From contig NZ_FOIB01000005.1 in assembly GCF_900111765.1 (NCBI RefSeq), positions 62,001 through 126,000 of the forward strand: a DNA stretch of 64,000 bases. Direction: 5' to 3'. Numbering within the stretch: position 1 is the stretch's first letter; each line of letters starts with the position of its first letter. This DNA comes from Myxococcus fulvus. GTDB lineage: Bacteria; Myxococcota; Myxococcia; Myxococcales; Myxococcaceae. Position numbers and translations under genes: made by a program. The notes under the pieces are model-generated. The model was not told the origin of the DNA. It ran no database searches and worked only from the letters and a program-made list of their open reading frames with translations. Shown here one piece after another: positions 1 through 64,000 of the stretch.

Positions 1-90
1 CGGAAGCGAGCCTGGCCTCGGCTTGGACACCAGCATGTGGGGCCACAGCGTGGGCAGCGACGGAACGAACAGCCGGCCCGAGGGAGTCAT
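1..90 (-). CDS. exoH: ExoH-like protein, N-terminal 30 residues only (runs off left edge)
   Basis: The ATG overlaps the TGA of exoG (shared ATGA), so this gene is translationally coupled and continues the exo operon out of the window. The 30 visible residues (beginning MTPSGRLFVPSLPTLWP) are too few for a domain call. In Myxococcus xanthus the gene after exoG is exoH, a predicted PLP-dependent sugar aminotransferase of the DegT/DnrJ type, so the name rests on gene order alone. Confidence 0.55.
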   Translation of the reverse strand, partial: MTPSGRLFVPSLPTLWPHMLVSKPRPGSLP

Positions 91-1205
91 CGCTTCCATT
101 TCGCCACCACCTCTTTCACCGCGGGGGTCCACCGGAACTTCGCCGCGCACAGCGCCCGGCCGAAGGCGGAGTCATTGAAGATGTAGAGCCACGTGTGGCG
201 CCGGACCTGGTCCGTCCAGTCGCGCTTCCACACCATGTCCGGCCCCAGGAAATCGAACTCGCCGAGCTTCCGGTCGATGCACGTCCCCACCACCTCCTCC
301 ATCAGGAGCTGGCCGGGGCTGCACTCGCGCAATTGCTCGTCGTAGCCGGGCTTGAGCAGGAAGTAGCGCCCGCCGTGCTCCAGGCCGTAGTGGAAGGCCA
401 CGGGCCGTCCATCCAGCCGCAGGAAGTACAGCGCCAGCTTCCCCCGGTACGCGGCGTCACGCGCCAGCTCCGTGTAGAAGCCCCGCGTCGCCGTGTCCTG
501 CGCCATGGCCGTGCCGCGCTCGCCCTTCCAGCCGCTCTGCTCCAGCAGGAAGCCCTCCTCCAGCGTGCCCTCCAGGCCGGGGCCACCGTCCACCCGCTCG
601 AAGGTGACCTTCCCCTTCTCCTCGAGCTTGCGGCGACGACGCCGGCAGTTCGCCTTGAACTTGGACTGGAGCGACGCCTGGAACTTCTCGCGCGTGCCCG
701 GCAGCGGGATGTACGGCGACTGGAGCGACTCCCACGCGCCCACCGGCATGCGGGCCGCCTGCGCCGCCGCGTGCAGCCGCCACGCCGCGCCGCCGTCCGG
801 CACGTCCGTCAACCGCAGCACGTCCCACCCGCCCTGCTGACGCAGGTGGGACAGGAACATCGCGGCGGCCGCGTCCGGCTCGCGGGCCAGCAAGTCGAAC
901 CGGCAGGAGTGCGTGTTCGCCGCCGCGGAGAGCTGGCGCACCGGCACGCCGTACAGGTTGGTGCGCTCCTCCCACAGGGGCAGCGCGGCCGAGAGCTGGC
1001 CTTCGCTGTTTCGCAGCGTCAGCACGCGCAGCCGCGCCCCCGGCGCGAAGTTGTCCAGCCAGATGCGGATGAACTCGTGGCGATAGAACAGCTCGTCCGT
1101 CGTGGCCTCGACGAGCGCGTTCCACTCCGACTCCAGGGCCATGAAGGCCGCGCGGTCATCGACTTCGACGACACGCGGCCCGGGACTGCTCAGGGTTGCT
1201 TCCAT
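87..1205 (-). CDS. exoG: GNAT/FemAB-like acyltransferase of the exo spore-coat cluster
   Basis: A 372-residue protein with the double acyltransferase fold called Acetyltransf_6 (BioF2/CelD-like). The middle shows a basic run (RRRRRKLEEKGK) followed by the typical FYTEL and LALYFLRLDGRPVAFHYG stretch, and the C-terminus has the LGEFDFLGPDMVWKRDW type motif. Family members N-acylate sugar or peptide precursors in the cytoplasm. In M. xanthus ExoG is a predicted N-acetyltransferase acting on spore-coat polysaccharide precursors. It lies 35 bp after exoF and overlaps exoH by 4 bp. Family is firm; the substrate is inferred. Confidence 0.8.
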   Translation of the reverse strand: MEATLSSPGPRVVEVDDRAAFMALESEWNALVEATTDELFYRHEFIRIWLDNFAPGARLRVLTLRNSEGQLSAALPLWEERTNLYGVPVRQLSAAANTHSCRFDLLAREPDAAAAMFLSHLRQQGGWDVLRLTDVPDGGAAWRLHAAAQAARMPVGAWESLQSPYIPLPGTREKFQASLQSKFKANCRRRRRKLEEKGKVTFERVDGGPGLEGTLEEGFLLEQSGWKGERGTAMAQDTATRGFYTELARDAAYRGKLALYFLRLDGRPVAFHYGLEHGGRYFLLKPGYDEQLRECSPGQLLMEEVVGTCIDRKLGEFDFLGPDMVWKRDWTDQVRRHTWLYIFNDSAFGRALCAAKFRWTPAVKEVVAKWKR

Positions 1206-1240
1206 GTTCGGGCGCCCAAGGTGGTGATGGGGTTGCTCGG

Positions 1241-2332
1241 CTACAAGCCGCTGCGCGCCATCTTCAGCAGGCAGGCAGCGACCTTGCGGCTGTCGTGTCG
1301 GATCCTGGACCCCTCCTTGAGGAGGTCCGCCCGCACCGGCACCACGCCCGCGGCGATGAGCTCGCGCGTGTCCACGTCCACCGTGAACGAGCCGCGCCGC
1401 CCGTAGCGCCGCATGGCCTCCGCAGAGGGCTGCGTGCCATTGACGAGCACCGCGTCCAGTACCGGCCCCACGTGCTCGCGCACCGCCTGCACGTGGTCCA
1501 GGCAGGACATGCCGTCCGTCTCACCCGGCTGCGTCATCAGGTTGGCCACCATGACCTTCAGCGCGCGCGTCTCCTTCAGCGCCTGGGCCACGCCGTCCAC
1601 CAGCAGGTTGGGCAGCAGGCTCGAGTACAGCGAGCCCGGACCGATGACCACCAGGTCCGCGCTGTAGATGGCCTCCAGGAGGCCGTCCACCGGCGGCGGA
1701 GAGCGCGGGCTCAGGGACACCTTGCGCACCCGGCCCTGGGCCCGGCAGATGTTGCGCTCGCCGACGACCTCCGTGTCGTCGTGCATCTGCGCCACCAGCT
1801 GCACCGAGGCCAGCGTGCACGGCAGCACGTTGCCCCGCGCGCCGAGCAGCTCCCCGGACATGCGCACCGCCTCCAGGAAGTCGCCCTTCAGCTCCGCGAG
1901 CGCGGCGATGAGCAGGTTGCCCACCGCGTGCCCGGCCAGGCCCCGCGCCCCGCCGAAGCGGAACTGGAACACGTCCTTGAGCGCGCTCTTGCCGCCGGCG
2001 AGCGCCACCAGGCAGTTGCGGATGTCACCGGGCGGCAGCGCGCCGTGCAGCCGGCGCAGGCGCCCGGAGCTGCCACCGTCGTCGCTCATGGCCACCACCG
2101 CGGTGATGTCCACGCCCGGGTCCCCGGCCTTCGGCGTCGCGCGCCGCGCCAGGCCCCGGAGCACCATGGGCAGCCCCGTGCCGCCGCCGATGGCGACGAT
2201 GCGCGTGGGCCGGTCCACCTGGGACTGCAACAGCTCGTTGCGCTCCGTCTCCCGCTCCCGCTCGCGCTCCCGACGGGCACGCGCTTCCTCCCACGACTCC
2301 GGGAGCGGCGAATCCATGTCCATCCCCACCAT
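1241..2332 (-). CDS. exoF: YvcK/CofD-family protein (gluconeogenesis-factor type) in the exo operon
   Basis: About 363 residues. After a charged Arg/Glu-rich N-terminus comes the nucleotide-binding signature RIVAIGGGTGLPMVLRGL, then SDDGGSSGRLR and GDIRNCLVALAG, all diagnostic of YvcK/CofD-like proteins. B. subtilis YvcK binds UDP-GlcNAc-type sugar nucleotides and affects peptidoglycan precursor flux, so a role in allocating sugar nucleotides to the spore coat is reasonable but inferred. Several in-frame starts exist (GTG at 2350, ATGs at 2332, 2323 and 2317); 2332 is a compromise. A short A/T-poor gap separates it from exoE. Confidence 0.8.
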   Translation of the reverse strand: MVGMDMDSPLPESWEEARARRERERERETERNELLQSQVDRPTRIVAIGGGTGLPMVLRGLARRATPKAGDPGVDITAVVAMSDDGGSSGRLRRLHGALPPGDIRNCLVALAGGKSALKDVFQFRFGGARGLAGHAVGNLLIAALAELKGDFLEAVRMSGELLGARGNVLPCTLASVQLVAQMHDDTEVVGERNICRAQGRVRKVSLSPRSPPPVDGLLEAIYSADLVVIGPGSLYSSLLPNLLVDGVAQALKETRALKVMVANLMTQPGETDGMSCLDHVQAVREHVGPVLDAVLVNGTQPSAEAMRRYGRRGSFTVDVDTRELIAAGVVPVRADLLKEGSRIRHDSRKVAACLLKMARSGL

Positions 2333-2429
2333 GTCCCAACCCCCATCCACGACGCCCGACCCGCCACCCCTGGCGGGTCCCCTAGGGCCCCCTCCCCTTC
2401 ACGAGGAGGAGGGCCCGCGGGAGGTGTAC

Positions 2430-3797
2430 CTACCGAGCTCCACGACCGAGAAGAACATGTCTCACGGTGTGGAAGATGATTCCCACATCGAGGAACAACG
2501 AGCCGTTCTTCACGTAGTACAGGTCGAACTCCAGCTTGTTGCGCGCGTCCTCCACCGAAGCCCCGTAGGGGTAGCGAATCTGGGCCCAGCCCGTCAGGCC
2601 CGGCTTCACCGCCTCGCGCAGCCCGTAGAAGGGAATCTGCTGCTTGAGCTGCTCGACGAACACGGGCCGCTCAGGCCGCGGACCCACGAAGCTCATCTCC
2701 CCCATCAGCACGTTGAACACCTGCGGAATCTCGTCGATTCGCGTGCGGCGGATGAACTTGCCCACCCGCGTGACACGGTCATCGTTCGCCCGCGCCCACA
2801 CCGCGCCGTTCTTCTCCGCGTCCGTCCGCATGCTGCGGAACTTCCACAAGTAGTACGTCGCGCCGCCCAGGCCCGTGCGCTCCTGCCGGTAGAACACCGG
2901 GCCCTTCGAGTCCAGCTTGATGGCCACCGCCACCAGTAGCAGGAACGGTGCCGACAGCGTGAGCAGCAGCGACGCCACCGCCAGGTCAAAGGCCCGCTTG
3001 AAGGCCCGGCGCAGCGGCGACACGGTGAGCTCATCCGCGAAGGCGAAGTCGCTCGCCCGGAGGAACTGCACCGGAATGCGCCGCAGCACGCGCTCGGCGA
3101 ACCCCGTCGCGTCGTACACGCGACGACCCTGCAGTCGACAGATGAGCAGTGAGTCCACCCAGTTGGCCCCGCGCATGTCGTCAGCAGCCTGCACGACATA
3201 TGCCGCGCCCAATCGGGCCGCCATCTGGTCCAGCGGCTCCTGGCTCGAGCGCGGGTCCACCATGCCGATGACGCGGTAGCTGCCCTCGCCGCCCGCCTCG
3301 ATGGCGCTCGCCACCGCGCGGGCCTTGAGGCCGTCACCGACGATGAGGACCGAGTCCGGCGCGCCGACCAGCGCGCGGATGGACACCCGGACCACCAGCG
3401 TGCCGGCCAGGGCCCCCATCGCCCCGCCCAACAGCGCCCCCGGAGGCAGCGCCACGGGGAACAGCAGCGGGGCCACCAGCATCAGCCCGCCCGTCACCAT
3501 CGCGGTGACACCCGCGGCCTTCAGGAAGCGGTAGCCGCGCGCCCGGTCCTCCGCGGCGACGCGCAAGTCATACAGGTCCAACAGGTACAGCGTGAACTGG
3601 AACGTGACGACGAAGGCCGCGCCCAGTCCCATCAGCGTGGGCCACAGCGCCGCCATCGGCGGCCGGGTGCCCTCGGGCGCGAAGAGTGCCGCACAAGCCG
3701 CCGCGCCCATCACGCAGGCCAATGCGATTGCCGAGCTCTCGGCGAGAAAAAACGTCAGCTTCTTGGCTGAAAAATAGTGGTGAAAGACCCGGAGCAC
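2430..3797 (-). CDS. exoE: Polyisoprenyl-phosphate hexose-1-phosphate transferase (priming glycosyltransferase)
   Basis: About 455 residues: several N-terminal membrane segments, a CoA-binding-like Rossmann region (SVLIVGDGLKARAVASAIEAG) and a C-terminal bacterial sugar transferase domain from about residue 265. Motifs include the KRAFDLAVASLLL hairpin, FYRQERTG, WKFRSMRTDAE, RRTRIDEIPQ, MSFVGPRPERP and KPGLTGWAQ. The enzyme would load the first sugar phosphate on undecaprenyl phosphate at the inner membrane. I prefer the GTG at 3797, which has GGAGGGG five bases upstream and gives the FHHYF N-terminus usual in this subfamily; an upstream ATG at 3872 would add 25 atypical residues. Confidence 0.88.
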   Translation of the reverse strand: MLRVFHHYFSAKKLTFFLAESSAIALACVMGAAACAALFAPEGTRPPMAALWPTLMGLGAAFVVTFQFTLYLLDLYDLRVAAEDRARGYRFLKAAGVTAMVTGGLMLVAPLLFPVALPPGALLGGAMGALAGTLVVRVSIRALVGAPDSVLIVGDGLKARAVASAIEAGGEGSYRVIGMVDPRSSQEPLDQMAARLGAAYVVQAADDMRGANWVDSLLICRLQGRRVYDATGFAERVLRRIPVQFLRASDFAFADELTVSPLRRAFKRAFDLAVASLLLTLSAPFLLLVAVAIKLDSKGPVFYRQERTGLGGATYYLWKFRSMRTDAEKNGAVWARANDDRVTRVGKFIRRTRIDEIPQVFNVLMGEMSFVGPRPERPVFVEQLKQQIPFYGLREAVKPGLTGWAQIRYPYGASVEDARNKLEFDLYYVKNGSLFLDVGIIFHTVRHVLLGRGAR

Positions 3798-3902
3798 TTG
3801 CCCCTCCGACCAACCCGCCCGACTCACGACGACCGCCCCCCCGCCAAAGCCCTCCGCCCCATCCCCCGTCACCGGGGAGCTGGAGCGGAGGGTCTCCCGC
3901 CT

Positions 3903-4643
3903 CTACTTCTGCTTCTCGTAGTTCTTCAGGTACGGCGTGGCGTGCACCTCCGCGCCGTTGAGGACGCAGCCCAGGATGGGCGCGCCGGCCAGCTGCTCCA
4001 CCGCCTGGTGCACCGTCTTGCCCGGCGTCACGTTGGCGCGGATGACCATCAGCACGCCGTCCACCTGGTGGCCGAGAATGGCCGCGTCGGCGAAGGGCAG
4101 CGTGGGCGGCAGGTCGATGTACACCTCGTCGAAGCCCTCACGCACCGCCTTGAGGAACTGCTTCATGCGAGGGCTCGCCAGCACCTGCGACGGATCCTCC
4201 GGCGTGGCGCCGGCGGGGATGAGCGCCAGGCGCGTGGAGTTGAAGCGGCGCACCACGTCGCGCACCTCCACCTCGCCCGTGAGCAGCTCCGCCAGGCCCG
4301 TCTTGTTGCGCACCCCCAGCGTGTTCGCCACACCGCCGCGCCTGAGGTCCGCGTCCACCAGCAGGATTCGCCGGTCCGGGTTCGCCCGGGCGGCCGCCAT
4401 CGCCAGGTTGACGCTCGTCACCGTCTTGCCCTCGCCCGGCATCGCCGAGGTGAGCGCCACGACCTTCATCGGCCGCAGCTCCCGCATCCGCTCCAACCGG
4501 TAGTACAGGCTGCGGTACTGCTCCGCCGCCGCCGAGGCCGGCGCCGTCAGCGTCACGACCCTCCGGTCCACCGCGTTCGGATTCGCCGCGTTGTCATCCA
4601 CCCGGGGGAGGAAGTTTCCCGCCCGCTCCATCGTCTGGTCCAT
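3903..4643 (-). CDS. exoD: Cytoplasmic BY-type tyrosine kinase (Wzc/CpsD kinase domain)
   Basis: A 246-residue P-loop protein. Walker A (AMPGEGKT) is at residues 67-74 and Walker A' (LLVDADLRRGG) has Asp97 and Asp99; Walker B is around YIDLPP. It lacks membrane segments and is encoded separately from the Wzz-like partner exoC, as in Gram-positive CpsC/CpsD pairs. The autophosphorylation tail is short, with only Tyr238 and Tyr242 near the C-terminus. It matches M. xanthus ExoD/BtkA, which promotes spore-coat export through phosphorylation of its partner. It lies 27 bp downstream of exoC. Confidence 0.88.
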   Translation of the reverse strand: MDQTMERAGNFLPRVDDNAANPNAVDRRVVTLTAPASAAAEQYRSLYYRLERMRELRPMKVVALTSAMPGEGKTVTSVNLAMAAARANPDRRILLVDADLRRGGVANTLGVRNKTGLAELLTGEVEVRDVVRRFNSTRLALIPAGATPEDPSQVLASPRMKQFLKAVREGFDEVYIDLPPTLPFADAAILGHQVDGVLMVIRANVTPGKTVHQAVEQLAGAPILGCVLNGAEVHATPYLKNYEKQK

Positions 4644-4670
4644 GTCCGTCTTCCGTCCTTTCCGTGGGTG

Positions 4671-6080
4671 TCAGTTCAACGAGGTGGGGTTCGACACGTT
4701 GTTGCGCGACCCCGACGAAGGCATCAGCACCCGCCGCTCCGTCTTGCCTTGCATGTCCGGCACCACCGCCAGCACCGGCAGGGTCAGGCGCTGGCGCACC
4801 TCCGTGCCATCGCGCAGGCTGTCATCCCGCATCTCCAGCACCGCTCCCGCCAGCACTCCCAGGCCCAGCGCCACCAGCAGCACCATCATCATCCCCGCCA
4901 GCTTGTCCGGACGGGCGGGCGTCACCGGCACGCCCGCCGGGGAGATGACGTTGAACAGGCTCTTGGCGCTCTTGGCCTCCAGCTCCTGGGCAATCTCCGC
5001 CTCCACCTTGCGGCTCACCACGCTCTGGTACTTGGTGCGCGCGATTTCGTAGTCGCGGTTCATCACCGCCAGCTCGTGCGCCCACTTCGGCGTGTTGTTC
5101 AGCCGCGCCTGGTAGGCCTCGGCCTTGCCCTGCAGGTCGACAATCTCCTTCTGGATGCTGCCGATGAGGCTGGCCACCCGGGTGCGCTCGGCGCGCTCGG
5201 CCCACAGCCGGCCCTCGGCCTCCTTGCGGCGCTCCGTCATGCCGGCGAGCTCCGACGACATGCGCTTGATTTCAGGGTGGTCCTCCGTCCACGTGGTGCG
5301 AGCGTTGACCAGGGCCCGCGTCAGCCCGCTCTCCGCCGCCTCCAGCCGCCCCGCCTCGCTGTCCACCGCGTTGCGAGCCCGCGCCAGGTCCGAGCGACGC
5401 GCCTCCGCCACGCGCAGCTCCTCCGACTTGGTCTGCAGCTCGTGCGACACCCGCTCGAGCCCGCGCATGTTCATCTCCATCTGCTCGGGCAGCTCCCCCA
5501 GGTGGGACACCTTGAACTGGGCAATCTTGTGCTCCCAGCTGGACACCGCCTTGCCCATCTGCACCATCTCCTCGTTGAAGAGGTCCGTGGCGCGCGCCGC
5601 CTGCGCCTGGCGCAGCTTCAAGGTCTCCTCGGAGAAGATGGTGGGCAGCCGGTTGGCCACCTGCGACGCCACCTGCGGGTCGCGGTTCGCATAGGTGAGC
5701 TCGAACGCCGTCTCACCCTCCACGCGCACCGTCAAATCCTTGCGCATCTGCGCGACGGCCGCCTCCATGCCCTTCTCGGACACGATGTCCGGGTAGAGGT
5801 TCATCTCCTCGATGGCCTTCTGGAGCACGGGCCGTGCCAGCAGCTCCTGTCGCACCGTGAGCAACCGCTGCTCGATGAGCTCGCTCACCGTGCGCTGCAC
5901 CATCTCTTCACCGGGCCGCTGCGGCTCCACGCGGACCACCACCGACGCCTCGTACATGCTCGGCCGGGTCAACACGATGGCCGCGCCCACCGCGAAAACC
6001 ACTGCCGCGATGGCTCCCACCAACGCCTTGCGGCGCCACAGTGAGGCCAGCAGCTGGTCCGCCGTCATCCCACGCTCCAT
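4671..6080 (-). CDS. exoC: Wzz/Wzc-like polysaccharide co-polymerase without kinase domain
   Basis: About 469 residues: an N-terminal transmembrane helix near residues 22-40, a Wzz domain (TRPSMYEASVVVRVEP), a long periplasmic coiled-coil section and a second transmembrane helix near residue 410 followed by a short cytoplasmic tail. No P-loop is present, so kinase activity is supplied by exoD just downstream. The chosen ATG at 6080 follows GGAGGAGGAGCGAGTC, a strong ribosome-binding site; a GTG at 6107 would lie upstream of it. It presumably controls chain length and links periplasmic export to the kinase. Confidence 0.85.
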   Translation of the reverse strand: MERGMTADQLLASLWRRKALVGAIAAVVFAVGAAIVLTRPSMYEASVVVRVEPQRPGEEMVQRTVSELIEQRLLTVRQELLARPVLQKAIEEMNLYPDIVSEKGMEAAVAQMRKDLTVRVEGETAFELTYANRDPQVASQVANRLPTIFSEETLKLRQAQAARATDLFNEEMVQMGKAVSSWEHKIAQFKVSHLGELPEQMEMNMRGLERVSHELQTKSEELRVAEARRSDLARARNAVDSEAGRLEAAESGLTRALVNARTTWTEDHPEIKRMSSELAGMTERRKEAEGRLWAERAERTRVASLIGSIQKEIVDLQGKAEAYQARLNNTPKWAHELAVMNRDYEIARTKYQSVVSRKVEAEIAQELEAKSAKSLFNVISPAGVPVTPARPDKLAGMMMVLLVALGLGVLAGAVLEMRDDSLRDGTEVRQRLTLPVLAVVPDMQGKTERRVLMPSSGSRNNVSNPTSLN

Positions 6081-6113
6081 GACTCGCTCCTCCTCCAACC
6101 CACTCACGTGTTG

Positions 6114-7268
6114 TCACCACGCCGTCACGATGAGACGGACCGCGAATACGTTGCGCGTCAGATCGCCCGCCACGCCCGCCGAGTCCGCCACGCCCACCTG
6201 GGCAATCCGATCCACCGCCCCCTGAGCCGCCACCTGGCGACTGAAGCGGTACTCCACTCCGCCTCCAACTGCGTACCCCTGCGACACCAGGGGGGTGCTG
6301 CTGAACGTCGACCAGTCCCGCCCGGGCGCCCGCCCGTTGCGGAAGAAGCTGGCCGCGCCGAACGCCGACAGCTGGTGGTTGAACCTGCGCGCCAACGACA
6401 CCGTCGCGTAGTCCGCCCACAGGGCGTTCGCGAAGCCGCTCGCGCCCACCAGGTCATGCCCCACGGCGACTCCCAGGTCGAACAGCTCACCCTCGCGCGC
6501 CAGCTCCAGGTTGACGCGAGGCACCCAGCCGCCCTCCTCACCCGTCGGCGCCAGGTAGCGCACCGGGCCCGCCCGGGCGATGAACGTCGTCGGGCGGGTC
6601 AGCCGGTAGCGCAGCGTTCCCGCCACGCCGTGCGACTGGGACAATTCATTGTCATACAGGAAACCCTGGTACCGGTACTCCATGCCCAGGGTGAGCCGGC
6701 GCGTGGTGCGATACATCAGCTCCAGCGACGGCGTATGCGCATAGCCCGCCTTCTGGCCATCCTCGAGGATGCGCACCGCCTCCAGCCCGTAGCCCACGCG
6801 CACGTCCATCCGGTCCGTGGCGCGGCCCGTCAGGCCCACGCGAGCCTGGGTGTAGAACGTGGGCGACGTGGAGCGCGCCAGGCCGTCACGCGGCAGGGAC
6901 ATGGGGTCCGTGACGCGGAAGACGCGCACGTTGGAGTCCACCCGCAGCCTGCGAGACAGCAGGTGGCGCAGCTCCAGCCCACCCCGGTGGTCCAGCGTCA
7001 CCTTGCCCGAGCCATGCCGCATCAGCACGTCCGCGGCATAGAAGCTGTTGAGGTCCAGCCGCCCGTCGCGCCCCTGCACTCCCACGCGCGGCGACAGCTT
7101 CGTCATCAGCTGGCCGCCCGTCGCGTCCGCGCCGCCCAGGCGCAGGTCGTCGTCGTAGCGCTCCTCGGCGGAGATGCGCAGCCGAGGCTCCCACACGGTC
7201 GCCGCGGATGCCGCCGGCGCGGTGAGCATCAGGCCTGTCAGCAACCACTTCTTCCAGTCGCCCTTCAC
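6114..7268 (-). CDS. exoB: Outer-membrane beta-barrel export protein ExoB (Wzp type)
   Basis: About 384 residues with a signal peptide (KKWLLTGLMLTAPAASA, cleavage after ASA) and then many alternating, aromatic-ended amphipathic strands, ending in the C-terminal aromatic VRLIVTAW. No enzymatic motif is visible. In M. xanthus ExoB is an outer-membrane barrel proposed to pair with the short OPX protein ExoA as a two-part translocon. Start chosen at GTG 7268, preceded by GGAGG six bases away and beginning the signal peptide; an in-frame start at 7343 would put a basic extension before it. Confidence 0.8.
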   Translation of the reverse strand: MKGDWKKWLLTGLMLTAPAASAATVWEPRLRISAEERYDDDLRLGGADATGGQLMTKLSPRVGVQGRDGRLDLNSFYAADVLMRHGSGKVTLDHRGGLELRHLLSRRLRVDSNVRVFRVTDPMSLPRDGLARSTSPTFYTQARVGLTGRATDRMDVRVGYGLEAVRILEDGQKAGYAHTPSLELMYRTTRRLTLGMEYRYQGFLYDNELSQSHGVAGTLRYRLTRPTTFIARAGPVRYLAPTGEEGGWVPRVNLELAREGELFDLGVAVGHDLVGASGFANALWADYATVSLARRFNHQLSAFGAASFFRNGRAPGRDWSTFSSTPLVSQGYAVGGGVEYRFSRQVAAQGAVDRIAQVGVADSAGVAGDLTRNVFAVRLIVTAW

Positions 7269-7339
7269 CGTCGTCCTCCCTCGCCTACGCCACCCTCGAC
7301 CATTGGACCCACCGCCACCCGACTGCCCTCGACGTCGCT

Positions 7340-7912
7340 TCACGGCACGACGATGGTGTCGCCGGGACGCAGCATGACGTCCTGACCGCCATCCGGAGAG
7401 ATGAGGTCGCTGTAGCGCACCGGAATCTGCCCGCCGTTGCCGTCGCTGCGGATGACCACGATGCCGTCCGAGTTGGCGAAGTCCGTGAAGCCGCCCGCCA
7501 GGGCAATGGCCTGGATGAGCGACACGCGGCCGCGCAGCGGATAGGCGCCCGGGTGCGTGACTTCACCGGTGACGAACACGCGGCTGCTGTTGACCTCGCG
7601 GACGATGACCGTCACGCGGGGCTCCTGCACATACGACTGGAAGCTCTGCTTCAGGGACTCGGCCAGCTCCGTGGGCGTCCTGCCCGCGGCCTGCACCTCG
7701 CCCACCATCGGCATGGAGATGAAGCCATCCGGACGGACGGGAATCGTGCGGCTCAGCTCCGCGTCCCGCCACACCGCGATGTCCAGCACGTCCTCACGGC
7801 CGATGCGGTAGGGCTGCTCGGAGTTGTCCACCTTCACCGCCGGCTGGTGCGCGCACCCGCCCAGCAGCATCACCCCCAACACCGTCCAGAACCCCGCGCT
7901 CGTCTTGCCCAT
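7340..7912 (-). CDS. exoA: Short OPX polysaccharide export lipoprotein ExoA (FdgA)
   Basis: 190 residues. The signal peptide ends in the lipobox LGGC with Cys20. It is followed by a Poly_export domain (YRIGREDVLDIAVW through VREV) and one SLBB domain (VFVTGEVTHPGAYPLRG), and the protein stops at RPGDTIVVP. The long C-terminal part of E. coli Wza, including its outer-membrane-spanning helix, is missing, so this OPX protein cannot form its own outer-membrane pore. The M. xanthus equivalent is ExoA/FdgA, reported as a FruA-dependent developmental gene. The ATG at 7912 has GGGAGAAGACG just before it. First gene of the operon. Confidence 0.88.
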   Translation of the reverse strand: MGKTSAGFWTVLGVMLLGGCAHQPAVKVDNSEQPYRIGREDVLDIAVWRDAELSRTIPVRPDGFISMPMVGEVQAAGRTPTELAESLKQSFQSYVQEPRVTVIVREVNSSRVFVTGEVTHPGAYPLRGRVSLIQAIALAGGFTDFANSDGIVVIRSDGNGGQIPVRYSDLISPDGGQDVMLRPGDTIVVP

Positions 7913-7992
7913 CGTCTTCTCCCTCGTCTCGCTGCGGATGTCTTCCGTGGTCCCGCCCATCGCGGTGACCGTCGCTCTCGGCGCGGTTGCCA

Positions 7993-8012
7993 TAGCAGCG
8001 GGTGTGCCACTG
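7993..8012 (-). promoter_or_regulatory. Candidate sigma-54 (-24/-12) promoter of the exo operon
   Basis: Read on the minus strand, TGGCACACCCGCTGCT has GG and GC separated by exactly ten bases. The -24 block TGGCAC is perfect and the -12 block is CTGCT against the TTGCA-type consensus. Transcription would begin near 7983, about 70 bases before the exoA ATG. An activator of the NtrC type would be required. Confidence 0.55.
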
Positions 8013-8041
8013 AGCCCTGGGAGGGAAAGCCCTTGGATCGC

Positions 8042-8064
8042 CGTGGGTTACGAAACTGCCCACG
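8042..8064. promoter_or_regulatory. Inverted repeat upstream of the exo promoter
   Basis: CGTGGG and CCCACG are separated by 11 bases, about 35 bp upstream of the -24 element. It could be an activator or FruA-type regulator site, but no match to a known consensus is claimed. Confidence 0.3.
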
Positions 8065-8289
8065 TTGTGGCGTCGCGCGGGTCGGGAAGAATTACTGGCA
8101 TCCGACAGGGTAGGAGTCTGGTCCTTTCGACAGTCCGGGCCCTGTTGATGGAAGACGATTTCCCACCGCGGGGCATGTGGGTTCTCAATCCGCACGGTGG
8201 GTGCTCGGCACGCGGTTTGAAGTCTGTTGAGCGGGAGGAGTTTTGTTTCCACAACGGGCCAGTGGGCCCAGCAGACAGGGAGCCAGCGG

Positions 8290-8487
8290 ATGAGGAAGGC
8301 AGCGGGGGCGGTGGCGGCGGCGTTCGCGATGGGAACCGGTGTGATGGCGTGGATGGGCGTGGCCTTCATGGCGCAGACGGAGGCCGCGGCGCTGGGTGTC
8401 GTGGGCCTGGCCCTGTACGCGAGCAGCGCGCTGTTGAGCGGCAAGCCTGGTGAGGAGACGGCGCGCGGCATGGCCAACCAGGCCTGA
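8290..8487 (+). CDS. Small two-helix membrane protein, unknown function
   Basis: 65 residues with two hydrophobic stretches (AAGAVAAAFAMGTGVMAWMG and ALGVVGLALYASSALL), so probably two membrane helices with a short polar tail. The ATG at 8290 follows GGGAG at a good distance; an earlier in-frame ATG at 8227 has no such site and adds a polar 21-residue extension. A strong terminator follows directly. I do not recognise the family. Confidence 0.55.
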   Translation: MRKAAGAVAAAFAMGTGVMAWMGVAFMAQTEAAALGVVGLALYASSALLSGKPGEETARGMANQA

Positions 8488-8508
8488 CGCTCACCGCCGT
8501 GACAGTAA

Positions 8509-8545
8509 AAAGGCCCGGTGTCCCATGGGACGCCGGGCCTTCTTC
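8509..8545. terminator. Bidirectional-looking rho-independent terminator
   Basis: A 14-bp stem (AAGGCCCGGTGTCC paired with GGACGCCGGGCCTT, one G-T pair) with a tight loop is followed by TCTTCTTTT. On the other strand it is preceded by an A-run, so it can also end the SDR transcript coming from the right. Confidence 0.85.
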
Positions 8546-8599
8546 TTTTCAGCCTCGCCCGAGACTCCGGGGTGGCTGGATGTCGTCCACGCGACGACC

Positions 8600-9394
8600 T
8601 CAGGGGATGGCGCGCACCACGCCGCCGTCCACGCGCAGCGCGGCGCCGTTGATGGCGGAGGCCTTGGGGCTGCACACGAAGGCCACCAGGGCGGCGACCT
8701 CGTCCGTGGTGGCGAAGCGCTGGAGCAGCGACGAGGGCCGCGCGCTCTTGAAGAACCCCTTCTCCACCGTCGCCACGTCCACGCCCTGCTGACGCGACAG
8801 CTCGCCCAGGAACACCTCCACGCCTTCCGAGCGCGTGGGGCCCGGGAGGATGGAGTTGGCGGTGATTTGCGTGCCGCCCAGGCCCTCGGCGATGCCGCGC
8901 GCGAGCGCAATCTGGGCCGTCTTCGTCACCCCGTAGTGAATCATCTCCACCGGAATCTGCACGCCGGACTCACTGGAGATGAAGACGACGCGGCCCCAGT
9001 CCTTCTGGCGCATGCCCTTGAGGTAGTGGCGGCTCAGGCGCACGCCGCTCATCACGTTGACGTCGAAGGTACGCAGCCACTCCTCGTCGCTGATCTCCTC
9101 GAAGGGCTTGGGCTCGAAGATGCCCAGGTTGTTGACCAGGATGTCCACGTGGGGCACCTGCTGGAGGAAGCGGGTGGCGCCCTCGGCGGTGCCCAGGTCC
9201 ACCGCGACGCCGCGCAGGCGCGCGTCCGGCTGCTTGCGGCGCACCTCGGCGATGGCCGCGTCCACGCGCGCCTGGGTGCGGCCGTTGACGATGACCTCCG
9301 CTCCCTCGCGCGCGAGCGCCTCCACGATTGCCAGGCCGATGCCCGCCGTGGAGCCGGTCACCAACGCCACCTTGTCCTTCAAGTCCAGGTCCAT
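8600..9394 (-). CDS. Short-chain dehydrogenase/reductase
   Basis: A 264-residue classical SDR: TGSTAGIG cofactor loop at residues 14-21, NNLG near 89, Ser140/141, and the Tyr154-x3-Lys158 catalytic pair in HYGVTK. The C-terminus ends in the usual GAALRVDGGVVR substrate-loop region. An Asn-Gly-Arg after beta-2 (VNGRT) suggests NADP(H) preference. The substrate is not evident; the protein resembles 3-oxoacyl-ACP reductase-like SDRs of the cytoplasm. It is divergent from a MarR gene with a shared inverted repeat between them, suggesting MarR control. Confidence 0.85.
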   Translation of the reverse strand: MDLDLKDKVALVTGSTAGIGLAIVEALAREGAEVIVNGRTQARVDAAIAEVRRKQPDARLRGVAVDLGTAEGATRFLQQVPHVDILVNNLGIFEPKPFEEISDEEWLRTFDVNVMSGVRLSRHYLKGMRQKDWGRVVFISSESGVQIPVEMIHYGVTKTAQIALARGIAEGLGGTQITANSILPGPTRSEGVEVFLGELSRQQGVDVATVEKGFFKSARPSSLLQRFATTDEVAALVAFVCSPKASAINGAALRVDGGVVRAIP

Positions 9395-9502
9395 TCGTTC
9401 CCTCGTGAGAATGCGCGGCCACAGGTAACGCGCGGAGTCGGGCCCCGCCAGCCCGCTTCACGCCCTCCCGCGCCGGTGAGTCCCCCATCCCGACGCATCA
9501 CG

Positions 9503-9525
9503 GATATTCCACATTGCGGAATATC
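9503..9525. promoter_or_regulatory. Perfect inverted repeat, likely MarR operator
   Basis: GATATTCC and GGAATATC flank a 7-bp centre, in the divergent SDR/MarR intergenic region about 27 bp before the MarR start. Its A+T-rich arms stand out in this G+C-rich DNA, and length and symmetry fit a winged-helix dimer site. Confidence 0.65.
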
Positions 9526-9551
9526 GGCAACGTGGTGTATCCCTCCGGGGC

Positions 9552-10058
9552 ATGACGCGTGCCGCGCCCGGGCGGAAGAAGGCGACGAAGACCTCCGTCG
9601 ACAGCTCGCGGGTGCTGCGCGAGCAGGGCGCCCGGTTCTTCGGGAAGCTGCTGGACTTCAATCGGGACCGCTCCGTCCTGCGCGACCCCGTCAAGCAGTT
9701 CTGCGACGCGCACGAGCTGAGCTCTCCTCAGAGCCACGTCATCATCTGGCTGGGCCACGAAGGGCCCTTGAACACCGGCACCCTGTCGCGCCTGGCGGAC
9801 ATCAACGACAAGAGCATCACCGGCGTGGTGGACCGGCTCGAGGCCCGGGGCCTCGTCGAGCGCACCCGTCACCCCTCGGACCGCCGCAGCGTGGTCAACG
9901 CCCTCACCCCGGAAGGACGGTCCATCTCCGCGGGCATCCGCGAGCGCATCGAGGTGGCGCTCGCGGGCTTTTTCTCCACACTCCCCCCGGATGAGCTGGA
10001 GACACTCTTCCGCCTCATGGACCGCCTGCACGACACCGTGCGCGTCCCTCACGACTGA
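9552..10058 (+). CDS. MarR-family transcriptional regulator
   Basis: 168 residues with a winged helix-turn-helix: the recognition part reads GTLSRLADINDKSITGVVDRLEARGLVERTRHPSDRRSVVNALTPEG split over the HTH and wing, typical of MarR. The N-terminus is basic (MTRAAPGRKKATK). It probably represses itself and the divergent SDR gene through the inverted repeat at 9503-9525, responding to an unknown small ligand. Confidence 0.88.
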   Translation: MTRAAPGRKKATKTSVDSSRVLREQGARFFGKLLDFNRDRSVLRDPVKQFCDAHELSSPQSHVIIWLGHEGPLNTGTLSRLADINDKSITGVVDRLEARGLVERTRHPSDRRSVVNALTPEGRSISAGIRERIEVALAGFFSTLPPDELETLFRLMDRLHDTVRVPHD

Positions 10059-10126
10059 GCCTGGAGCCGGGCCATGACGACCACCCCCGGCACCACGCGC
10101 ACCGACGCAACCAGCAGGCCCCTCGC

Positions 10127-11467
10127 ATGAAGCCCTTCTCGTCCTGCGTGTGCACCTATCCACCGGCGTGGCTGGTGCTCGCGCTGAACACCGCGCTGAT
10201 GCCCTCGGACGCGCGCGCCCAGGAGCCGCCCCCGGACGCGCCCACCCCGGAGCTGTCGCGCGCCGTCTCCGCGCCCGAGGCGCCGCCCGAGCCCGAGCCC
10301 GAGCTGACCGGGCGCATCGAGCGCATCGACATCGAGGGCAACGAGCGCACCAAGGAGGTCGTCATCCTGCGCGCGCTGCGCACCCAGCCCGGGGAAATGC
10401 TCACCTCCGGCGCGACGGAGGAGCTGAAGCGGCGGCTGCTCAACCTGAAGCTCTTCGAGCACGTCGAGGTGCGCACGCGTCAGGAAGGCGACGGCGTGGC
10501 GCTGCGAATCAAGGTGGAGGAGCGCTGGACGCTGCTGCCCATCCCCATGTTCACCTCCAGCAACGGCCAGTGGCAGGCGGGGCTGTTCCTGTTGGAGAGC
10601 AACGTCTTCGGCCTGCACAAGCTCTTCGTGCTCGGGGCGATGGCGGGCAACCGCGGCGGCAACGTCTTCTCCTTGTACAAGGACCCGAGCATCCGCGGCA
10701 GCCGGTGGACGGGCACGCTCTTCGGGCAGTACGCCAAGCTGGACCGCGAGCGTCGCGTGCGCGACATCGTCGTCGACGAGTACACGGACCGACGTCTGGA
10801 CGTGTCCGGCGTGCTCGGCCACCAGCTCACGCCCGAGCTCAACGTGGGCGCGGGACTGTTCGGTATCTTCAACCGGCCGCTCCGCGCGAACGAGGACGAG
10901 CCCGCTCCTGAACGGAGCCACGCCCAGGGCATCAGCGCCGTGGCGGAGTACCTGGGGCAGGACTTCCACTTTTTCTTCAACGAAGGGCTGTTCGCGCGTC
11001 TGAACCTGCGTCAGGGGTTCGACCTGGGGAGCGGTTCCCGGGACTACCGACAGGCGACCCTCACGGCCGCCTACACCCATGCGTTGTTCGGGAACCATGC
11101 GCTCACCCTGTCGGGCACGCTCGATTACGTGGAGGGAGATTCCACCCTGGACGCGGTGCTCCTGGGGCAGCGCACGGGCACGCGCGGCTTCACGCTGGCC
11201 ACGCTCTGGGCGGAGCAGGCCGCCATCGCCACGCTCGAGTACCAGGTCCCCCTCTGGAGTCCCAGCCTGGCGACCTTCACCGCGCATGCCTTCGTCGACG
11301 CCGGTCACGTGGAGTGGCGCAATACAGTCACGCGCTACGTCGCCCCCGGGGCAGGGCTTCGCATGTACCTCCGCAGTGTCGCCGTCCCCGCGTTGGGCCT
11401 GGATGTGACGCGGGCCCCCCAGACCCGAGAGCTCGTCGTCAGCTTCGCCGCGGGCCTCTCCATGTAG
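10127..11467 (+). CDS. BamA/TamA-like outer-membrane protein with a single POTRA domain
   Basis: 446 residues: signal peptide ending near SDARAQ, a Pro/Glu-rich linker (about residues 28-60), one POTRA-like domain (RIERIDIEGNERTKEVVILRAL through RIKVEERW), then a 16-strand-type barrel ending in a short final strand (VVSFAAGLSM). Canonical BamA has five POTRAs and about 800 residues, so this is a reduced Omp85-family member. Its role (secretion, lipid transfer or other) cannot be told from sequence. It follows the MarR gene by 68 bp and precedes a TetR gene, probably in one transcript. Confidence 0.72.
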   Translation: MKPFSSCVCTYPPAWLVLALNTALMPSDARAQEPPPDAPTPELSRAVSAPEAPPEPEPELTGRIERIDIEGNERTKEVVILRALRTQPGEMLTSGATEELKRRLLNLKLFEHVEVRTRQEGDGVALRIKVEERWTLLPIPMFTSSNGQWQAGLFLLESNVFGLHKLFVLGAMAGNRGGNVFSLYKDPSIRGSRWTGTLFGQYAKLDRERRVRDIVVDEYTDRRLDVSGVLGHQLTPELNVGAGLFGIFNRPLRANEDEPAPERSHAQGISAVAEYLGQDFHFFFNEGLFARLNLRQGFDLGSGSRDYRQATLTAAYTHALFGNHALTLSGTLDYVEGDSTLDAVLLGQRTGTRGFTLATLWAEQAAIATLEYQVPLWSPSLATFTAHAFVDAGHVEWRNTVTRYVAPGAGLRMYLRSVAVPALGLDVTRAPQTRELVVSFAAGLSM

Positions 11468-11496
11468 CCGTCGTCCCCCAGACCGCGAGGTCCGTC

Positions 11497-12048
11497 TTGA
11501 GCACGCAGCGCACCGCCATCCTCACCGCCGCCACGCAGCACTTCGCCCAGCTCGGCTTCACCCGGGTGTCACTGGAGGACATCGCGCGGCGCGCGGGGCT
11601 GGAGCACGGCCAGGTCTCCCGCCACTTCTCCACCAAGGAGGCGCTGTTCATCGAGGTGGTGCGGCAGCACGGCGTGCCCGCGATGGAGGCGTTGGAGCGC
11701 GCCGTCGCCCGCGCGCCCTCCCCCGAGCAGCAGGTGCGCACCTTCGTGGAGGTCCGCCAGGAGCAGACCGAACGCATCATCCGGGAGCTGAACGTCTCCT
11801 TCGATGCCCTGCTCGACATCCTCCCGCTCATCGACCTGTACGTCGCGGACCTGCACGCGCGGGAGCTCGCCCTCCTGGAGTCCGTCTTCACGGAGGGCAC
11901 GCGCCGGGGGGACTTCCACTTCCAGAGTCCGCGGAACGTGGCGGCCGCCATGCTCGCGAGCCTGCGGGAGGTGGAGCGGCTGACCTGGGCGGCCCAGTGC
12001 CTGACGTCCTCGGGGCCCGGGAGGCAGGCGTCGGACCTGCTGCACTGA
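11497..12048 (+). CDS. TetR-family transcriptional regulator
   Basis: 183 residues if started at TTG 11497, which has GAGG seven bases upstream; the frame stays open upstream inside the preceding gene but this start gives the normal TetR N-terminus. The HTH is clear: ILTAATQHFAQLGF, VSLEDIARRAGL and VSRHFSTKEALF. The C-terminal ligand domain is helical and unremarkable. It lies 29 bp after the BamA-like gene, so it may control this small operon. Confidence 0.82.
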   Translation: MSTQRTAILTAATQHFAQLGFTRVSLEDIARRAGLEHGQVSRHFSTKEALFIEVVRQHGVPAMEALERAVARAPSPEQQVRTFVEVRQEQTERIIRELNVSFDALLDILPLIDLYVADLHARELALLESVFTEGTRRGDFHFQSPRNVAAAMLASLREVERLTWAAQCLTSSGPGRQASDLLH

Positions 12049-12094
12049 GGAACACCGCGCGCGGCGACGCGGCCTTGCTCTATGGTGCGCCGCC

Positions 12095-12523
12095 ATGTCG
12101 AAGACCCAGTACTGGCTCATCAAGAGCGAGCCGTCGGTGTACCCGTACGCGCAGCTCGAGAAGGACAAGCAGACGGAGTGGACGGGCATCCGCAGCTTCG
12201 AGGCCCGCAACAACCTGCGGGCGATGAAGCCCGGGGACCTGTGCCTCTACTACCACTCCAACGAGGGCAAGGCCGTGGTGGGCGTGGCCCAGGTGCTCAC
12301 GCTGGCGACGGAGGACTCCACCGCCCCGGGTGAGGACTGGGCCTCCGTGAAGGTGGCCGCCGTCATCCCCGTCAAGGCGCCCGTGGAGCTCGGCACCGTC
12401 AAGGCCACCGCCGCGCTGAAGGACTTCCCGCTCATCACCCGCAGCCGGCTCAGCGTGGCCCCCGTCACCGCCGAGCACTTCAAGCTCATCCTGAAGATGG
12501 GGAAGACGGCGCTGCCGAAGTAG
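12095..12523 (+). CDS. EVE-domain protein
   Basis: 142 residues covering one EVE (PUA-like) domain, with the typical opening YWLIKSEP, WTGIRSFEARNNLRAMKPGD, LYYHS and VVGVAQV motifs. EVE proteins of this class bind modified bases in nucleic acid. The reading frame ends 38 bp inside the 3' end of the convergent permease gene. Confidence 0.88.
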   Translation: MSKTQYWLIKSEPSVYPYAQLEKDKQTEWTGIRSFEARNNLRAMKPGDLCLYYHSNEGKAVVGVAQVLTLATEDSTAPGEDWASVKVAAVIPVKAPVELGTVKATAALKDFPLITRSRLSVAPVTAEHFKLILKMGKTALPK

Positions 12524-13967
12524 CCGCGGCCTCCGGTGGCTTGAGCAGCGTCACCTTCGGCCCCGTGAAGCTGTGCCGCTGCACCAGCGCCCAGTACAGG
12601 CCCAACAGTCCCAGCGCGCCGGCGAACGTGTAGCCGGCGAGCTGGTTGGGTGGCAGCACGAACAGCACCATCACCACCCCGCACCACACCAGCGCGACGA
12701 CGTTGACCCACGACGACGCGCGCCCCAGGTCCCACGGCCCGCGGTGCGACCACGTCCCGGAGCGGCGCGCGCGCAAGCCCACCCACACGGGCAAGGCATA
12801 GGACGCGTAGAGCGCCAGCGTGCTCAGCGCCACCATGGCCGCGTACGCCTCGGCCCACAGCGCGACGAGGCCGCTGCCCGCCACCGACACCCAGACGGCC
12901 ACGGCGGGACTGCGGAAGCGCGGCGACACGCTCGCCAGCCACTTCGACGCGGGCAGGCCGTTGTCGCGCGCGAAGGCGAAGAGCATGCGCGAGTTGGACG
13001 TCACCGAGGACAGTCCGCAGAACCACATGGCGCCGATGGCCACCCACACCAGCGCGCCGCCCAGCGCGGGGCCCAGCCCTTGTGTCAGCACGTGGAGGAA
13101 CGGGTTGGCCGCGGCGGCGGTGCTCGGCAGGTCCTGGATGGCCAGCGTCACCGCGCCCAGGAGCAGATAGCCCGCGACGGCGCTGACGGCCACGGACAGG
13201 AAGATGCCCCACGGGGCGTTGCGCGTGGGATCCTTCGTCTCCTCGGAGACATGCGCGCTGGCGTCATAGCCGGTGAAGGTCCACTGCGCCTGGAGCAGGC
13301 CGATGAGGAAGCCATAGGCATACAGCGGCGTCTCCGAGCTGAAGCGCGTCATCAGGAAGGCCGCGTCCTGCTTGGGCGCGAACAGCGCGAGCGCGCCGAT
13401 GAGCACCGCCACCCCGCCCACGTGGTACCAGGCGGAGAAGTCGTTGAGCCACGCGACGACGCGCACGCCCACGTGGTTGAGCACCGCGTGGGACAGGAGG
13501 ATGCCGGCGTACAGCGGCAGCACGGACATGCGCTCGCGGGGCCAGCCGAGCATGTCCGCGAGGAACTCCGCGAGCCCGTAGTCGATGCCCGCGGTGATCG
13601 CGAACTGTCCCAGGGTGTTCAGCCACGCGGTGAAGAAGCCCACGCGGGGACCGCCGAGCATGGCGGCCCAGTGGTACAGCGCGCCCGCGGTGGGGAACGA
13701 CGACGCGAGCTGCGCCAGGCTCGCCGCCACCGTGAGCGTCATCACCGCCACCAACGGCCAGCCCACGCCCATCACCATCGGCCCGCCGAAGCGCAGCCCA
13801 TGGCCATACAGCGTCACGGCGCCGGTGAGGATGGAGATGATGGAGAAGGAGACGGCGAAGTTGGAGAAGCCACCCATGCCGCGCAAGAGCTCCTGCGCGT
13901 ACCCCAGCCGCTGGAGCTGGGCGGCATCCTCCTCGAGCTGACGCTCCGAATCCGGAAGGTGGGCCAT
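12486..13967 (-). CDS. APC-superfamily amino-acid permease
   Basis: 493 residues with about twelve hydrophobic helices. The start of helix 1 reads GGFSNFAVSFSIISILTG, matching the unwound GG/Gly-rich substrate site of APC transporters such as the GABA/choline permease group, and FTGYDASAHVSEETKDPTRNAPWG is the conserved TM6-loop region. It would import an amino acid or amine across the inner membrane. ATG 13967 follows GGGTGGC; an in-frame start at 14015 adds a polar extension. Its 3' end overlaps the EVE gene by 38 bp. Confidence 0.85.
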   Translation of the reverse strand: MAHLPDSERQLEEDAAQLQRLGYAQELLRGMGGFSNFAVSFSIISILTGAVTLYGHGLRFGGPMVMGVGWPLVAVMTLTVAASLAQLASSFPTAGALYHWAAMLGGPRVGFFTAWLNTLGQFAITAGIDYGLAEFLADMLGWPRERMSVLPLYAGILLSHAVLNHVGVRVVAWLNDFSAWYHVGGVAVLIGALALFAPKQDAAFLMTRFSSETPLYAYGFLIGLLQAQWTFTGYDASAHVSEETKDPTRNAPWGIFLSVAVSAVAGYLLLGAVTLAIQDLPSTAAAANPFLHVLTQGLGPALGGALVWVAIGAMWFCGLSSVTSNSRMLFAFARDNGLPASKWLASVSPRFRSPAVAVWVSVAGSGLVALWAEAYAAMVALSTLALYASYALPVWVGLRARRSGTWSHRGPWDLGRASSWVNVVALVWCGVVMVLFVLPPNQLAGYTFAGALGLLGLYWALVQRHSFTGPKVTLLKPPEAAATSAAPSSPSSG

Positions 13968-14042
13968 GCCACCCAGGATACGCGGGCCCCCTCGTCCTTC
14001 CCTGGAGGGGTCCACCGAAAGAGCCCGCGTCTGTCCGGAACG

Positions 14043-14639
14043 CTACGGCTTGCGCGGGAAGGGGCCGCCGGGGAACGGACCGCTGGGGCTGGGGCCGTCC
14101 TCGCCCGGGAAGCCCTTGCGGATTTCAATGCGCTTCTGGATGCGCATCGTGCCCATCTCCGCCTCCACCTTGCGCCACAGCTCGGGACCCAACAGTCGCT
14201 TGATGCGGACCATCAACGACAGACGGTTCTTGCGCACCGCCGTCTCCGCGCGGCCCACCTCCTCCACCTGCTTGAGCACCGCGTTCTCATCGGTGGAGTC
14301 CGCGCGCAGCTGGCGCTCCAGTTGGAGCTGCGCGCGCTTGAGGTCCGCCTCCAGCGGGATGACGGCCTCGTTCGCGTCGAACGTCAGGTCCTGGATCTGC
14401 TTCGCCACGTCCCGGGGGATGCCCAGCTTCTCCACCACCTGCGGGGGGATGCCGTGCGCGGCGGGAGGCAGCGGGCCCAGCGGGAGCGCGCTGTCCGCGG
14501 GCCCCATGACGTGCAGCGTTCCCGGGCCTGTGCGGTGGACGACGACGTTCTCCGGTTCGGACTGGGCCTGTGCGGGCGAGGATGCGAGCAGCGGGCTCAA
14601 CGCCGCCGCGGCCAACAACATGGACGTGCGAAGCTTCAT
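14043..14639 (-). CDS. Periplasmic Spy/CnrX-like protein, third gene of a sigma/anti-sigma unit
   Basis: 198 residues: signal peptide (LLAAAALSPLLASSPAQAQ), then a four-helix, charged region (VVEKLGIPRDVAKQIQDL, KRAQLQLERQLRAD, AVRKNRLSLMVRIKRLLGPELWRKVEAEM) and a Pro/Gly-rich tail (PSPSGPFPGGPFPRKP). This resembles the heavy-metal sensor/resistance periplasmic family that contains Spy, CpxP and CnrX. Its ATG overlaps the anti-sigma stop as ATGA. It probably buffers or senses envelope stress for the sigma pathway; the ligand is unknown. Confidence 0.65.
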   Translation of the reverse strand: MKLRTSMLLAAAALSPLLASSPAQAQSEPENVVVHRTGPGTLHVMGPADSALPLGPLPPAAHGIPPQVVEKLGIPRDVAKQIQDLTFDANEAVIPLEADLKRAQLQLERQLRADSTDENAVLKQVEEVGRAETAVRKNRLSLMVRIKRLLGPELWRKVEAEMGTMRIQKRIEIRKGFPGEDGPSPSGPFPGGPFPRKP

Positions 14640-15235
14640 GGCATCGACTCCTGGTAACTGATGGGTTGAATCGCCGTTCGGAACGGCGGTGCTTCCAGCG
14701 CGCGGGAATCCGGGGGGCGCAGCCACGCGGCCATCGCCCCGAAAGGTCGGTAGAGGTCATCGCGGTACACGGCGTCTCGTCGCGTGTAGCCACGGACCTC
14801 CGTGAAGAGGTCGGACAGCGAGGCGCGGCCCCATTGCGCCAGGGCCTCCGGCTCCACCTCGGCCTCCGTGTCCGCGCGGCGCAGCTCCAGCTCGGACCGG
14901 GGGGCGGTGTCGTCGACCTGGACGTATGCGTCTTCCGACACGCGGGGCACCGGCGACTCGGACCGCGTCAGCCACGTCAGGCCGAGGAGACAGAACGACG
15001 CCACCACGCCCGCGGCCACACGGCGGCGCACCTTGCGGCGGCGCACCTCGCCCAGCACGGCCTCACGCGTCACTGGCGTCAGGGGCGGCGTCACGGGCAG
15101 CCGCAGCCGCGACGCAGAGGCATGCACGGCCGCGAGCGTCCGACAGTCCTCGCAGCCCTCCAGGTGGGCGCGCACCTCGGGAGGCCACGGGGGCGAGGAC
15201 TCCAGGAGGATGGGGGCCACGTCGTGGCATCTCAT
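14636..15235 (-). CDS. Membrane anti-sigma factor with zinc-binding N-terminus
   Basis: 199 residues. The cytoplasmic N-terminus carries HLEGCEDC, the H-x3-C-x2-C motif of ZAS anti-sigma factors, preceded by MRCHD. One transmembrane helix follows (AAGVVASFCLLGLTWL), then about 105 periplasmic residues. It overlaps both the sigma gene upstream and the Spy-like gene downstream by ATGA, so all three are made in fixed ratio. It should hold the sigma factor inactive until an envelope signal. Confidence 0.85.
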   Translation of the reverse strand: MRCHDVAPILLESSPPWPPEVRAHLEGCEDCRTLAAVHASASRLRLPVTPPLTPVTREAVLGEVRRRKVRRRVAAGVVASFCLLGLTWLTRSESPVPRVSEDAYVQVDDTAPRSELELRRADTEAEVEPEALAQWGRASLSDLFTEVRGYTRRDAVYRDDLYRPFGAMAAWLRPPDSRALEAPPFRTAIQPISYQESMP

Positions 15236-15786
15236 GGCGTTTCTCCTTCGAGGGCCCGCTCGGCCTTGAGCTTCTTGAGCGCGCGATACAGGTGGATGCG
15301 AACGGTGCCCCGCTCGATGCCCATGGCCTCCGCGACGGCGTCCAACTCGAGTCCCTCCAGGTAGCGCAGGCTGAAGGCCGTGGCCTGCTGCGACGGGAGC
15401 GCCCGCACCGCGCGGCCCAGGGCCCGCCAGCGCTCGGCGCCGACGAAGCGCTCCTCCGGTGACAGCTCCAGGGGCGTGCCCCCGTCCAATGCCTCACGCA
15501 GCACGTTCCACACGCGCCGCCTGCGCAGGTGGCTCATCGCGCGGGAGACCAGGATGCGCCGCAGCCACGCGGGCCCCGCTTGCAGCTCCTTCAAGCCGTG
15601 GCGCTTCTCGTAGGCATCAGCCAGGGTTGCCTGCACCACGTCCCTCGCCTCCTCCGCGTCCCACACCAGCCGCCGGGCCAGGCGCAGCAGCCCGGCCTGC
15701 TCCGCCTCCAGGAGCGACTCGAACGCGAGCGCGGCGGTGGCGCGCGCTGGAGTTCCGGGCTCCTCTAGGATGGCGGTACCCTTCAC
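15232..15786 (-). CDS. ECF-type RNA polymerase sigma factor
   Basis: 184 residues from GTG 15786 (AGGAGG ten bases upstream); the frame is open further upstream without coding character. Region 2 is LRLARRLVWDAEEARDVVQATLADAYEK with WLRRILVSRAMSHLRRRR; region 4 is LPSQQATAFSLRYLEGLELDAVAEAMGIERGTVRIHLYRALKKL. First gene of a three-gene unit with its anti-sigma factor. Divergent from the GNAT at 15859, so the 72-bp gap should hold its autoregulated promoter. Confidence 0.9.
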   Translation of the reverse strand: MKGTAILEEPGTPARATAALAFESLLEAEQAGLLRLARRLVWDAEEARDVVQATLADAYEKRHGLKELQAGPAWLRRILVSRAMSHLRRRRVWNVLREALDGGTPLELSPEERFVGAERWRALGRAVRALPSQQATAFSLRYLEGLELDAVAEAMGIERGTVRIHLYRALKKLKAERALEGETP

Positions 15787-15858
15787 GGCGGAAAGACCTC
15801 CTCGACTGCTTCCACGGAATGAGGACGCACGAGGTCGGAAAACGGCATACTCGAAAGC

Positions 15859-16320
15859 GTGAGCTCCTCCGAAATCCGACGGATTCCCGCCGCGGAGACC
15901 CGTGGCCTGCGCCGCGCCGTGCTTCGCCCCCACCAGCCTCCCGAGGCCGTCGTCTATCCTGGAGATGACGACCCGGACACCTTGCACCTGGGCCTGTACT
16001 CGGAAGGCCGCCTGCTCGGGGTGGCCTCCATCTATCGGGAGCCGCCACCTTACGCCCTGAAGGCCATCACCGCGTGGCGCCTGCGAGGAATGGCCGTGGA
16101 GCACGGACGCCAGGGACAGGGGCTGGGCGCGGCCCTGTTGAAGGCGTGTATGGAGCACGCCGTGACGCAGAAGGGCACGCAGGTGTGGTGCAACGCGCGG
16201 TCGACCGCCTCGGGCTTCTATCGCTCACTGGGCTTCACCGCGCACGGAGAGCAGTTCGAGCTGCCCGGCATCGGGCCTCACCACCTGATGTCCCGTGAGC
16301 TGAGGGAGCCAGGGCGATGA
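15859..16320 (+). CDS. GNAT N-acetyltransferase
   Basis: 153 residues from a GTG start. The acetyl-CoA loop reads RLRGMAVEHGRQGQGLGAALL (motif A, Q/R-x-x-G-x-G/A) and the end has FYRSLGFTAHGEQFELPGIGPHHLM. It resembles ElaA/YitI-like small GNATs with an unknown substrate. Its stop overlaps the pheA start by 4 bp (ATGA), so it is cotranslated with the aromatic pathway genes. Confidence 0.82.
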   Translation: MSSSEIRRIPAAETRGLRRAVLRPHQPPEAVVYPGDDDPDTLHLGLYSEGRLLGVASIYREPPPYALKAITAWRLRGMAVEHGRQGQGLGAALLKACMEHAVTQKGTQVWCNARSTASGFYRSLGFTAHGEQFELPGIGPHHLMSRELREPGR

Positions 16321-17456
16321 GCACCTCGCCAGACCTGGACGCGCTGCGCACCGCCATCGAGAACCTGGACGAGGAGATTCTCGACGCGCTCCGCCGCCGC
16401 ATGGACCTGGCGGACGACGTGGCGCGCTCCAAGCTGGCCACCGCGGCGCCGTTCCGGGATCAGCGTCGCGAGGACCTGCTCCTGCGCCGCATCCGCACGC
16501 GCGCGTCCGAGCACGGGTTGGACCCGCATGAGACGGAGCGCATCTGGCGGCTGGTCATCGACATGTCGGTGGCGCGGCAGCAGGCGCTCGTCACGCGGAT
16601 GGACACGACGCCGTTGCGCGTGGGCTATCCGGGCGTCGAGGGCTCCTACAGCCACCTGGCCGCGCGCAGGCGCTACACGGGCCGCGCTGGCGGCGTGCTG
16701 CTCACGGGCTTCGATGATGCGCGCGAGGTGGTGGAGGCGGTGCGGCGCGGCGAGCAGGACCTGGCGCTGCTGCCCATCGAGAACACCACCGCCGGCAGCA
16801 TGAACGAGACGTACGATTTGCTCGCCGAGGGCGGCGTGGTCATCACCGCGGAGCTGGTGAGCCAGGTGGACCACCGGCTGCTCGGGCTGCCGGGCGCGAA
16901 GCTGGAGGGGCTCAGAGAGGTCATCTCGCATCCGCAGGCGCTGGCGCAGTGTGAGGCGTACCTGCGCGAGAAGCTGCCGTGGGTGCGGGCGGTGCCGGAC
17001 GCGGACACGGGTGGCGCGGCGCAGAAGGTGCGTGAGCGCAACGACGCCACGGTGGCCGCGATTGCCAGCGAGACGGCCGCGCAGCGCTTCGGCCTGGAGG
17101 TCCTGGCGCGCGAGCTCCAGCCGGAGTTCGACTACACGCGCTTCGTGGAGGTGGGCCGCGAGCCCACGCCGCTGGCTCCGGGCGTGCCGTGCAAGACGTC
17201 GTTGTTGATGGTGCTGGAGCACAAGCCGGGCACGCTGGGGGAGATGCTCCAGCGACTGACGCTGCGCGGGGTGAACCTGAGCAAGCTGGAGTCGCGTCCC
17301 ATTCCGGGTCGACCGTGGCAGTACCGGTTCTATGTCGACGTGGAGGGACATGCGGCCTCCGCGCCGCTGACGGCCGCGCTGGAGGACATCCGGCCGCTGA
17401 CGTCCTTCCTGCGCGTGCTGGGCACGTATGGCCGGGCCGAGGGAAGCCATGGATGA
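16317..17456 (+). CDS. pheA: Chorismate mutase / prephenate dehydratase (P-protein)
   Basis: 379 residues with the three P-protein parts in order. Chorismate mutase AroQ domain is at about 5-95 (LRTAIENLDEEILDALRRRM). The prephenate dehydratase domain is at about 100-285 (GYPGVEGSYSHLAA, LPIENTTAGSMNETYDLL and the catalytic DYTRFVEVG). A C-terminal ACT domain for phenylalanine feedback contains KLESRP. It converts chorismate through prephenate to phenylpyruvate. It overlaps a second dehydratase gene by 8 bp. Confidence 0.93.
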   Translation: MSTSPDLDALRTAIENLDEEILDALRRRMDLADDVARSKLATAAPFRDQRREDLLLRRIRTRASEHGLDPHETERIWRLVIDMSVARQQALVTRMDTTPLRVGYPGVEGSYSHLAARRRYTGRAGGVLLTGFDDAREVVEAVRRGEQDLALLPIENTTAGSMNETYDLLAEGGVVITAELVSQVDHRLLGLPGAKLEGLREVISHPQALAQCEAYLREKLPWVRAVPDADTGGAAQKVRERNDATVAAIASETAAQRFGLEVLARELQPEFDYTRFVEVGREPTPLAPGVPCKTSLLMVLEHKPGTLGEMLQRLTLRGVNLSKLESRPIPGRPWQYRFYVDVEGHAASAPLTAALEDIRPLTSFLRVLGTYGRAEGSHG

Positions 17457-18279
17457 GTTGTCAGCCTCGGAGACTCGCGTCGCGTTCCAGGGGGAGCCGG
17501 GGGCGTATGGGGAAGAGGCCCTGCGCGTGTTGTATGGACCGGACGTCGAGGCGGTCCCCTGCCCCACCTTCCGCGCCGTGTTCGAGGCAGTGGCCGAGGG
17601 CCACGTGGACAGCGGCGTGATTCCGGTGGAGAGCTCGCTGGGCGGGCCGGTGGCGGAGAACGTGGACCTGCTGCTGGAGCATGACCTGCCCATCTCCAGT
17701 GAGCTGTCGCTGCGCATCCACCACTGTCTCGTCGCGCCCCCGGGGCTCGCGCTGGAGGACGTGGAGCAGGTGCTGTCGCATCCCCAGGCGCTGGCGCAGT
17801 GCGCGGGCTATCTGCGGCGGCGCGGCCTCAGGCCCGTGCCCGAGGCGAACACCGCCATCGCGGCGCGCAGGATTTCTCGCGAGGCGCTCCCGCGCACGGC
17901 GGCCATCGCCAGCAGCCTGGCGGCGGAGCTGTATGGGCTGGTGGTGCTCGAGGATGGCGTGGAGGACTCGTCGGACAACTACACGCGCTTCGTCACACTG
18001 GGCGAGGAGCCCGAGCGCACGTGGAAGCGGCGCAAGACGGCGCTCGCCCTGACGGTGCCCAATGAGCCTGGGGCGCTGTACCGCGTGCTGGGCGCGTTCT
18101 CCGCGCGCGGGCTGGACGTGTCCCGCCTGGAGTCGCGTCCCCAGCGTCGCGCGTGGGAGTACGTCTGGTGCCTGGATGTCGAGGGGGCGCTGGAGGAGGC
18201 GCGCGTGCGAGAGGCGGTGCAGGCGGCGCAGGCCGCGTGCATCACCCTGCGCGTGCTCGGCAGCTACGGCGTGGCCTGA
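17449..18279 (+). CDS. Second prephenate dehydratase (no chorismate mutase domain)
   Basis: 276 residues: a dehydratase domain (AFQGEPGAYGEEAL, IPVESSLGGPVAENVDLLL, catalytic NYTRFVTLG) followed by an ACT domain (NEPGALYRVLGAF, RLESRP). Catalytic Thr-Arg-Phe and the ESRP regulatory motif are both kept, so it looks active and Phe-sensitive. The ATG at 17449 has GAGGGAAG upstream and starts 8 bp before the pheA stop. It may be a feedback-divergent second isoenzyme or an arogenate-type dehydratase; the sequence does not decide. Confidence 0.88.
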   Translation: MDELSASETRVAFQGEPGAYGEEALRVLYGPDVEAVPCPTFRAVFEAVAEGHVDSGVIPVESSLGGPVAENVDLLLEHDLPISSELSLRIHHCLVAPPGLALEDVEQVLSHPQALAQCAGYLRRRGLRPVPEANTAIAARRISREALPRTAAIASSLAAELYGLVVLEDGVEDSSDNYTRFVTLGEEPERTWKRRKTALALTVPNEPGALYRVLGAFSARGLDVSRLESRPQRRAWEYVWCLDVEGALEEARVREAVQAAQAACITLRVLGSYGVA

Positions 18280-18306
18280 GTCGAGCGCCACGCCGCGCGG
18301 GCGTCA

Positions 18307-19416
18307 TCAGGCCGTCAGTCCATCGCCGTTCTTCACGGCGGCCTGGTACGCCTCGCGGATGATCTGCGTGTAGCGCTGGAGCGCGCCGAGCTGCTCCATG
18401 CGCAGCGCCTGCGGACCGTCGCACAGCGCGGCCTCGGGCTGCGGGTGGAAGTCCACCAACACCATGGACGCGCCCGCGATGAGCCCCTGCCCGATCGCAT
18501 GGAAGATGTCCGGCAGGCCGTCCGGCGGCAGGTCCGCGCGGCCGATGGCGTGTGACGGGTCCACGCACACGGGCATGCGCGTCAGCCGCCGCACCACGGG
18601 CACGTGCGCGAAGTCCACCATGTTGCGGTGCGGGTCACCCAGGTGCGTCTTCACGCCGCGCAAGCAGAAGACGATCTTCGGGTTGCCCTCGCTCGCGATG
18701 TACTCGCACGCGTTGAGGGACTCCTCCAGCGTGATGCCCATGCCGCGCTTGAAGAGCACGGGGAACACGCGCTGCTGACCAATCGACTTGAGCAGCTCGA
18801 AGTTCTGCGCGTTGCGCGTGCCCACCTGGAGCATCACGCCCGTGGCGTTGCCCGACCGCTCCAGCGCGTCGCGAATCTCGTCGATGTGGCGAGGATGCGT
18901 CACCTCCATCGCCACGACCTTGATGCCGTGCTTCCCGGCGGACTCGAACACCCACGGCAGGCACGCCGCGCCCAGGCCCTGGAACTCGTACGGGTTGGTG
19001 CGGGGCTTGTACGCCCCCATGCGCGTGGTGCGGATGTCGTGGCGCGCGAGCGCCGCCATCATCGTCTCCACGTTCTCCTTCGTGTCCACCGCGCACAGGC
19101 CCGCGAACAACTGCACCGAGCGCTCATCGAACGTCACGCCGTTGTACTCGAAGCCCGTCGTCGTGCGCTGGCCCTTGTGCCGGCCGATGACGCGGTACTT
19201 CTGCGACACGCGCACCACCTGCCGCACACCCGGGATCTGCTCGAAGACCTCCGTCGGCACCTGGGCCGTGGAGCCCAGCAGGTACACCTCCGTCACCGTG
19301 AACTCCGCTCCCTCGATGACGTGAGGACGCGGCGTCACCCCCTTGTACTGGGCGGCGGCTTGGAGGACTGCGGACACCACGGACTCGGGTGAGTCCGGCT
19401 CGAGCATGACGATCAT
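18307..19416 (-). CDS. aroF: 3-deoxy-7-phosphoheptulonate (DAHP) synthase
   Basis: 369 residues of the AroA(I-beta)/B. subtilis-like class: a ferredoxin-like N-terminal regulatory domain (MIVMLEPDSPESVVSAVLQAA) and the barrel with GAYKPRTNPYEFQGLG, LLQVGTRNAQNFELL, VLFKRGMG, ICLRG-type FCLRGVKTH, VDPSHAIGR and the metal-binding DFHPQPEAALCDGPQ. It makes DAHP from PEP and erythrose-4-phosphate, the first step toward chorismate. It faces the pheA pair, ending 27 bp away. Confidence 0.92.
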   Translation of the reverse strand: MIVMLEPDSPESVVSAVLQAAAQYKGVTPRPHVIEGAEFTVTEVYLLGSTAQVPTEVFEQIPGVRQVVRVSQKYRVIGRHKGQRTTTGFEYNGVTFDERSVQLFAGLCAVDTKENVETMMAALARHDIRTTRMGAYKPRTNPYEFQGLGAACLPWVFESAGKHGIKVVAMEVTHPRHIDEIRDALERSGNATGVMLQVGTRNAQNFELLKSIGQQRVFPVLFKRGMGITLEESLNACEYIASEGNPKIVFCLRGVKTHLGDPHRNMVDFAHVPVVRRLTRMPVCVDPSHAIGRADLPPDGLPDIFHAIGQGLIAGASMVLVDFHPQPEAALCDGPQALRMEQLGALQRYTQIIREAYQAAVKNGDGLTA

Positions 19417-19596
19417 CTTCGGAATCTCCAGACAGCTCTGTCTTGTAGGTCTTTGAGTGGGCGCGGACCGGGTCGCGCGACTTGTAACATCGGGAACGCG
19501 CGGATGCGTCCACACGCGGGCACGAGGCACGGCAAGCGGCCCGCCCCGAGAGGGAGGACGCCTCGGGGCACGCGGCCCCCTGCCCCGCTGCCTGCT

Positions 19597-20163
19597 TCAG
19601 CTGCCCGCGGGCCGCAGACGCAGGGCCAGCTGCGCGTAGTGGTCCCGCTGGGTCGTGTCACCCAGGTTCTCCCAGACGTCGGACAAGGCCTTGGCGGCCT
19701 CGACGTACGCGGGAGACAGCTCCAGGGCGAGCTCGAAGGTGTACCGGGCCAGCCGATAGCGCGCCTTGTCCGGACGCCGGGAGCCACGGGTGAGCAGCGC
19801 GTTGCCGCGCTCATAGACCTCGATGGCGGCCGCCTCGCGATAGCCGGGCTCCGGGTTGAGCTGGGTGGCACGGCCCATCAACTGGGCGGCGGCCTCCGGC
19901 TCTCCGAGCTCGAGCTGACACAGGGCGGCCTCGCGATGCGGGTCCGCGGCGGACGGGTCCACCTCGATGGCGCGCTCGAAGCAGCGCAGGGCCTCTTCCG
20001 CGCGACCGAGCCGAGCCAGGGACGAACCCCGCGCCGTCAGGGCCGGGAAGTGCTTCGGGTCCACGGCGAGGACCTTGTCGAAGGCGGAGATCGCGGCCTC
20101 GTGGTGGCCAGACATCGAGAGGCTGGAGCCCTCGTTGAACGCCGCGAACAGCAACTTGGACAT
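19597..20163 (-). CDS. Tetratricopeptide-repeat protein
   Basis: 188 residues with at least three TPR units (AISAFDKVLAVDPKHFPAL, ALRCFERAIEVDPSAAD, YTFELALELSPAYVEAAKAL). No signal peptide or catalytic motif, so probably a cytoplasmic protein-interaction scaffold. ATG 20163 has CTGGGGG before it; the open frame upstream looks non-coding. It is followed by the aroF upstream region and preceded by a gap of 187 bp. Confidence 0.75.
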   Translation of the reverse strand: MSKLLFAAFNEGSSLSMSGHHEAAISAFDKVLAVDPKHFPALTARGSSLARLGRAEEALRCFERAIEVDPSAADPHREAALCQLELGEPEAAAQLMGRATQLNPEPGYREAAAIEVYERGNALLTRGSRRPDKARYRLARYTFELALELSPAYVEAAKALSDVWENLGDTTQRDHYAQLALRLRPAGS

Positions 20164-20350
20164 CGTGCCCCCAGGGCAAGGGTTGCCCGGCCATGCCAAT
20201 GGCCGTTCATCCAGCCTCGCACCGTGGAGCACCGAGTGGAAAGCCGTTCCAGGTCGTCTCGGCTTCGTCCGACTGATGGGAGCCATCCGCTCCGCTCGGG
20301 GCCACCCCGGGGCCCTGACCCCGTGAGTGGCCCTTCCTGGGACGCGCGGT

Positions 20351-22600
20351 TCAGAGGCGCAGACCCGCCTGGACCCCGGCCCACATCAGGACGTCGCGGT
20401 CCGACGACTTGGAGAACCGGCTGAGCGCCGTCACCGGCTCGCCGTCCGTGGCGTGCAGGATGTTGAACGTGGGGCCCGCGAAGATGGCGAAGCGCGGGGC
20501 GAACGCGTAGCCCACCATCAACCGCCCCTGGTGCAGCATCCGGTTGTCCGCGAGCGCCCCGCCCCACTCGTGGATGGTGTTCGTCACCACGTCCACGTCG
20601 AAGTAGAGCCGCTCGGTCAGCGGAACGTGCCCGCCCAGGCCCACGCCCGTCGTCCAGTGGCTGGGGCCCCGGTGGTCCGGCACCGCGCCCATGCCCACCA
20701 CCAGCGTCGTGTAGAGGTAGCGGCTGCCCACCTTGAGCGCGACGTTGGCGTAGTTGAAGTCGTTGCCGTAGGCCTCCACGTGGAACTGGCCGTTGCGCAC
20801 GATGTTGAGCAGGCCCACCGGCACGCCGGATTCCAGGTTGTTCGCCACGTTGATGATGCCCAGCTGCAGGCCGTTCATCTTCCCGGCGACGTTGATCAGG
20901 CCCACCTGCGCGCCCCTCACGTCTCCGCCCACGTTGATGAGCGACAGCTGCGCGCCCTGGATGGAGTTGACGCGGCTGACGCCCACCGCCATCTGCACGC
21001 CGCGCATCGACCCGGCCACCCAGCTCAGGCCCACCGCGCCCTGGTAGCCGTCCATGTCGCCGTCCACCCAGCTGCTGCCCACCGCCATCTGCACGCCCTT
21101 CATGGACGCGCGAGACACGCTGGCGCCCACCGCGAGCTGCCCCAGGTAGCCACCCTGGCTCGCCATGTTGAGGCCCACCGCGGCCTGCAGGCCTTCCGCC
21201 CTGCCGCTGGCCCAGTTGCCGCCCACCGCGAGCTGCGCGCCCTCCATGATGTCGCGCGCCACGTTGCCGCCGAGGGCCGTCTGCACGCCGTGGATCTCCC
21301 CAGAATTCCAGTTCGCCCCCAGCGCCATCGCGAAGCCATCCAGCCGCCCCAGGGTCGCCAGGCCCAGCGAGATGGAGAGCGCGTTGTCCATCGCCTGCCC
21401 GCCGCCCCACAGGTCGTTCGTCTGGAGCTTCGGGGCCAGGCCCAGGTTGACGAAGCGGAAGTTGCCGCGCGCGGGAGCCAGGGGCTCGACCATCGGCCCC
21501 TGCGCGCCCGTCGCCACGGCGCCACCGCCACGCATCGCCGTCAGCTCGCCCTGCATCGCCACGAAGGCCGTGTGGGCCAGCACGGTGCGGCCCGCGTCGC
21601 CCACCGTGAGCACCGCCTGGGAGCTGGCGCCGCGCGACTCACGCGTCACCGTGTAGCGGCCCGGCTGCAGACCCAGCTCGGTGGAGCGGCCCGCCAGCTT
21701 GTTGAGCTCCACGACGAGGCGGCCGGGCTCGTCGCGGATGAACAGGCGCCCCTCCACGTTCTCGTCCATGACGAGCACCGCGGTGGTGGAGCGCAGGTCC
21801 GTCATCACCAGCTCGCCCGTGCCGGCCAGCTCGATGTCATAGGCCGGGTGCTGCGCGCCCGCGCGCGTGCGCTCCGTGCGCGCGAGCGTCTCGTGGAAGG
21901 CGAACTGGTAGGCCTCGTGCAGCGTGACGCGGCCATCGCCCGTGGCGTCCGCCGCGCCGCGCAGGCCCGACACCAGGTTGTGCGTGAAGAACGAGCCGCC
22001 GATGCGGTCCGACTCCTGCGACACCTCGTCCTCGGACGACGAGGTGAGGATGGCGTGGCCCCGCACGGCCGTGGACGTGTCCACCAGGAACGCGGGACGG
22101 CGCACGCCGCCCTTCGAGCGCGCCAGCGTGCCGGAGGCGCACGAGTCCAGGATGGCGATGCGCACGTCCGCGGGGAGCTGCTCCAGCGCCTGCCGCAGCT
22201 CGCGGTAGCCGAAGCGGTCCTGATGCAAGAGCAGCCCCTCCTCGTCGGAGTGGCCGGAGTAGTAGATGAGCGCCTCGGTGCGTCCGCCCGGCGTCTTGCC
22301 CGCGGCGACCATCGCCTTGAAGCGGGCCAGCGCGCTCTCCAGCGCCTTGCGGTCGCCCTCGAGCAGCAGCATCCGGTCCTGCCGCTGCACGCCGCCGAGC
22401 TCCTCCAGCACCTGGCCGAAGGCGTTCGCGTCGGTGACGGCGTAGCGCAGCTTCGCGCGGCCGGGGCCGCCGTCGTTGACGCCCACGAGCAGCGCGAACC
22501 GACGCACGGCGACGGGGTTGGAGGAAGGGGTACCGGCTGGGGCCGCCGTGGCCAGGGTGGGAAGCAACAGGGACAGGAACAGGAGTGACCGCGCCATCAC
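20351..22600 (-). CDS. Exported caspase-family (C14) protein with repeat region and C-terminal barrel
   Basis: 749 residues. Signal peptide (SLLFLSLLLPTLATAAPA), caspase-like domain about 35-245 with catalytic His117 in YYSGHSDEEG and Cys154 in LDSCASG, an Ig-like stretch about 260-345, then about ten 18-20-residue repeats at 410-605 (GVQMAVG-x-S/N, GAQLAVGGNW, LGIINVANN types), and a final barrel-like segment ending in VQAGLRL. The repeats resemble the LA_2272-type surface repeats of outer-membrane proteins. Starts at overlapping GTG 22600 or ATG 22597, coupled to the upstream gene. Likely anchored in or exposed at the outer membrane. Confidence 0.82.
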   Translation of the reverse strand: MMARSLLFLSLLLPTLATAAPAGTPSSNPVAVRRFALLVGVNDGGPGRAKLRYAVTDANAFGQVLEELGGVQRQDRMLLLEGDRKALESALARFKAMVAAGKTPGGRTEALIYYSGHSDEEGLLLHQDRFGYRELRQALEQLPADVRIAILDSCASGTLARSKGGVRRPAFLVDTSTAVRGHAILTSSSEDEVSQESDRIGGSFFTHNLVSGLRGAADATGDGRVTLHEAYQFAFHETLARTERTRAGAQHPAYDIELAGTGELVMTDLRSTTAVLVMDENVEGRLFIRDEPGRLVVELNKLAGRSTELGLQPGRYTVTRESRGASSQAVLTVGDAGRTVLAHTAFVAMQGELTAMRGGGAVATGAQGPMVEPLAPARGNFRFVNLGLAPKLQTNDLWGGGQAMDNALSISLGLATLGRLDGFAMALGANWNSGEIHGVQTALGGNVARDIMEGAQLAVGGNWASGRAEGLQAAVGLNMASQGGYLGQLAVGASVSRASMKGVQMAVGSSWVDGDMDGYQGAVGLSWVAGSMRGVQMAVGVSRVNSIQGAQLSLINVGGDVRGAQVGLINVAGKMNGLQLGIINVANNLESGVPVGLLNIVRNGQFHVEAYGNDFNYANVALKVGSRYLYTTLVVGMGAVPDHRGPSHWTTGVGLGGHVPLTERLYFDVDVVTNTIHEWGGALADNRMLHQGRLMVGYAFAPRFAIFAGPTFNILHATDGEPVTALSRFSKSSDRDVLMWAGVQAGLRL

Positions 22601-23406
22601 GGCACCTTCTCCAACGTGAAGGATGTCTGGGCCAGGGTACCCGGAAGCGGGAGCGGCCGGGTGCTCGCCTCGGTGGGCTGACGTGCGAGCTTCCGCGCGG
22701 ACTCCAGCACGAGGCCCACATCGATGGGTGAATCCGAGGTGACGAAAAAGAAGCGCTCGAAGTCGGGGGCGTCGTCGAGCTCGTACGCGTGCGCCAGCGA
22801 CACCGCGTCCCCCTTCTGCAGCCGGGTGCTGCCCACCAGCGTGGTGGGGTGGTGGAGCGTCACCGCGCCCCGGCCATCCACGGACACCACCGTCCCGTAG
22901 CGCCGCCCGCCGGCGAGGTAGCTCAGCTGGAGCAGGTCACCGCGCCGGGCGCGAGTGCGGTCCGCGAGCAGCTCCGTGGAGCCGTCGTGCTGCCGGTACA
23001 CCAAGAGCCGCGCGTCACCCTTGATGCCGACCGTCTCCTCCATCAGCTCGACCCGCGCGGGCATCAGCGCCGGGGGCTCGGCCACCCGCTCCGGCTGGGC
23101 CGACAGCATGAGCAGCACCAGCGACGCCGCCACGGGCAACCCCATGGACAGCCCATGCCAGCCCGGGTAGCGCGCCGCGTGCTCGCGCTGGACGTCCGCG
23201 GTGCGCGCGCGGCGGGCGACCTCCCGGGCGAAGTCCTCGGGGGGATGGCGGGCCAGCGTCTGGGCCGAGTCCGCCTCCAGCCGCGCCAGCCGGGCCCTCC
23301 CGTGAGGCTCGCGCTCCAGCCGGGCGCGAGCGTCGGCGAGCGCGTCCGGGGACAGCTCGCCCAGGGCAATCCGCTCCAGCAGCCAGTCAGGGGTGCACAG
23401 GGCCAT
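22597..23406 (-). CDS. Single-pass membrane protein, anti-sigma-like partner of the caspase
   Basis: 269 residues: an N-terminal cytoplasmic helical part (WLLERIALGELSPDALADARARLEREP) like anti-sigma leaders, one transmembrane helix (LPVAASLVLLMLSAQP), and a periplasmic domain of the DUF4384 kind (RRGDLLQLSYLAGGRRYGTVVS, FFFVTSD) common beside bacterial caspases. No zinc-binding H-x3-C-x2-C is seen. Its stop overlaps the caspase start. No sigma-factor gene is adjacent, which is unusual. A GTG at 23412 is an alternative start. Confidence 0.65.
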   Translation of the reverse strand: MALCTPDWLLERIALGELSPDALADARARLEREPHGRARLARLEADSAQTLARHPPEDFAREVARRARTADVQREHAARYPGWHGLSMGLPVAASLVLLMLSAQPERVAEPPALMPARVELMEETVGIKGDARLLVYRQHDGSTELLADRTRARRGDLLQLSYLAGGRRYGTVVSVDGRGAVTLHHPTTLVGSTRLQKGDAVSLAHAYELDDAPDFERFFFVTSDSPIDVGLVLESARKLARQPTEASTRPLPLPGTLAQTSFTLEKVP

Positions 23407-23573
23407 GCTCACGAAGCCTCCAGCGCGGTCCACAAGCCCCATCTCCAGGCCTCCGCCGCGCCCTCCGCCCACTGGAACACCACCCTGCCCTGGAACTGTC
23501 ACCTGCTCGTGAGGACACGCCCCGACGTCGACTGGCGCAGGTGCGCGGATGTAGGCCCCCGCCCGGACGAGGG

Positions 23574-24887
23574 CTAATAGGTGAGGACCATCAGCTCCTC
23601 GTCCACGTAGGCGCCGCCGATCTTCAAGGCCCGGGGCTCCACGCCGTAGGTCTGGAAGCCGACGGAGCGGTACAGCTCGTGGGCGGACGTGTTGCCGGCG
23701 ACGACGGCGAGCAGGAGCTGCTCGACCCCGGGCAGCTTGCGCCCCTCGGCGATGGCGGCCTGGAGCAGCCGGCGGCCCAGCCCTCGCGATTGCGCCTCCG
23801 CCGGGACGTACATGCCCCAGACGACGGCCTTGTGCGCGCTCTTGCGGCGAGGCTCCCGGCGCACGCCCACCATGCCCACCAGCTTCGTCCCGTCATAGGC
23901 GCCGAGCACCCGCTGCGAGTCGCTCGACTCCAGCCGCGCGCGCATCTCGTCGAGCGAGCGCAGGGACTCCTCCTCGAACGAGGTGCCGAACGACTCCGGG
24001 TGCTCCTTCAGCGCGCGCAGCCGCAGGGCGAAGAAGGCCTCCGCCTCCGAGGGGAAGACGGGGCGGATGGCGATGTCCCCCTCCCCGCTCGAGCGCCCCT
24101 CCTCCTTGAGCACCGCGGTGAAGCCCTGGACGAAGTCCGGGTAGCGCGGCGTCCAGCCCAGCTCCTTGAGCCGCTCGTTGGAGATGGCCCGGTCTCCCCG
24201 GAGCGACTCGTGCAGCGTCTCCAGCGGGACGCGGGGCGGAGGCGACATGCCCAGCCGGTGCGCCAGCCAGGTGACGGTCTCCTCCAGCGGCGCGGCCCGG
24301 TCATCCGCCGCGCAGTAGAGCGCGCCCGGCGTGCCGCGCTCGAGCACCGCGAGGATGGCCGCGCCCAGGTCATCGACGTGGATGCGGGAGATGCGCCCGC
24401 CCTTGTCCGGGAGCCGGAGGTTGCCGGAGAGCAGCCGCGAGTGCGCGCCGCGCCCCGGACCGTAGATGCCGGCGATGCGCAGCACCATGGCGCCCAGCGG
24501 CAGGTAGCGAGACTCGGCCTCCAGGCGCGGCAGCGACGCGGGCCAGGTGACGTCCACCGGCGTGTCCTCGTCCACCACGCCGCGCGCGCCGCCATAGACG
24601 CCCGTGGAGGACAGGTACATCAGCCGCGCGGGAGGCTGGGCCGCGAGCGCCTGGGCCAGGGCCACGTCGAGCCCGGCCTCGGGCGGAATCGAGACGACCA
24701 CGTACGCGCCCTTCGTCTGGAGGAGCGCGTCCTCCAGCGAGGCGACGCGGGCGCCCGCGCGCTGGAGCTCCTCGCGGCGGGCGGGGTCTCGCGTGGTCGC
24801 GAGCACCTCGCGTCCCGCCTGGGCCTGGCCGACCGCGAGCCGCGTCAGCGTGTAACCAGAGCCCAGCAGGACGAGAGGTGGCGTCAT
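23574..24887 (-). CDS. NAD-dependent epimerase-like domain fused to a GNAT acetyltransferase
   Basis: 437 residues in two parts. Residues 1 to about 285 form an extended SDR (LVLLGSGYTLTRLAVGQAQ, YLSSTGVYGGARGVVDEDTP, LRIAGIYGPGRGAHSRL), like YeeZ-type nucleotide-sugar epimerase-like proteins, lacking a classical YxxxK at full consensus. From about 295 comes a GNAT (DIAIRPVFPSEAEAFFALRLRAL, MYVPAEAQSRGLGRRLLQAA, ELYRSVGFQTYG). The frame is uninterrupted with a normal start (GGGGGG before ATG 24887), so this is a true fusion. Substrate unknown. Confidence 0.8.
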   Translation of the reverse strand: MTPPLVLLGSGYTLTRLAVGQAQAGREVLATTRDPARREELQRAGARVASLEDALLQTKGAYVVVSIPPEAGLDVALAQALAAQPPARLMYLSSTGVYGGARGVVDEDTPVDVTWPASLPRLEAESRYLPLGAMVLRIAGIYGPGRGAHSRLLSGNLRLPDKGGRISRIHVDDLGAAILAVLERGTPGALYCAADDRAAPLEETVTWLAHRLGMSPPPRVPLETLHESLRGDRAISNERLKELGWTPRYPDFVQGFTAVLKEEGRSSGEGDIAIRPVFPSEAEAFFALRLRALKEHPESFGTSFEEESLRSLDEMRARLESSDSQRVLGAYDGTKLVGMVGVRREPRRKSAHKAVVWGMYVPAEAQSRGLGRRLLQAAIAEGRKLPGVEQLLLAVVAGNTSAHELYRSVGFQTYGVEPRALKIGGAYVDEELMVLTY

Positions 24888-24938
24888 GCCCCCCGCGATA
24901 ACGGGAGCGGGGGGCGAACGCAAGGCGGGACGTGTCGA

Positions 24939-26591
<1,653 letters not shown>

Positions 26592-26635
26592 CCCCTCGCC
26601 TCCGCTCGCCCTCTGCATCGAACCTCCGCCCATCC

Positions 26636-27592
26636 TCACACCGAGAGCCGGGTCATGGACCCGGCCCCTCGACGAAATTCACGCGTGCGCCGCATCTCCT
26701 GCTGCGCCGCGCTCAAGAGCTGCATCGGCGTCCCCACGGTGTCCGGGAAGCTCACCGCCCCCAGCTCCAACGTGGTGCGCACCACCCGACCATCCACCTG
26801 GAAGCGGGCCGCCTCGAACCTCGCGGCCACCCGCGACAAGAACACCGGCACCGCCTCCGCGGGAGTGCCCGGCAACATCAGCGCGAACTGGCTGTCGCCC
26901 ACCCGGGCCACCGCGTCCGCCTCGCGAACCGTCTGCCCCAGCACCACCGCGCTGTACACCAGCAGACGCTCCGCCATGCCCCGCCCGTACTCCTTGCGAA
27001 GCGCGCTCCAGCCCCCCACCTCCGCCGCCACCACGGAGAACGTCCCGCCGTACCGCTCGCACCGGCGCACCTCCAACCCCATCAGCGCCAGCAGGAACGG
27101 CTTGTTGTAGACGCCCGTCACCGGGTCATGCAGCGCCAGCGCCGTGTCCTCTTCCTCACCCGCCGCGGCCCGCAGCACCGCGGCCTTCAGGCGCAGCTGC
27201 GCGTGCAGCTTCACCGCCAGCTCCGCCCCGCTGCCCCCGCGCGGCACCACGTCCACGCACTGCCCCTTCTCCAGGCAGTGCTGGTAGGCCGCCGCGTCCT
27301 GGGGGTCCACCATGTACAGCAGGGGCACGGTGCCTCGGCTGAGCTGCCGCAGCCGCCGGGCCACCTGCACGGCGCTGAAGTCGGGCGCCTGCACCGCGAG
27401 GATCACCGCCTCCGGCCGGATGACCTCGAACAGCGGCACCGCCGCGTCGAAGCGAGTCACGGGTACCACCCGGAAGCCGGCCTCCCCAAGGAGCATCCGG
27501 GTCCGCTCCAGGTCGTCCGCCCTCGGCTCGATGAGCAGCACGGTGGGCGGCTGTCCCGCCTTCCCCACCCGCTTGCGTCGAACGCTCACCAC
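26636..27592 (-). CDS. Degenerate receiver plus degenerate GGDEF-domain protein
   Basis: 318 residues. An N-terminal receiver-like fold (VLLIEPRADDLERTRMLLGEAGF) has no acidic phospho-acceptor: the usual Asp position reads VILAVQAPD. The C-terminal half has the GGDEF fold (LHDPVTGVYNKPFLLALMGLEVRR), but the active-site loop is RVGDSQFALML, not GGDEF. It therefore probably neither receives phosphate nor makes c-di-GMP and may act as a binding or scaffold protein. Two GTG starts (27592, 27589) share a GGAGG site. It stands 44 bp before the NtrC-type gene and is likely cotranscribed. Confidence 0.8.
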   Translation of the reverse strand: MVSVRRKRVGKAGQPPTVLLIEPRADDLERTRMLLGEAGFRVVPVTRFDAAVPLFEVIRPEAVILAVQAPDFSAVQVARRLRQLSRGTVPLLYMVDPQDAAAYQHCLEKGQCVDVVPRGGSGAELAVKLHAQLRLKAAVLRAAAGEEEDTALALHDPVTGVYNKPFLLALMGLEVRRCERYGGTFSVVAAEVGGWSALRKEYGRGMAERLLVYSAVVLGQTVREADAVARVGDSQFALMLPGTPAEAVPVFLSRVAARFEAARFQVDGRVVRTTLELGAVSFPDTVGTPMQLLSAAQQEMRRTREFRRGAGSMTRLSV

Positions 27593-27709
27593 ATCCGCCT
27601 CCCCACCAGAATTTTCTCCACCGCTCCTCCGGCGCGTGCCCGGAATTACAGTCTCCAGCCCTTCCCTGACCTCTTCATCCCCCCGGATTTCCTGGGGAAG
27701 GGCATTCGG

Positions 27710-27988
27710 CTACCCATCCTGGGCACCGGTTTTAGCAATGGACATGCCACCTTGGACTTCACGCAGCCGGGCTTCCAGCTCGGCCTCCGTGACGCGGTAT
27801 TTGAAGGCGGGCACCCCGTCGATGACGATCACCGGGATGTCGTAGCGGTAGCGCTCGAACAGTTCCGGGGCCTCCAGGATGGAGATGAGCCGCAGCTCGA
27901 AGGGGATGCGAGCGCGGACGGCCTCCACGACGTCGGCTGCCTTGTCGCAGAGCGAGCATTTGGGTTTCGAGTAGATCTCGACTCTCAT
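27710..27988 (-). CDS. Glutaredoxin-like thiol protein
   Basis: 92 residues of the DUF836/glutaredoxin-like class: IYSKPKCSLCDKA gives the Cys-x2-Cys active site near the N-terminus, with YDIPVIVIDG as the cis-Pro region. Small cytoplasmic thiol-disulfide exchange protein of unknown partner. Its start is only 21 bp from the divergent DUF4388 gene start, so one or both promoters must lie inside coding sequence. Confidence 0.82.
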   Translation of the reverse strand: MRVEIYSKPKCSLCDKAADVVEAVRARIPFELRLISILEAPELFERYRYDIPVIVIDGVPAFKYRVTEAELEARLREVQGGMSIAKTGAQDG

Positions 27989-28009
27989 GGCGTGCAGGAT
28001 GGGCGGCCG

Positions 28010-29167
28010 ATGCGCGGCCTGACTGGTGACTTCTCGACGATGCCCCTCAAGGACCTCGTCGTCTACCTCGGGAACCGACGGGCCACGGGCTCGCTCAAGG
28101 TGGAGCGCGGGGACGTGCGCAAGCAATGGGTCCTGCGTGACGGGCAGGTCGTTTGCGCCAGCTCCAACCAGCCTCGGGAGTTCTTCGGTCAATTCCTCAT
28201 CAACATGGGGCATCTGACGGAGGCCCAGCTCGAGAAGGCCTTCGCCACGCAAGCCCAGACGCGGGTGTTCCTGGGCAAGGTGCTGGCGACGTCGGGGGTG
28301 GTGCCGGAGGCGATGGCGCGCTCGACGTTGAGCCACAAGTTCCGGGAGATGATGTTGGACGCCTTCCATTGGCAGGAGGGGGAGTTCACCTTCGAGGCCT
28401 CGGACACGGCGCCGGACATCGCCGGGTTGGATGTGGAAGTGGACCTGGTGGACATCCACCGCGAGGGCGAGTTCCGGGAGACGGCGTGGGAGGCCATCCG
28501 CGCGGTGTTCCCCACGGGCGGCACGCGGCTGGCGGTGGACGAGCGCAAGCTGCCCGAGCGCAAGCCCGGCAGCATGGACGAGCGCATCATCCAGCTCATC
28601 CATGACGGGCTGAGCATCGACGGGATGGCGCGGGCGCTGCACGCCACGGACTTCTTCCTGTACCAGCGGCTGTACGCGCTCTATCGGCTGGACGCGGTGA
28701 AGGTGTCGGACGAGGCGCCCGTTCCCGTCACGGCCGCGGTGGTGGAGGAGGAGAAGCAGGAGGGCGGCGTCATCGGCGCGGAGTCGTCCTCGGACGAGGT
28801 GCTGCAGGCCGCGCAGCTCTTCCTGGACGCGGGCAATGTCCGGGATGGCGAGGCGCTCGCGCGGCAGGCGCATGAGATGTCGCCGTCGCCCCGCTCGGCG
28901 GCGCTGGTGAAGTCGGCGCAGGAGAAGCTGCTGGCCGAGCTGCGACGGGAGCTGATGGATTCGGCGAAGGTGCCGGCACTCCTGGTGGCGCCCGCGAACC
29001 TGAAGACGCTCCAGCTCACCGCGCCGGAGCGCTACCTGCTGTCGCGCATCGACGGGCGGCGGGACGTGGCCGCCATCGTCCACGTGTCGCCGCTGCAGGA
29101 GCTCGACGCGCTGAAGTTCCTCCACGGCTTCGTGGACATGGGGCTGGTGAAGCTCACCACGCGGTAG
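28010..29167 (+). CDS. DUF4388-domain protein
   Basis: 385 residues. The N-terminal DUF4388 (PATAN-like) domain reads MRGLTGDFSTMPLKDLVVYL, RATGSLKVERGDVRKQWVLRDGQVVCASSN and GQFLINMGHLTEAQLEKAF. The rest is helical with a second similar segment near the end (LSRIDGRRDVAAIVHVSPLQELDALKFL). Proteins with this domain are abundant in myxobacteria and often regulate two-component or motility signalling. ATG 28010 is chosen over a GTG at 27992; an extended upstream frame is not coding-like. Confidence 0.8.
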   Translation: MRGLTGDFSTMPLKDLVVYLGNRRATGSLKVERGDVRKQWVLRDGQVVCASSNQPREFFGQFLINMGHLTEAQLEKAFATQAQTRVFLGKVLATSGVVPEAMARSTLSHKFREMMLDAFHWQEGEFTFEASDTAPDIAGLDVEVDLVDIHREGEFRETAWEAIRAVFPTGGTRLAVDERKLPERKPGSMDERIIQLIHDGLSIDGMARALHATDFFLYQRLYALYRLDAVKVSDEAPVPVTAAVVEEEKQEGGVIGAESSSDEVLQAAQLFLDAGNVRDGEALARQAHEMSPSPRSAALVKSAQEKLLAELRRELMDSAKVPALLVAPANLKTLQLTAPERYLLSRIDGRRDVAAIVHVSPLQELDALKFLHGFVDMGLVKLTTR

Positions 29168-29294
29168 GAGGCACGGCGCCCTCGTGGGCGCATGCGCCGC
29201 GTCGCGCGTCGCTCACACCGGCACAAGGCCACGAGTACTTCGCGCGGCAGAGCTCGCCCGCGAGCGCCAGCACGAGGCCCCGCGCGCTTCGCGC

Positions 29295-30776
29295 TCAGTG
29301 CTTGCCCGCCGCCGACGCGGGTGCGGTGACCTCGACGGGCGCGGGCACACGCTCGAGCCCCAGCCGGATGGCCTCGCGCCCCAGCCACGTCCCACGGATG
29401 CGCCACTTCGGGTCATTGACCACGAGCGCGGCCACAGCGACGCGCGGATTGTCCCGGGGCGCGAAGCCCACGAACCACGAGTAGTCCCGGAAGGGATTGC
29501 GGTCCGCGAGCGTGCCCGTCTTGCCCACCGCGTCGTCCACGCGGAAGTGCCGCTCCCGGAAGACGCCGCGCGCGGTGCCGTGCGTGACGGTCGTCTCCAG
29601 CATGTCGGTCAGCGCCTTCGCCGCCTCGGACGTCAGCACGCGCTCGCCTTCCTCGGGAGGCAGCAACACGCCCGGCTGGGGCTGCGGCTCCACCAGCACC
29701 GGGTCCACCCACATCCCATCGTTCGCGGCCACCGACGCCACCAGCGCGCCGTGCAGCGGCGAGAGATAGACATCCCCGAAGCCCGCCCCCGTGTTCGCCA
29801 GCGCGAAGCCCTCCTCCGGCACCGCCGCGAGCGACACGTCCGTGGGCACCACGAAGTCGATGGCGCGATTGAAGCGGAAGCGCGCGGCCATGTGCCGCAG
29901 CACCTCCGCCGTGAGGTGCTTCTGCGTGAGCTTGGCGAAGATGACGTTGGCGCTCTTGCCCATCGCCATCGCCAGGGAATAGCAGGCCCCGTCGCGCTCG
30001 CTGTCCTCCAGGTGCCGCTCCGTCAGCCGCCGCTTGCCGCCGTGGAAGCACTCCTCCATCTCCGGCGAGACTCCAGCCTCGAGCAGCGCGCTGCCCGTGA
30101 CGATCTTGAAGATGCTCGCCGCCGGGAACACCGCACGGAAGGGAAGCCCCCGCAGCTCCGGCTGCGCCGCCGAGTGCTCCGCGAGCGCCAGCACCCGCCC
30201 CGTCGACGGCTCCAGCACCACGGCCGCGCCGTACGGCACCTCGTAGTCGCGGAGGATCTTCGTCAACTGCGCTTGAAGCACCGGGTCCACGGTGAGCACC
30301 TTCTCCTCACCGTTCTTTTCCTTCACCACCAGCCGCTCACCCTGCAGCTTCGCGCGCGCCAGCAGGTCCTGGGACTTCGCCATCGTCCGCAGCGTGGTGA
30401 TGGGAGGCGCCGTCAGCCGCGAGGGCACCGGCGAGGGCGGCACCAGCCCGGGCACCGTCACCAGCGTGGCCAGCCCACCGTCCGCCCCACCCTGCACCGC
30501 GGCCGCCGCCACCGCCTCCGAGTCCGAGCCTCCGTCTGCTCCCGGAATTCCTGGGGCCTCCAGCGGCCCCCCACCGCCCGCATGGGCCCCCGGGCCCGCG
30601 TCCTCGCCGCCCGCGTGCGCCACCGTCACGCCCCCCGCATCCGGCGAAGAAGCCACCACTCCCGCGTCCTCCGAGCCCACGGCCGGAGCGATCCCGGGCG
30701 GGGACTCGTTCGCTCCCAGCAGGAGGGAGAGCGGCAGCAGCGCGGCGGCGGACAGGAGTCGTCGGCGAATCGTCAT
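29295..30776 (-). CDS. Penicillin-binding transpeptidase-domain protein
   Basis: 493 residues: N-terminal signal/anchor (LLSAAALLPLSLLLGA), a long Gly/Ala/Pro-rich linker to about residue 110, then a transpeptidase domain with the three active-site motifs: SIFK (Ser-x2-Lys), SAN (Ser-x-Asn) and KTG in VGKTGTL. No glycosyltransferase domain. It should crosslink or trim peptidoglycan in the periplasm; it most resembles class D beta-lactamase/PBP2-like serine enzymes. Divergent from the ABC transporter genes. Confidence 0.85.
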   Translation of the reverse strand: MTIRRRLLSAAALLPLSLLLGANESPPGIAPAVGSEDAGVVASSPDAGGVTVAHAGGEDAGPGAHAGGGGPLEAPGIPGADGGSDSEAVAAAAVQGGADGGLATLVTVPGLVPPSPVPSRLTAPPITTLRTMAKSQDLLARAKLQGERLVVKEKNGEEKVLTVDPVLQAQLTKILRDYEVPYGAAVVLEPSTGRVLALAEHSAAQPELRGLPFRAVFPAASIFKIVTGSALLEAGVSPEMEECFHGGKRRLTERHLEDSERDGACYSLAMAMGKSANVIFAKLTQKHLTAEVLRHMAARFRFNRAIDFVVPTDVSLAAVPEEGFALANTGAGFGDVYLSPLHGALVASVAANDGMWVDPVLVEPQPQPGVLLPPEEGERVLTSEAAKALTDMLETTVTHGTARGVFRERHFRVDDAVGKTGTLADRNPFRDYSWFVGFAPRDNPRVAVAALVVNDPKWRIRGTWLGREAIRLGLERVPAPVEVTAPASAAGKH

Positions 30777-30930
30777 GTGCGGCGCGAGGGGGCGAGGAGG
30801 GGGTGAGGCCAAGCGAATCCTAGCGGCTGGCGGCCCGCTGTCCACGGACGCTTCCCTGCCCGCCCGAACGGCGCCCTCGTCAAAAACCAGGCGACGGCGT
30901 GTGCACCTCCCCAGTAGGGTCCCCCACACT

Positions 30931-31845
30931 TTGGACGGACTGAAAGAAACCCTGGTCATCTGGAGCGCGGAGCTTCGCCGCGCCGTGCGCAGCGGGCGCG
31001 CGGTGGTGCTGCTCGGGCTCTACAGCATGTTCTCCGCGCTGGTGCTGCTGGTGGTCGGCTGGCTCGCCCGTGAAGTCCGCGCGGCGGTGAACCAGAAGCT
31101 CGCCGAGGCCGGCGGCGCGGACGCGGACACCTCCGCTCGCTTCGCCGAGGAGATGCGCAAGGGTGTGCTGGGCTTCCTCACCAGCAACGACACCGCGATG
31201 ATGGAGGCCCTGGCGCAGGTGCCCATCGAGGTGCTGCTCGTCTTCAAGGTCACCCTCTTCTTCCTGCCCGCCTACGTCGCGCTGATGGGGTTCGACCAGA
31301 TCAGCGGTGAAGTCGGCCCCCGCTCCATGCGCTACCTCACGGTGCGCGCCCGCCGCTCCTCGGTGCTCCTGGGCAAGTTCCTGTCCCAGGCGGCGCTGCT
31401 GGTGGGTCTGGTGCTCATCATCGACCTGGCCATCTTCATCTACGCGCGCATCGCCAACCCGGACTTCGGCTTCGCCGCGCTGAGCCTCAACCTGCTCAAG
31501 TTCTGGATGGCCGCCATCGTCTTCTCACTGTCCTACGTGGCGCTCACCACGCTGTGCTCCAGCCTCTTCCGCAGCCCCGCGGTGAGCCTGGTCTTCAACT
31601 TCATCCTCCTGTTCGTCTTCTGGCTGATGGACACCGTGGGCCGGGCCTCCAGCGCGGTGGACGCGGCATCGGGCCAGCAGGAGGGAGCGCTGCGGTTCCT
31701 GCGCTACCTGTCGCCCTCCTATTACGCCGGTGACCTGCTGCACCCGAGTTTCACCGAGTTCGGCGTGAGCGGCGCGGCCTACGCGGGCTTCGCGACCATC
31801 TTCCTGCTGGGGGCCTACGGCGCCCTGCGCGCGAGGGACCTGTGA
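30931..31845 (+). CDS. ABC-2 type exporter permease
   Basis: About 304 residues from TTG 30931, with around six hydrophobic helices (VVLLGLYSMFSALVLLVVGWL, VTLFFLPAYVALMGF, AALLVGLVLIIDLAIFIYARI, LSYVALTTLCSSLF, VFNFILLFVFWLM, FATIFLLGAYGAL) and a large loop after helix 1. No ATG gives a sensible N-terminus, so the TTG is chosen; the ribosome-binding site is weak. Its stop overlaps the ATPase GTG (GTGA). Confidence 0.8.
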   Translation: MDGLKETLVIWSAELRRAVRSGRAVVLLGLYSMFSALVLLVVGWLAREVRAAVNQKLAEAGGADADTSARFAEEMRKGVLGFLTSNDTAMMEALAQVPIEVLLVFKVTLFFLPAYVALMGFDQISGEVGPRSMRYLTVRARRSSVLLGKFLSQAALLVGLVLIIDLAIFIYARIANPDFGFAALSLNLLKFWMAAIVFSLSYVALTTLCSSLFRSPAVSLVFNFILLFVFWLMDTVGRASSAVDAASGQQEGALRFLRYLSPSYYAGDLLHPSFTEFGVSGAAYAGFATIFLLGAYGALRARDL

Positions 31846-32750
31846 GCGAGCTGGCCATCGAGTTGTTCGGCATCACCAAGCGCTTCGGCCCCAAGGTCGC
31901 GGTCAACAACGTCAGCTTCTCCGTGCCCAGGGGCGCGGTGTACGGCCTCATCGGCCCCAACGGCGCTGGCAAGACGACCACCTTCTCCATGATGTGCGGC
32001 TACCTCTATCCGTCCGAGGGCACGCTCAAGGTCATGGACGTGGACCCCACCACCCCCGGCGCCCTCAAGGGCCGGCTGGGCGCCCTGCCCCAGGACGCGG
32101 TGCTGCCCCCCGGCTGGGAGGTGGGCGCGCTCCTGATGTACTGGGCGAAGCTGTCCGACCTCGACGCCCCCGAGCGCGAGGCCCGCGAGGCGCTCGAGAA
32201 GGTCGGGCTGATGGAGGCCTGGAACGTCCAGACGCAGGCGCTCAGCCACGGCATGGCCAAGCGCACCGCCATGGCGCAGGCGCTGATGGGCGCCCCCCCG
32301 CTGGTGCTGCTCGACGAGCCCACCGCCGGCCTGGACCCCCGCATCGCCGCGCAGGTGCGTCAGGTCATCAAGGACATGAAGGGCCGCCAGACGGTGGTGG
32401 TCTCCAGCCACAACCTCCAGGAGCTGGAGGAGCTGTGCGACGCGGCGGCCATCCTCGACAAGGGCACGCTGGCGCAGGACGGCAGCATGTCCGAGCTCAC
32501 CGGCCAGGGCGCGGAGTTCCGCGTGCAGATCGCCCGCGGCACCGTCATCCCGCCGGAGATCGCCACCCTCCCTCACGTCACCGACGCGCGCCTGGAGGGC
32601 GAACACGTGCTCGTGGTGCGCTTCGGCGGACAGGTGCCTCCCGAGGAGGTCATCAGCCGCGTCGTGGCCCACCTGCTCCAGAGCGGCGTGCTCATCCTCG
32701 GCGTCAGCCGCGGCCGGCGCCTGGAGGATCGCGTCCTCCAGTTGCTGTAG
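31842..32750 (+). CDS. ABC transporter ATP-binding protein
   Basis: 302 residues: Walker A GPNGAGKTTT, a degenerate signature LSHGMAKR instead of LSGGQ, and Walker B LVLLDEPTAGLD with the H-loop SSHNLQELEELC. A C-terminal accessory region follows. Coupled by overlap to the permease, together forming an ABC-2 exporter. The LSHGM signature is typical of this exporter ATPase class. Substrate unknown. Confidence 0.9.
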   Translation: MSELAIELFGITKRFGPKVAVNNVSFSVPRGAVYGLIGPNGAGKTTTFSMMCGYLYPSEGTLKVMDVDPTTPGALKGRLGALPQDAVLPPGWEVGALLMYWAKLSDLDAPEREAREALEKVGLMEAWNVQTQALSHGMAKRTAMAQALMGAPPLVLLDEPTAGLDPRIAAQVRQVIKDMKGRQTVVVSSHNLQELEELCDAAAILDKGTLAQDGSMSELTGQGAEFRVQIARGTVIPPEIATLPHVTDARLEGEHVLVVRFGGQVPPEEVISRVVAHLLQSGVLILGVSRGRRLEDRVLQLL

Positions 32751-32760
32751 CCACCGGGTT

Positions 32761-33009
32761 TCAGCCCACCTTGCGGACCCAGCCCACGTAGCTCGTCTCC
32801 CTGCGCTCCAGGCGGACGAGCTCGTGGCCCGTGGCCTCGCACCAGGCGGGCAGATCCGCCTCCAGGCCCCGGTCCGTCGACACCAGCTCCACCAGCGTGC
32901 CGACGGGCAGCCGCCGCATCGCCTTGGCAATCTCCAGGATGGGCACCGGACAAGGCCTGCCGGAGGTGTCCACTCGCACGCTGTTGTCCATCCGCGAACT
33001 GTCTGCCAT
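32761..33009 (-). CDS. TusA/SirA-family sulfur-carrier protein
   Basis: 82 residues with the family signature RPCPVPILEIAKAM, where the Cys carries persulfide. Roles in this family include tRNA thiolation and sulfur trafficking. An alternative start lies at 32991. It is convergent with the ATPase gene (10 bp between stops) and divergent from the triple-DsbA gene. Confidence 0.85.
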   Translation of the reverse strand: MADSSRMDNSVRVDTSGRPCPVPILEIAKAMRRLPVGTLVELVSTDRGLEADLPAWCEATGHELVRLERRETSYVGWVRKVG

Positions 33010-33190
33010 GGGTGAGATCCGAGCGTGCGGAATTTTTCCGAGAACCGCCCAGTTTCCGGGCCCCTGAGGGGTCTTGGTGACGAGGCCAGAGGGGTTCCAC
33101 TCGGCTTGCGTGTCTGGAAATCCCTCTGTTAAGTACCCCGGCCCTCTCGACTTTTCTCGTACATCCACGCTCGGGGCCGGAGTCGGACCT

Positions 33191-35173
<1,983 letters not shown>

Positions 35174-35200
35174 TCCGCTCGTTCCAGCCCTGAAGCACTC

Positions 35201-35245
35201 GAGGCCGTCGGACCGCTTGGGTCCGACGGCCTCTTGCTTTCACAC
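35201..35245 (+). terminator. Strong rho-independent terminator after the triple-DsbA gene
   Basis: GAGGCCGTCGGACC pairs with GGTCCGACGGCCTC around a GCTTG-like loop and is followed by TTGCTTTC. Confidence 0.85.
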
Positions 35246-35264
35246 GCCACCGCGGCGCGGGACG

Positions 35265-35651
35265 TCAGGACACGGCGATGGCGTCGATCTCCACCTTGGA
35301 GCCGCGCGGCAGCGCCGCCACCTGCACGGTGGCGCGGGCCGGAGGGGCGCCGGTGAAGTAGCGGCCGTAGACCTCGTTGACGCGGACGAAGTCACCCAGG
35401 TCCGTGAGGTAGATGGTGCTGCGCACCACGTGGCTGAAGTCCAGCCCGGCCGCCTTGAGCACCGCCTGGAGGTTGAGCATCACCCGCTCCGCCTGGGCGA
35501 CGACGTCCCCCTGCACCATCTCCATGGTGACGGGGTCCAGGGGAATCTGCCCGGAGAGGAAGGTCATCTTCCCCGAGTCCACCTGCACCGCCTGCGAGTA
35601 CGGACCGATGGCCTTGGGGGCCTGGTCCGAGTGGATGGTCTGTCGAGCCAT
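35265..35651 (-). CDS. ridA: RidA/YjgF family imine/enamine deaminase
   Basis: 128 residues: KAIGPYSQAVQVD, FLSGQIPLDP, DFSHVVRSTIYLTDLGDF, ARATVQVAALPRGSKVEIDAIA, all RidA hallmarks with the catalytic Arg in ARATVQV. It hydrolyses reactive 2-aminoacrylate-type imines formed by PLP enzymes. ATG 35651 has GAGGTGCG before it. Gene faces the triple-DsbA transcript and lies just downstream of rel on the same strand. Confidence 0.93.
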   Translation of the reverse strand: MARQTIHSDQAPKAIGPYSQAVQVDSGKMTFLSGQIPLDPVTMEMVQGDVVAQAERVMLNLQAVLKAAGLDFSHVVRSTIYLTDLGDFVRVNEVYGRYFTGAPPARATVQVAALPRGSKVEIDAIAVS

Positions 35652-35729
35652 GGAGCGCACCTCGAGGAGTCGGGCGGCCGGAGGTGGCCGCCGGATTTTC
35701 CTGGGCGCTGTACCACGAATGGCGGCCCT

Positions 35730-37943
35730 TTAGATTCGCTCCACGGAGTACACGCCGCTCAAGCGCTCGATGGTGCGCATCAGGTCCGTGAGCTGCTTCA
35801 GGTCCGAGATGATGACCTCGAAGGTATTCACCGCCCGGTCATCCCCGGTGGCCCGACAGTTGGCCTGGGAGATGTTGACGCCCTTCTTCGAGAAGATGTT
35901 GGAGATGTCCGCCAACAGGCCCGTGCGGTCCGCGGTGAGCACGCGCAGGGTGACGGGGCGCTTGAAGTCTCCGCGCACATCCCAGCTCACGTCCACGCGT
36001 CGCTCGGGGTCCGTCGCGAGCGCCTTCTCACACCCCACCGTATGCACCGTGACGCCCCGTCCCCGGGTGATGAAGCCGGCGATGGGGTCGCCGGGGACGG
36101 GGTTGCAACACCGTCCGAAGCGGACCAGCACGTCATCCACGCCGCCAATCTGCACGCCGCTGCGGTTGCTGCGGCCCACCAGGCGCTTGGCCAGGTCCGT
36201 CACGCGTGACAGGCCGGGCAGCATGGACGAGCCGCCCGAGGACGCGCCGTTGCCGGAGGACTCCCCGCGCGGCGTGGCCTCCGCCTCGTTGCGCTTCTCC
36301 TCGGGGACCAGGCGCTGCACCAGCTGCTGCGGCGTCACCTTGCCGTAGCCCACGGCCACCAGCAGGTCGTCCTCGACGCGGAAGCCCAGCTCCTCGGCGA
36401 CGCGCTTCACCTCGCCGTTCTTGAGCAGGCGGTTGAAGTTGAGCTGGAAGCGCTTGAGCTCGCGGTCCGTCAGCTCGCGGCCCAGCTGGAGGCTCTTCTC
36501 GCGCTGCTGCTGCTTGATGAAGCCGCGGATGCGCTGCTGCGCGCGGCTCGTCTTGACGAAGGTGAGCCAGTCCTTGGACGGGTGCTGCTGCGGGCTGGTG
36601 AGCACCTCCACCGTGTCGCCGTTCTTCAGCTTGTAGCGAAGGGGAACGATCTTCCCGTTCACCTTGGCGCCCACGCACCGGTTGCCCACGTCCGAGTGGA
36701 TGGCGTACGCGAAGTCCACCGGCGTCGCGCCGCGAGGCAGCGAGCGCACGTCGCCCTTGGGCGTGAAGACGAAGACCTCGTCGGTGAAGAGGTCCACCTT
36801 CACCGTCTCGAGGAACTCCTTGGGGTCCTTCAGGTCCTGCTGCCACTCCATGAGCTGGCGCAGCCAGGCGAACTTCTCGTCATCCTTGGAGATGACCGCC
36901 TTGCCCTCCTTGTACTTCCAGTGGGCCGCGATGCCTTCCTCGGCGATCTTGTGCATCTCCGCGGTGCGGATCTGCACCTCCACGCGCTCGCTCAGGGGGC
37001 CAATCACCGTGGTGTGCAGTGACTGGTACATGTTCGGCTTGGGAATCGCGATGAAGTCCTTGAAGCGCCCCGGCACCGGCTTCCACATCTCGTGCACCAG
37101 GCCCAGCGCCTCGTAGCAGGCGGGCGCGGTGGGCGCGATGATGCGGAACGCGATGATGTCGTGGATCTGATCGAAGTCGATGCCCTGCGCCTTGATCTTC
37201 TTGTAGATGCTGTAGACGTGCTTGAAGCGGCCGCTCACGTCGCCCTTCAGGCTCCGCTCGGCCAGCTTGGTGCGCACCAGGTCGCAGGTGTCCTCGATGT
37301 ACTTCTCGCGCTCCTTCTTGCGCTTGTTGAGCTTCTCCTGCAGCCCGAAGAACTCCTGCGGCTTCACGTAGCGGAAGCTCAGGTCCTCCAGCTCCGTTTT
37401 TATCCAGGAGATGCCGAGCCGGTTCGCCAGGGGCGCGTAGATGTCCAGCGTCTCCTGGGCGATGCGCGCCTGCTTCTCCTCGTTCATGTGGTCCAGCGTC
37501 CGCATGTTGTGCGTGCGGTCGGCCAGCTTCACGAGGATGACGCGGATGTCCTGCGCCATCGCGATGATCATCTTCCGGAAGTTCTCCGCCTGCTTCTCCT
37601 CCTGGGAGAGGCTGGCGGACGCGGAGAACTTGGACAGCTTGGTGACACCGTCGACCAGCTGGGCCACCTCGGCGCCGAACAGCTCCGTGAGCTCCTCGGC
37701 GGTGGCGAGCGTGTCCTCGATGGTGTCGTGGAGGAGCCCGGTGACGATGGACGCCTCGTCCAGCTTGAGGTCGGCGAGGATGCCGGCGACCTCCAGCGGG
37801 TGGACGAGATAGGGCTCTCCCGACTTCCTCAGTTGGCCCTGATGCACCTTTGCCGAGTAGACGTAGGCCTTCTTGATGATGTCCAGGTCCGGGTCCGGGT
37901 GGTACGAGGAAACCCGTTGGAGGATGTCGTTCAGGCGGATCAT
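35730..37943 (-). CDS. rel: Bifunctional (p)ppGpp synthetase/hydrolase (RelA/SpoT homologue)
   Basis: 737 residues with the full long-RSH order: HD hydrolase (LLHDTIED), synthetase (GRFKDFIAIPKPNMYQSLHTTVIG; the RFKD form is that of bifunctional enzymes, not RelA-only EFDD), TGS (VFVFTPKGDVRSLPRGATPVDFAY), a conserved-cysteine domain (RFGRCCNPVPGDPIAGFITRG) and ACT (VTLRVLTADRTGLLADISNIFS). Both catalytic halves look intact. It makes and degrades the stringent-response alarmone in the cytoplasm. ATG 37943 gives the standard N-terminus; the ribosome-binding site is weak. Confidence 0.93.
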   Translation of the reverse strand: MIRLNDILQRVSSYHPDPDLDIIKKAYVYSAKVHQGQLRKSGEPYLVHPLEVAGILADLKLDEASIVTGLLHDTIEDTLATAEELTELFGAEVAQLVDGVTKLSKFSASASLSQEEKQAENFRKMIIAMAQDIRVILVKLADRTHNMRTLDHMNEEKQARIAQETLDIYAPLANRLGISWIKTELEDLSFRYVKPQEFFGLQEKLNKRKKEREKYIEDTCDLVRTKLAERSLKGDVSGRFKHVYSIYKKIKAQGIDFDQIHDIIAFRIIAPTAPACYEALGLVHEMWKPVPGRFKDFIAIPKPNMYQSLHTTVIGPLSERVEVQIRTAEMHKIAEEGIAAHWKYKEGKAVISKDDEKFAWLRQLMEWQQDLKDPKEFLETVKVDLFTDEVFVFTPKGDVRSLPRGATPVDFAYAIHSDVGNRCVGAKVNGKIVPLRYKLKNGDTVEVLTSPQQHPSKDWLTFVKTSRAQQRIRGFIKQQQREKSLQLGRELTDRELKRFQLNFNRLLKNGEVKRVAEELGFRVEDDLLVAVGYGKVTPQQLVQRLVPEEKRNEAEATPRGESSGNGASSGGSSMLPGLSRVTDLAKRLVGRSNRSGVQIGGVDDVLVRFGRCCNPVPGDPIAGFITRGRGVTVHTVGCEKALATDPERRVDVSWDVRGDFKRPVTLRVLTADRTGLLADISNIFSKKGVNISQANCRATGDDRAVNTFEVIISDLKQLTDLMRTIERLSGVYSVERI

Positions 37944-38091
37944 CGAAGCAGGGGGAATCGTAACTTCGTGCCGGAGGGGGGGCAACGTTGCCCCACAGTG
38001 CCTGTCACATTTCTCTTCCGGGTTTGTCCCACCCGTCGCGTTCGCTTTCGTTGACCCGACGTTTTACGCGCTCGTAGATTCGCCTCCGCCC

Positions 38092-39264
38092 ATGTCACAG
38101 CTCTTGTTGTCGGCTCTCTCCGTGGTTTGCCCGAACTGTGACGGGTTCAATCCGCCGCGCTCGGCCACCTGTGTGCTGTGCGGCCAGGCCCTGGGGGAGG
38201 CTCCCGTGGCCAAGGCCCCCGTGGCCAGGCCGGCCGCCACGGGCCGCCCCCCGCCCGCCGTGACACCCCAGGGAGGCCGCCCGGCGGCCGTCGCCTCCTT
38301 CCCCGGGCCTCGGGGCTCCGAGCCAGTGGGTCCTCCCACCACCCCGCCCCCGCCCAGCGCCATTCCGCCGGGGATGAGGCCGTCCGCCCGGACGCCGCCC
38401 CCCACGGCCGCCGCCGGGTTGATGGTGGAGCGCCCGGCGAACACCCGGCCTCCGGCGGCGCCCCCCGCGGGCAACGCCCCTCCTTCCCTGGCGCCCCGAG
38501 CCGCGCCGCAGGGGCCCGCGAACACCCGGCCGCCTCCGCCGGTGCCGGACGCGGCGATGCCCGGGCGCACGGGGTCTTCCGTCCCGGCCGTGGCGGCGCC
38601 CCGCCCCCCTCCGGCGGCCTCGCGCTTCGGGCTGGCGGTCATCGCCGGGTCCACGCGGGGGCAGCGCTACAAGCTGCCGGTGACGGGGTGCGTGGTGGGA
38701 CGGCAGCGCGGCGCCATCCTCTTCCCGGATGACGGGTTCGTCTCGCCGCTCCACGCGACGTTCCTGGTGAAGGACGGCGCGCTCTTCGTGCGCGACGAGA
38801 ACAGCGCCTCGGGGGTGTTCGTCACGGTGGCGGGCACCGAGGCCATCACCGCGCGCACGCACTTCAGCGCGGGCCAGCGGCTGTTCCGCTTCACGGGGCG
38901 ACTGGAGCCCGTCGCGCCGGTGGCGGGTCGGCCCATCGTGTATGGCGCGCCAGTGCCCCTCGGCCAGGCGGTGTACGGCGTCGAGGAGGTCATCATGGGC
39001 GGCCGAGGTGGCCGCGCGGTGGTGACGGCGGCGCCCCTGCTCACGCTGGGACAGGCCCACTGCGACTTGAGCTTCCCCGGCGACGAGGGCCTCGCGGGTC
39101 GCCACTGCGAGCTGTCCCCCACTCCGACGGGCGCCTTGCTGAGGGACCTGTCCGGCGGACTGGGCACCTACGTGCGAATCCCGCCCGGCGAGGAGCGCCC
39201 GCTGCGACCGGGAGACCGCGTCCGGCTGGGCCAGCACGTGCTGCAGGTGGAGACGCTCGCCTGA
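38092..39264 (+). CDS. Zinc-ribbon protein with two FHA domains
   Basis: 390 residues. An N-terminal zinc ribbon (CPNCDGFNPPRSATCVLCG), then a long Pro/Ala-rich linker (about 30-165), then an FHA domain (VVGRQRGAILFPDDGFVSPLHATF, LFVRDENSASGVFV) and a second FHA-like domain (LTLGQAHCDLSFPGDEGLAGRHCELS). FHA domains bind phosphothreonine. It is the left-hand partner of the Ser/Thr kinase gene, facing it head-on. Confidence 0.82.
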   Translation: MSQLLLSALSVVCPNCDGFNPPRSATCVLCGQALGEAPVAKAPVARPAATGRPPPAVTPQGGRPAAVASFPGPRGSEPVGPPTTPPPPSAIPPGMRPSARTPPPTAAAGLMVERPANTRPPAAPPAGNAPPSLAPRAAPQGPANTRPPPPVPDAAMPGRTGSSVPAVAAPRPPPAASRFGLAVIAGSTRGQRYKLPVTGCVVGRQRGAILFPDDGFVSPLHATFLVKDGALFVRDENSASGVFVTVAGTEAITARTHFSAGQRLFRFTGRLEPVAPVAGRPIVYGAPVPLGQAVYGVEEVIMGGRGGRAVVTAAPLLTLGQAHCDLSFPGDEGLAGRHCELSPTPTGALLRDLSGGLGTYVRIPPGEERPLRPGDRVRLGQHVLQVETLA

Positions 39265-39394
39265 GCGAGCAGGTGTGCTCGGTCGCGAAGGCGGACTGAG
39301 CGAGCACAAGCGCGGTGACGTCTCGTGCTCGAGCGCCTGCGGGGGGCCGCCGGGCGGGCAACCCCACCCGACGCCACCGCCTCGCGCACCGACG

Positions 39395-41125
39395 CTACGG
39401 AGCCGAGGGACGGGCCACGCTGCCGCCCAGCCGCTGCTCGATGAGCGCACGGGCCCGCGAGTCCCGCACGTCGCGAAGGTGACGCATCCACCAGTTACGG
39501 GCCTCATCCTGCTGGTCCCGCTGCCAGTAGACCTCGCCCAGCTTCAGCGCCAGCTCCGGGTCCGGGTTCGCCTCGAACGCTTGCCGGTAGCTCGTGGCGG
39601 CCATGTCGAGCTTCCCGCGCTCCAGGGACTGGTCGCCATCCTGAGAGTGCTTCCTGGACAGCTCCAGGTTGCGATCGGCCGCCGGAATCATCCGCTCGTA
39701 CAGCGGCTGGTCCGCATCCGAGGGGAGGACGCTCGTCCTGCCGGGAACCGGGGCGTTGGAGGGAATGGGGAAGTGCGAGCCCCCACCCTTCCCCGCGCCC
39801 TGCGTGTAATAGATGTAGGCGTAGAAGAGCCCCGCGCCCAGCACCAGCAGCACGGTGAGCGACTTGAAGAAGAAGGCCAGTCCGCCACCACCGACGCCGG
39901 GCTGGGTGGGGACGACGGAGTCCGTCTTCTCCCGCGTCGCGGGCATCACGTCCGCGCCCGAGGGCAGCGGCGAGAGCACGTCCGGCAGTGCGCGGACCGT
40001 GGCCTCCACCGTCATCTCGCTGCCCCATCCGGGGGCCGTGGCATCCCGGGCATCGTCGGGGCGGCCACCGGACTTGCGCGGCAGCGGCGCCAGCACGGCC
40101 GAGGGCTGGGGACGTCGCGAGCCCGCCGCCTCGCGACGGCGCTCCTTCTCCACCGCCAGCAGCTCCGCGCGGAAGGCCTCCGCGTTGGCCGGGCGATCAT
40201 CCGGGTCCTTGGAGAGCGTGCGCAGGATGAGCCGCTCCATCGCCGGGGAGATGCGCGCGTCGGGCCGGCGCCGCGTCGGGGGCTGCGGCTCCTCGGTGAG
40301 GTGCTTGGTGGCGAAGCCCACCGCGGAGTCGGACTCGAACGGCAACAGCCCCGTCATCAACTGGTAGAGGATGACGCCCACCGCGTACAGGTCCGAGCGG
40401 TGGTCCAGCTGCGCCCCGCGCGCCTGCTCCGGCGACATGTACTCGGGCGTGCCGCAGACGAAGCCCGCGCGGGTGAGCGCCGGCCCGTCGTCCGTGGAGT
40501 CGGTGATCTTCGCGATGCCGAAGTCGAGCACCTTGACGAAGTCCGGCTCGTTGCGCCGCTGCTCCACCATGATGTTCTCGGGCTTCAAGTCCCGGTGGAT
40601 GACGCCCGCGCCGTGCGCGTCCGACAGCGCGCCGAGCACCTGGCTGACGATGCGCACCACGCGCGCCTCGCCCAGCGGCCACTCGCGGCTCAGAATCTGG
40701 TGCAGGTCCTGCCCCGCCACGTACTCCATGGCGATGAAGAGCGCGCCGTCCTCGGCCTGGCCGAAGTCCAGCACGCTGATGGAGTTGCGGTGGTTGAGCC
40801 GGCTGGCCGCCTTGGCCTCGCGCTGGAAGCGCGCCACGGTGCGCTCGTCCGACAACAACGTGTGCCGCAGCACCTTGAGCACCACCACCTTGTCGAGGGA
40901 GATCTGCCGGGCCCGGAACACCCTGCCCATGCCCCCCTCGCCGATGAGGGCCTCGACCCGGTACTTCTGGGCAATCGTCATGCCGACGTAGTCGTCAGCA
41001 TCCGCCGTGCGCACGAGGGTCGCGCCACAGGCCGGGCAGAAACGGGAGGATTCTTGGGCGTCAGCGCCGCAGGAGGGGCAGTGCAAGTCAAACGTCCCCG
41101 AAGGGTGGGGCTGGAAGTTCACCAC
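39395..41125 (-). CDS. Serine/threonine protein kinase with zinc ribbon and C-terminal TPR-like tail
   Basis: About 576 residues. N-terminal zinc ribbon (CPSCGADAQESSRFCPACG), a complete Hanks kinase domain (IGEGGMGRVFRA, VLKVL, HRDLKPEN, DFGIAK, GTPEYMSPEQA, DLYAVGVILYQ), a linker, one transmembrane helix (SLTVLLVLGAGLFYAYIYY), then a periplasmic part with a TPR-like segment. GTG 41125 (or 41122) starts the sequence MVNFQPHPSG-like N-terminus; an in-frame start at 41590 adds a poor extension. The zinc ribbon sits in the cytoplasm next to the kinase. Confidence 0.9.
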   Translation of the reverse strand: MVNFQPHPSGTFDLHCPSCGADAQESSRFCPACGATLVRTADADDYVGMTIAQKYRVEALIGEGGMGRVFRARQISLDKVVVLKVLRHTLLSDERTVARFQREAKAASRLNHRNSISVLDFGQAEDGALFIAMEYVAGQDLHQILSREWPLGEARVVRIVSQVLGALSDAHGAGVIHRDLKPENIMVEQRRNEPDFVKVLDFGIAKITDSTDDGPALTRAGFVCGTPEYMSPEQARGAQLDHRSDLYAVGVILYQLMTGLLPFESDSAVGFATKHLTEEPQPPTRRRPDARISPAMERLILRTLSKDPDDRPANAEAFRAELLAVEKERRREAAGSRRPQPSAVLAPLPRKSGGRPDDARDATAPGWGSEMTVEATVRALPDVLSPLPSGADVMPATREKTDSVVPTQPGVGGGGLAFFFKSLTVLLVLGAGLFYAYIYYTQGAGKGGGSHFPIPSNAPVPGRTSVLPSDADQPLYERMIPAADRNLELSRKHSQDGDQSLERGKLDMAATSYRQAFEANPDPELALKLGEVYWQRDQQDEARNWWMRHLRDVRDSRARALIEQRLGGSVARPSAP

Positions 41126-41200
41126 GTCGCTCGGGTGATGAGCAAGCCGCGCGCAATGCGAGCAACCGCGCCCCACCCCTGGTAGAACCCGCCCAGCCCC

Positions 41201-41968
41201 ATGGAAGCGATGGAATACTGCCCCCGCTGCGACACCGAGAACCCCCGGGATGCCACCGTCTGCCGAGCCTGCGGCTCGCCGCTGCGCTCCGGCACCATGG
41301 TCATGGCCGTGGCCAGCCTGTCCTCGCGGCCCCAGGTCTCCATCCGCGTGGTGCGGGCCGATGGCGGCCCCGAGTCCGTCGTCCGCATGCAGCGCGACAC
41401 CCTCACCTGCGGCCAGCAGGGGGACATCCCGCTCCCGGACGACCCCTTCATCATGCCCGTCCAGATGCGCTTCTTCTTCTCCGGCGCGCGCCTGGCCGTC
41501 GAGGACGTGGGGGGCGCCAACGGCGTCTTCGTCCGCCTGCGCCAGGAGCGGGAGCTCTCCCCCGGAGGCGAGCTGCGCCTGGGTCGGCAACGGCTGGTTC
41601 TGGAGCCCATCCCCACCGCGACGCCCGGCCCGGGAGGCACCCAGGTCTGGGGCTCACCGGATCCCGGCTACCGCCTGCGGCTCATCCAGCTGCTGGAGGG
41701 GGGCCTGAAGGGCGCGGCCTATCCGCTCCGCGAGGGCGACAACCTGCTGGGCCGCGAACAGGGCGACCTCACCTTCCCCACCGACGGCTTCGTCTCCGGC
41801 CGGCACGCGGTGCTGCAGGTGCGCCAGGACCGGCTGACGGTGCGCGACGTGGGCTCGTCCAACGGCACCTTCATGCGGCTGGCTGGCCCGACCTTCGTCG
41901 ACAACGGTGACCACTACCTCATCGGTCGGCAGCTCTTGAGGGTGGAGATCCAGGCGCCGCTGGCCTGA
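41201..41968 (+). CDS. Zinc-ribbon protein with two FHA domains (second)
   Basis: 255 residues: zinc ribbon (YCPRCDTENPRDATVCRACGSPL), an FHA-like domain (CGQQGDIPLPDDPFIMPVQMRF, VEDVGGANGVFVRL) and a canonical FHA (LLGREQGDLTFPTDGFVSGRHAVLQV, VRDVGSSNGTFMRL). Start may be ATG 41201 or 41210. It is divergent from the kinase (starts 75 bp apart) and shares its ribbon, so it may be a kinase substrate or adaptor. Confidence 0.82.
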   Translation: MEAMEYCPRCDTENPRDATVCRACGSPLRSGTMVMAVASLSSRPQVSIRVVRADGGPESVVRMQRDTLTCGQQGDIPLPDDPFIMPVQMRFFFSGARLAVEDVGGANGVFVRLRQERELSPGGELRLGRQRLVLEPIPTATPGPGGTQVWGSPDPGYRLRLIQLLEGGLKGAAYPLREGDNLLGREQGDLTFPTDGFVSGRHAVLQVRQDRLTVRDVGSSNGTFMRLAGPTFVDNGDHYLIGRQLLRVEIQAPLA

Positions 41969-42043
41969 AGCACCGCCCTCCTCTTCGGCTCCCCGGGCCG
42001 CACGGGACATCTCCTCCCGCGCGGCCCCAGGCCCCCACGGCCA

Positions 42044-42406
42044 TCAGCCGTAGGACTTCTCCTTCTTCTCCTGCTCTTCCTTGCAGCGGATGCAGAGCGT
42101 CGTCACCGGACGCGCCTCCAACCGCTTGGGGGAGATGTCCTCCTCGCAACGCTCGCAGACGCCGAACGAGCCGTTCTCGATGCGCTCGAGCGCCTTATCA
42201 ATCTTCTGCAGCAGGAACTTCTCGCGGTCGCGGAGTCGGAACTGCATCGACTGCGCATACTCGGAAGAGGCCAGGTCGATCTCGTCGGGGAGATCGTCGG
42301 TGTCGAAACTCGACTCCTCCAGCAGGGTCTTCCTGGCGCTCTCGAGCAGGCTCGCCTTGCTATCCTCGAGCATCTTCTTGTAACGCTTGAGATCTTTCTG
42401 GTTCAC
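42044..42406 (-). CDS. DksA/TraR-type transcription factor
   Basis: 120 residues from GTG 42406 (GGAG ten bases upstream); the frame extends to TTG 42451 but the extension is not coding-like. Coiled coil from VNQKDLKRYKKMLEDSK on, with the acidic tip region ESSFDTDDLPDEIDLAS, then the C4 zinc finger CERCEEDISPKRLEARPVTTLCIRC. It should bind the RNA polymerase secondary channel and may work with the ppGpp made by the nearby rel product. The coiled-coil tip lacks an obvious DxxDxA; assignment to DksA versus TraR-like is not certain. Confidence 0.85.
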   Translation of the reverse strand: MNQKDLKRYKKMLEDSKASLLESARKTLLEESSFDTDDLPDEIDLASSEYAQSMQFRLRDREKFLLQKIDKALERIENGSFGVCERCEEDISPKRLEARPVTTLCIRCKEEQEKKEKSYG

Positions 42407-42435
42407 AGCCTTCGCTCCAGTACGCGAGGGTTTTT

Positions 42436-42462
42436 GGGCCCTGTCCCCCAAAAAAAGGGCCC
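42436..42462. other. Hairpin-forming palindrome between dksA-like and diadenylate cyclase genes
   Basis: GGGCCCT and AGGGCCC are separated by 13 mostly C/A bases, with T- and A-runs at the flanks. It lies in the divergent promoter area. It may be an operator or a transcription pause; no function is assigned. Confidence 0.3.
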
Positions 42463-42533
42463 GAAAGCTTTATTCAGCCAGCCTTCAGTGTCAAGCTGAC
42501 GTGGTCACGAACTGCGGGTGAAGGGAGGGGCGT

Positions 42534-43415
42534 TTGAGCGAGAACACGAAGTTTGATCGGGAGTTCCTGCGCTCGGCCCTCTCCTTGGCCGCGAAGAGTG
42601 ACGTCGATCACTTCCTCTACATCTGCGACACGCCCATCCCTCCCGAGGAGCTGCGCGGCAGGCCTGCTCGCAAGAAGCTCGTGTACGCGGTGACGCTGGA
42701 CAAGCTGGCGCAGGAGCACCTGCTCAAGAAGGTCCGCGCGCTCGTCATCCCCGCCTACGACTACTCGCGCACCGAGCGGGTGAAGGTGGCGCTCGTCTCA
42801 GCGCTCTCCCAGGGGGCCTTCAAGGAAGGCGACCTGGTGCTGTGCATGACGGGGCGCGTGGGCCGTGCTCCCGACACGCTGATGCAGATGCGAATCGGTG
42901 GCTCGTTGGACGACCGGCTCGCCATCGAGGGCGTGAAGCTGGGCGAGGAGTTCAACTCCCAGGTGGTGGACGCGCTCATCCAGCTGGCGCTGCAGATCGG
43001 CCAGGAGGGCTTCGAGGGTCATCCCATCGGCACCATCATCACCATCGGCGACCACACGACGGTGCTGGAGAAGAGCCGGCAGATGACCATCAATCCGTTC
43101 CAGGGCCTCTCCGAGGCGGAGCGGAACGTGCTGGACCCGAAGATTCGCGAGGCCATCAAGAACTTCAGCGTGCTCGACGGCGCCTTCGTCATCCGCGAGG
43201 ACGGCGTGGTGCTGGCCGCGGGGCGCTACCTGTCCTCCGCGGACGAGATGGTGAAGATTCCGCTCGGCCTGGGCGCCCGGCACGCCGCCGCCGCGGGCAT
43301 CACCTCCACCACGCACTGCATCGCGCTGGTGGTGAGCCAGACGTCCGGCGCGGTGCGGCTCTTCAAGGGCGGCAACATCGTCCTCGAGCTCCACCAGACG
43401 GCCCGCCGCACCTGA
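42534..43415 (+). CDS. Diadenylate cyclase (c-di-AMP synthase), DacZ-like
   Basis: 293 residues from TTG 42534 (AGGGAGGGG just upstream). The N-terminal half (about 1-135, LYICDTPIPPEELRG, KKVRALVIPAYDYSRTERVKVAL) looks like the pyruvate-kinase-C-terminal-like domain found with archaeal-type enzymes. The C-terminal DAC domain has the DGA motif at 215-217 (DGAFVIREDG) and GLGARHAAAAGITS at 246 on, with RHA where the classic motif is RHR, as I recall for archaeal-type DacZ. It should join two ATP to c-di-AMP in the cytoplasm. Confidence 0.78.
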   Translation: MSENTKFDREFLRSALSLAAKSDVDHFLYICDTPIPPEELRGRPARKKLVYAVTLDKLAQEHLLKKVRALVIPAYDYSRTERVKVALVSALSQGAFKEGDLVLCMTGRVGRAPDTLMQMRIGGSLDDRLAIEGVKLGEEFNSQVVDALIQLALQIGQEGFEGHPIGTIITIGDHTTVLEKSRQMTINPFQGLSEAERNVLDPKIREAIKNFSVLDGAFVIREDGVVLAAGRYLSSADEMVKIPLGLGARHAAAAGITSTTHCIALVVSQTSGAVRLFKGGNIVLELHQTARRT

Positions 43416-43418
43416 GCC

Positions 43419-43976
43419 TCAGTCCGCCTTCTCCCGAAGCTCCTCGCGGTAGACATCCGCCAGCGCGTGGGCGCGCTCCACCTCGTCGCGTGCCGCGTCC
43501 ACCACCAGCGCCTGTTCGAAGCGGGCCACGCGCTCCTTCAGGGCCTCGGTGACGATGCCGCCCATCACCAGTCGCGCGGAGGCGCTCTCCCGCTCACGGC
43601 GCAGCTCCTCCACCCGCTCGCCCAGCTCCGCGGCGGCCTCCAGGAGCAGCGCGCCGTCGGACTCGGCGCGCTCCAGCGACTCGCGGGTGGAGGCGAGGAG
43701 GGCCTCGGCCTGCACGCGGTCCTTCTTCAGCACGGCCACCGCCTTGGCATCCGAGCGGGACTCCGCGGTGGCGCGGCGCGCGTCCAGCTCCGCGAGTCGG
43801 CGCGTGTAGCGCTCCACCGCGCGGGTGAGCTCTCCCTTGAGGGCGAGCAGCGTGGCCGCGGACTTGCGCAGCTCGGAGGCCTGCCGCTCGAGGTTCTCGA
43901 GCAGCTCGTCGAAGGCGGCCAGCGGGTCCACTGGCCGGGAGCGCTCCTTCTTGCGTTTCCAGAGGCCGAAGAACAT
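43419..43976 (-). CDS. PspA/IM30-like coiled-coil protein
   Basis: 185 residues, almost entirely heptad-rich helix (ELLENLERQASELRKSAATLLALKGE, RRLAELDARRATAESRSDAKA, LLEAAAELGERVEELRRERESASARL). Opening MFFGLWKRKKERSRPVD is a basic, membrane-surface type leader. No catalytic motif. It lies just downstream of the VWA gene on the same strand and is probably its cotranscribed partner. ESCRT-III/PspA kinship is a guess from length and pattern. Confidence 0.6.
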   Translation of the reverse strand: MFFGLWKRKKERSRPVDPLAAFDELLENLERQASELRKSAATLLALKGELTRAVERYTRRLAELDARRATAESRSDAKAVAVLKKDRVQAEALLASTRESLERAESDGALLLEAAAELGERVEELRRERESASARLVMGGIVTEALKERVARFEQALVVDAARDEVERAHALADVYREELREKAD

Positions 43977-43990
43977 GGCGTGCGGCAAGC

Positions 43991-46267
43991 CTAGCCGAAG
44001 GGGCGGCACAACAACCGCACTCGTGACAGCGCGTCCTCCACCGAGGGTCCGCCGACGGACAGCGCCGCGAGGTAGCGCGCGGGGGTCAGCCCGTACACCG
44101 ATAGCAGGTGCTGGAGGAGCACGACGCTCTCGGTGGCGCGCTTGTCCGCGGGGGCCAGGGACGTGGCCTCCACCAGCGCGCCGAGGATGTCCACCACCCG
44201 GCCCACCACGTCCGCGCCAGGGACCTGCCCGCCCTCGGGCCTGGGGGGCGATTCAGGAAAGAGCGCCTCGAACGAGGCCTCCACCGCGACGGGCATGCCC
44301 GAACCGCGTCCGCTCGCCACGGCCTCGAGCGCCTCCAGGTGCGGTACGAGCAGCTCCAGCGCGTCCGGCGTGGCGGGCACGTCGCGGGGCAGCAGCGTGC
44401 GCCAGGGCGTGTCGAACTCGGTGCGAGCCCAGAGAATCTCCTCGTCGGAGAGGTGGTGGTAGAAGGCGCGCAGCCCGGAGGCCCGCTGCTCGCGCACCAG
44501 CGAGCGCAGGTCGGGGTTCTCCTCGCCCAGGGAGATGAAGCTCAGGGCGATGTCCAGCGAGCCCATGGGCGCGCGCGTGCGGCGGATGAGGTCCAGGTCC
44601 ACGCGGTCCTCACCGTCGGTGACGAGCACCACGGTGGCGCGCGCCAGGTACGGGTCCCTGCCCTGCGCGGCGCGGATGGAGTCGAACGCGGACATCAGCG
44701 CGAGCGAGATGTCCGTCTGCCCCTCCGCGGGAGAGTCGCGGAAGAGGCGCTCGATCTGCCGGGTGGCCTCGACGGCCGTGTCCACGCGGGCCAGTTCCGT
44801 GGGCACGTCGTTGAAGAAGCTGAAGTAGAGCGGGTCGAACGTTTCGCCCCTGCGGGCCTTGACGCGCAGGTTGTTCAGCTCGGCGATGATGAGGGCGTCG
44901 CGGAAGCGGGCGCGGGCGCCATGCATGGAGCCGGACGCGTCACAGACGTAGACACGCACGGCGGTGCGCTTCACCTTCTTCGACTGGGGCGGCGGCGCGT
45001 CCTCGACGTACGCCCGCACCAACTGCCGGTTGGCGGCCAGGTCCCGCAGGAGCATGCGAGGGTCCGACAGCACGAAGTTGTTCACCTCGTGCAGCGCGCC
45101 CGTCGTGTCGAAGGTCATCGTCTGCGTGGGATAGGGCACGCGGCGCGCCACGGGCCGGGCGGTCTTGGTCTCCGCCAGGACGATCTCCTCGGAGAGCGCG
45201 TCCTCCACGTCGAAGTACCGGGCACAGCCCGCGGCCAGCTCGAAGGTCGCGAGCTGCTCGGGGCGCAACGAGAAGGCCAGGTCGGCCAGCAGCTCGTCCG
45301 GGCGAGGCGCGTCGACCTCGGGCCGGGGCGGCTGGGGCGCCTCGCCGAACCAGTCGGCCAGGGCGTCCCGCTCCGCGTTCTCCACCATGACCGTCAGGTG
45401 CGTCCGCGTGGGGAGCAAGGGCTCCAGACTCGAGCGGGCCGCCGCGGCCAGCTCCATGTCCCCTGCTTCCAAGGCCCGCTCGTAGAGGCCACGCAGCGAG
45501 CGATAGGCCACCTGGGGCTCATGGCGCGCGGTATGCCGCACGTGACGCAACAGCTCCTCGAGCGAGCGAACCGCGGGCACCGCGCGCGTGCGCTCCCGCG
45601 CCTCGGCCACGTCGCGACGAAGCGGCAGCGCCCGCTCCCGGTCATGGTCCGCGCCCAGTCGCAGCAACATCTCGTGCGCCAGGTCCAGGTCCCTGCGCTT
45701 CTGCACGACGTCGGCGACGTTGTCCCGGGCCCGCGACGCGAAGTACTCGGCCACCGCCATCCGCGCGCTGCTCGGAGGCCGCTGGGGTCGGCTCGCGGAC
45801 GCCGGGCGCTCGTAGACGACGAAGTCCTCGTCCGGGAGGTCCTCCGTGTAGGGCCGGAGGAAGAGGTCGGCCACCTTGACCGCGCGAGCGAGCCGGACGA
45901 AGGCCCGCTCGAGGACGGAGAGCGTCCCCGGCGGCAGCACGCCCGCCCGCCACGCGCGCTCCACGCGCCCCAGACACTCCTCGAACTCTCCGAGCGCCTG
46001 TCCCGCGCGGGCCTGCAGTCCCTGGGACAGCGAGCCCGCGCGCCCACGTCGAGCCCCCAGGGCATGGAGCAGCAGGGCATCCGCGGACGTGTGGACCCCC
46101 ACGCGGTCCAGCTCGCGGTCCAACGCCTGGAGCACCGGCAGCGACAGCTCCCCAGGCCCCGTGACCTTCCGGCCGAAGGCCCACCACCGGGGCCCTCCCG
46201 CGGGAGGCGGAGGCTGACGAAGCGCGTCCAACCGCGCTCGCAACTCGGTGAGCCTCCGCGAGAGCAT
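43991..46267 (-). CDS. VWA-domain protein partnered with a MoxR ATPase (ViaA-like)
   Basis: 758 residues. The C-terminal third carries a von Willebrand factor A domain with a complete metal-ion site: DASGSM at about 443-448, the Thr in GQTDISLALMSAF and LVTDGEDRVD. The N-terminal 350 residues are helical. ViaA of E. coli has the same helix-plus-VWA layout but is shorter. No signal peptide, so cytoplasmic. It follows the MoxR gene by 40 bp and is likely its cofactor. Confidence 0.85.
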   Translation of the reverse strand: MLSRRLTELRARLDALRQPPPPAGGPRWWAFGRKVTGPGELSLPVLQALDRELDRVGVHTSADALLLHALGARRGRAGSLSQGLQARAGQALGEFEECLGRVERAWRAGVLPPGTLSVLERAFVRLARAVKVADLFLRPYTEDLPDEDFVVYERPASASRPQRPPSSARMAVAEYFASRARDNVADVVQKRRDLDLAHEMLLRLGADHDRERALPLRRDVAEARERTRAVPAVRSLEELLRHVRHTARHEPQVAYRSLRGLYERALEAGDMELAAAARSSLEPLLPTRTHLTVMVENAERDALADWFGEAPQPPRPEVDAPRPDELLADLAFSLRPEQLATFELAAGCARYFDVEDALSEEIVLAETKTARPVARRVPYPTQTMTFDTTGALHEVNNFVLSDPRMLLRDLAANRQLVRAYVEDAPPPQSKKVKRTAVRVYVCDASGSMHGARARFRDALIIAELNNLRVKARRGETFDPLYFSFFNDVPTELARVDTAVEATRQIERLFRDSPAEGQTDISLALMSAFDSIRAAQGRDPYLARATVVLVTDGEDRVDLDLIRRTRAPMGSLDIALSFISLGEENPDLRSLVREQRASGLRAFYHHLSDEEILWARTEFDTPWRTLLPRDVPATPDALELLVPHLEALEAVASGRGSGMPVAVEASFEALFPESPPRPEGGQVPGADVVGRVVDILGALVEATSLAPADKRATESVVLLQHLLSVYGLTPARYLAALSVGGPSVEDALSRVRLLCRPFG

Positions 46268-46307
46268 GCTCAGCCCCGCCTCTCGGCGCTATGCGGCCCG
46301 GGTGCAC

Positions 46308-48839
46308 TCATGCCGCGGTCCGGCGCTCCAGCACCTGCCGGCTGTAGCGCCCGAAGTCCTCTTCGATTCCATGCAGCAGCGTCCCCAAGCGACGCGCGGT
46401 CTCCCCCACCTCTCCTGGCAGCCCTGAGAGCAGCGACAACACGCCCTTGAGCCGCACCAGCTCCCCTTCCTTCAACGCCAGCAACGGGAAGCGGCTGCGG
46501 ACCAGCCGGTCCACGGTGCGCTCCACCTCGCCGCGCTCCTTCAAGGACTCCGGCGCCGGCAGCGAGGTGAGCAACTGGGTCAGCCAGCTGCGCAGGAACT
46601 TCACCCGCGACTGGAGGAAGGCGAGCTCCGCATGGGCCACCGCCGCGCGTGCCTCCTCCGAGAAGAACGCCGACGCCCCACCGCCTCGGGTGAAGGCGAG
46701 CTGTCCATCCAGGCCCAGCAGCGCGGCCAGCTCTCCGTCCGGCGCCTTGGAGGAGAACTCGCCGCGATAGAAGACGTACGCATCGCCGTTGATGACCGAG
46801 GCCGCCGCGAGAGGAGGGCTCGCCACCTCGCGCGTGAGCGCCTTGGCGTGCTCCCGCAGGCGTCCGTCCAGGATGCCCTGACACTCGCGCATCACCACGT
46901 CCACCGGGAGGCCCTCGCGCCGCAGGTTCTCGACCACCGACTGCACGGCGCGGCCGTACTGCTCGACGCGCTCGAACGGTGTGGAGGCCAGGACCTCTCG
47001 CGCATACGAGAGCCCCAGCGGCAGCAGCAGCTCCTCCTTGAAGCTGCGCTGGCTGGGGTCCAACGCGATGAGGGACTGCTCCAACTGGGACAGCCGACGC
47101 GAGTCCGCGGCCAGCGCCTCCAGCGGCTCCTTGCGGCCTCGCGGTGAGGCCCCCTGGAAGGCCACCGTGGCCCGGCGCCGCAGCGCGCCCACCACCCGCT
47201 TGCGCGCGTCGACCTCCACCCTGCGCAGCCGCTCCACCGTCGCAGGGGCACCCTCGGCCAACAGGCCCATCAGGTCGGCCATCCGCGACAGCTCCTCCTC
47301 CAGGTTGTCCGCCAGCCCGACGAGCCCCTCCAGCTTGAGGCCCTCCTCGAAGTCCGCGCTCTCCGCGGTCAGGGCAATCATCTCCAGGGCGCCCTCCAGG
47401 AAGCGCGCGGTGGCCTCACTCAGCGGCGTCAGCCCGGCCTTCAGCTCGGGGAGGACCCGGCAGAGCTCCAGCACGTCCTGGAACGACGTCAGCAGGGACA
47501 GGCCGCCTCTGCCCTCGCCCTGCCCCGCCATGCCTCGCGCCAGTCGCTGGTCCATCGCGGCCACCAACGCGCGCGCGGCGGCCAGCAGCGGCACCCGATT
47601 CTGCAGGTGGCGCGGCCCGGGCATCAGCTTGGACATGAGGCTGCGCGCGGAGGTGGACGCGATGGCCGGCTGCCAGTTGCGCGACAGCGCCTCCACCGTG
47701 GTGGCCTCATCCGCCGCGGCCAGCGACTGGGCCTCGCGCTCCAGCCCGCCGCCCAGCTCCTGGCGAATCTGGGCGATGACCTCGTCAAACGTGCGCTGCT
47801 CCAGCCGGACGATCTCGAGCTGCGCGCGCTCCCTCGGGTCCACCACGGACTTGAGCAGCGCGTCCGTCTCCGCCGAGGGCGGCCCTCCGAGCAGGAAGAA
47901 CCAGCGCAGCGCGTCCAGGTCCTCCACGGAGGCCTCCAGCGGACGCTCGGGCCGCCGATAGATCTGATCCCGGACCACCGCCGCCTTCAGCGCCCACAGC
48001 GCCTTCACCGCCGAGCGCTGGGAGAAGTACTTCGTGGGCACGTAGTCGGGCAGCTTGGACACGTGCGACGTCAGCGCCCGCTCCAGCGCGTCCGTCAGGA
48101 GTTCCACGCCCTCCATCACCACGCTGGGCACCCGCACACGCGCCACCGCGTCCTGGAGCAGGTCCACCTGCTGCAGCGAGAGCGGCGCGCGCAGGTCCGC
48201 TCGCGCGCCGTGCTCGAAGCGCTGGAGCATGGCCGCCCGGCTCTCCTTCCGGGCGAAGGACTTCGGCACGAAGCTGATGAAGCTCAGCCGGTCCGCGAAG
48301 GCCAGGAGCAGCTCCGGCGAGCGCGCCAGCACCTCCGAGAGGTACCGGTTGCTCGTCATCACCACGCACTCGGTGCGGCCCGCCGTCACCCGCCGCCCGT
48401 GCTTGAGCTCGCGCTCGAACAGCACGTTGAGGATGGAGCGCAGCAGCATGTCCCGGCCGTCGAAGACCTCGTCCAGGAACGCGTGCTGCGAGCCCAGCAT
48501 GCCCTCGTCGGTGAGGTACTCCGTGCGCCCCGTCTCCGTCAGGACCTTGAAGTCCACCGGCCCCAGCAGGTCCGTCTGCACGGTGGACTCCGCCAGCTGC
48601 TTGGAGAACAGCGACGGCAGCCCCGTCTTCTCGTCGATGATGCGCCCCAGCACCGCGCTGGCGATGGCGCTCTTGGCCGTCCCCGGCGGCCCCACCACCA
48701 GCACGTGCTCCCGACTCAGGAGCGCCAGCTCCAGCTGCGTGAAGAGCGTCTCCCGCTCCAGGTAGACATCCCGCAGCTCATTGAAGAAGTGGCGAAAGGC
48801 CCGGGCGGCCTGGAGGTACGTCGTCGGCTGTGATTGCAC
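46308..48839 (-). CDS. MoxR-family AAA+ ATPase, RavA-like, with long C-terminal extension
   Basis: 843 residues. MoxR core in the first 310: Walker A GPPGTAKS at 50-57, Walker B AFLDEVFD, sensor region VVMTSNRY, and the LADRLSFISFVPK and YVPTKYFSQRSAVKALWAL lid. The remaining ~530 residues are helical and without known motif; RavA is about 500 residues in total. MoxR/VWA pairs act as chaperones or complex-activating machines. Starts at GTG 48839. First gene of the three-gene set. Confidence 0.88.
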   Translation of the reverse strand: MQSQPTTYLQAARAFRHFFNELRDVYLERETLFTQLELALLSREHVLVVGPPGTAKSAIASAVLGRIIDEKTGLPSLFSKQLAESTVQTDLLGPVDFKVLTETGRTEYLTDEGMLGSQHAFLDEVFDGRDMLLRSILNVLFERELKHGRRVTAGRTECVVMTSNRYLSEVLARSPELLLAFADRLSFISFVPKSFARKESRAAMLQRFEHGARADLRAPLSLQQVDLLQDAVARVRVPSVVMEGVELLTDALERALTSHVSKLPDYVPTKYFSQRSAVKALWALKAAVVRDQIYRRPERPLEASVEDLDALRWFFLLGGPPSAETDALLKSVVDPRERAQLEIVRLEQRTFDEVIAQIRQELGGGLEREAQSLAAADEATTVEALSRNWQPAIASTSARSLMSKLMPGPRHLQNRVPLLAAARALVAAMDQRLARGMAGQGEGRGGLSLLTSFQDVLELCRVLPELKAGLTPLSEATARFLEGALEMIALTAESADFEEGLKLEGLVGLADNLEEELSRMADLMGLLAEGAPATVERLRRVEVDARKRVVGALRRRATVAFQGASPRGRKEPLEALAADSRRLSQLEQSLIALDPSQRSFKEELLLPLGLSYAREVLASTPFERVEQYGRAVQSVVENLRREGLPVDVVMRECQGILDGRLREHAKALTREVASPPLAAASVINGDAYVFYRGEFSSKAPDGELAALLGLDGQLAFTRGGGASAFFSEEARAAVAHAELAFLQSRVKFLRSWLTQLLTSLPAPESLKERGEVERTVDRLVRSRFPLLALKEGELVRLKGVLSLLSGLPGEVGETARRLGTLLHGIEEDFGRYSRQVLERRTAA

Positions 48840-48890
48840 GGACTATCCGGAGGCAGCGGGGTTGGCCCCATGCTACCCGCCGCCCTCCGT

Positions 48891-49295
48891 CTATTTGAAG
48901 TGGACCTCGCAACGGCCATCCGTGCACGTCCGCCCGGCAATCCGGAACCGATAGCGCGCCACGGCCCGGTACACGACATCCACCAACTGCCGCAGCCCGG
49001 GGACGTAATAGACGTACAACAGCCGCCCCAGGGGATGCCGGCCCAGCGCCCGGACGATGGCCTCCGCGCCCTCCATCACCCGCCCGTCCGCGCGGACCAA
49101 CTGCATGGCCAGCTCACACCGCTCCGCGCTGATGCCCGGAAAGGCCTCCAGCACGCCCTCGTCCCGGAACGAGCGCAGCTCCGTGCCTCGTCCGCCCAGC
49201 AGCCGCTGGAACTCGCGGGCCGCGCCGCTGCAGATGCGGCAGTGCCCGTCGTAGAGGATCACATCATGTCCCGGGGGTGTCGTCCTCAGCACCAT
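48891..49295 (-). CDS. DCC-family thiol-disulfide oxidoreductase (DUF393)
   Basis: 134 residues with the family opening DVILYDGHCRICSGAAREFQ, the Cys-x2-Cys redox pair. GGAGGTG before ATG 49295 marks the start; an in-frame GTG at 49310 contains that site instead. Cytoplasmic thioredoxin-like protein of unknown partner. Confidence 0.85.
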   Translation of the reverse strand: MVLRTTPPGHDVILYDGHCRICSGAAREFQRLLGGRGTELRSFRDEGVLEAFPGISAERCELAMQLVRADGRVMEGAEAIVRALGRHPLGRLLYVYYVPGLRQLVDVVYRAVARYRFRIAGRTCTDGRCEVHFK

Positions 49296-49322
49296 CCGTG
49301 TCACCTCCACCCTGGTTCTATG

Positions 49323-50189
49323 TCAGCGAGAGGCCAGCGTGTCATGCAGATGCGCATGCACGGAGCGCCAGATGTCATGCTGCCGCTCGATGGGGTCCAT
49401 CAGCTTCATGCCCACCGACGTGGCGGGCGAGCTGCCCTGGAAGGCCGAGTACTGGCGCAGTCGCGTTCCACCCGCCCCGTCGTCCTCGAAGACGAAGCGG
49501 TTCGTCCCCCTCAGGGGATGTCCATCCAGCGTGGTGATGTGGACGGTGCTCTTCCCCGGCTCGAGCCGGAACGTCACGGGAGCCCAAACGGGCGGCGGCC
49601 CCTTCTCCTCCAGGAACACCTTCGCCCCGTCCACCAGCGAGCCCGTGGCCGGCTGGAGCCGGATGCCCGCGGCCTCGAACACCGGACCGGGATTGCGCAC
49701 GAGGTAGTCCCAAACCACCTCCGGCGCCACGCCGGGCAGGACGCTGGTGTAGTCCGTCAGCGAGGTGGGCGCCCCCGTGAGGGGAGGACTCGGGTCCAGC
49801 AGCCGCAGGTGCCCTCGCGCGTAGGTGTCCACCACGGCCCCGCTCCCCATCACCAGGCTCGCCGCGGCGGCCTCGGACTGGGCGACCGTCAGGGCGCCCT
49901 GCTTCATCTGCTCGCGCACATTGCCCGTGGGGCGTGGAGGGAAAGCGCCCCCCACCGCGAAGTCGAAGTCGTTCGGTGCCCCCGTCATGGGCCCGCATCG
50001 GGGCCCCACCACGGGCGAGCCACCACCGCTCGAGACAGGGCTCCGGAAGACCTCCAGCGTGCTGGCCTCCTGCAGCACGGACGCGGACTGAACCTTCCGC
50101 GCGGCCGACGAGTCTACGGGGAGAGCTCCAGGCTCGGGCTCGATGTTCAGCGGGAGGACCGACGACTGCTGGGACAAGACTCGGGACAT
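49323..50189 (-). CDS. Protein of unknown function, SRPBCC-like C-terminal region
   Basis: 288 residues. The N-terminal third is low in structure (Ser/Pro/Gly-rich, FRSPVSSGGGSPVVGP) with no clear signal peptide. The C-terminal part (APVTFRLEPGKSTVHITTLDGHPL, RFVFEDDGAGGTRLRQYSAFQG) has the strand pattern of lipid- or ligand-binding START/SRPBCC proteins. I do not recognise a named family. GAGGTGCC precedes ATG 50189. It ends 28 bp before the DCC gene start and may be cotranscribed with it. Confidence 0.6.
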   Translation of the reverse strand: MSRVLSQQSSVLPLNIEPEPGALPVDSSAARKVQSASVLQEASTLEVFRSPVSSGGGSPVVGPRCGPMTGAPNDFDFAVGGAFPPRPTGNVREQMKQGALTVAQSEAAAASLVMGSGAVVDTYARGHLRLLDPSPPLTGAPTSLTDYTSVLPGVAPEVVWDYLVRNPGPVFEAAGIRLQPATGSLVDGAKVFLEEKGPPPVWAPVTFRLEPGKSTVHITTLDGHPLRGTNRFVFEDDGAGGTRLRQYSAFQGSSPATSVGMKLMDPIERQHDIWRSVHAHLHDTLASR

Positions 50190-50347
50190 GCGGGCACCTC
50201 GCACGACTGTGTGGAGCCGCCCCGCGTTGCATCCCCCTCACCCACGCTCACCCCAGTGTCCTCGGCCGTTTGCGACCGCGCCGCGTCTCGCTTCACACAC
50301 GCCCATCCAGACTTCCGGAAGGCCCCGACGCATGAGCCCGCAAAGCG

Positions 50348-50387
50348 GAAGGGCCGGCCCCCCGCGTGGCGGAGGCACCGGCCCTTC
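50348..50387 (-). terminator. Terminator downstream of dnaK
   Basis: GAAGGGCCGG and CCGGCCCTTC form a 10-bp stem around a 20-base loop, 33 bp beyond the dnaK stop. No T-run is obvious on the minus strand, so it may be a rho-dependent or weak terminator. Confidence 0.5.
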
Positions 50388-50419
50388 TGACTCAACGCAC
50401 GGGCCTCACGGCCCCGGCG

Positions 50420-52318
50420 TCACGACTGGCGGAACTCGGCGTCCACCACGTCGTCCTTCTTGGCGCCCGGCTGCGCGCCAGGAGCAGCACCCGGAGGCGG
50501 CTCGCCGCCCGGCGCCCCACCCGTCGCCTTGTACATCTCCTCGGCGGCCTTGTAGCTGGCGGCCTGGAGCTTCTCGAGCGCGGACTTGATGGCGTCCTTG
50601 TCCTGGCCCTCGCGGACCTTGTTGAGCTCCGCCACCCCATCCTCGAGGCCCTTCGCCACATCCGCGGAGAGCTTCTCCTTGTTCTCCTTGATGAGCTTCT
50701 CGGCCCCGTAGGCCTGCGCCTCCGCCTGGTTCTTCAGCTCCACCAGCTCGCGGCGGTCCTTGTCGGCCGCCTCGTTCTCGCGGGCCGCGGCGACCATCTT
50801 CTCCACCTCGTCCTTCGCCAGACCCGAGGAGTGGGTGATGGTGACCTTCTGCTCCTTGCCCGTGGCCTTGTCCTTCGCGCTCACGTTCAGGATGCCGTTG
50901 GCGTCCAGGTCGAACGTCACCTCGATCTGCGGCACGCCACGCGGCGCCGGGGGCAGGCCCGTCAGGTGGAAGCGCCCCAGGCTCCGGTTGTCCGTCGCCA
51001 TCTCGCGCTCACCCTGCAGCACGTGGATCTCCACCTGCGACTGGCCGTCCGCGGCCGTGGAGAACGTCTCCGACTTGCGCGTGGGGATGGTGGTGTTGCG
51101 CTCGATGAGCTTGGTCATCACCCCGCCCAGCGTCTCCACGCCCAGGGACAGCGGCGTCACGTCCAGCAGGAGGATGTCCTTCACCTCGCCGGAGAGCACG
51201 CCCGCCTGCACCGCGGCGCCCACCGCCACGACCTCGTCCGGGTTCACCGAGCGGTTCGGCTCCTTGCCGAACAGCCGCTTCACCGCCTCCTGCACCTTCG
51301 GGATGCGCGTGGTGCCACCCACGAGCACGACCTCGTTGAGGTCCTTCAGGTCCAGGCCGGAGTCCTTGAGGCACTTGCGGCACGGCTCCAGCGAGCGCTC
51401 GATGAGGTCGTCGATCATCGCCTCGAACTTGGCGCGCGTGAGCTTGACGTTCAGGTGCTTGGGACCGGACGCGTCCGCCGTGAGGAACGGCAGGTTGATG
51501 TCCGTCTCCGTCGCGCTCGACAGCTCGATCTTCGCCTTCTCCGCCGCCTCCTTCAGGCGCTGGAGCACCATCTTGTCCTTGGTGACGTCCAGCCCCGTGT
51601 CCTTCTTGAACTCGGCGATGAGCCAATCCATGATCCGCAGGTCGATGTTGTCACCGCCCAGGTGCGTATCACCGTTGGTCGCGAGCACGTCGACGACGCT
51701 CTCGCCCACCTCCAGGATGGAGACGTCGAACGTGCCGCCGCCGAAGTCGTAGACGGCGATCTTCTCGTCCTTCTTCTTGTCCAGGCCGTACGCCAGGGCC
51801 GCCGCCGTCGGCTCGTTCACGATGCGCCGCACCGTGAGGCCCGCGATCTCACCCGCGTCCTTCGTCGCCTGGCGCTGGGCGTCGTTGAAGTACGCCGGGA
51901 CGGTGATGACCGCCTCCGTCACCTTCTCACCCAGGTAGTTCTCGGCGGCCCGCTTCAGCTTCAGCAGCACCTGCGCGCTGATCTCCGGCGCGCTGAACTG
52001 CTTGCCGTCCAGGTCCACGCGCGCGTCGCCATTGGGGCCACGGGACACCTTGTACGGAACGAGCTTGGCCTCCTCGGAGACCTCGTCCGCCCGGCGGCCC
52101 ATGAAGCGCTTGATGGAGTAGATGGTGCGCTCGGGGTTCGTGATGGCCTGACGCTTCGCCACCTGACCGACCAGGCGCTCGCCATCCTTCGTGAACGCGA
52201 CCACCGAGGGCGTGATGCGGCTGCCTTCCTCGTTGACGATGACCTTGGGCTCGCGACCCTCCATGATCGCCACCACGCTGTTCGTGGTGCCCAGGTCGAT
52301 CCCAATAATCTTGCCCAC
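50420..52318 (-). CDS. dnaK: Molecular chaperone DnaK (Hsp70)
   Basis: 632 residues from GTG 52318 (GGAGGATACGAACC upstream). Hallmarks: [45 protein letters not shown]-type [31 protein letters not shown] and the linker [14 protein letters not shown] before the substrate domain. The Lys/Gly tail ends in [10 protein letters not shown], as expected. No grpE or dnaJ gene is adjacent in this window. ATP-driven cytoplasmic protein folding. Confidence 0.96.
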
Positions 52319-52374
52319 GGTTCGTATCCTCCGGAAATGACTGCGTTTTCTTCAAAAGCTCCTGATGTACGCCC

Positions 52375-52402
52375 AACGTAACCACCCACCCCCGGGTGTC
52401 AA
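52375..52402 (-). promoter_or_regulatory. Candidate sigma-70-type promoter of dnaK
   Basis: On the minus strand a perfect TTGACA -35 is followed 16 bases later by TACGTT as -10. Transcription would start near 52368, giving a 50-base leader before the GTG. The -10 is poor, which is common in G+C-rich genomes. Confidence 0.45.
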
Positions 52403-52639
52403 ACCAGGCCGTGGTGCCGGCTCCTCACGCCTCAAGGTGATGCTCCTGGGTGCGTAGCGCAGTGCGCATGAGGCCGTCTGCCGCGTCACGCCATCGCCAC
52501 CTTCACGCCACGGGTGCGTAACCCGCTCTACACCCCCGTCACCCCGAGGTAGCAACCGGCCGGCCTTTGGCACAGCAACCAACGTTGCAACCCCCTGGAA
52601 TGACACGCTCGCCTGCCTGCTGACGCCTCGCGTCACCCG

Positions 52640-52658
52640 TTGGCAATGAAAGTGCACA
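52640..52658 (+). promoter_or_regulatory. Candidate sigma-54 promoter of the diacylglycerol-kinase-like gene
   Basis: TTGGCAATGAAAGTGCAC has GG and GC ten bases apart. The -24 half TTGGCA is good; the -12 half is GTGCA instead of TTGCA. Start would be near 52667, 50 bases before the ATG. Confidence 0.35.
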
Positions 52659-52716
52659 TTACGGCCAGCGTCGATGTCGGGTCCCCCCACCCGCACCTAC
52701 CCTGGAGCATGTCCCC

Positions 52717-53811
52717 ATGCTGGTTCAGCCCCTGCGCTCTCCGGACCTCCGCCGCGCCCCCTCGGCGGATGTCTCCGTCGAACCCAAGGTCGCGGTGCTG
52801 CTCAACGCCAACGCCCGGAAGGTGGACGCCCGGGTGGTGAAGTCCCTGTCGCACGTGGTGCCGGAGCAGGACCTGTTCCTGTCGCGCTCGGAGCTGGACG
52901 GGCGCCGCATCGCGCAGACGGTGCTGGAGCGGGGCTATCCGGTGGTCTTCACGGGCGGCGGTGACGGGACGTTCATGGGCTTCGTGAACGAGGTGCTCCA
53001 GCAGGTGGGCCCCCGAGGCCGCTTCGCCGGCCAGCCGGTGCCCCGCTTCGGCATCCTCAAGCTCGGCACGGGCAACGGCATCGCCAACCACGTCAACGCC
53101 TCCGGCACCCGGGGCGACGGCATCCTGAACGACGTGCTGCGCGCCCGCACGGGTGAGGTGCCCGGCTTCCGCCCCATGGACCTGCTGATGGTGGACGGGC
53201 AGCGCGCGCCGTTCGCCGGCCTGGGCGTGGATGGCAAGGTGCTCAACGACTACATCTGGGTGAAGGAGAACCTGGGCAAGGGGCTCTTCAAGAGCGTGCT
53301 CACGGGCAGCGGGGGCTACTTCTCCGCCGTGGCCTGCAAGACGGTGCCGCACTACCTGACGAACTCGACCTGGGTGGAGTGCGAGGTCGTCAACGGCCAG
53401 TCGAGCGAGGCCTACCGCCTGGGCCCGGATGGCCAGCCCCAGGGTGCGCCGCTGGCGCCCGGCGACGTGCTCTTCCGCGGGAAGCTGATGATGGCGGCTG
53501 CGGGCACCATGCCCTTCTACGGCTATGGCCTGCGCATGTTCCCCTTCTCGTGCGGCCGTCGCGGCTTCATGCAGCTGCGCCTGGGCCAGGTGACGCCCAC
53601 GCAGGTGCTGGCGAACCTGCCGCGCATGTGGGCCGGCCGCTGGTTCCCGGAGGGTCTGCACGACTTCCACGTCCGCGAGGCCACCATCCGCTTCGCGCGT
53701 CCCATGCCCTTCCAGGTCGGAGGCGACGCGGCCGGCTACCGCGACCAGGTCAACCTGTCCGTCGCGCCCGAGTCCATCGAGCTGGTCGACTTCAACGGCG
53801 CGCTGAACTAG
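52717..53811 (+). CDS. Diacylglycerol/lipid kinase-family protein
   Basis: 364 residues. DAGK catalytic-domain motif FTGGGDGT at 78-85 and LGTGNGIANH (substrate Asn loop) are visible, with NANARKVDAR near residue 30. Family members phosphorylate diacylglycerol, sphingosine-like or other lipid alcohols at the membrane. Length and GGGDGT fit; lipid substrate unknown. Confidence 0.85.
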   Translation: MLVQPLRSPDLRRAPSADVSVEPKVAVLLNANARKVDARVVKSLSHVVPEQDLFLSRSELDGRRIAQTVLERGYPVVFTGGGDGTFMGFVNEVLQQVGPRGRFAGQPVPRFGILKLGTGNGIANHVNASGTRGDGILNDVLRARTGEVPGFRPMDLLMVDGQRAPFAGLGVDGKVLNDYIWVKENLGKGLFKSVLTGSGGYFSAVACKTVPHYLTNSTWVECEVVNGQSSEAYRLGPDGQPQGAPLAPGDVLFRGKLMMAAAGTMPFYGYGLRMFPFSCGRRGFMQLRLGQVTPTQVLANLPRMWAGRWFPEGLHDFHVREATIRFARPMPFQVGGDAAGYRDQVNLSVAPESIELVDFNGALN

Positions 53812-53968
53812 GCGTCGCGTCAGCCTCTCGAGAGCATGCGCCCTCCCGAGGGGCGCGACCTTGAGGCACCGTCACCTTCACGTCGCCCGGGTTCCTGGGC
53901 GGCGCGCCAGGGCGACGAGGACGCGGCGAGGCGCCCCGAGGCTCTCCCGACAGGCAGCGTGACGTGAG

Positions 53969-54730
53969 TCAGCCGCGGTCGCGAGAGGCCGGGGGCTTCT
54001 CGCCCGGCTCCTTGCGGCGTCCCACCAGGAACGCGTAGCTGACGCTGGCCTTGCCGTTGCTTTCGCGGTGCAGCGCCAGCTCCTCGCGCAGCGACGAGGC
54101 CTGAGGGCCCGACGTCGGACGCAGGCTGGCCTCCACCTCGCGGTAGTAGTCGTCGAGCTCCGTGTCGTGCAGCGTCTCGGCCGACTCCGGCTCGAACCCG
54201 CCCAGCTCCAGCGACATGAGCAGCTCACGCGGCAGGAGCAGCGGCGCGCCCAGACGGCGCTCCCACAGCTCGGCGGCGGCCTTGGGGACCACGCGCCCCA
54301 CCCTCGCGGGGAAGGTCATCCCCAGCCGCCCACGCTTGGCGAGCAGCGGCCGCAGGACGGACATCGTCCCCTTCAGCGTGTAGAGCACCCGCCCCGGGAT
54401 GAGGATGGCGTCGAAGGCACCGTCGGGCAGCCCGAGGGAGTCCAGGGCCACGCCCCGGACCTCGATCCGGTCGCCGAGGCCCTGGTTGCGGACCCGCTCC
54501 CGAGCGGCGGCGACATGCGACTCGTCCGTGTCGCCGGCCATCACGGTGCAGCCCATCTCCCGGGCCAGGACCAGGGCGGCGCTCGCGTCCGGGCCGCACC
54601 CGAGCACCAGCACCTGCGAGCCCGGCTCCAGCATGGCCACCTTGGCGAAACGCCGGGTCACGTCGTCCGAGCTGAACGCGCGCCGGGCGTCCGCGGGGTG
54701 GTACAGCGGAAAGGGCTCTGCCGGGCTCAT
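53969..54730 (-). CDS. Class I SAM-dependent methyltransferase
   Basis: 253 residues. Motif I is VLVLGCGPDASAALVLA, motif II-like acidic residue in VMAGDTDE, then GDRIEVRGVALDSLGLPDGAFDAILIPG. The C-terminal part is helical with a basic tail (VGRRKEPGEKPPASRDRG). Small-molecule-type methyltransferase of unknown substrate. It is preceded by the DUF493 gene on the same strand with 75 bp between. Confidence 0.82.
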   Translation of the reverse strand: MSPAEPFPLYHPADARRAFSSDDVTRRFAKVAMLEPGSQVLVLGCGPDASAALVLAREMGCTVMAGDTDESHVAAARERVRNQGLGDRIEVRGVALDSLGLPDGAFDAILIPGRVLYTLKGTMSVLRPLLAKRGRLGMTFPARVGRVVPKAAAELWERRLGAPLLLPRELLMSLELGGFEPESAETLHDTELDDYYREVEASLRPTSGPQASSLREELALHRESNGKASVSYAFLVGRRKEPGEKPPASRDRG

Positions 54731-54805
54731 GGACTCCTCATATACCCAACCCCGACCGGACTTCCAGAGACGGACGAGGGGGAGCCCCCTCCCGGGCCCC
54801 CGGCG

Positions 54806-55111
54806 TCACAGGTGATAGATGACGCGCGGGTCCTTGTGGAGCAGGTCGTAGATGGCGCGCCGCTGCTCCTCCGACAGCAGGTACACCGACACGCTCAGCG
54901 AGACATAGGTGCCCTTGCTGCTGGGCTGCTCGCTGATGGAGTCCGGGGAGATCTCCGTGCCCATGGCCCGGCGGAACAGGTCCCGGACGTGCTCCGCGAA
55001 GCCAGGGCCCTGCTTGCCCATCACCTTGAAGGTGTAGACCGAGGGGTACTCGATGAGGGGCTTCTTCTCCCCCTCTTCCGGGGGCGCGTCTCCAGGTCCG
55101 TCCTTCTTCAT
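54806..55111 (-). CDS. DUF493 (YbeD-family) protein
   Basis: 101 residues with the YbeD pattern: EYPSVYTFKVMGKQGPGFAEHVRDLF, SSKGTYVSLSVSVYLLSEEQRRAIYDLLHKDPRVIYHL. An ACT-like small fold; YbeD is linked to lipoate metabolism in E. coli, but its role here is unknown. It lies 33 bp after the phoH gene. Confidence 0.88.
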   Translation of the reverse strand: MKKDGPGDAPPEEGEKKPLIEYPSVYTFKVMGKQGPGFAEHVRDLFRRAMGTEISPDSISEQPSSKGTYVSLSVSVYLLSEEQRRAIYDLLHKDPRVIYHL

Positions 55112-55144
55112 GACACGTCTCTATCGCTTGGGCACCCCAGGTGC

Positions 55145-56464
55145 CTAGAGCAGGTTGGCGGCGAGCTCGGCCAGGGCGCTGCGCTCTCCCTTGGCCATCG
55201 AGATGTGCGCGGCGATCTTCTCGCTCTTGAAGCGATTGACCACGTGCACCAGGCCGTTGTTGGTCGAATCCACGTAGGGGTTGTCGATCTGGAACGGGTC
55301 CCCCGTGAGGATGATCTTCGTGTTGTCGCCCACGCGGGTGATGATGGTCTTCACCTCGTGGGGCGTGAGGTTCTGCGCCTCGTCCACGATGATGAACTGG
55401 TTGGGGATGCTGCGGCCACGGATGTACGTGAGCGGCTCGATCTCCATCAGCCCCAGGTCCAACAGCTCGTGGTAGCCGCGGCCGGCCTTCTTGTCCGCGC
55501 GGCTCAGGTTCATCAGGAACTCCACGTTGTCGAAGATGGGCTGCATCCAGGGGTTGAGCTTCTCCTCGACGCTGCCGGGCAGATAGCCGATGTCGCGCCC
55601 CAGCGGGAAGATGGGACGGCTCACCAGGAGCTTCTGGTAGAGGTTCTCCTCGGTCACCTTCTGCAGGCCCGCGGCGATGGCCAGCAGCGTCTTGCCCGTG
55701 CCCGCCTTGCCGACGATGGTCACCAGCTTGATGTCGTCGTTGAGCAGCAGGTCCAGGCAGAAGGCCTGCTCCATGTTGCGCGGGCGGATGCCCCAGGTGC
55801 CTTCCTTGCTCTGACGCAAGAGCGGCACCAGCCGGTTCTTGAGCCCGTGCAGCCGGCCCATGGCGGTGTGGGACGGGTTGGTCTCGTCCTTGAGCAGCAC
55901 GAGCTGGTTGGGGAAGAGCGTGTCCACGTCCGGCAGCTCCACCTCGGCGCCCGGCTTGTACATCTGGTCCACCAGCTCCTTGGGGACCAGCCGCTCGGTG
56001 AAGCCGGTGTACAGCTCCGTGATTTCGACCCGCTCGGTGTCGTAGTCCTGGGCGATGAGGCCCAGGGCGTCCGCGCGGATGCGCAGGTTGGTGTCCTTGG
56101 TGATGAAGACGGCCTGGGTGTCCGGCTCCTGCTCCATCAGGTCGATGGCCACCGCGAGGATGCGGTTGTCCATCAGGTTGCTGTCCGCCATGGACAGCGG
56201 CAGCTCACGGTCCGTGAAGGACACCCGCAGCATGCCGCCCCGAGGCAGGGGCACGCCCTCCTTCAGCGAGCCCTCCGCGCGGAAACCGTCCAGGTAGCGG
56301 GCCACGAGGCGGGCGTTGCGGCCCAGCTCGGAGAGGTCGCGCTTGAACTGGTCGATCTCCTCGATGACGTAGATGGGGATGATGACGTTGTTGTCCTCGA
56401 AGCCGTAGATGCTGCGCGGATCATGCAGGAGGACATTCGTGTCGAGGATGAAGTTCTTTCGCAT
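55145..56464 (-). CDS. PIN-PhoH protein (PhoH2-type RNase/RNA helicase)
   Basis: 439 residues. N-terminal PIN nuclease domain: FILDTNVLLHDP, then acidic residues EEIDQF, NRILAVAIDLM and TKDTNLRIRADALG. C-terminal PhoH ATPase: Walker A VGKAGTGKTLLAIAAG, SRPIFPLGRDIGYLPG and Walker B FIIVDEAQNLTPHEVKTIITR. Such PhoH2 proteins unwind and cut RNA using ATP. ATG 56464 starts with MRKNF; the frame upstream is non-coding-like. Confidence 0.92.
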   Translation of the reverse strand: MRKNFILDTNVLLHDPRSIYGFEDNNVIIPIYVIEEIDQFKRDLSELGRNARLVARYLDGFRAEGSLKEGVPLPRGGMLRVSFTDRELPLSMADSNLMDNRILAVAIDLMEQEPDTQAVFITKDTNLRIRADALGLIAQDYDTERVEITELYTGFTERLVPKELVDQMYKPGAEVELPDVDTLFPNQLVLLKDETNPSHTAMGRLHGLKNRLVPLLRQSKEGTWGIRPRNMEQAFCLDLLLNDDIKLVTIVGKAGTGKTLLAIAAGLQKVTEENLYQKLLVSRPIFPLGRDIGYLPGSVEEKLNPWMQPIFDNVEFLMNLSRADKKAGRGYHELLDLGLMEIEPLTYIRGRSIPNQFIIVDEAQNLTPHEVKTIITRVGDNTKIILTGDPFQIDNPYVDSTNNGLVHVVNRFKSEKIAAHISMAKGERSALAELAANLL

Positions 56465-56689
56465 CGTGGGTTCGCGCGACCTTGATGGGTACGGGTGCGA
56501 CCGCTGGTGACCGTGCGACGTGGCTGTGCCTGACGCTGACTCCAATATACGCAGCGGCTCCCACGGAAGCAGCCGTGTTCGTGCATGGATTCGGGCTGTT
56601 CGAAACCCCACGCCCCGCACCGGACCTCCCGACGAAGCGTTCGCTGGGGAGGTGTCGTGGGCTGGCCGACACTCTGGGGGCGCGCGTGC
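56465..56689. other. Intergenic region upstream of phoH
   Basis: A 225-bp stretch between two leftward genes, with mixed composition and no convincing frame. It should hold the promoter of phoH; I see no clear conserved element. Confidence 0.4.
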
Positions 56690-57637
56690 TCAGTGGGCCA
56701 GCACGGGGGCGAGCGGATCATACCCGAGCAGCTCCGCCACACGCTCGGGGGGAGGCCCCGGGGGCATGCGTTGCCAGGGGAAGCGCTGCTGGAGCGCCTC
56801 CTCGTCGAGCGTGAGGGGCTGTCGTCCGGTCTGCTCGCGCGCCTCGGCCCAGCCCTTCGCGTCGAACGTGCGGATCAACCGGCGGCTCAGGGGCGCGAGC
56901 ATGGGCATGGGGGTGAAGGGAACCGGCTGGCCTTCCGCGTCGCGCAGGCAGCCCAGCTCCACGGCCCACGCGAGCAGCCAGCGAGGGCGACCTCTTCCCG
57001 CGTCGCGCATGGCGAGGAAGCGGCCCTGGGCGGCGCCGTCCACGAAGAGGAAACGCCGGTCATAGACGCTGGCGGCGGCGAAGGTGGAGGGCGTGAGGGC
57101 CAGCGCCTCCGCGCCGATGCGGCGGGCCATGAGCATGAGCACCTCCAGCAGCTGCGCGGAGAGCGCGAGCCCGGGGTGGCTCTGGCCTGGGAGTGGCGGG
57201 CGGTGCCAGTCGAAGGGGCGCCCCGGGTTCTGGAGCAGGAGCGCGTCCACGTAGAGCAGGGGCGCGGTGGCGAGCGCGTCGCCCAGGCCGACCTCGGCGC
57301 CGGTGGCCATGCGCAGGGAGAGGTCGGCGACGGGGGCGTAGAACCGGCGGCTCCAGAGGATGACGCGGGGGCGGAAGGGGTCCTCGCCCTGGACGCGCAG
57401 CTCGACGGGGCCCACGCGCTCCTCGGCGCGCTGGATGAGGCCGTAGGCGCGCAGGACGCGCTCGAGGCCCGGATGGCTGTAGGTGCCGAAGAGCAGACCC
57501 ACGCGGGACTTCTGCGAGTCACCGAGGCCGAGGTCCTCCAGGGAGAGTTCCTCGAGCTCGGGCGCGGCCAGGTCCGCCCCGCTCAGGTGCTGATAGATGC
57601 GGCGGAAGCGGGGGTTGATGGGCAGCGTCCGAGACAT
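56690..57637 (-). CDS. Conserved-looking protein of unknown function
   Basis: 315 residues, no signal peptide, no membrane helix. Distinct stretches are YQHLSGADLAAPELEELSLEDLGLGD, VELRVQGEDPFRPRVILWSRRFYAPV, LYVDALLLQNPGRPFDWHRPP and RRIGAEALALTPSTFAAASVYDRRF. I do not recognise a family. ATG 57637 is chosen (GAGGA nearby). It lies 15 bp downstream of greB and appears cotranscribed. Confidence 0.6.
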   Translation of the reverse strand: MSRTLPINPRFRRIYQHLSGADLAAPELEELSLEDLGLGDSQKSRVGLLFGTYSHPGLERVLRAYGLIQRAEERVGPVELRVQGEDPFRPRVILWSRRFYAPVADLSLRMATGAEVGLGDALATAPLLYVDALLLQNPGRPFDWHRPPLPGQSHPGLALSAQLLEVLMLMARRIGAEALALTPSTFAAASVYDRRFLFVDGAAQGRFLAMRDAGRGRPRWLLAWAVELGCLRDAEGQPVPFTPMPMLAPLSRRLIRTFDAKGWAEAREQTGRQPLTLDEEALQQRFPWQRMPPGPPPERVAELLGYDPLAPVLAH

Positions 57638-57652
57638 GGGGGGCGTCCTCAC

Positions 57653-58192
57653 TCAGTCGTAGCGGATGTCGACGATGGACAGCTCGATTTCACCGCGGGG
57701 GCGGCGCACCTCCACGGTGTCGCCCACGCCCTTGCGCAGGAGGGCGCGTCCAATGGGGGACTCCACGCTGATGCGACCTCCGGCGGCGTCGATCTCGTCG
57801 GACCCGACAATCTGGTACGTGGTGCGCTGGCCGTCCTCGTCCTCCAGGGTGACGGTGGCGCCGAAGTAGACGTGTGCACGGTCGGTCTGTTCAGCAGGCG
57901 TGACGATGGTGGCGGTGTCCAGGCGGCGCTGGAGGAAGCGGATGCGCCGGTCGATTTCGCGCATGCGCTTCTTGCCGTAGATGTATTCGGCGTTCTCGGA
58001 GCGGTCGCCCTGGGCGGCGGCGGCGGAGACCTCGGCGGTGACCTTGGGGCGCTCCTCGTTGAGCAGGCGGATGAGCTCCCGGTGCATCCGCTCGGCGCCC
58101 GAGCGGGTGAGGTAGCGACGGAACGGGGCCTTCTCCTCGCCGTCCTCGGCCTCCAGCTCATCGTGTTCATCTGGGGGGAGGGCCTGGGACAT
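57653..58192 (-). CDS. greB: Transcription elongation factor GreB
   Basis: 179 residues: an acidic N-terminal extension (DEHDELEAEDGEE), then the Gre coiled coil (RYLTRSGAERMHRELIRLLNEERP) with the acidic tip QGDRSENAEY and the GreB-type YIYGKKRMREIDRRIRFLQRRL, then the FKBP-like C-terminal domain (YFGATVTLEDEDGQRTTYQIVGSDE, GRALLRKGVGDTVEV). It rescues backtracked RNA polymerase through RNA cleavage. Confidence 0.93.
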   Translation of the reverse strand: MSQALPPDEHDELEAEDGEEKAPFRRYLTRSGAERMHRELIRLLNEERPKVTAEVSAAAAQGDRSENAEYIYGKKRMREIDRRIRFLQRRLDTATIVTPAEQTDRAHVYFGATVTLEDEDGQRTTYQIVGSDEIDAAGGRISVESPIGRALLRKGVGDTVEVRRPRGEIELSIVDIRYD

Positions 58193-58385
58193 GGGAGTTG
58201 TATACCGCCGATGGCTGACGGAGGTGGGGGCCGAGGGGACGGGTGTGCCCGAAGTGACGGGCGCGCCACTGTCAGGAAGCCGGACGTGCGCTCGCCAGTG
58301 GAAAGCGCGCAGGAGTGCTGGTAGGAAGCGCCTGCCTCCGGGGCCCAGGAGGGTTGCCCGAGGATTTTGGACAAAAGAATAGTGC
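58193..58385. other. Intergenic region before the tRNA pair
   Basis: 193 bp between greB and tRNA-Lys. It should contain the divergent greB promoter and the tRNA promoter, but I could not place a convincing -35/-10 pair. Confidence 0.4.
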
Positions 58386-58458
<73 letters not shown>

Positions 58459-58470
58459 TGAAGTGACGAC

Positions 58471-58543
58471 GTCCCCGTCGTCTAGAGGCCCAGGACGCTG
58501 GCCTTTCAAGCCGGTAACACGGGTTCGAATCCCGTCGGGGACA
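58471..58543 (+). tRNA. tRNA-Glu (anticodon TTC)
   Basis: A 73-nt cloverleaf: acceptor GTCCCCG/CGGGGAC, discriminator A, anticodon loop CTTTCAA (anticodon TTC), T-arm ACGGG TTCGAAT CCCGT. It follows tRNA-Lys by 12 bp and shares its transcript. CCA is not encoded. Confidence 0.95.
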
Positions 58544-58551
58544 CTGAAGAA

Positions 58552-58595
58552 GAACGGGGTTGGACAGCTTACACTGTCCAGCCCCGTTCGTTTTT
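58552..58595 (+). terminator. Rho-independent terminator after the tRNA pair
   Basis: GAACGGGGTTGGACAG pairs with CTGTCCAGCCCCGTTC (one G-T) around CTTACA, followed by GTTTTT. A textbook terminator. Confidence 0.92.
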
Positions 58596-58615
58596 CGAGC
58601 CAGCAGGGCGGAGGG

Positions 58616-59497
58616 TCAGTCCTGTTCCAACGTCCGGAACACCGCGGGCAACTCCTGCTCACCCAGTCCCGCACCGAGGGCTCGCCGGTAGTTCTCCAGC
58701 AACTCTCGCGGGAAGCGGGTGCTGATGCGGGCATCGCTGCTCAACCGGACGATGTGCTCGAGGGCTGCGACATGGGTATTCAGACTGCACTGGTCGCCCG
58801 TGAAGTCATTGCGCTCGACCATGCCCTGCGCGGCGTCGGCAGTGACGGAGATCAATCCGAGGAACGAGTTCTTCTGGGCGAAGAACAACTTCGGGTTCAA
58901 CCCCTCTGCCTTGCACATGGCCGCGGCGTGGAGGACCGCCAGCGTGCCGCCGTAGTACGCCTCGAGGATCGCGCAGTCGAGCGTCGCGGCGGAACCAATC
59001 TTCTCGTCGACGTACACGGCGTTCTTCGCAATCGCGTGGAGCGTCCCCTCGTGTCGCTCGAAGACAGCCTTCGACCCGGCGTAGAAGACCGTGGCGTACT
59101 CCGTGGCCACGAACGCGGGATACGCGAGGATCGCCGCATCCAGGTAGTCCACACCGTGAGCGCTCGCCCACTCCAGGCCACTGCGCGCATCCGCCGGCGA
59201 CCCGCTGGTGAGCTGCACGAGTGTCTTCCCAGCCAGCGCCGCTGAGACACCCTGCGAGGAGAACAGCTCGGCGCAGGCCGCGTAGTTCGAAAGCGAGACG
59301 ACGACCAACTCACGACCCGCGACCGCATCACCCAGCTTCTCGAACGCCACCGTTCCACGGCCCACCGCTTTCGCCTTGGCGTGGGTCCTGTTCCAGACCG
59401 CGACCTCGTGCCCCGCCGCGGCGAACGCTCGCGCCAGCGCGGTTCCCATGAGGCCACTGCCAATCACCGTCAGCTTCGCCGGACGCGTCGATGTCAT
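58616..59497 (-). CDS. NAD(P)-dependent 6PGDH-like/imine-reductase-like oxidoreductase
   Basis: 293 residues: Rossmann opening KLTVIGSGLMGTALARAFAAAGHEVAVWNRT, with Arg-Thr after beta-2 favouring NADP(H). The rest fits the beta-hydroxyacid dehydrogenase/reductive aminase fold (LVQLTSGSPADARSGLEWA, DYLDAAILAYPA). Where beta-hydroxyacid dehydrogenases have a catalytic Lys-x3-Asn, this one reads TLDCAILEAYYGG, so imine-reductase-like chemistry is more likely. Substrate unknown. Confidence 0.8.
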   Translation of the reverse strand: MTSTRPAKLTVIGSGLMGTALARAFAAAGHEVAVWNRTHAKAKAVGRGTVAFEKLGDAVAGRELVVVSLSNYAACAELFSSQGVSAALAGKTLVQLTSGSPADARSGLEWASAHGVDYLDAAILAYPAFVATEYATVFYAGSKAVFERHEGTLHAIAKNAVYVDEKIGSAATLDCAILEAYYGGTLAVLHAAAMCKAEGLNPKLFFAQKNSFLGLISVTADAAQGMVERNDFTGDQCSLNTHVAALEHIVRLSSDARISTRFPRELLENYRRALGAGLGEQELPAVFRTLEQD

Positions 59498-59596
59498 CTG
59501 TCATCCCCAGGCGTGTCGTTCAAGCGCCGCACATGGATGCGGTGCGGCGCGAGTAGAACACAAGCCCGGGGCGCTCAGACGCCGGCAGACAGCCCG

Positions 59597-60814
59597 TCAC
59601 GCGGCCCGGCGCTGCGGCGCACGCGACTGCTGGATGGCATCCAGCAGGCTCCGACTCGTCTCGCGATAATCGAAGGAGCGCACGGCACGCTCACGAGCCG
59701 CACGGGACATCCGCTCACGCAGCGCCGTGTCCTGCCCGAGCCGGAGGAAGGCCTTCGCCAATCCCTCCTCGTCCCCCTGCCCCACCAGCAACCCATCCGT
59801 CCCATCGGAAATCATGTCCGGCGTCCCACCGATGATGGAGCAGACCGCGGGGACACCACAGGACATGGCCTCCATCACCGCCACGGGCGAAGCCTCTCCA
59901 AGGCCCGTGCTGGACAGCACGAAGGCATCCGCGCCGTGCAACAGCTCGATGACGGCCGCCTCTCCGAGCGGCCCCACCATGTCCACGTGCGCCTGCAATC
60001 CGAAACGGGCGATGGACTGACGGATCTCCTCTTCGTGAGGGCCTCGCCCTCCCAACGTCAGGTGCGCGCGCAGGCCCCGGTCCAACGCCTTGCGCAGCCC
60101 CGCGAACGTATGCACGTGCCCCTTGCAGAGATTGAGTCGTCCAATCGAAGCCAGGTGCAGCCCTCGAGGAGACTCCGCGCGCTTCACCGGAGGGCGGAAG
60201 CGGTCCGTGTCCACACCCATCCACAGGGTATAGGTCCGCTCGGGAGGAAGCCCCACGGACTCGATGAGCTCGCGCTGCATCGGGCGCGCGGCGGCGGCCA
60301 CGAACGTGGCATCCCAGGCCTTCGCGGCATGGTCCGTCCCATACACCGGCAAATCCCCGTGGAGATGGAAGCTGTAGCGCGGCCCTCCCAGGATCCGGCA
60401 GAGCGCGAGCACATGCGCGGCATCCGCCGCCGAGTGGCCATGCACATGGTCCAGCTTCCGCTCCCGCGCGTGGTGCAGGAAGTCCACCGCGCACGCGAGC
60501 ATCCCCAACGCCCGGGCCTTCTGCTTTACATTCACCGAGAGCTTGGAGACATACGTCAGCGCCTGGGCCATGCCCGGGAAGTCCCGAGGAGAGACCAGCG
60601 CCGACGAGAGCCTCGGTGGAAAGAGATACGTGGTCTCCGCGGCCGCGCGCTCGGCCCACTCGTGGGGGCAGTCCTCCACCGGGCGCCGCGTCGAGAAGAC
60701 ATGCACCTCCACGCCCATGGCGCGCAGGGCGGTGATCTCCCGCCAGAAGAAGGCGTGGGTCTGCGTGGGGAACTCCGGAATGAGCATTCCCAGACGAAAA
60801 GGGGCGGCGGTCAT
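59597..60814 (-). CDS. GT4-type glycosyltransferase (GT-B fold)
   Basis: 405 residues: N-terminal acceptor domain (LGMLIPEFPTQTHAFFWREI, HVHGHSAADAAHVLALC) and C-terminal donor domain (LHLASIGRLNLCKGHVHTF, the E-x7-E motif in GEASPVAVMEAMSCGVPAVCS, GGTPDMI). Family members use sugar nucleotides for polysaccharide or lipid-linked saccharide assembly. ATG 60814 is chosen over TTG 60832. It stands alone here, not in the exo operon. Confidence 0.88.
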   Translation of the reverse strand: MTAAPFRLGMLIPEFPTQTHAFFWREITALRAMGVEVHVFSTRRPVEDCPHEWAERAAAETTYLFPPRLSSALVSPRDFPGMAQALTYVSKLSVNVKQKARALGMLACAVDFLHHARERKLDHVHGHSAADAAHVLALCRILGGPRYSFHLHGDLPVYGTDHAAKAWDATFVAAAARPMQRELIESVGLPPERTYTLWMGVDTDRFRPPVKRAESPRGLHLASIGRLNLCKGHVHTFAGLRKALDRGLRAHLTLGGRGPHEEEIRQSIARFGLQAHVDMVGPLGEAAVIELLHGADAFVLSSTGLGEASPVAVMEAMSCGVPAVCSIIGGTPDMISDGTDGLLVGQGDEEGLAKAFLRLGQDTALRERMSRAARERAVRSFDYRETSRSLLDAIQQSRAPQRRAA

Positions 60815-61347
60815 GACCTGTGTTCTATCCAAACGCTTGCGGGCGATGGGCCACCCTAGCCCGACAGGTCGGCAGAGGTAAGAAAGTGAGCACTACAATC
60901 CAACCCTAGACGGTCATGCTTGAACGCCAAGGGCAGGTCCGGACCACCCCACCCCTTCGATGTCCCAGACAGCCCTCCAGGAAATATCGCCCCGCCCTTT
61001 CGCTGGGCCTTCGAAACCCATGATGGTTTCAACGCCAACAAAGGCTGACCGAATGCAGAGCATCCAGAACATGCTCGCATCGGCAACTGCCCGTTCAGTG
61101 GCTACGTCGTGAGCGACGACGGCTACTCCAGCCAGTGTGGCTCCGGCAACCCCAACCAGCCCCCCCTGCGAGCGGATCGAATAGACAGTCACCCCCCACC
61201 GCGTGGACGGAGTGCAGCCCAGCTCCTCATGCACCCGGGCGCTGGGCACCTGCGCGTGGAGGCGATTCGAAGGGGACCCTCCCTTCCGGCATACGCTCGC
61301 ATGCCCATAGACTGACACCTCCCCCGAAGCCGCAATGGAGCATCCCC
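60815..61347. other. Gene-poor, more A+T-rich stretch with possible decayed coding remnant
   Basis: A 530-bp region. On the plus strand about 61090-61180 encodes a stretch NCPFSGYVVSDDGYSSQCGS ahead of NPNQPPLRADRID that looks like part of a secreted cysteine-containing protein, but no start with a ribosome-binding site leads into it and stop codons lie upstream in frame. A minus-strand frame (60914-61318) also looks unconvincing. It may be a gene relic. Confidence 0.3.
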
Positions 61348-61794
61348 ATGCATAAACACTCAGCTGTCATTCTTGCCCTGGCAACGGCCATCGGCCCCCT
61401 GCACATCGCGTCGGCCGCGACCAGCTATGACTTCGTCATCTTCCACAACAACACCTCATCCGCCTGGACTCGGATCAGCGAGACCCTCATCAACGCGACC
61501 GATTCCTATTCCTCACAGCCGGACTTCAATCCAGCAGGAGGCATGAAGTCGGGCTACTACAAGTCCATGAGCGGCCGCACGACCTACTACTCCGCGACCT
61601 GGGAAGACACGAGCGACGGAACCCGCTGCACCTTCAACTCGAGATCCTACGTCAACGCATTCGGCAACATGGCCTTCTCCTACTCCATCACCACGTCGGG
61701 CCCCCGGGCCACCACGGTGCTCTGCACCGGCCATGTTCCCACCACCTCGAACCTCGACGGCAGCTACACCTTCACTTACTACGCGGCCTATTGA
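61348..61794 (+). CDS. Small secreted protein, orphan
   Basis: 148 residues with a signal peptide (HSAVILALATAIGPLHIASA, cleavage before ATS). The mature part is Ser/Thr/Tyr-rich (SGYYKSMSGRTTYYSATWED, GSYTFTYYAAY) and has two cysteines (RCTFN, VLCTGHVP) likely to form one disulfide. It resembles no family I know. Its base composition is clearly more A+T-rich than the surrounding genes. A strong terminator follows. Confidence 0.7.
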   Translation: MHKHSAVILALATAIGPLHIASAATSYDFVIFHNNTSSAWTRISETLINATDSYSSQPDFNPAGGMKSGYYKSMSGRTTYYSATWEDTSDGTRCTFNSRSYVNAFGNMAFSYSITTSGPRATTVLCTGHVPTTSNLDGSYTFTYYAAY

Positions 61795-61851
61795 GCCCGA
61801 CCCGCCGGATGCGCGTCGAGCGCAGCGTCTCCCCACCTCGATGACGCGGAA

Positions 61852-61890
61852 AAGCCCAGCTCCCCACGAAAGGAGCTGGGCTTCGTTCTT
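61852..61890. terminator. Terminator between convergent genes
   Basis: AAGCCCAGCTCC pairs perfectly with GGAGCTGGGCTT and is followed by CGTTCTT; A-rich on the other side (GGAAA), so it may serve both strands. Confidence 0.88.
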
Positions 61891-61918
61891 CACCGTGGCG
61901 ACCCGGTCGACTGACGCC

Positions 61919-63067
61919 TCAGGACTGGTGGAAGACCTTCGAGAAGAAGTTCTCCATGCGGGACTTCTCGGGCTCCAGGGTGTTGGCGGGCGAGGCCACG
62001 CTCGTGCCCAACCCGGCGGCCGGACGCAGACCCGACGCGATGCCCGGCTTGATGTGGTGACGCAGGTCCACCGCCACGTCCGTCTTCAGGTGCGTGCCCA
62101 CGCCCGCCGCGGCATTCACATCCGCCGACTGCTTGAAGAAGCCATTCTCCAAGCCAATCTTGCCGCCCGCCTGCGCCGCCGCGCCCGCCACCACGCCGCC
62201 CGTGACGGAGCCGTGCAGCCGGCCCAGGTGCCCGCCCGCCGTGCCGTACGCACCCGCCGTGGCCGCCGCGCCCACCTGACCGGAGAGCATCGCCGTCGCC
62301 GTCCTCGGGTCCAGGCTCGCCACGCCCTCGGCGTACGCCGTCGCCGACGCCTTCGCCTCGCCCTTCACATAGCCGCCCACGTGCCGGTTGAAGTCGTGGC
62401 TCGCGCTCGCCGTCACGCCCACGCCCGTCTCCGCCTTGCCCGTCAGCGCGGCCGTGTATGCGTGATCGTTCCGGTCGTACGAAAGACCCGCCTGCCCCTG
62501 CGCCTTGAAGCTGTTCGCCTCACCGGTGATCTGACCGCTCGTCACGCCGAACCGGCCCGCGTGCGTCTTCTGCAGCTCGAACGCCGCGTTGGGCCCGTTC
62601 ACCTCGGCCTGCGCCGAGTAATGGTGCACGCCCGGAGCGTCGTACCGCGTGGTCGAGGCCTGCACCGAGCCCGTCCCACCACTCAGCGAACCGCCACCGA
62701 AGGTGTCCTTCTGGAACGTCTTCCCAGGTCGGTCCACGAGCATGTTCGGCTGCGCGCCCGCCGGAGCCGTGAGCTTGTTGTCCCCGCCGCTCACCATGAT
62801 GTCCGAGGCTTGGCCCGTGGTCTTCTCGTAGGGGCTGTACGACGGCTGGCCCTCCACCATGCCCGGGTGCTTCAACGGCCTGGGATCCACAGAGGGCTGC
62901 GCGCCCGCCGTCGGCTGCGTCGTCACGGGCTTCGTCACCTGCGAGGACGGCGCCGAGGCCGGCAGCGTGTTCGCCCGACCCAGCGGCTTCGGCTGGGACA
63001 CCTTCGGGGTGGAGGAGGACGGCAGCGTGTTGGAGCGGGGCAGCTTCTTACCGATGCGGGGGGACAT
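61919..63067 (-). CDS. Gly/Ala-rich protein of unknown function
   Basis: 382 residues. No signal peptide. The N-terminal 90 residues are Ser/Pro/Thr-rich with two similar short motifs (RSNTLPSSS and RANTLPASA). The middle and end are strongly Gly/Ala-rich (GQVGAAATAGAYGTAGGHLG, GVVAGAAAQAGGKIG) with regular alternation, like strand-rich or glycine-zipper proteins. AGGAG lies 8 bases before ATG 63067; the frame upstream of this start is unlike coding DNA. I do not recognise the family. Confidence 0.65.
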   Translation of the reverse strand: MSPRIGKKLPRSNTLPSSSTPKVSQPKPLGRANTLPASAPSSQVTKPVTTQPTAGAQPSVDPRPLKHPGMVEGQPSYSPYEKTTGQASDIMVSGGDNKLTAPAGAQPNMLVDRPGKTFQKDTFGGGSLSGGTGSVQASTTRYDAPGVHHYSAQAEVNGPNAAFELQKTHAGRFGVTSGQITGEANSFKAQGQAGLSYDRNDHAYTAALTGKAETGVGVTASASHDFNRHVGGYVKGEAKASATAYAEGVASLDPRTATAMLSGQVGAAATAGAYGTAGGHLGRLHGSVTGGVVAGAAAQAGGKIGLENGFFKQSADVNAAAGVGTHLKTDVAVDLRHHIKPGIASGLRPAAGLGTSVASPANTLEPEKSRMENFFSKVFHQS

Positions 63068-63226
63068 GGGAGGCTCCTTCGAAGTACGGCGGATGGGGTC
63101 GTTCCAGCGATGCCCCTCCCCACTGCACCCGATATGCCATGCCCATGTCGCTCCAGGTGGTCGCGACGTCTTCCTGATTTCAAGCGGTTGGAGGGAACCC
63201 TGCCACCAGCCCTCCCCTACCCCCTG

Positions 63227-63261
63227 ATGACGGCAGTCATCAGCCCCATGACAGCCGTCAT
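63227..63261. promoter_or_regulatory. Tandem operator-like palindromes
   Basis: Two units ATGAC-N4-GTCAT (63227-63240 and 63248-63261) with a 7-bp gap, so centres are 21 bp apart. The two together also form a 14-bp inverted repeat with one mismatch. They lie 160-194 bp upstream of the ATG at 63067 and just downstream of the 63289 gene stop. Confidence 0.6.
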
Positions 63262-63288
63262 CGTCACCCGTCGCCGTGAGCCCTCGGG

Positions 63289-64000
63289 CTACTCGGCGCA
63301 GTCCTTGTCGTAGTTCAGCTCCCGCTTCTCGATGACCTTGTCCTCCTCGACCAGCTTCTGCCCGTCCCACTTCACGACGGTGCGCGTGGTGTCGCTCGGC
63401 AGGAAGTTGCACGCGGCCCCCACCGCGTAGGTGCAGCGCCGGGTCACCACGAAGGCCGTCTTGCGAGAGGGCTCCAGCGTCGTGTCGCAGCCCTCCATCC
63501 CCATGCCCGTCGGGGAGTGCTCGTCCTCCATGCTCACCTTGCCCAGGTACTTGCCCGTCGCGTCGCGCGCCACCACGTCCAGCCACAGCACCACGCGGCC
63601 ATCCCCCAACGACACCGGCGGCTTCAGCTGGGAGACGATGCGCGTCAGCGTCACGCCACCCGCCCCCACCTTCAACATCGCCGGCTCCTGGAGCACGCGC
63701 TCGCCCCCCGCCTCCTTCCACTTCGGACACGCGGACACCGACTGCGTCACCGGCCGCTCGTAGATGAACGGGTGATACGCCTTCAACAGGCGGCGCTGCA
63801 CCGCGGCCTCGTCACTCCGACAGAACCCCAGCAACACGACCTCGAAACCCGGGTTGAGCCCCGGCACCGAGCCGCTCGACACCGTCTTCGGAAAGCCTTC
63901 CGCCAGCACGAGCGCCTGCGCGAGCAGCTCCCGCTCCGACTCCCACTTCGCCACCGAGGCCTTCGCGGCCTCCGCGTCCTTGCCGCCTCCCCAGATGACC
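63289..64000 (-). CDS. Protein of unknown function, 5' end beyond the window
   Basis: The frame runs without stop to the right edge; 237 residues are visible. The upstream codons read VIWGGGKDAEAAKAS in frame before the GTG at 63954, so the true start lies outside the window. Visible stretches: FEVVLLGFCRSDEAAVQRRLL, WLDVVARDATGKYLGKVSMEDE, CDTTLEPSRKTAFVVTRRCTYAVGAACNFL. Four or more cysteines suggest an envelope protein. No family recognised. Confidence 0.65.
   Translation of the reverse strand, partial: VIWGGGKDAEAAKASVAKWESERELLAQALVLAEGFPKTVSSGSVPGLNPGFEVVLLGFCRSDEAAVQRRLLKAYHPFIYERPVTQSVSACPKWKEAGGERVLQEPAMLKVGAGGVTLTRIVSQLKPPVSLGDGRVVLWLDVVARDATGKYLGKVSMEDEHSPTGMGMEGCDTTLEPSRKTAFVVTRRCTYAVGAACNFLPSDTTRTVVKWDGQKLVEEDKVIEKRELNYDKDCAE

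Follow-up and report, generated by a model that had tools for sequence, protein, structure and literature searches.

The partner-caspase gene pair of the window, by which we mean the whole 64,000-nucleotide stretch of Myxococcus fulvus DNA analysed here, appears to belong to an envelope-signalling circuit that is widely conserved. Judged by sequence comparison, the sigma factor of this circuit has been relocated, not lost, and we read the window pair as that half of a duplicated operon which no longer has the sigma. The best explanation of its function, to which we give an even chance of being right, is that an envelope-tethered caspase cleaves the anti-sigma factor and in this way controls a trans-acting sigma factor. 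Support is strong for the regulatory architecture; fold and topology are predictions, and the cleavage, the trans control, the signal and the direction of control are inferences.

The coordinates of the two genes were confirmed and the caspase gene is intact (Table 1). The stop of the partner gene overlaps the start of the caspase gene in the sequence TGATG, thus their translation is probably coupled. We looked for a sigma gene next to the pair and found none, and the 167-bp gap upstream of the partner contains the promoter motif but is too short for a sigma remnant. The same arrangement is seen throughout the genus, where the partner is present in 27 of 27 genomes and the sigma is absent from this locus in all of them. 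The cognate ECF sigma is encoded at a second locus (C1:111902). In 26 of the genus genomes this locus combines the sigma (91–100% identical) with a paralogous partner and, in 26/26, a caspase-less barrel protein of about 200 aa. Among the genus genomes, only in G011 was the sigma undetected; this genome is assembled in 820 contigs, and the second partner is missing from it too. The missing sigma of the preliminary description is therefore missing in cis only: it is found at the second locus, its promoter motif is kept, and outgroups have it within the operon.

Table 1. Features of the partner-caspase operon (positions are those of the window).
Feature	Position	Strand	Basis or remark
Promoter-like motif GGTGACA-N15-GGTGTT	23476..23503	-	69 bp before partner ATG
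Partner, anti-sigma-like membrane protein, 269 aa	22597..23406	-	In 27/27 genus genomes
Partner residues 1-79, four-helix, cytoplasmic, anti-sigma-domain-like	23170..23406	-	AlphaFold pLDDT mostly 90+; weak NCBIfam matches
Partner transmembrane segment, ~residues 86-103	23098..23151	-	Sequence; predicted helix 92-102
Partner linker motif G-I-K129-G130 (family: R-x-K-G), predicted scissile/pseudosubstrate site	23017..23028	-	Homologue conservation
Partner predicted periplasmic beta-sandwich, residues 130-269, DUF4384-like	22600..23019	-	AlphaFold pLDDT ~95
Caspase-repeat-barrel protein, 748 aa	20351..22597	-	ORF, profiles, alignment, AlphaFold
Signal peptide, ~residues 1-19	22541..22597	-	Sequence: MARSLLFLSLLLPTLATA-AP
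Caspase (C14) domain, ~residues 29-265	21803..22513	-	Pfam 1.5e-11; Yca1 structural match
Catalytic His116 codon	22250..22252	-	Invariant, 31 homologues
Catalytic Cys153 codon	22139..22141	-	Invariant, 31 homologues
R160-S-K162-G-G loop after catalytic Cys, candidate self-processing site	22106..22120	-	RxKG in 82/83 homologues
Beta repeats, residues 380-594, period 16 then 14	20816..21460	-	NCBIfam, alignment, AlphaFold
Predicted C-terminal 8-stranded outer-membrane barrel, residues 600-748	20354..20800	-	VIA matches on predicted model

Nine outgroup genomes from the family and order have sigma, partner and caspase in a single operon, and in the outgroup genome G033 the full operon sits at the same syntenic place, with the epimerase upstream and the TPR gene downstream. 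In the partner tree the two loci fall into distinct clades that both include outgroup members, which indicates that they are old duplicates. Citreicoccus has two copies, one of the window type that lacks the sigma (L205) and one of the other clade that is complete (L250), the combination expected of an intermediate of duplication and loss. We suggest an old duplication, then loss of the sigma in one copy, then loss of the caspase in the other; such reciprocal losses amount to a clean natural split of a regulatory circuit. Archangium lansinium (L210) and Paraliomyxa (L268) likewise have partner-caspase operons that lack a sigma and carry the motif shortly before the partner, perhaps through independent sigma losses. 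In Anaeromyxobacter-like genomes, a repeat-barrel gene that encodes no caspase stands directly upstream of the sigma (L058 2203-3285 and L059 1736-2818), hence the caspase-less barrel may be an ancient component of the system.

The window operon and the relocated sigma have the motif GGTRACA-N15-GGTGTT in common in their upstream regions. Among the genus genomes the motif is exact at 25 of 27 window loci and 21 of 26 sigma loci, the remaining five sigma loci having one mismatch; all non-exact loci differ by one mismatch except L034, whose start is mis-called. Shuffled upstream regions gave no exact motif in 2650. The outgroup operons also carry the motif. Exact motifs occur in 30 of 35 genomes with the sigma and in two of 26 without a detected sigma (61 genomes), one of the two being the fragmented G011. 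Across phyla, Fibrobacter included, the motif precedes the first gene of the operon at 46 of 80 loci, or 52 if one mismatch is allowed, against none in the control. As this conserved promoter motif has been kept at the window operon, the relocated sigma is expected to drive that operon in trans.

Pattern searches for the candidate regulon in the same M. fulvus genome returned 12 matches with the spaced motif, ten of them with N15, against none for the reversed control. The ten N15 matches lie 29-133 bp before gene starts, all ahead of envelope genes. The candidate targets are the sigma operon, the window operon and an operon of exbB, exbD, tonB, a receptor, a lipoprotein and a second caspase; a repeat-barrel gene without a caspase and an exported DUF4833 protein; and lipoproteins that are beta-lactamase-fold, subtilisin-like, DUF2807 (two) and cytochrome-peroxidase-like. 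Many of these recur in five other genus genomes, G002, G009, G012, G013 and G017, and some of them in G033 and G034. At L112 (4784-10508) and L013 (4640-6778), exbB, exbD and tonB stand in an operon with a lipoprotein, a second caspase-barrel protein and a receptor whose N-terminus bears a TonB_C domain, and exbB/exbD-type genes lie beside the sigma-caspase operon in G034, G058 and G060.

The caspase protein, 748 aa when counted from the ATG at 22597, was initially described as a C14 protease with an intact His/Cys pair, and profile search bears this out. Residues 32-222 match Peptidase_C14 in Pfam at 1.5e-11 (44.9 bits, cut-off 21.4), and the His-Cys dyad is invariant in 31 homologues of 40-93% identity. 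The dyad is H116 and C153, earlier given as His117/Cys154 because numbering from a GTG start adds 1. Also invariant in this alignment are D56, S114 and D151, which in a profile alignment to metacaspases are the counterparts of Asp95, Ser156 and Asp211, the S1 pocket residues of TbMCA2 (PMC4357240). By residue conservation, the protein has the acidic S1 pocket of the Arg/Lys-specific metacaspases, which cut after Arg/Lys, self-processing sites included (PMC8455989). In the AlphaFold model, which was built from 31 sequences, residues 29-156 match the yeast metacaspase Yca1 (VIA Z 14.8 over 120 residues); past residue 154 the pLDDT of the caspase domain is mostly <50 and its second half is unresolved.

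The signal peptide that had been noted is classical and visible in the sequence. The repeats, of which about ten of 18-20 residues had been proposed, are real, but have a period of 16 and then 14 residues, with conserved Gly at 421, 437, 453, 469, 501, 517 and 533, then at 548, 562 and 576. They match the LA_2272 repeat NF047436 of NCBIfam above its cut-off (27.9 versus 25 bits) and the VC2662 repeat below its cut-off. The C-terminal half of the protein is modelled with pLDDT mostly 80-95, and its barrel-like end, also foreseen in the preliminary description, has structural counterparts: on the predicted model, residues 600-748 match OprF with Z 14.1 (rmsd 3.2 over 124), OmpA with Z 13.7 and NspA with Z 13.6 (VIA), as befits an OmpA-like 8-stranded outer-membrane barrel. 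OmpA-type barrels have both chain ends on the periplasmic side. Given a predicted barrel of this kind at the C-terminus, with no autotransporter helix, the caspase N-terminal to it would face the periplasm. Thus the caspase is probably tethered in the envelope by the outer-membrane barrel and located in the periplasm.

The partner is predicted by AlphaFold to consist of an N-terminal helical domain, one transmembrane helix and an extracytoplasmic beta-sandwich, which is the architecture of an anti-sigma factor and agrees with the anti-sigma-like leader and single helix proposed at the outset. The DUF4384-like domain proposed with them fared less well: DUF4384 (PF14326) was undetected in the window copy with Pfam, and among 28 homologues it was matched in six, the best being the paralogue L018 at 1.8e-5, below the cut-off (25.2 versus 27 bits). 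The window partner has no Pfam match at all, and no curated anti-sigma or zf-HC2 profile scores above its cut-off; there is a weak NCBIfam anti-sigma match (6e-4, 19.9 bits versus a cut-off of 100), and the paralogue L017 just passes the zf-HC2 cut-off. Foldseek and VIA returned weak Ig-like sandwich matches only (best Z 8.9), with no informative relative. Our claim, based on sequence and model, is that the partner works like an anti-sigma factor, and not that its membership of such a family is proven.

The periplasmic linker of the partner is variable, and disordered in the model, except for an R-x-K-G motif just before the sandwich. Among 79 non-redundant partner homologues, the Lys is conserved in 76, the Gly in 78 and the Arg at -2 in 65; the window partner has Gly in place of this Arg. 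In this genome, ten further membrane proteins of the zf-HC2 type were compared, and none has R-x-K-G at that place. The caspase carries the motif too, nearly always as R-x-K-G-G, 7-11 residues past the catalytic Cys in 82 of 83 distinct homologues, and this loop follows the catalytic Cys where caspases carry their processed inter-subunit linker. On the simplest interpretation, the caspase would cut both itself and the anti-sigma factor after the Lys of R-x-K-G. However, K-G may be kept for structural reasons, as the point where the partner beta-sandwich begins. The anti-sigma proteins of two more distant operons of this genome (L020 and L021) keep K-G although their caspases lack the Asp at Cys-2.

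In the mechanism that we propose, the exported caspase would be held in the outer membrane by its C-terminal barrel, facing the periplasm, and the partner would be an anti-sigma factor in the inner membrane, its DUF4384-like domain lying in the periplasm. The ECF sigma from C1:111902 would drive the window operon in trans via GGTRACA-N15-GGTGTT, in addition to an envelope-gene regulon. A change at the outer membrane would activate the caspase, which would then most likely cut at R-x-K-G both in its own chain and in the partner, there behind the conserved Lys of the linker. The cut in the partner would start breakdown of the anti-sigma factor and so release the sigma, as DegS does for RseA. What points to site-1 cleavage of the anti-sigma as in DegS/RseA is the conserved R-x-K-G linker site. 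The fuller proposal, that the outer-membrane-anchored caspase makes the site-1 cut in an ECF sigma pathway, cleaving the anti-sigma across the periplasm between Lys and Gly of R-x-K-G, and that it represents a cross-phylum class of caspases controlling transcription, not cell death, here split over two loci sharing one sigma, is offered tentatively and has somewhat less than an even chance.

It could instead be that the caspase is an output of the regulon only, induced by the sigma in envelope stress and degrading periplasmic or damaged outer-membrane proteins, while the partner inhibits the sigma, the caspase or both without being a substrate. The promoter motif does mark the caspase operon as a target, and the subtilisin-like, cytochrome-peroxidase-like and beta-lactamase-fold lipoproteins of the candidate regulon fit a general envelope response. 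However, the overlap of the partner and caspase genes, the frequency with which the partner accompanies the caspase among the best loci (see below) and the presence of R-x-K-G in both proteins suggest a direct link, and we regard an output-only role as rather unlikely. In another alternative, the partner motif could be a pseudosubstrate or docking peptide by which the anti-sigma factor keeps the caspase inactive across the periplasm, until sigma release or outer-membrane damage frees the protease. The motif shared by the caspase loop and partner linker would suit such an arrangement, as would the direct DUF4384-caspase fusions known elsewhere (PMC6426788), but the linker is disordered in the model, and we judge this improbable.

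The preliminary description suggested a surface-displayed protease involved in kin contact, predation or defence, which would be exported in the manner of an autotransporter. The order of signal peptide, protease, beta repeats and C-terminal barrel is superficially like type V secretion, and "surface" is part of the name NCBIfam gives to the repeats. Against this, no autotransporter beta-domain was matched in Pfam, a lack that alone does not exclude one, and the predicted barrel is 8-stranded with no helix before it, making activity at the cell surface unlikely. In addition, the domain of the partner is predicted to be periplasmic, and sister caspases have other C-terminal barrels and are without such repeats. 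Nothing that we found points to contact killing, which leaves the proposed role unsupported and surface display highly improbable.

Asplund-Samuelsson et al. (2012; PMC3501461) reported that, of five metacaspases in M. xanthus, four are encoded in one operon with a sigma factor, and recorded sigma-metacaspase operons in other Deltaproteobacteria such as Anaeromyxobacter, Haliangium and Sorangium, and in Ralstonia and Fibrobacter. The window locus is a derivative of these myxobacterial sigma-70/metacaspase operons. In the part of the paper considered here, they are described without mention of a barrel in the outer membrane, of the middle gene as an anti-sigma factor, of a split copy lacking the sigma, or of a promoter or regulon. 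This kind of operon, joining sigma and caspase, is thus not new and dates from 2012 in the literature; the outer-membrane tether, the split locus, the cross-phylum promoter, the regulon and the candidate cleavage site appear to be new against the literature searched. Our literature search on the barrel-caspase family or LA_2272/VC2662 repeats found no work, and the NCBIfam models of LA_2272/VC2662 surface-repeat proteins share the NF047436 repeat but have no caspase domain.

Like DegS-RseA-RpoE of E. coli, the system would combine a periplasmic protease, a single-span anti-sigma factor, an ECF sigma and an envelope regulon, but DegS is an inner-membrane HtrA protease, whereas the protease here would be an outer-membrane-tethered caspase and its cleavage is a proposal. 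There is experimental precedent for a caspase-fold protease acting on a sigma inhibitor: Csx29 cleaves Csx30, an inhibitor of an ECF-like sigma (PMC10028731). This type III-E CRISPR system (Csx29-Csx30-CASP-sigma) is similar in its caspase-fold protease, sigma-inhibitor substrate and positive autoregulation (PMC10028731). Csx29, however, is cytoplasmic, RNA-activated and of the CHAT family, and the likeness of the partner to Csx30 drawn here is one of proposed role. FecI-FecR-FecA likewise joins an outer-membrane barrel protein to an inner-membrane anti-sigma and an ECF sigma, and the exbB-exbD-tonB genes and TonB-dependent receptor of the candidate regulon add a FecA-like touch. The barrel protein here is a protease fusion rather than a TonB-dependent receptor; Pfam detects no TonB-dependent receptor or plug domain in it, in contrast to a FecA-type transducer.

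The role of bacterial caspase homologues is a long-standing question, usually framed in terms of cell death. Genomic evidence now links a large exported caspase family to a sigma factor, a promoter motif and a candidate envelope regulon, and the naming of one candidate scissile bond makes function addressable by mutants and peptides in Myxococcus. If our reading is true, caspases that govern transcription rather than cell death would make up an envelope-signalling class extending across phyla.

A search for the repeat-caspase fusion in other myxobacteria had been advised in the preliminary description. Our scan of one genome per species (84,980 species) recovered full-length relatives in Myxococcota, Fibrobacter, Spirochaetes, Fermentibacteria and others. 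Among the 80 best loci, sigma and partner are both upstream in 50 and the partner is found in 70. Two of the loci encountered, L199 and L222, are Myxococcus-type and stand in records titled 'Comamonas sp. KCTC 72670', a title that looks mislabelled. The M. fulvus genome itself has seven other operons of sigma, anti-sigma-like protein and caspase: L016-L019 and the more distant L020-L022. The caspases of L016-L019 have other C-terminal beta-rich or barrel ends and no repeats of the window type; those of L020 (2998-5944; C6:411789) and L021 (3068-6083; C2:1203865) are lipoprotein-like with barrel-like ends. A ninth Peptidase_C14 locus lies at C1:246999-247433.

The window has another ECF sigma gene (15232-15786), which we rejected as the cognate sigma because it has its own zf-HC2-like anti-sigma and because G033 has both this sigma and the cognate one. 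It belongs to a separate operon (14043-15786, minus strand) with that anti-sigma and a small exported protein, and a counterpart of this operon lies near the caspase operon in G033 (L053 326-2042). Between it and the caspase pair, the window at 16317-19416 holds what we take, by eye, to be an aromatic amino acid cluster, with a chorismate mutase/prephenate dehydratase, a second prephenate dehydratase and a DAHP synthase-like gene.
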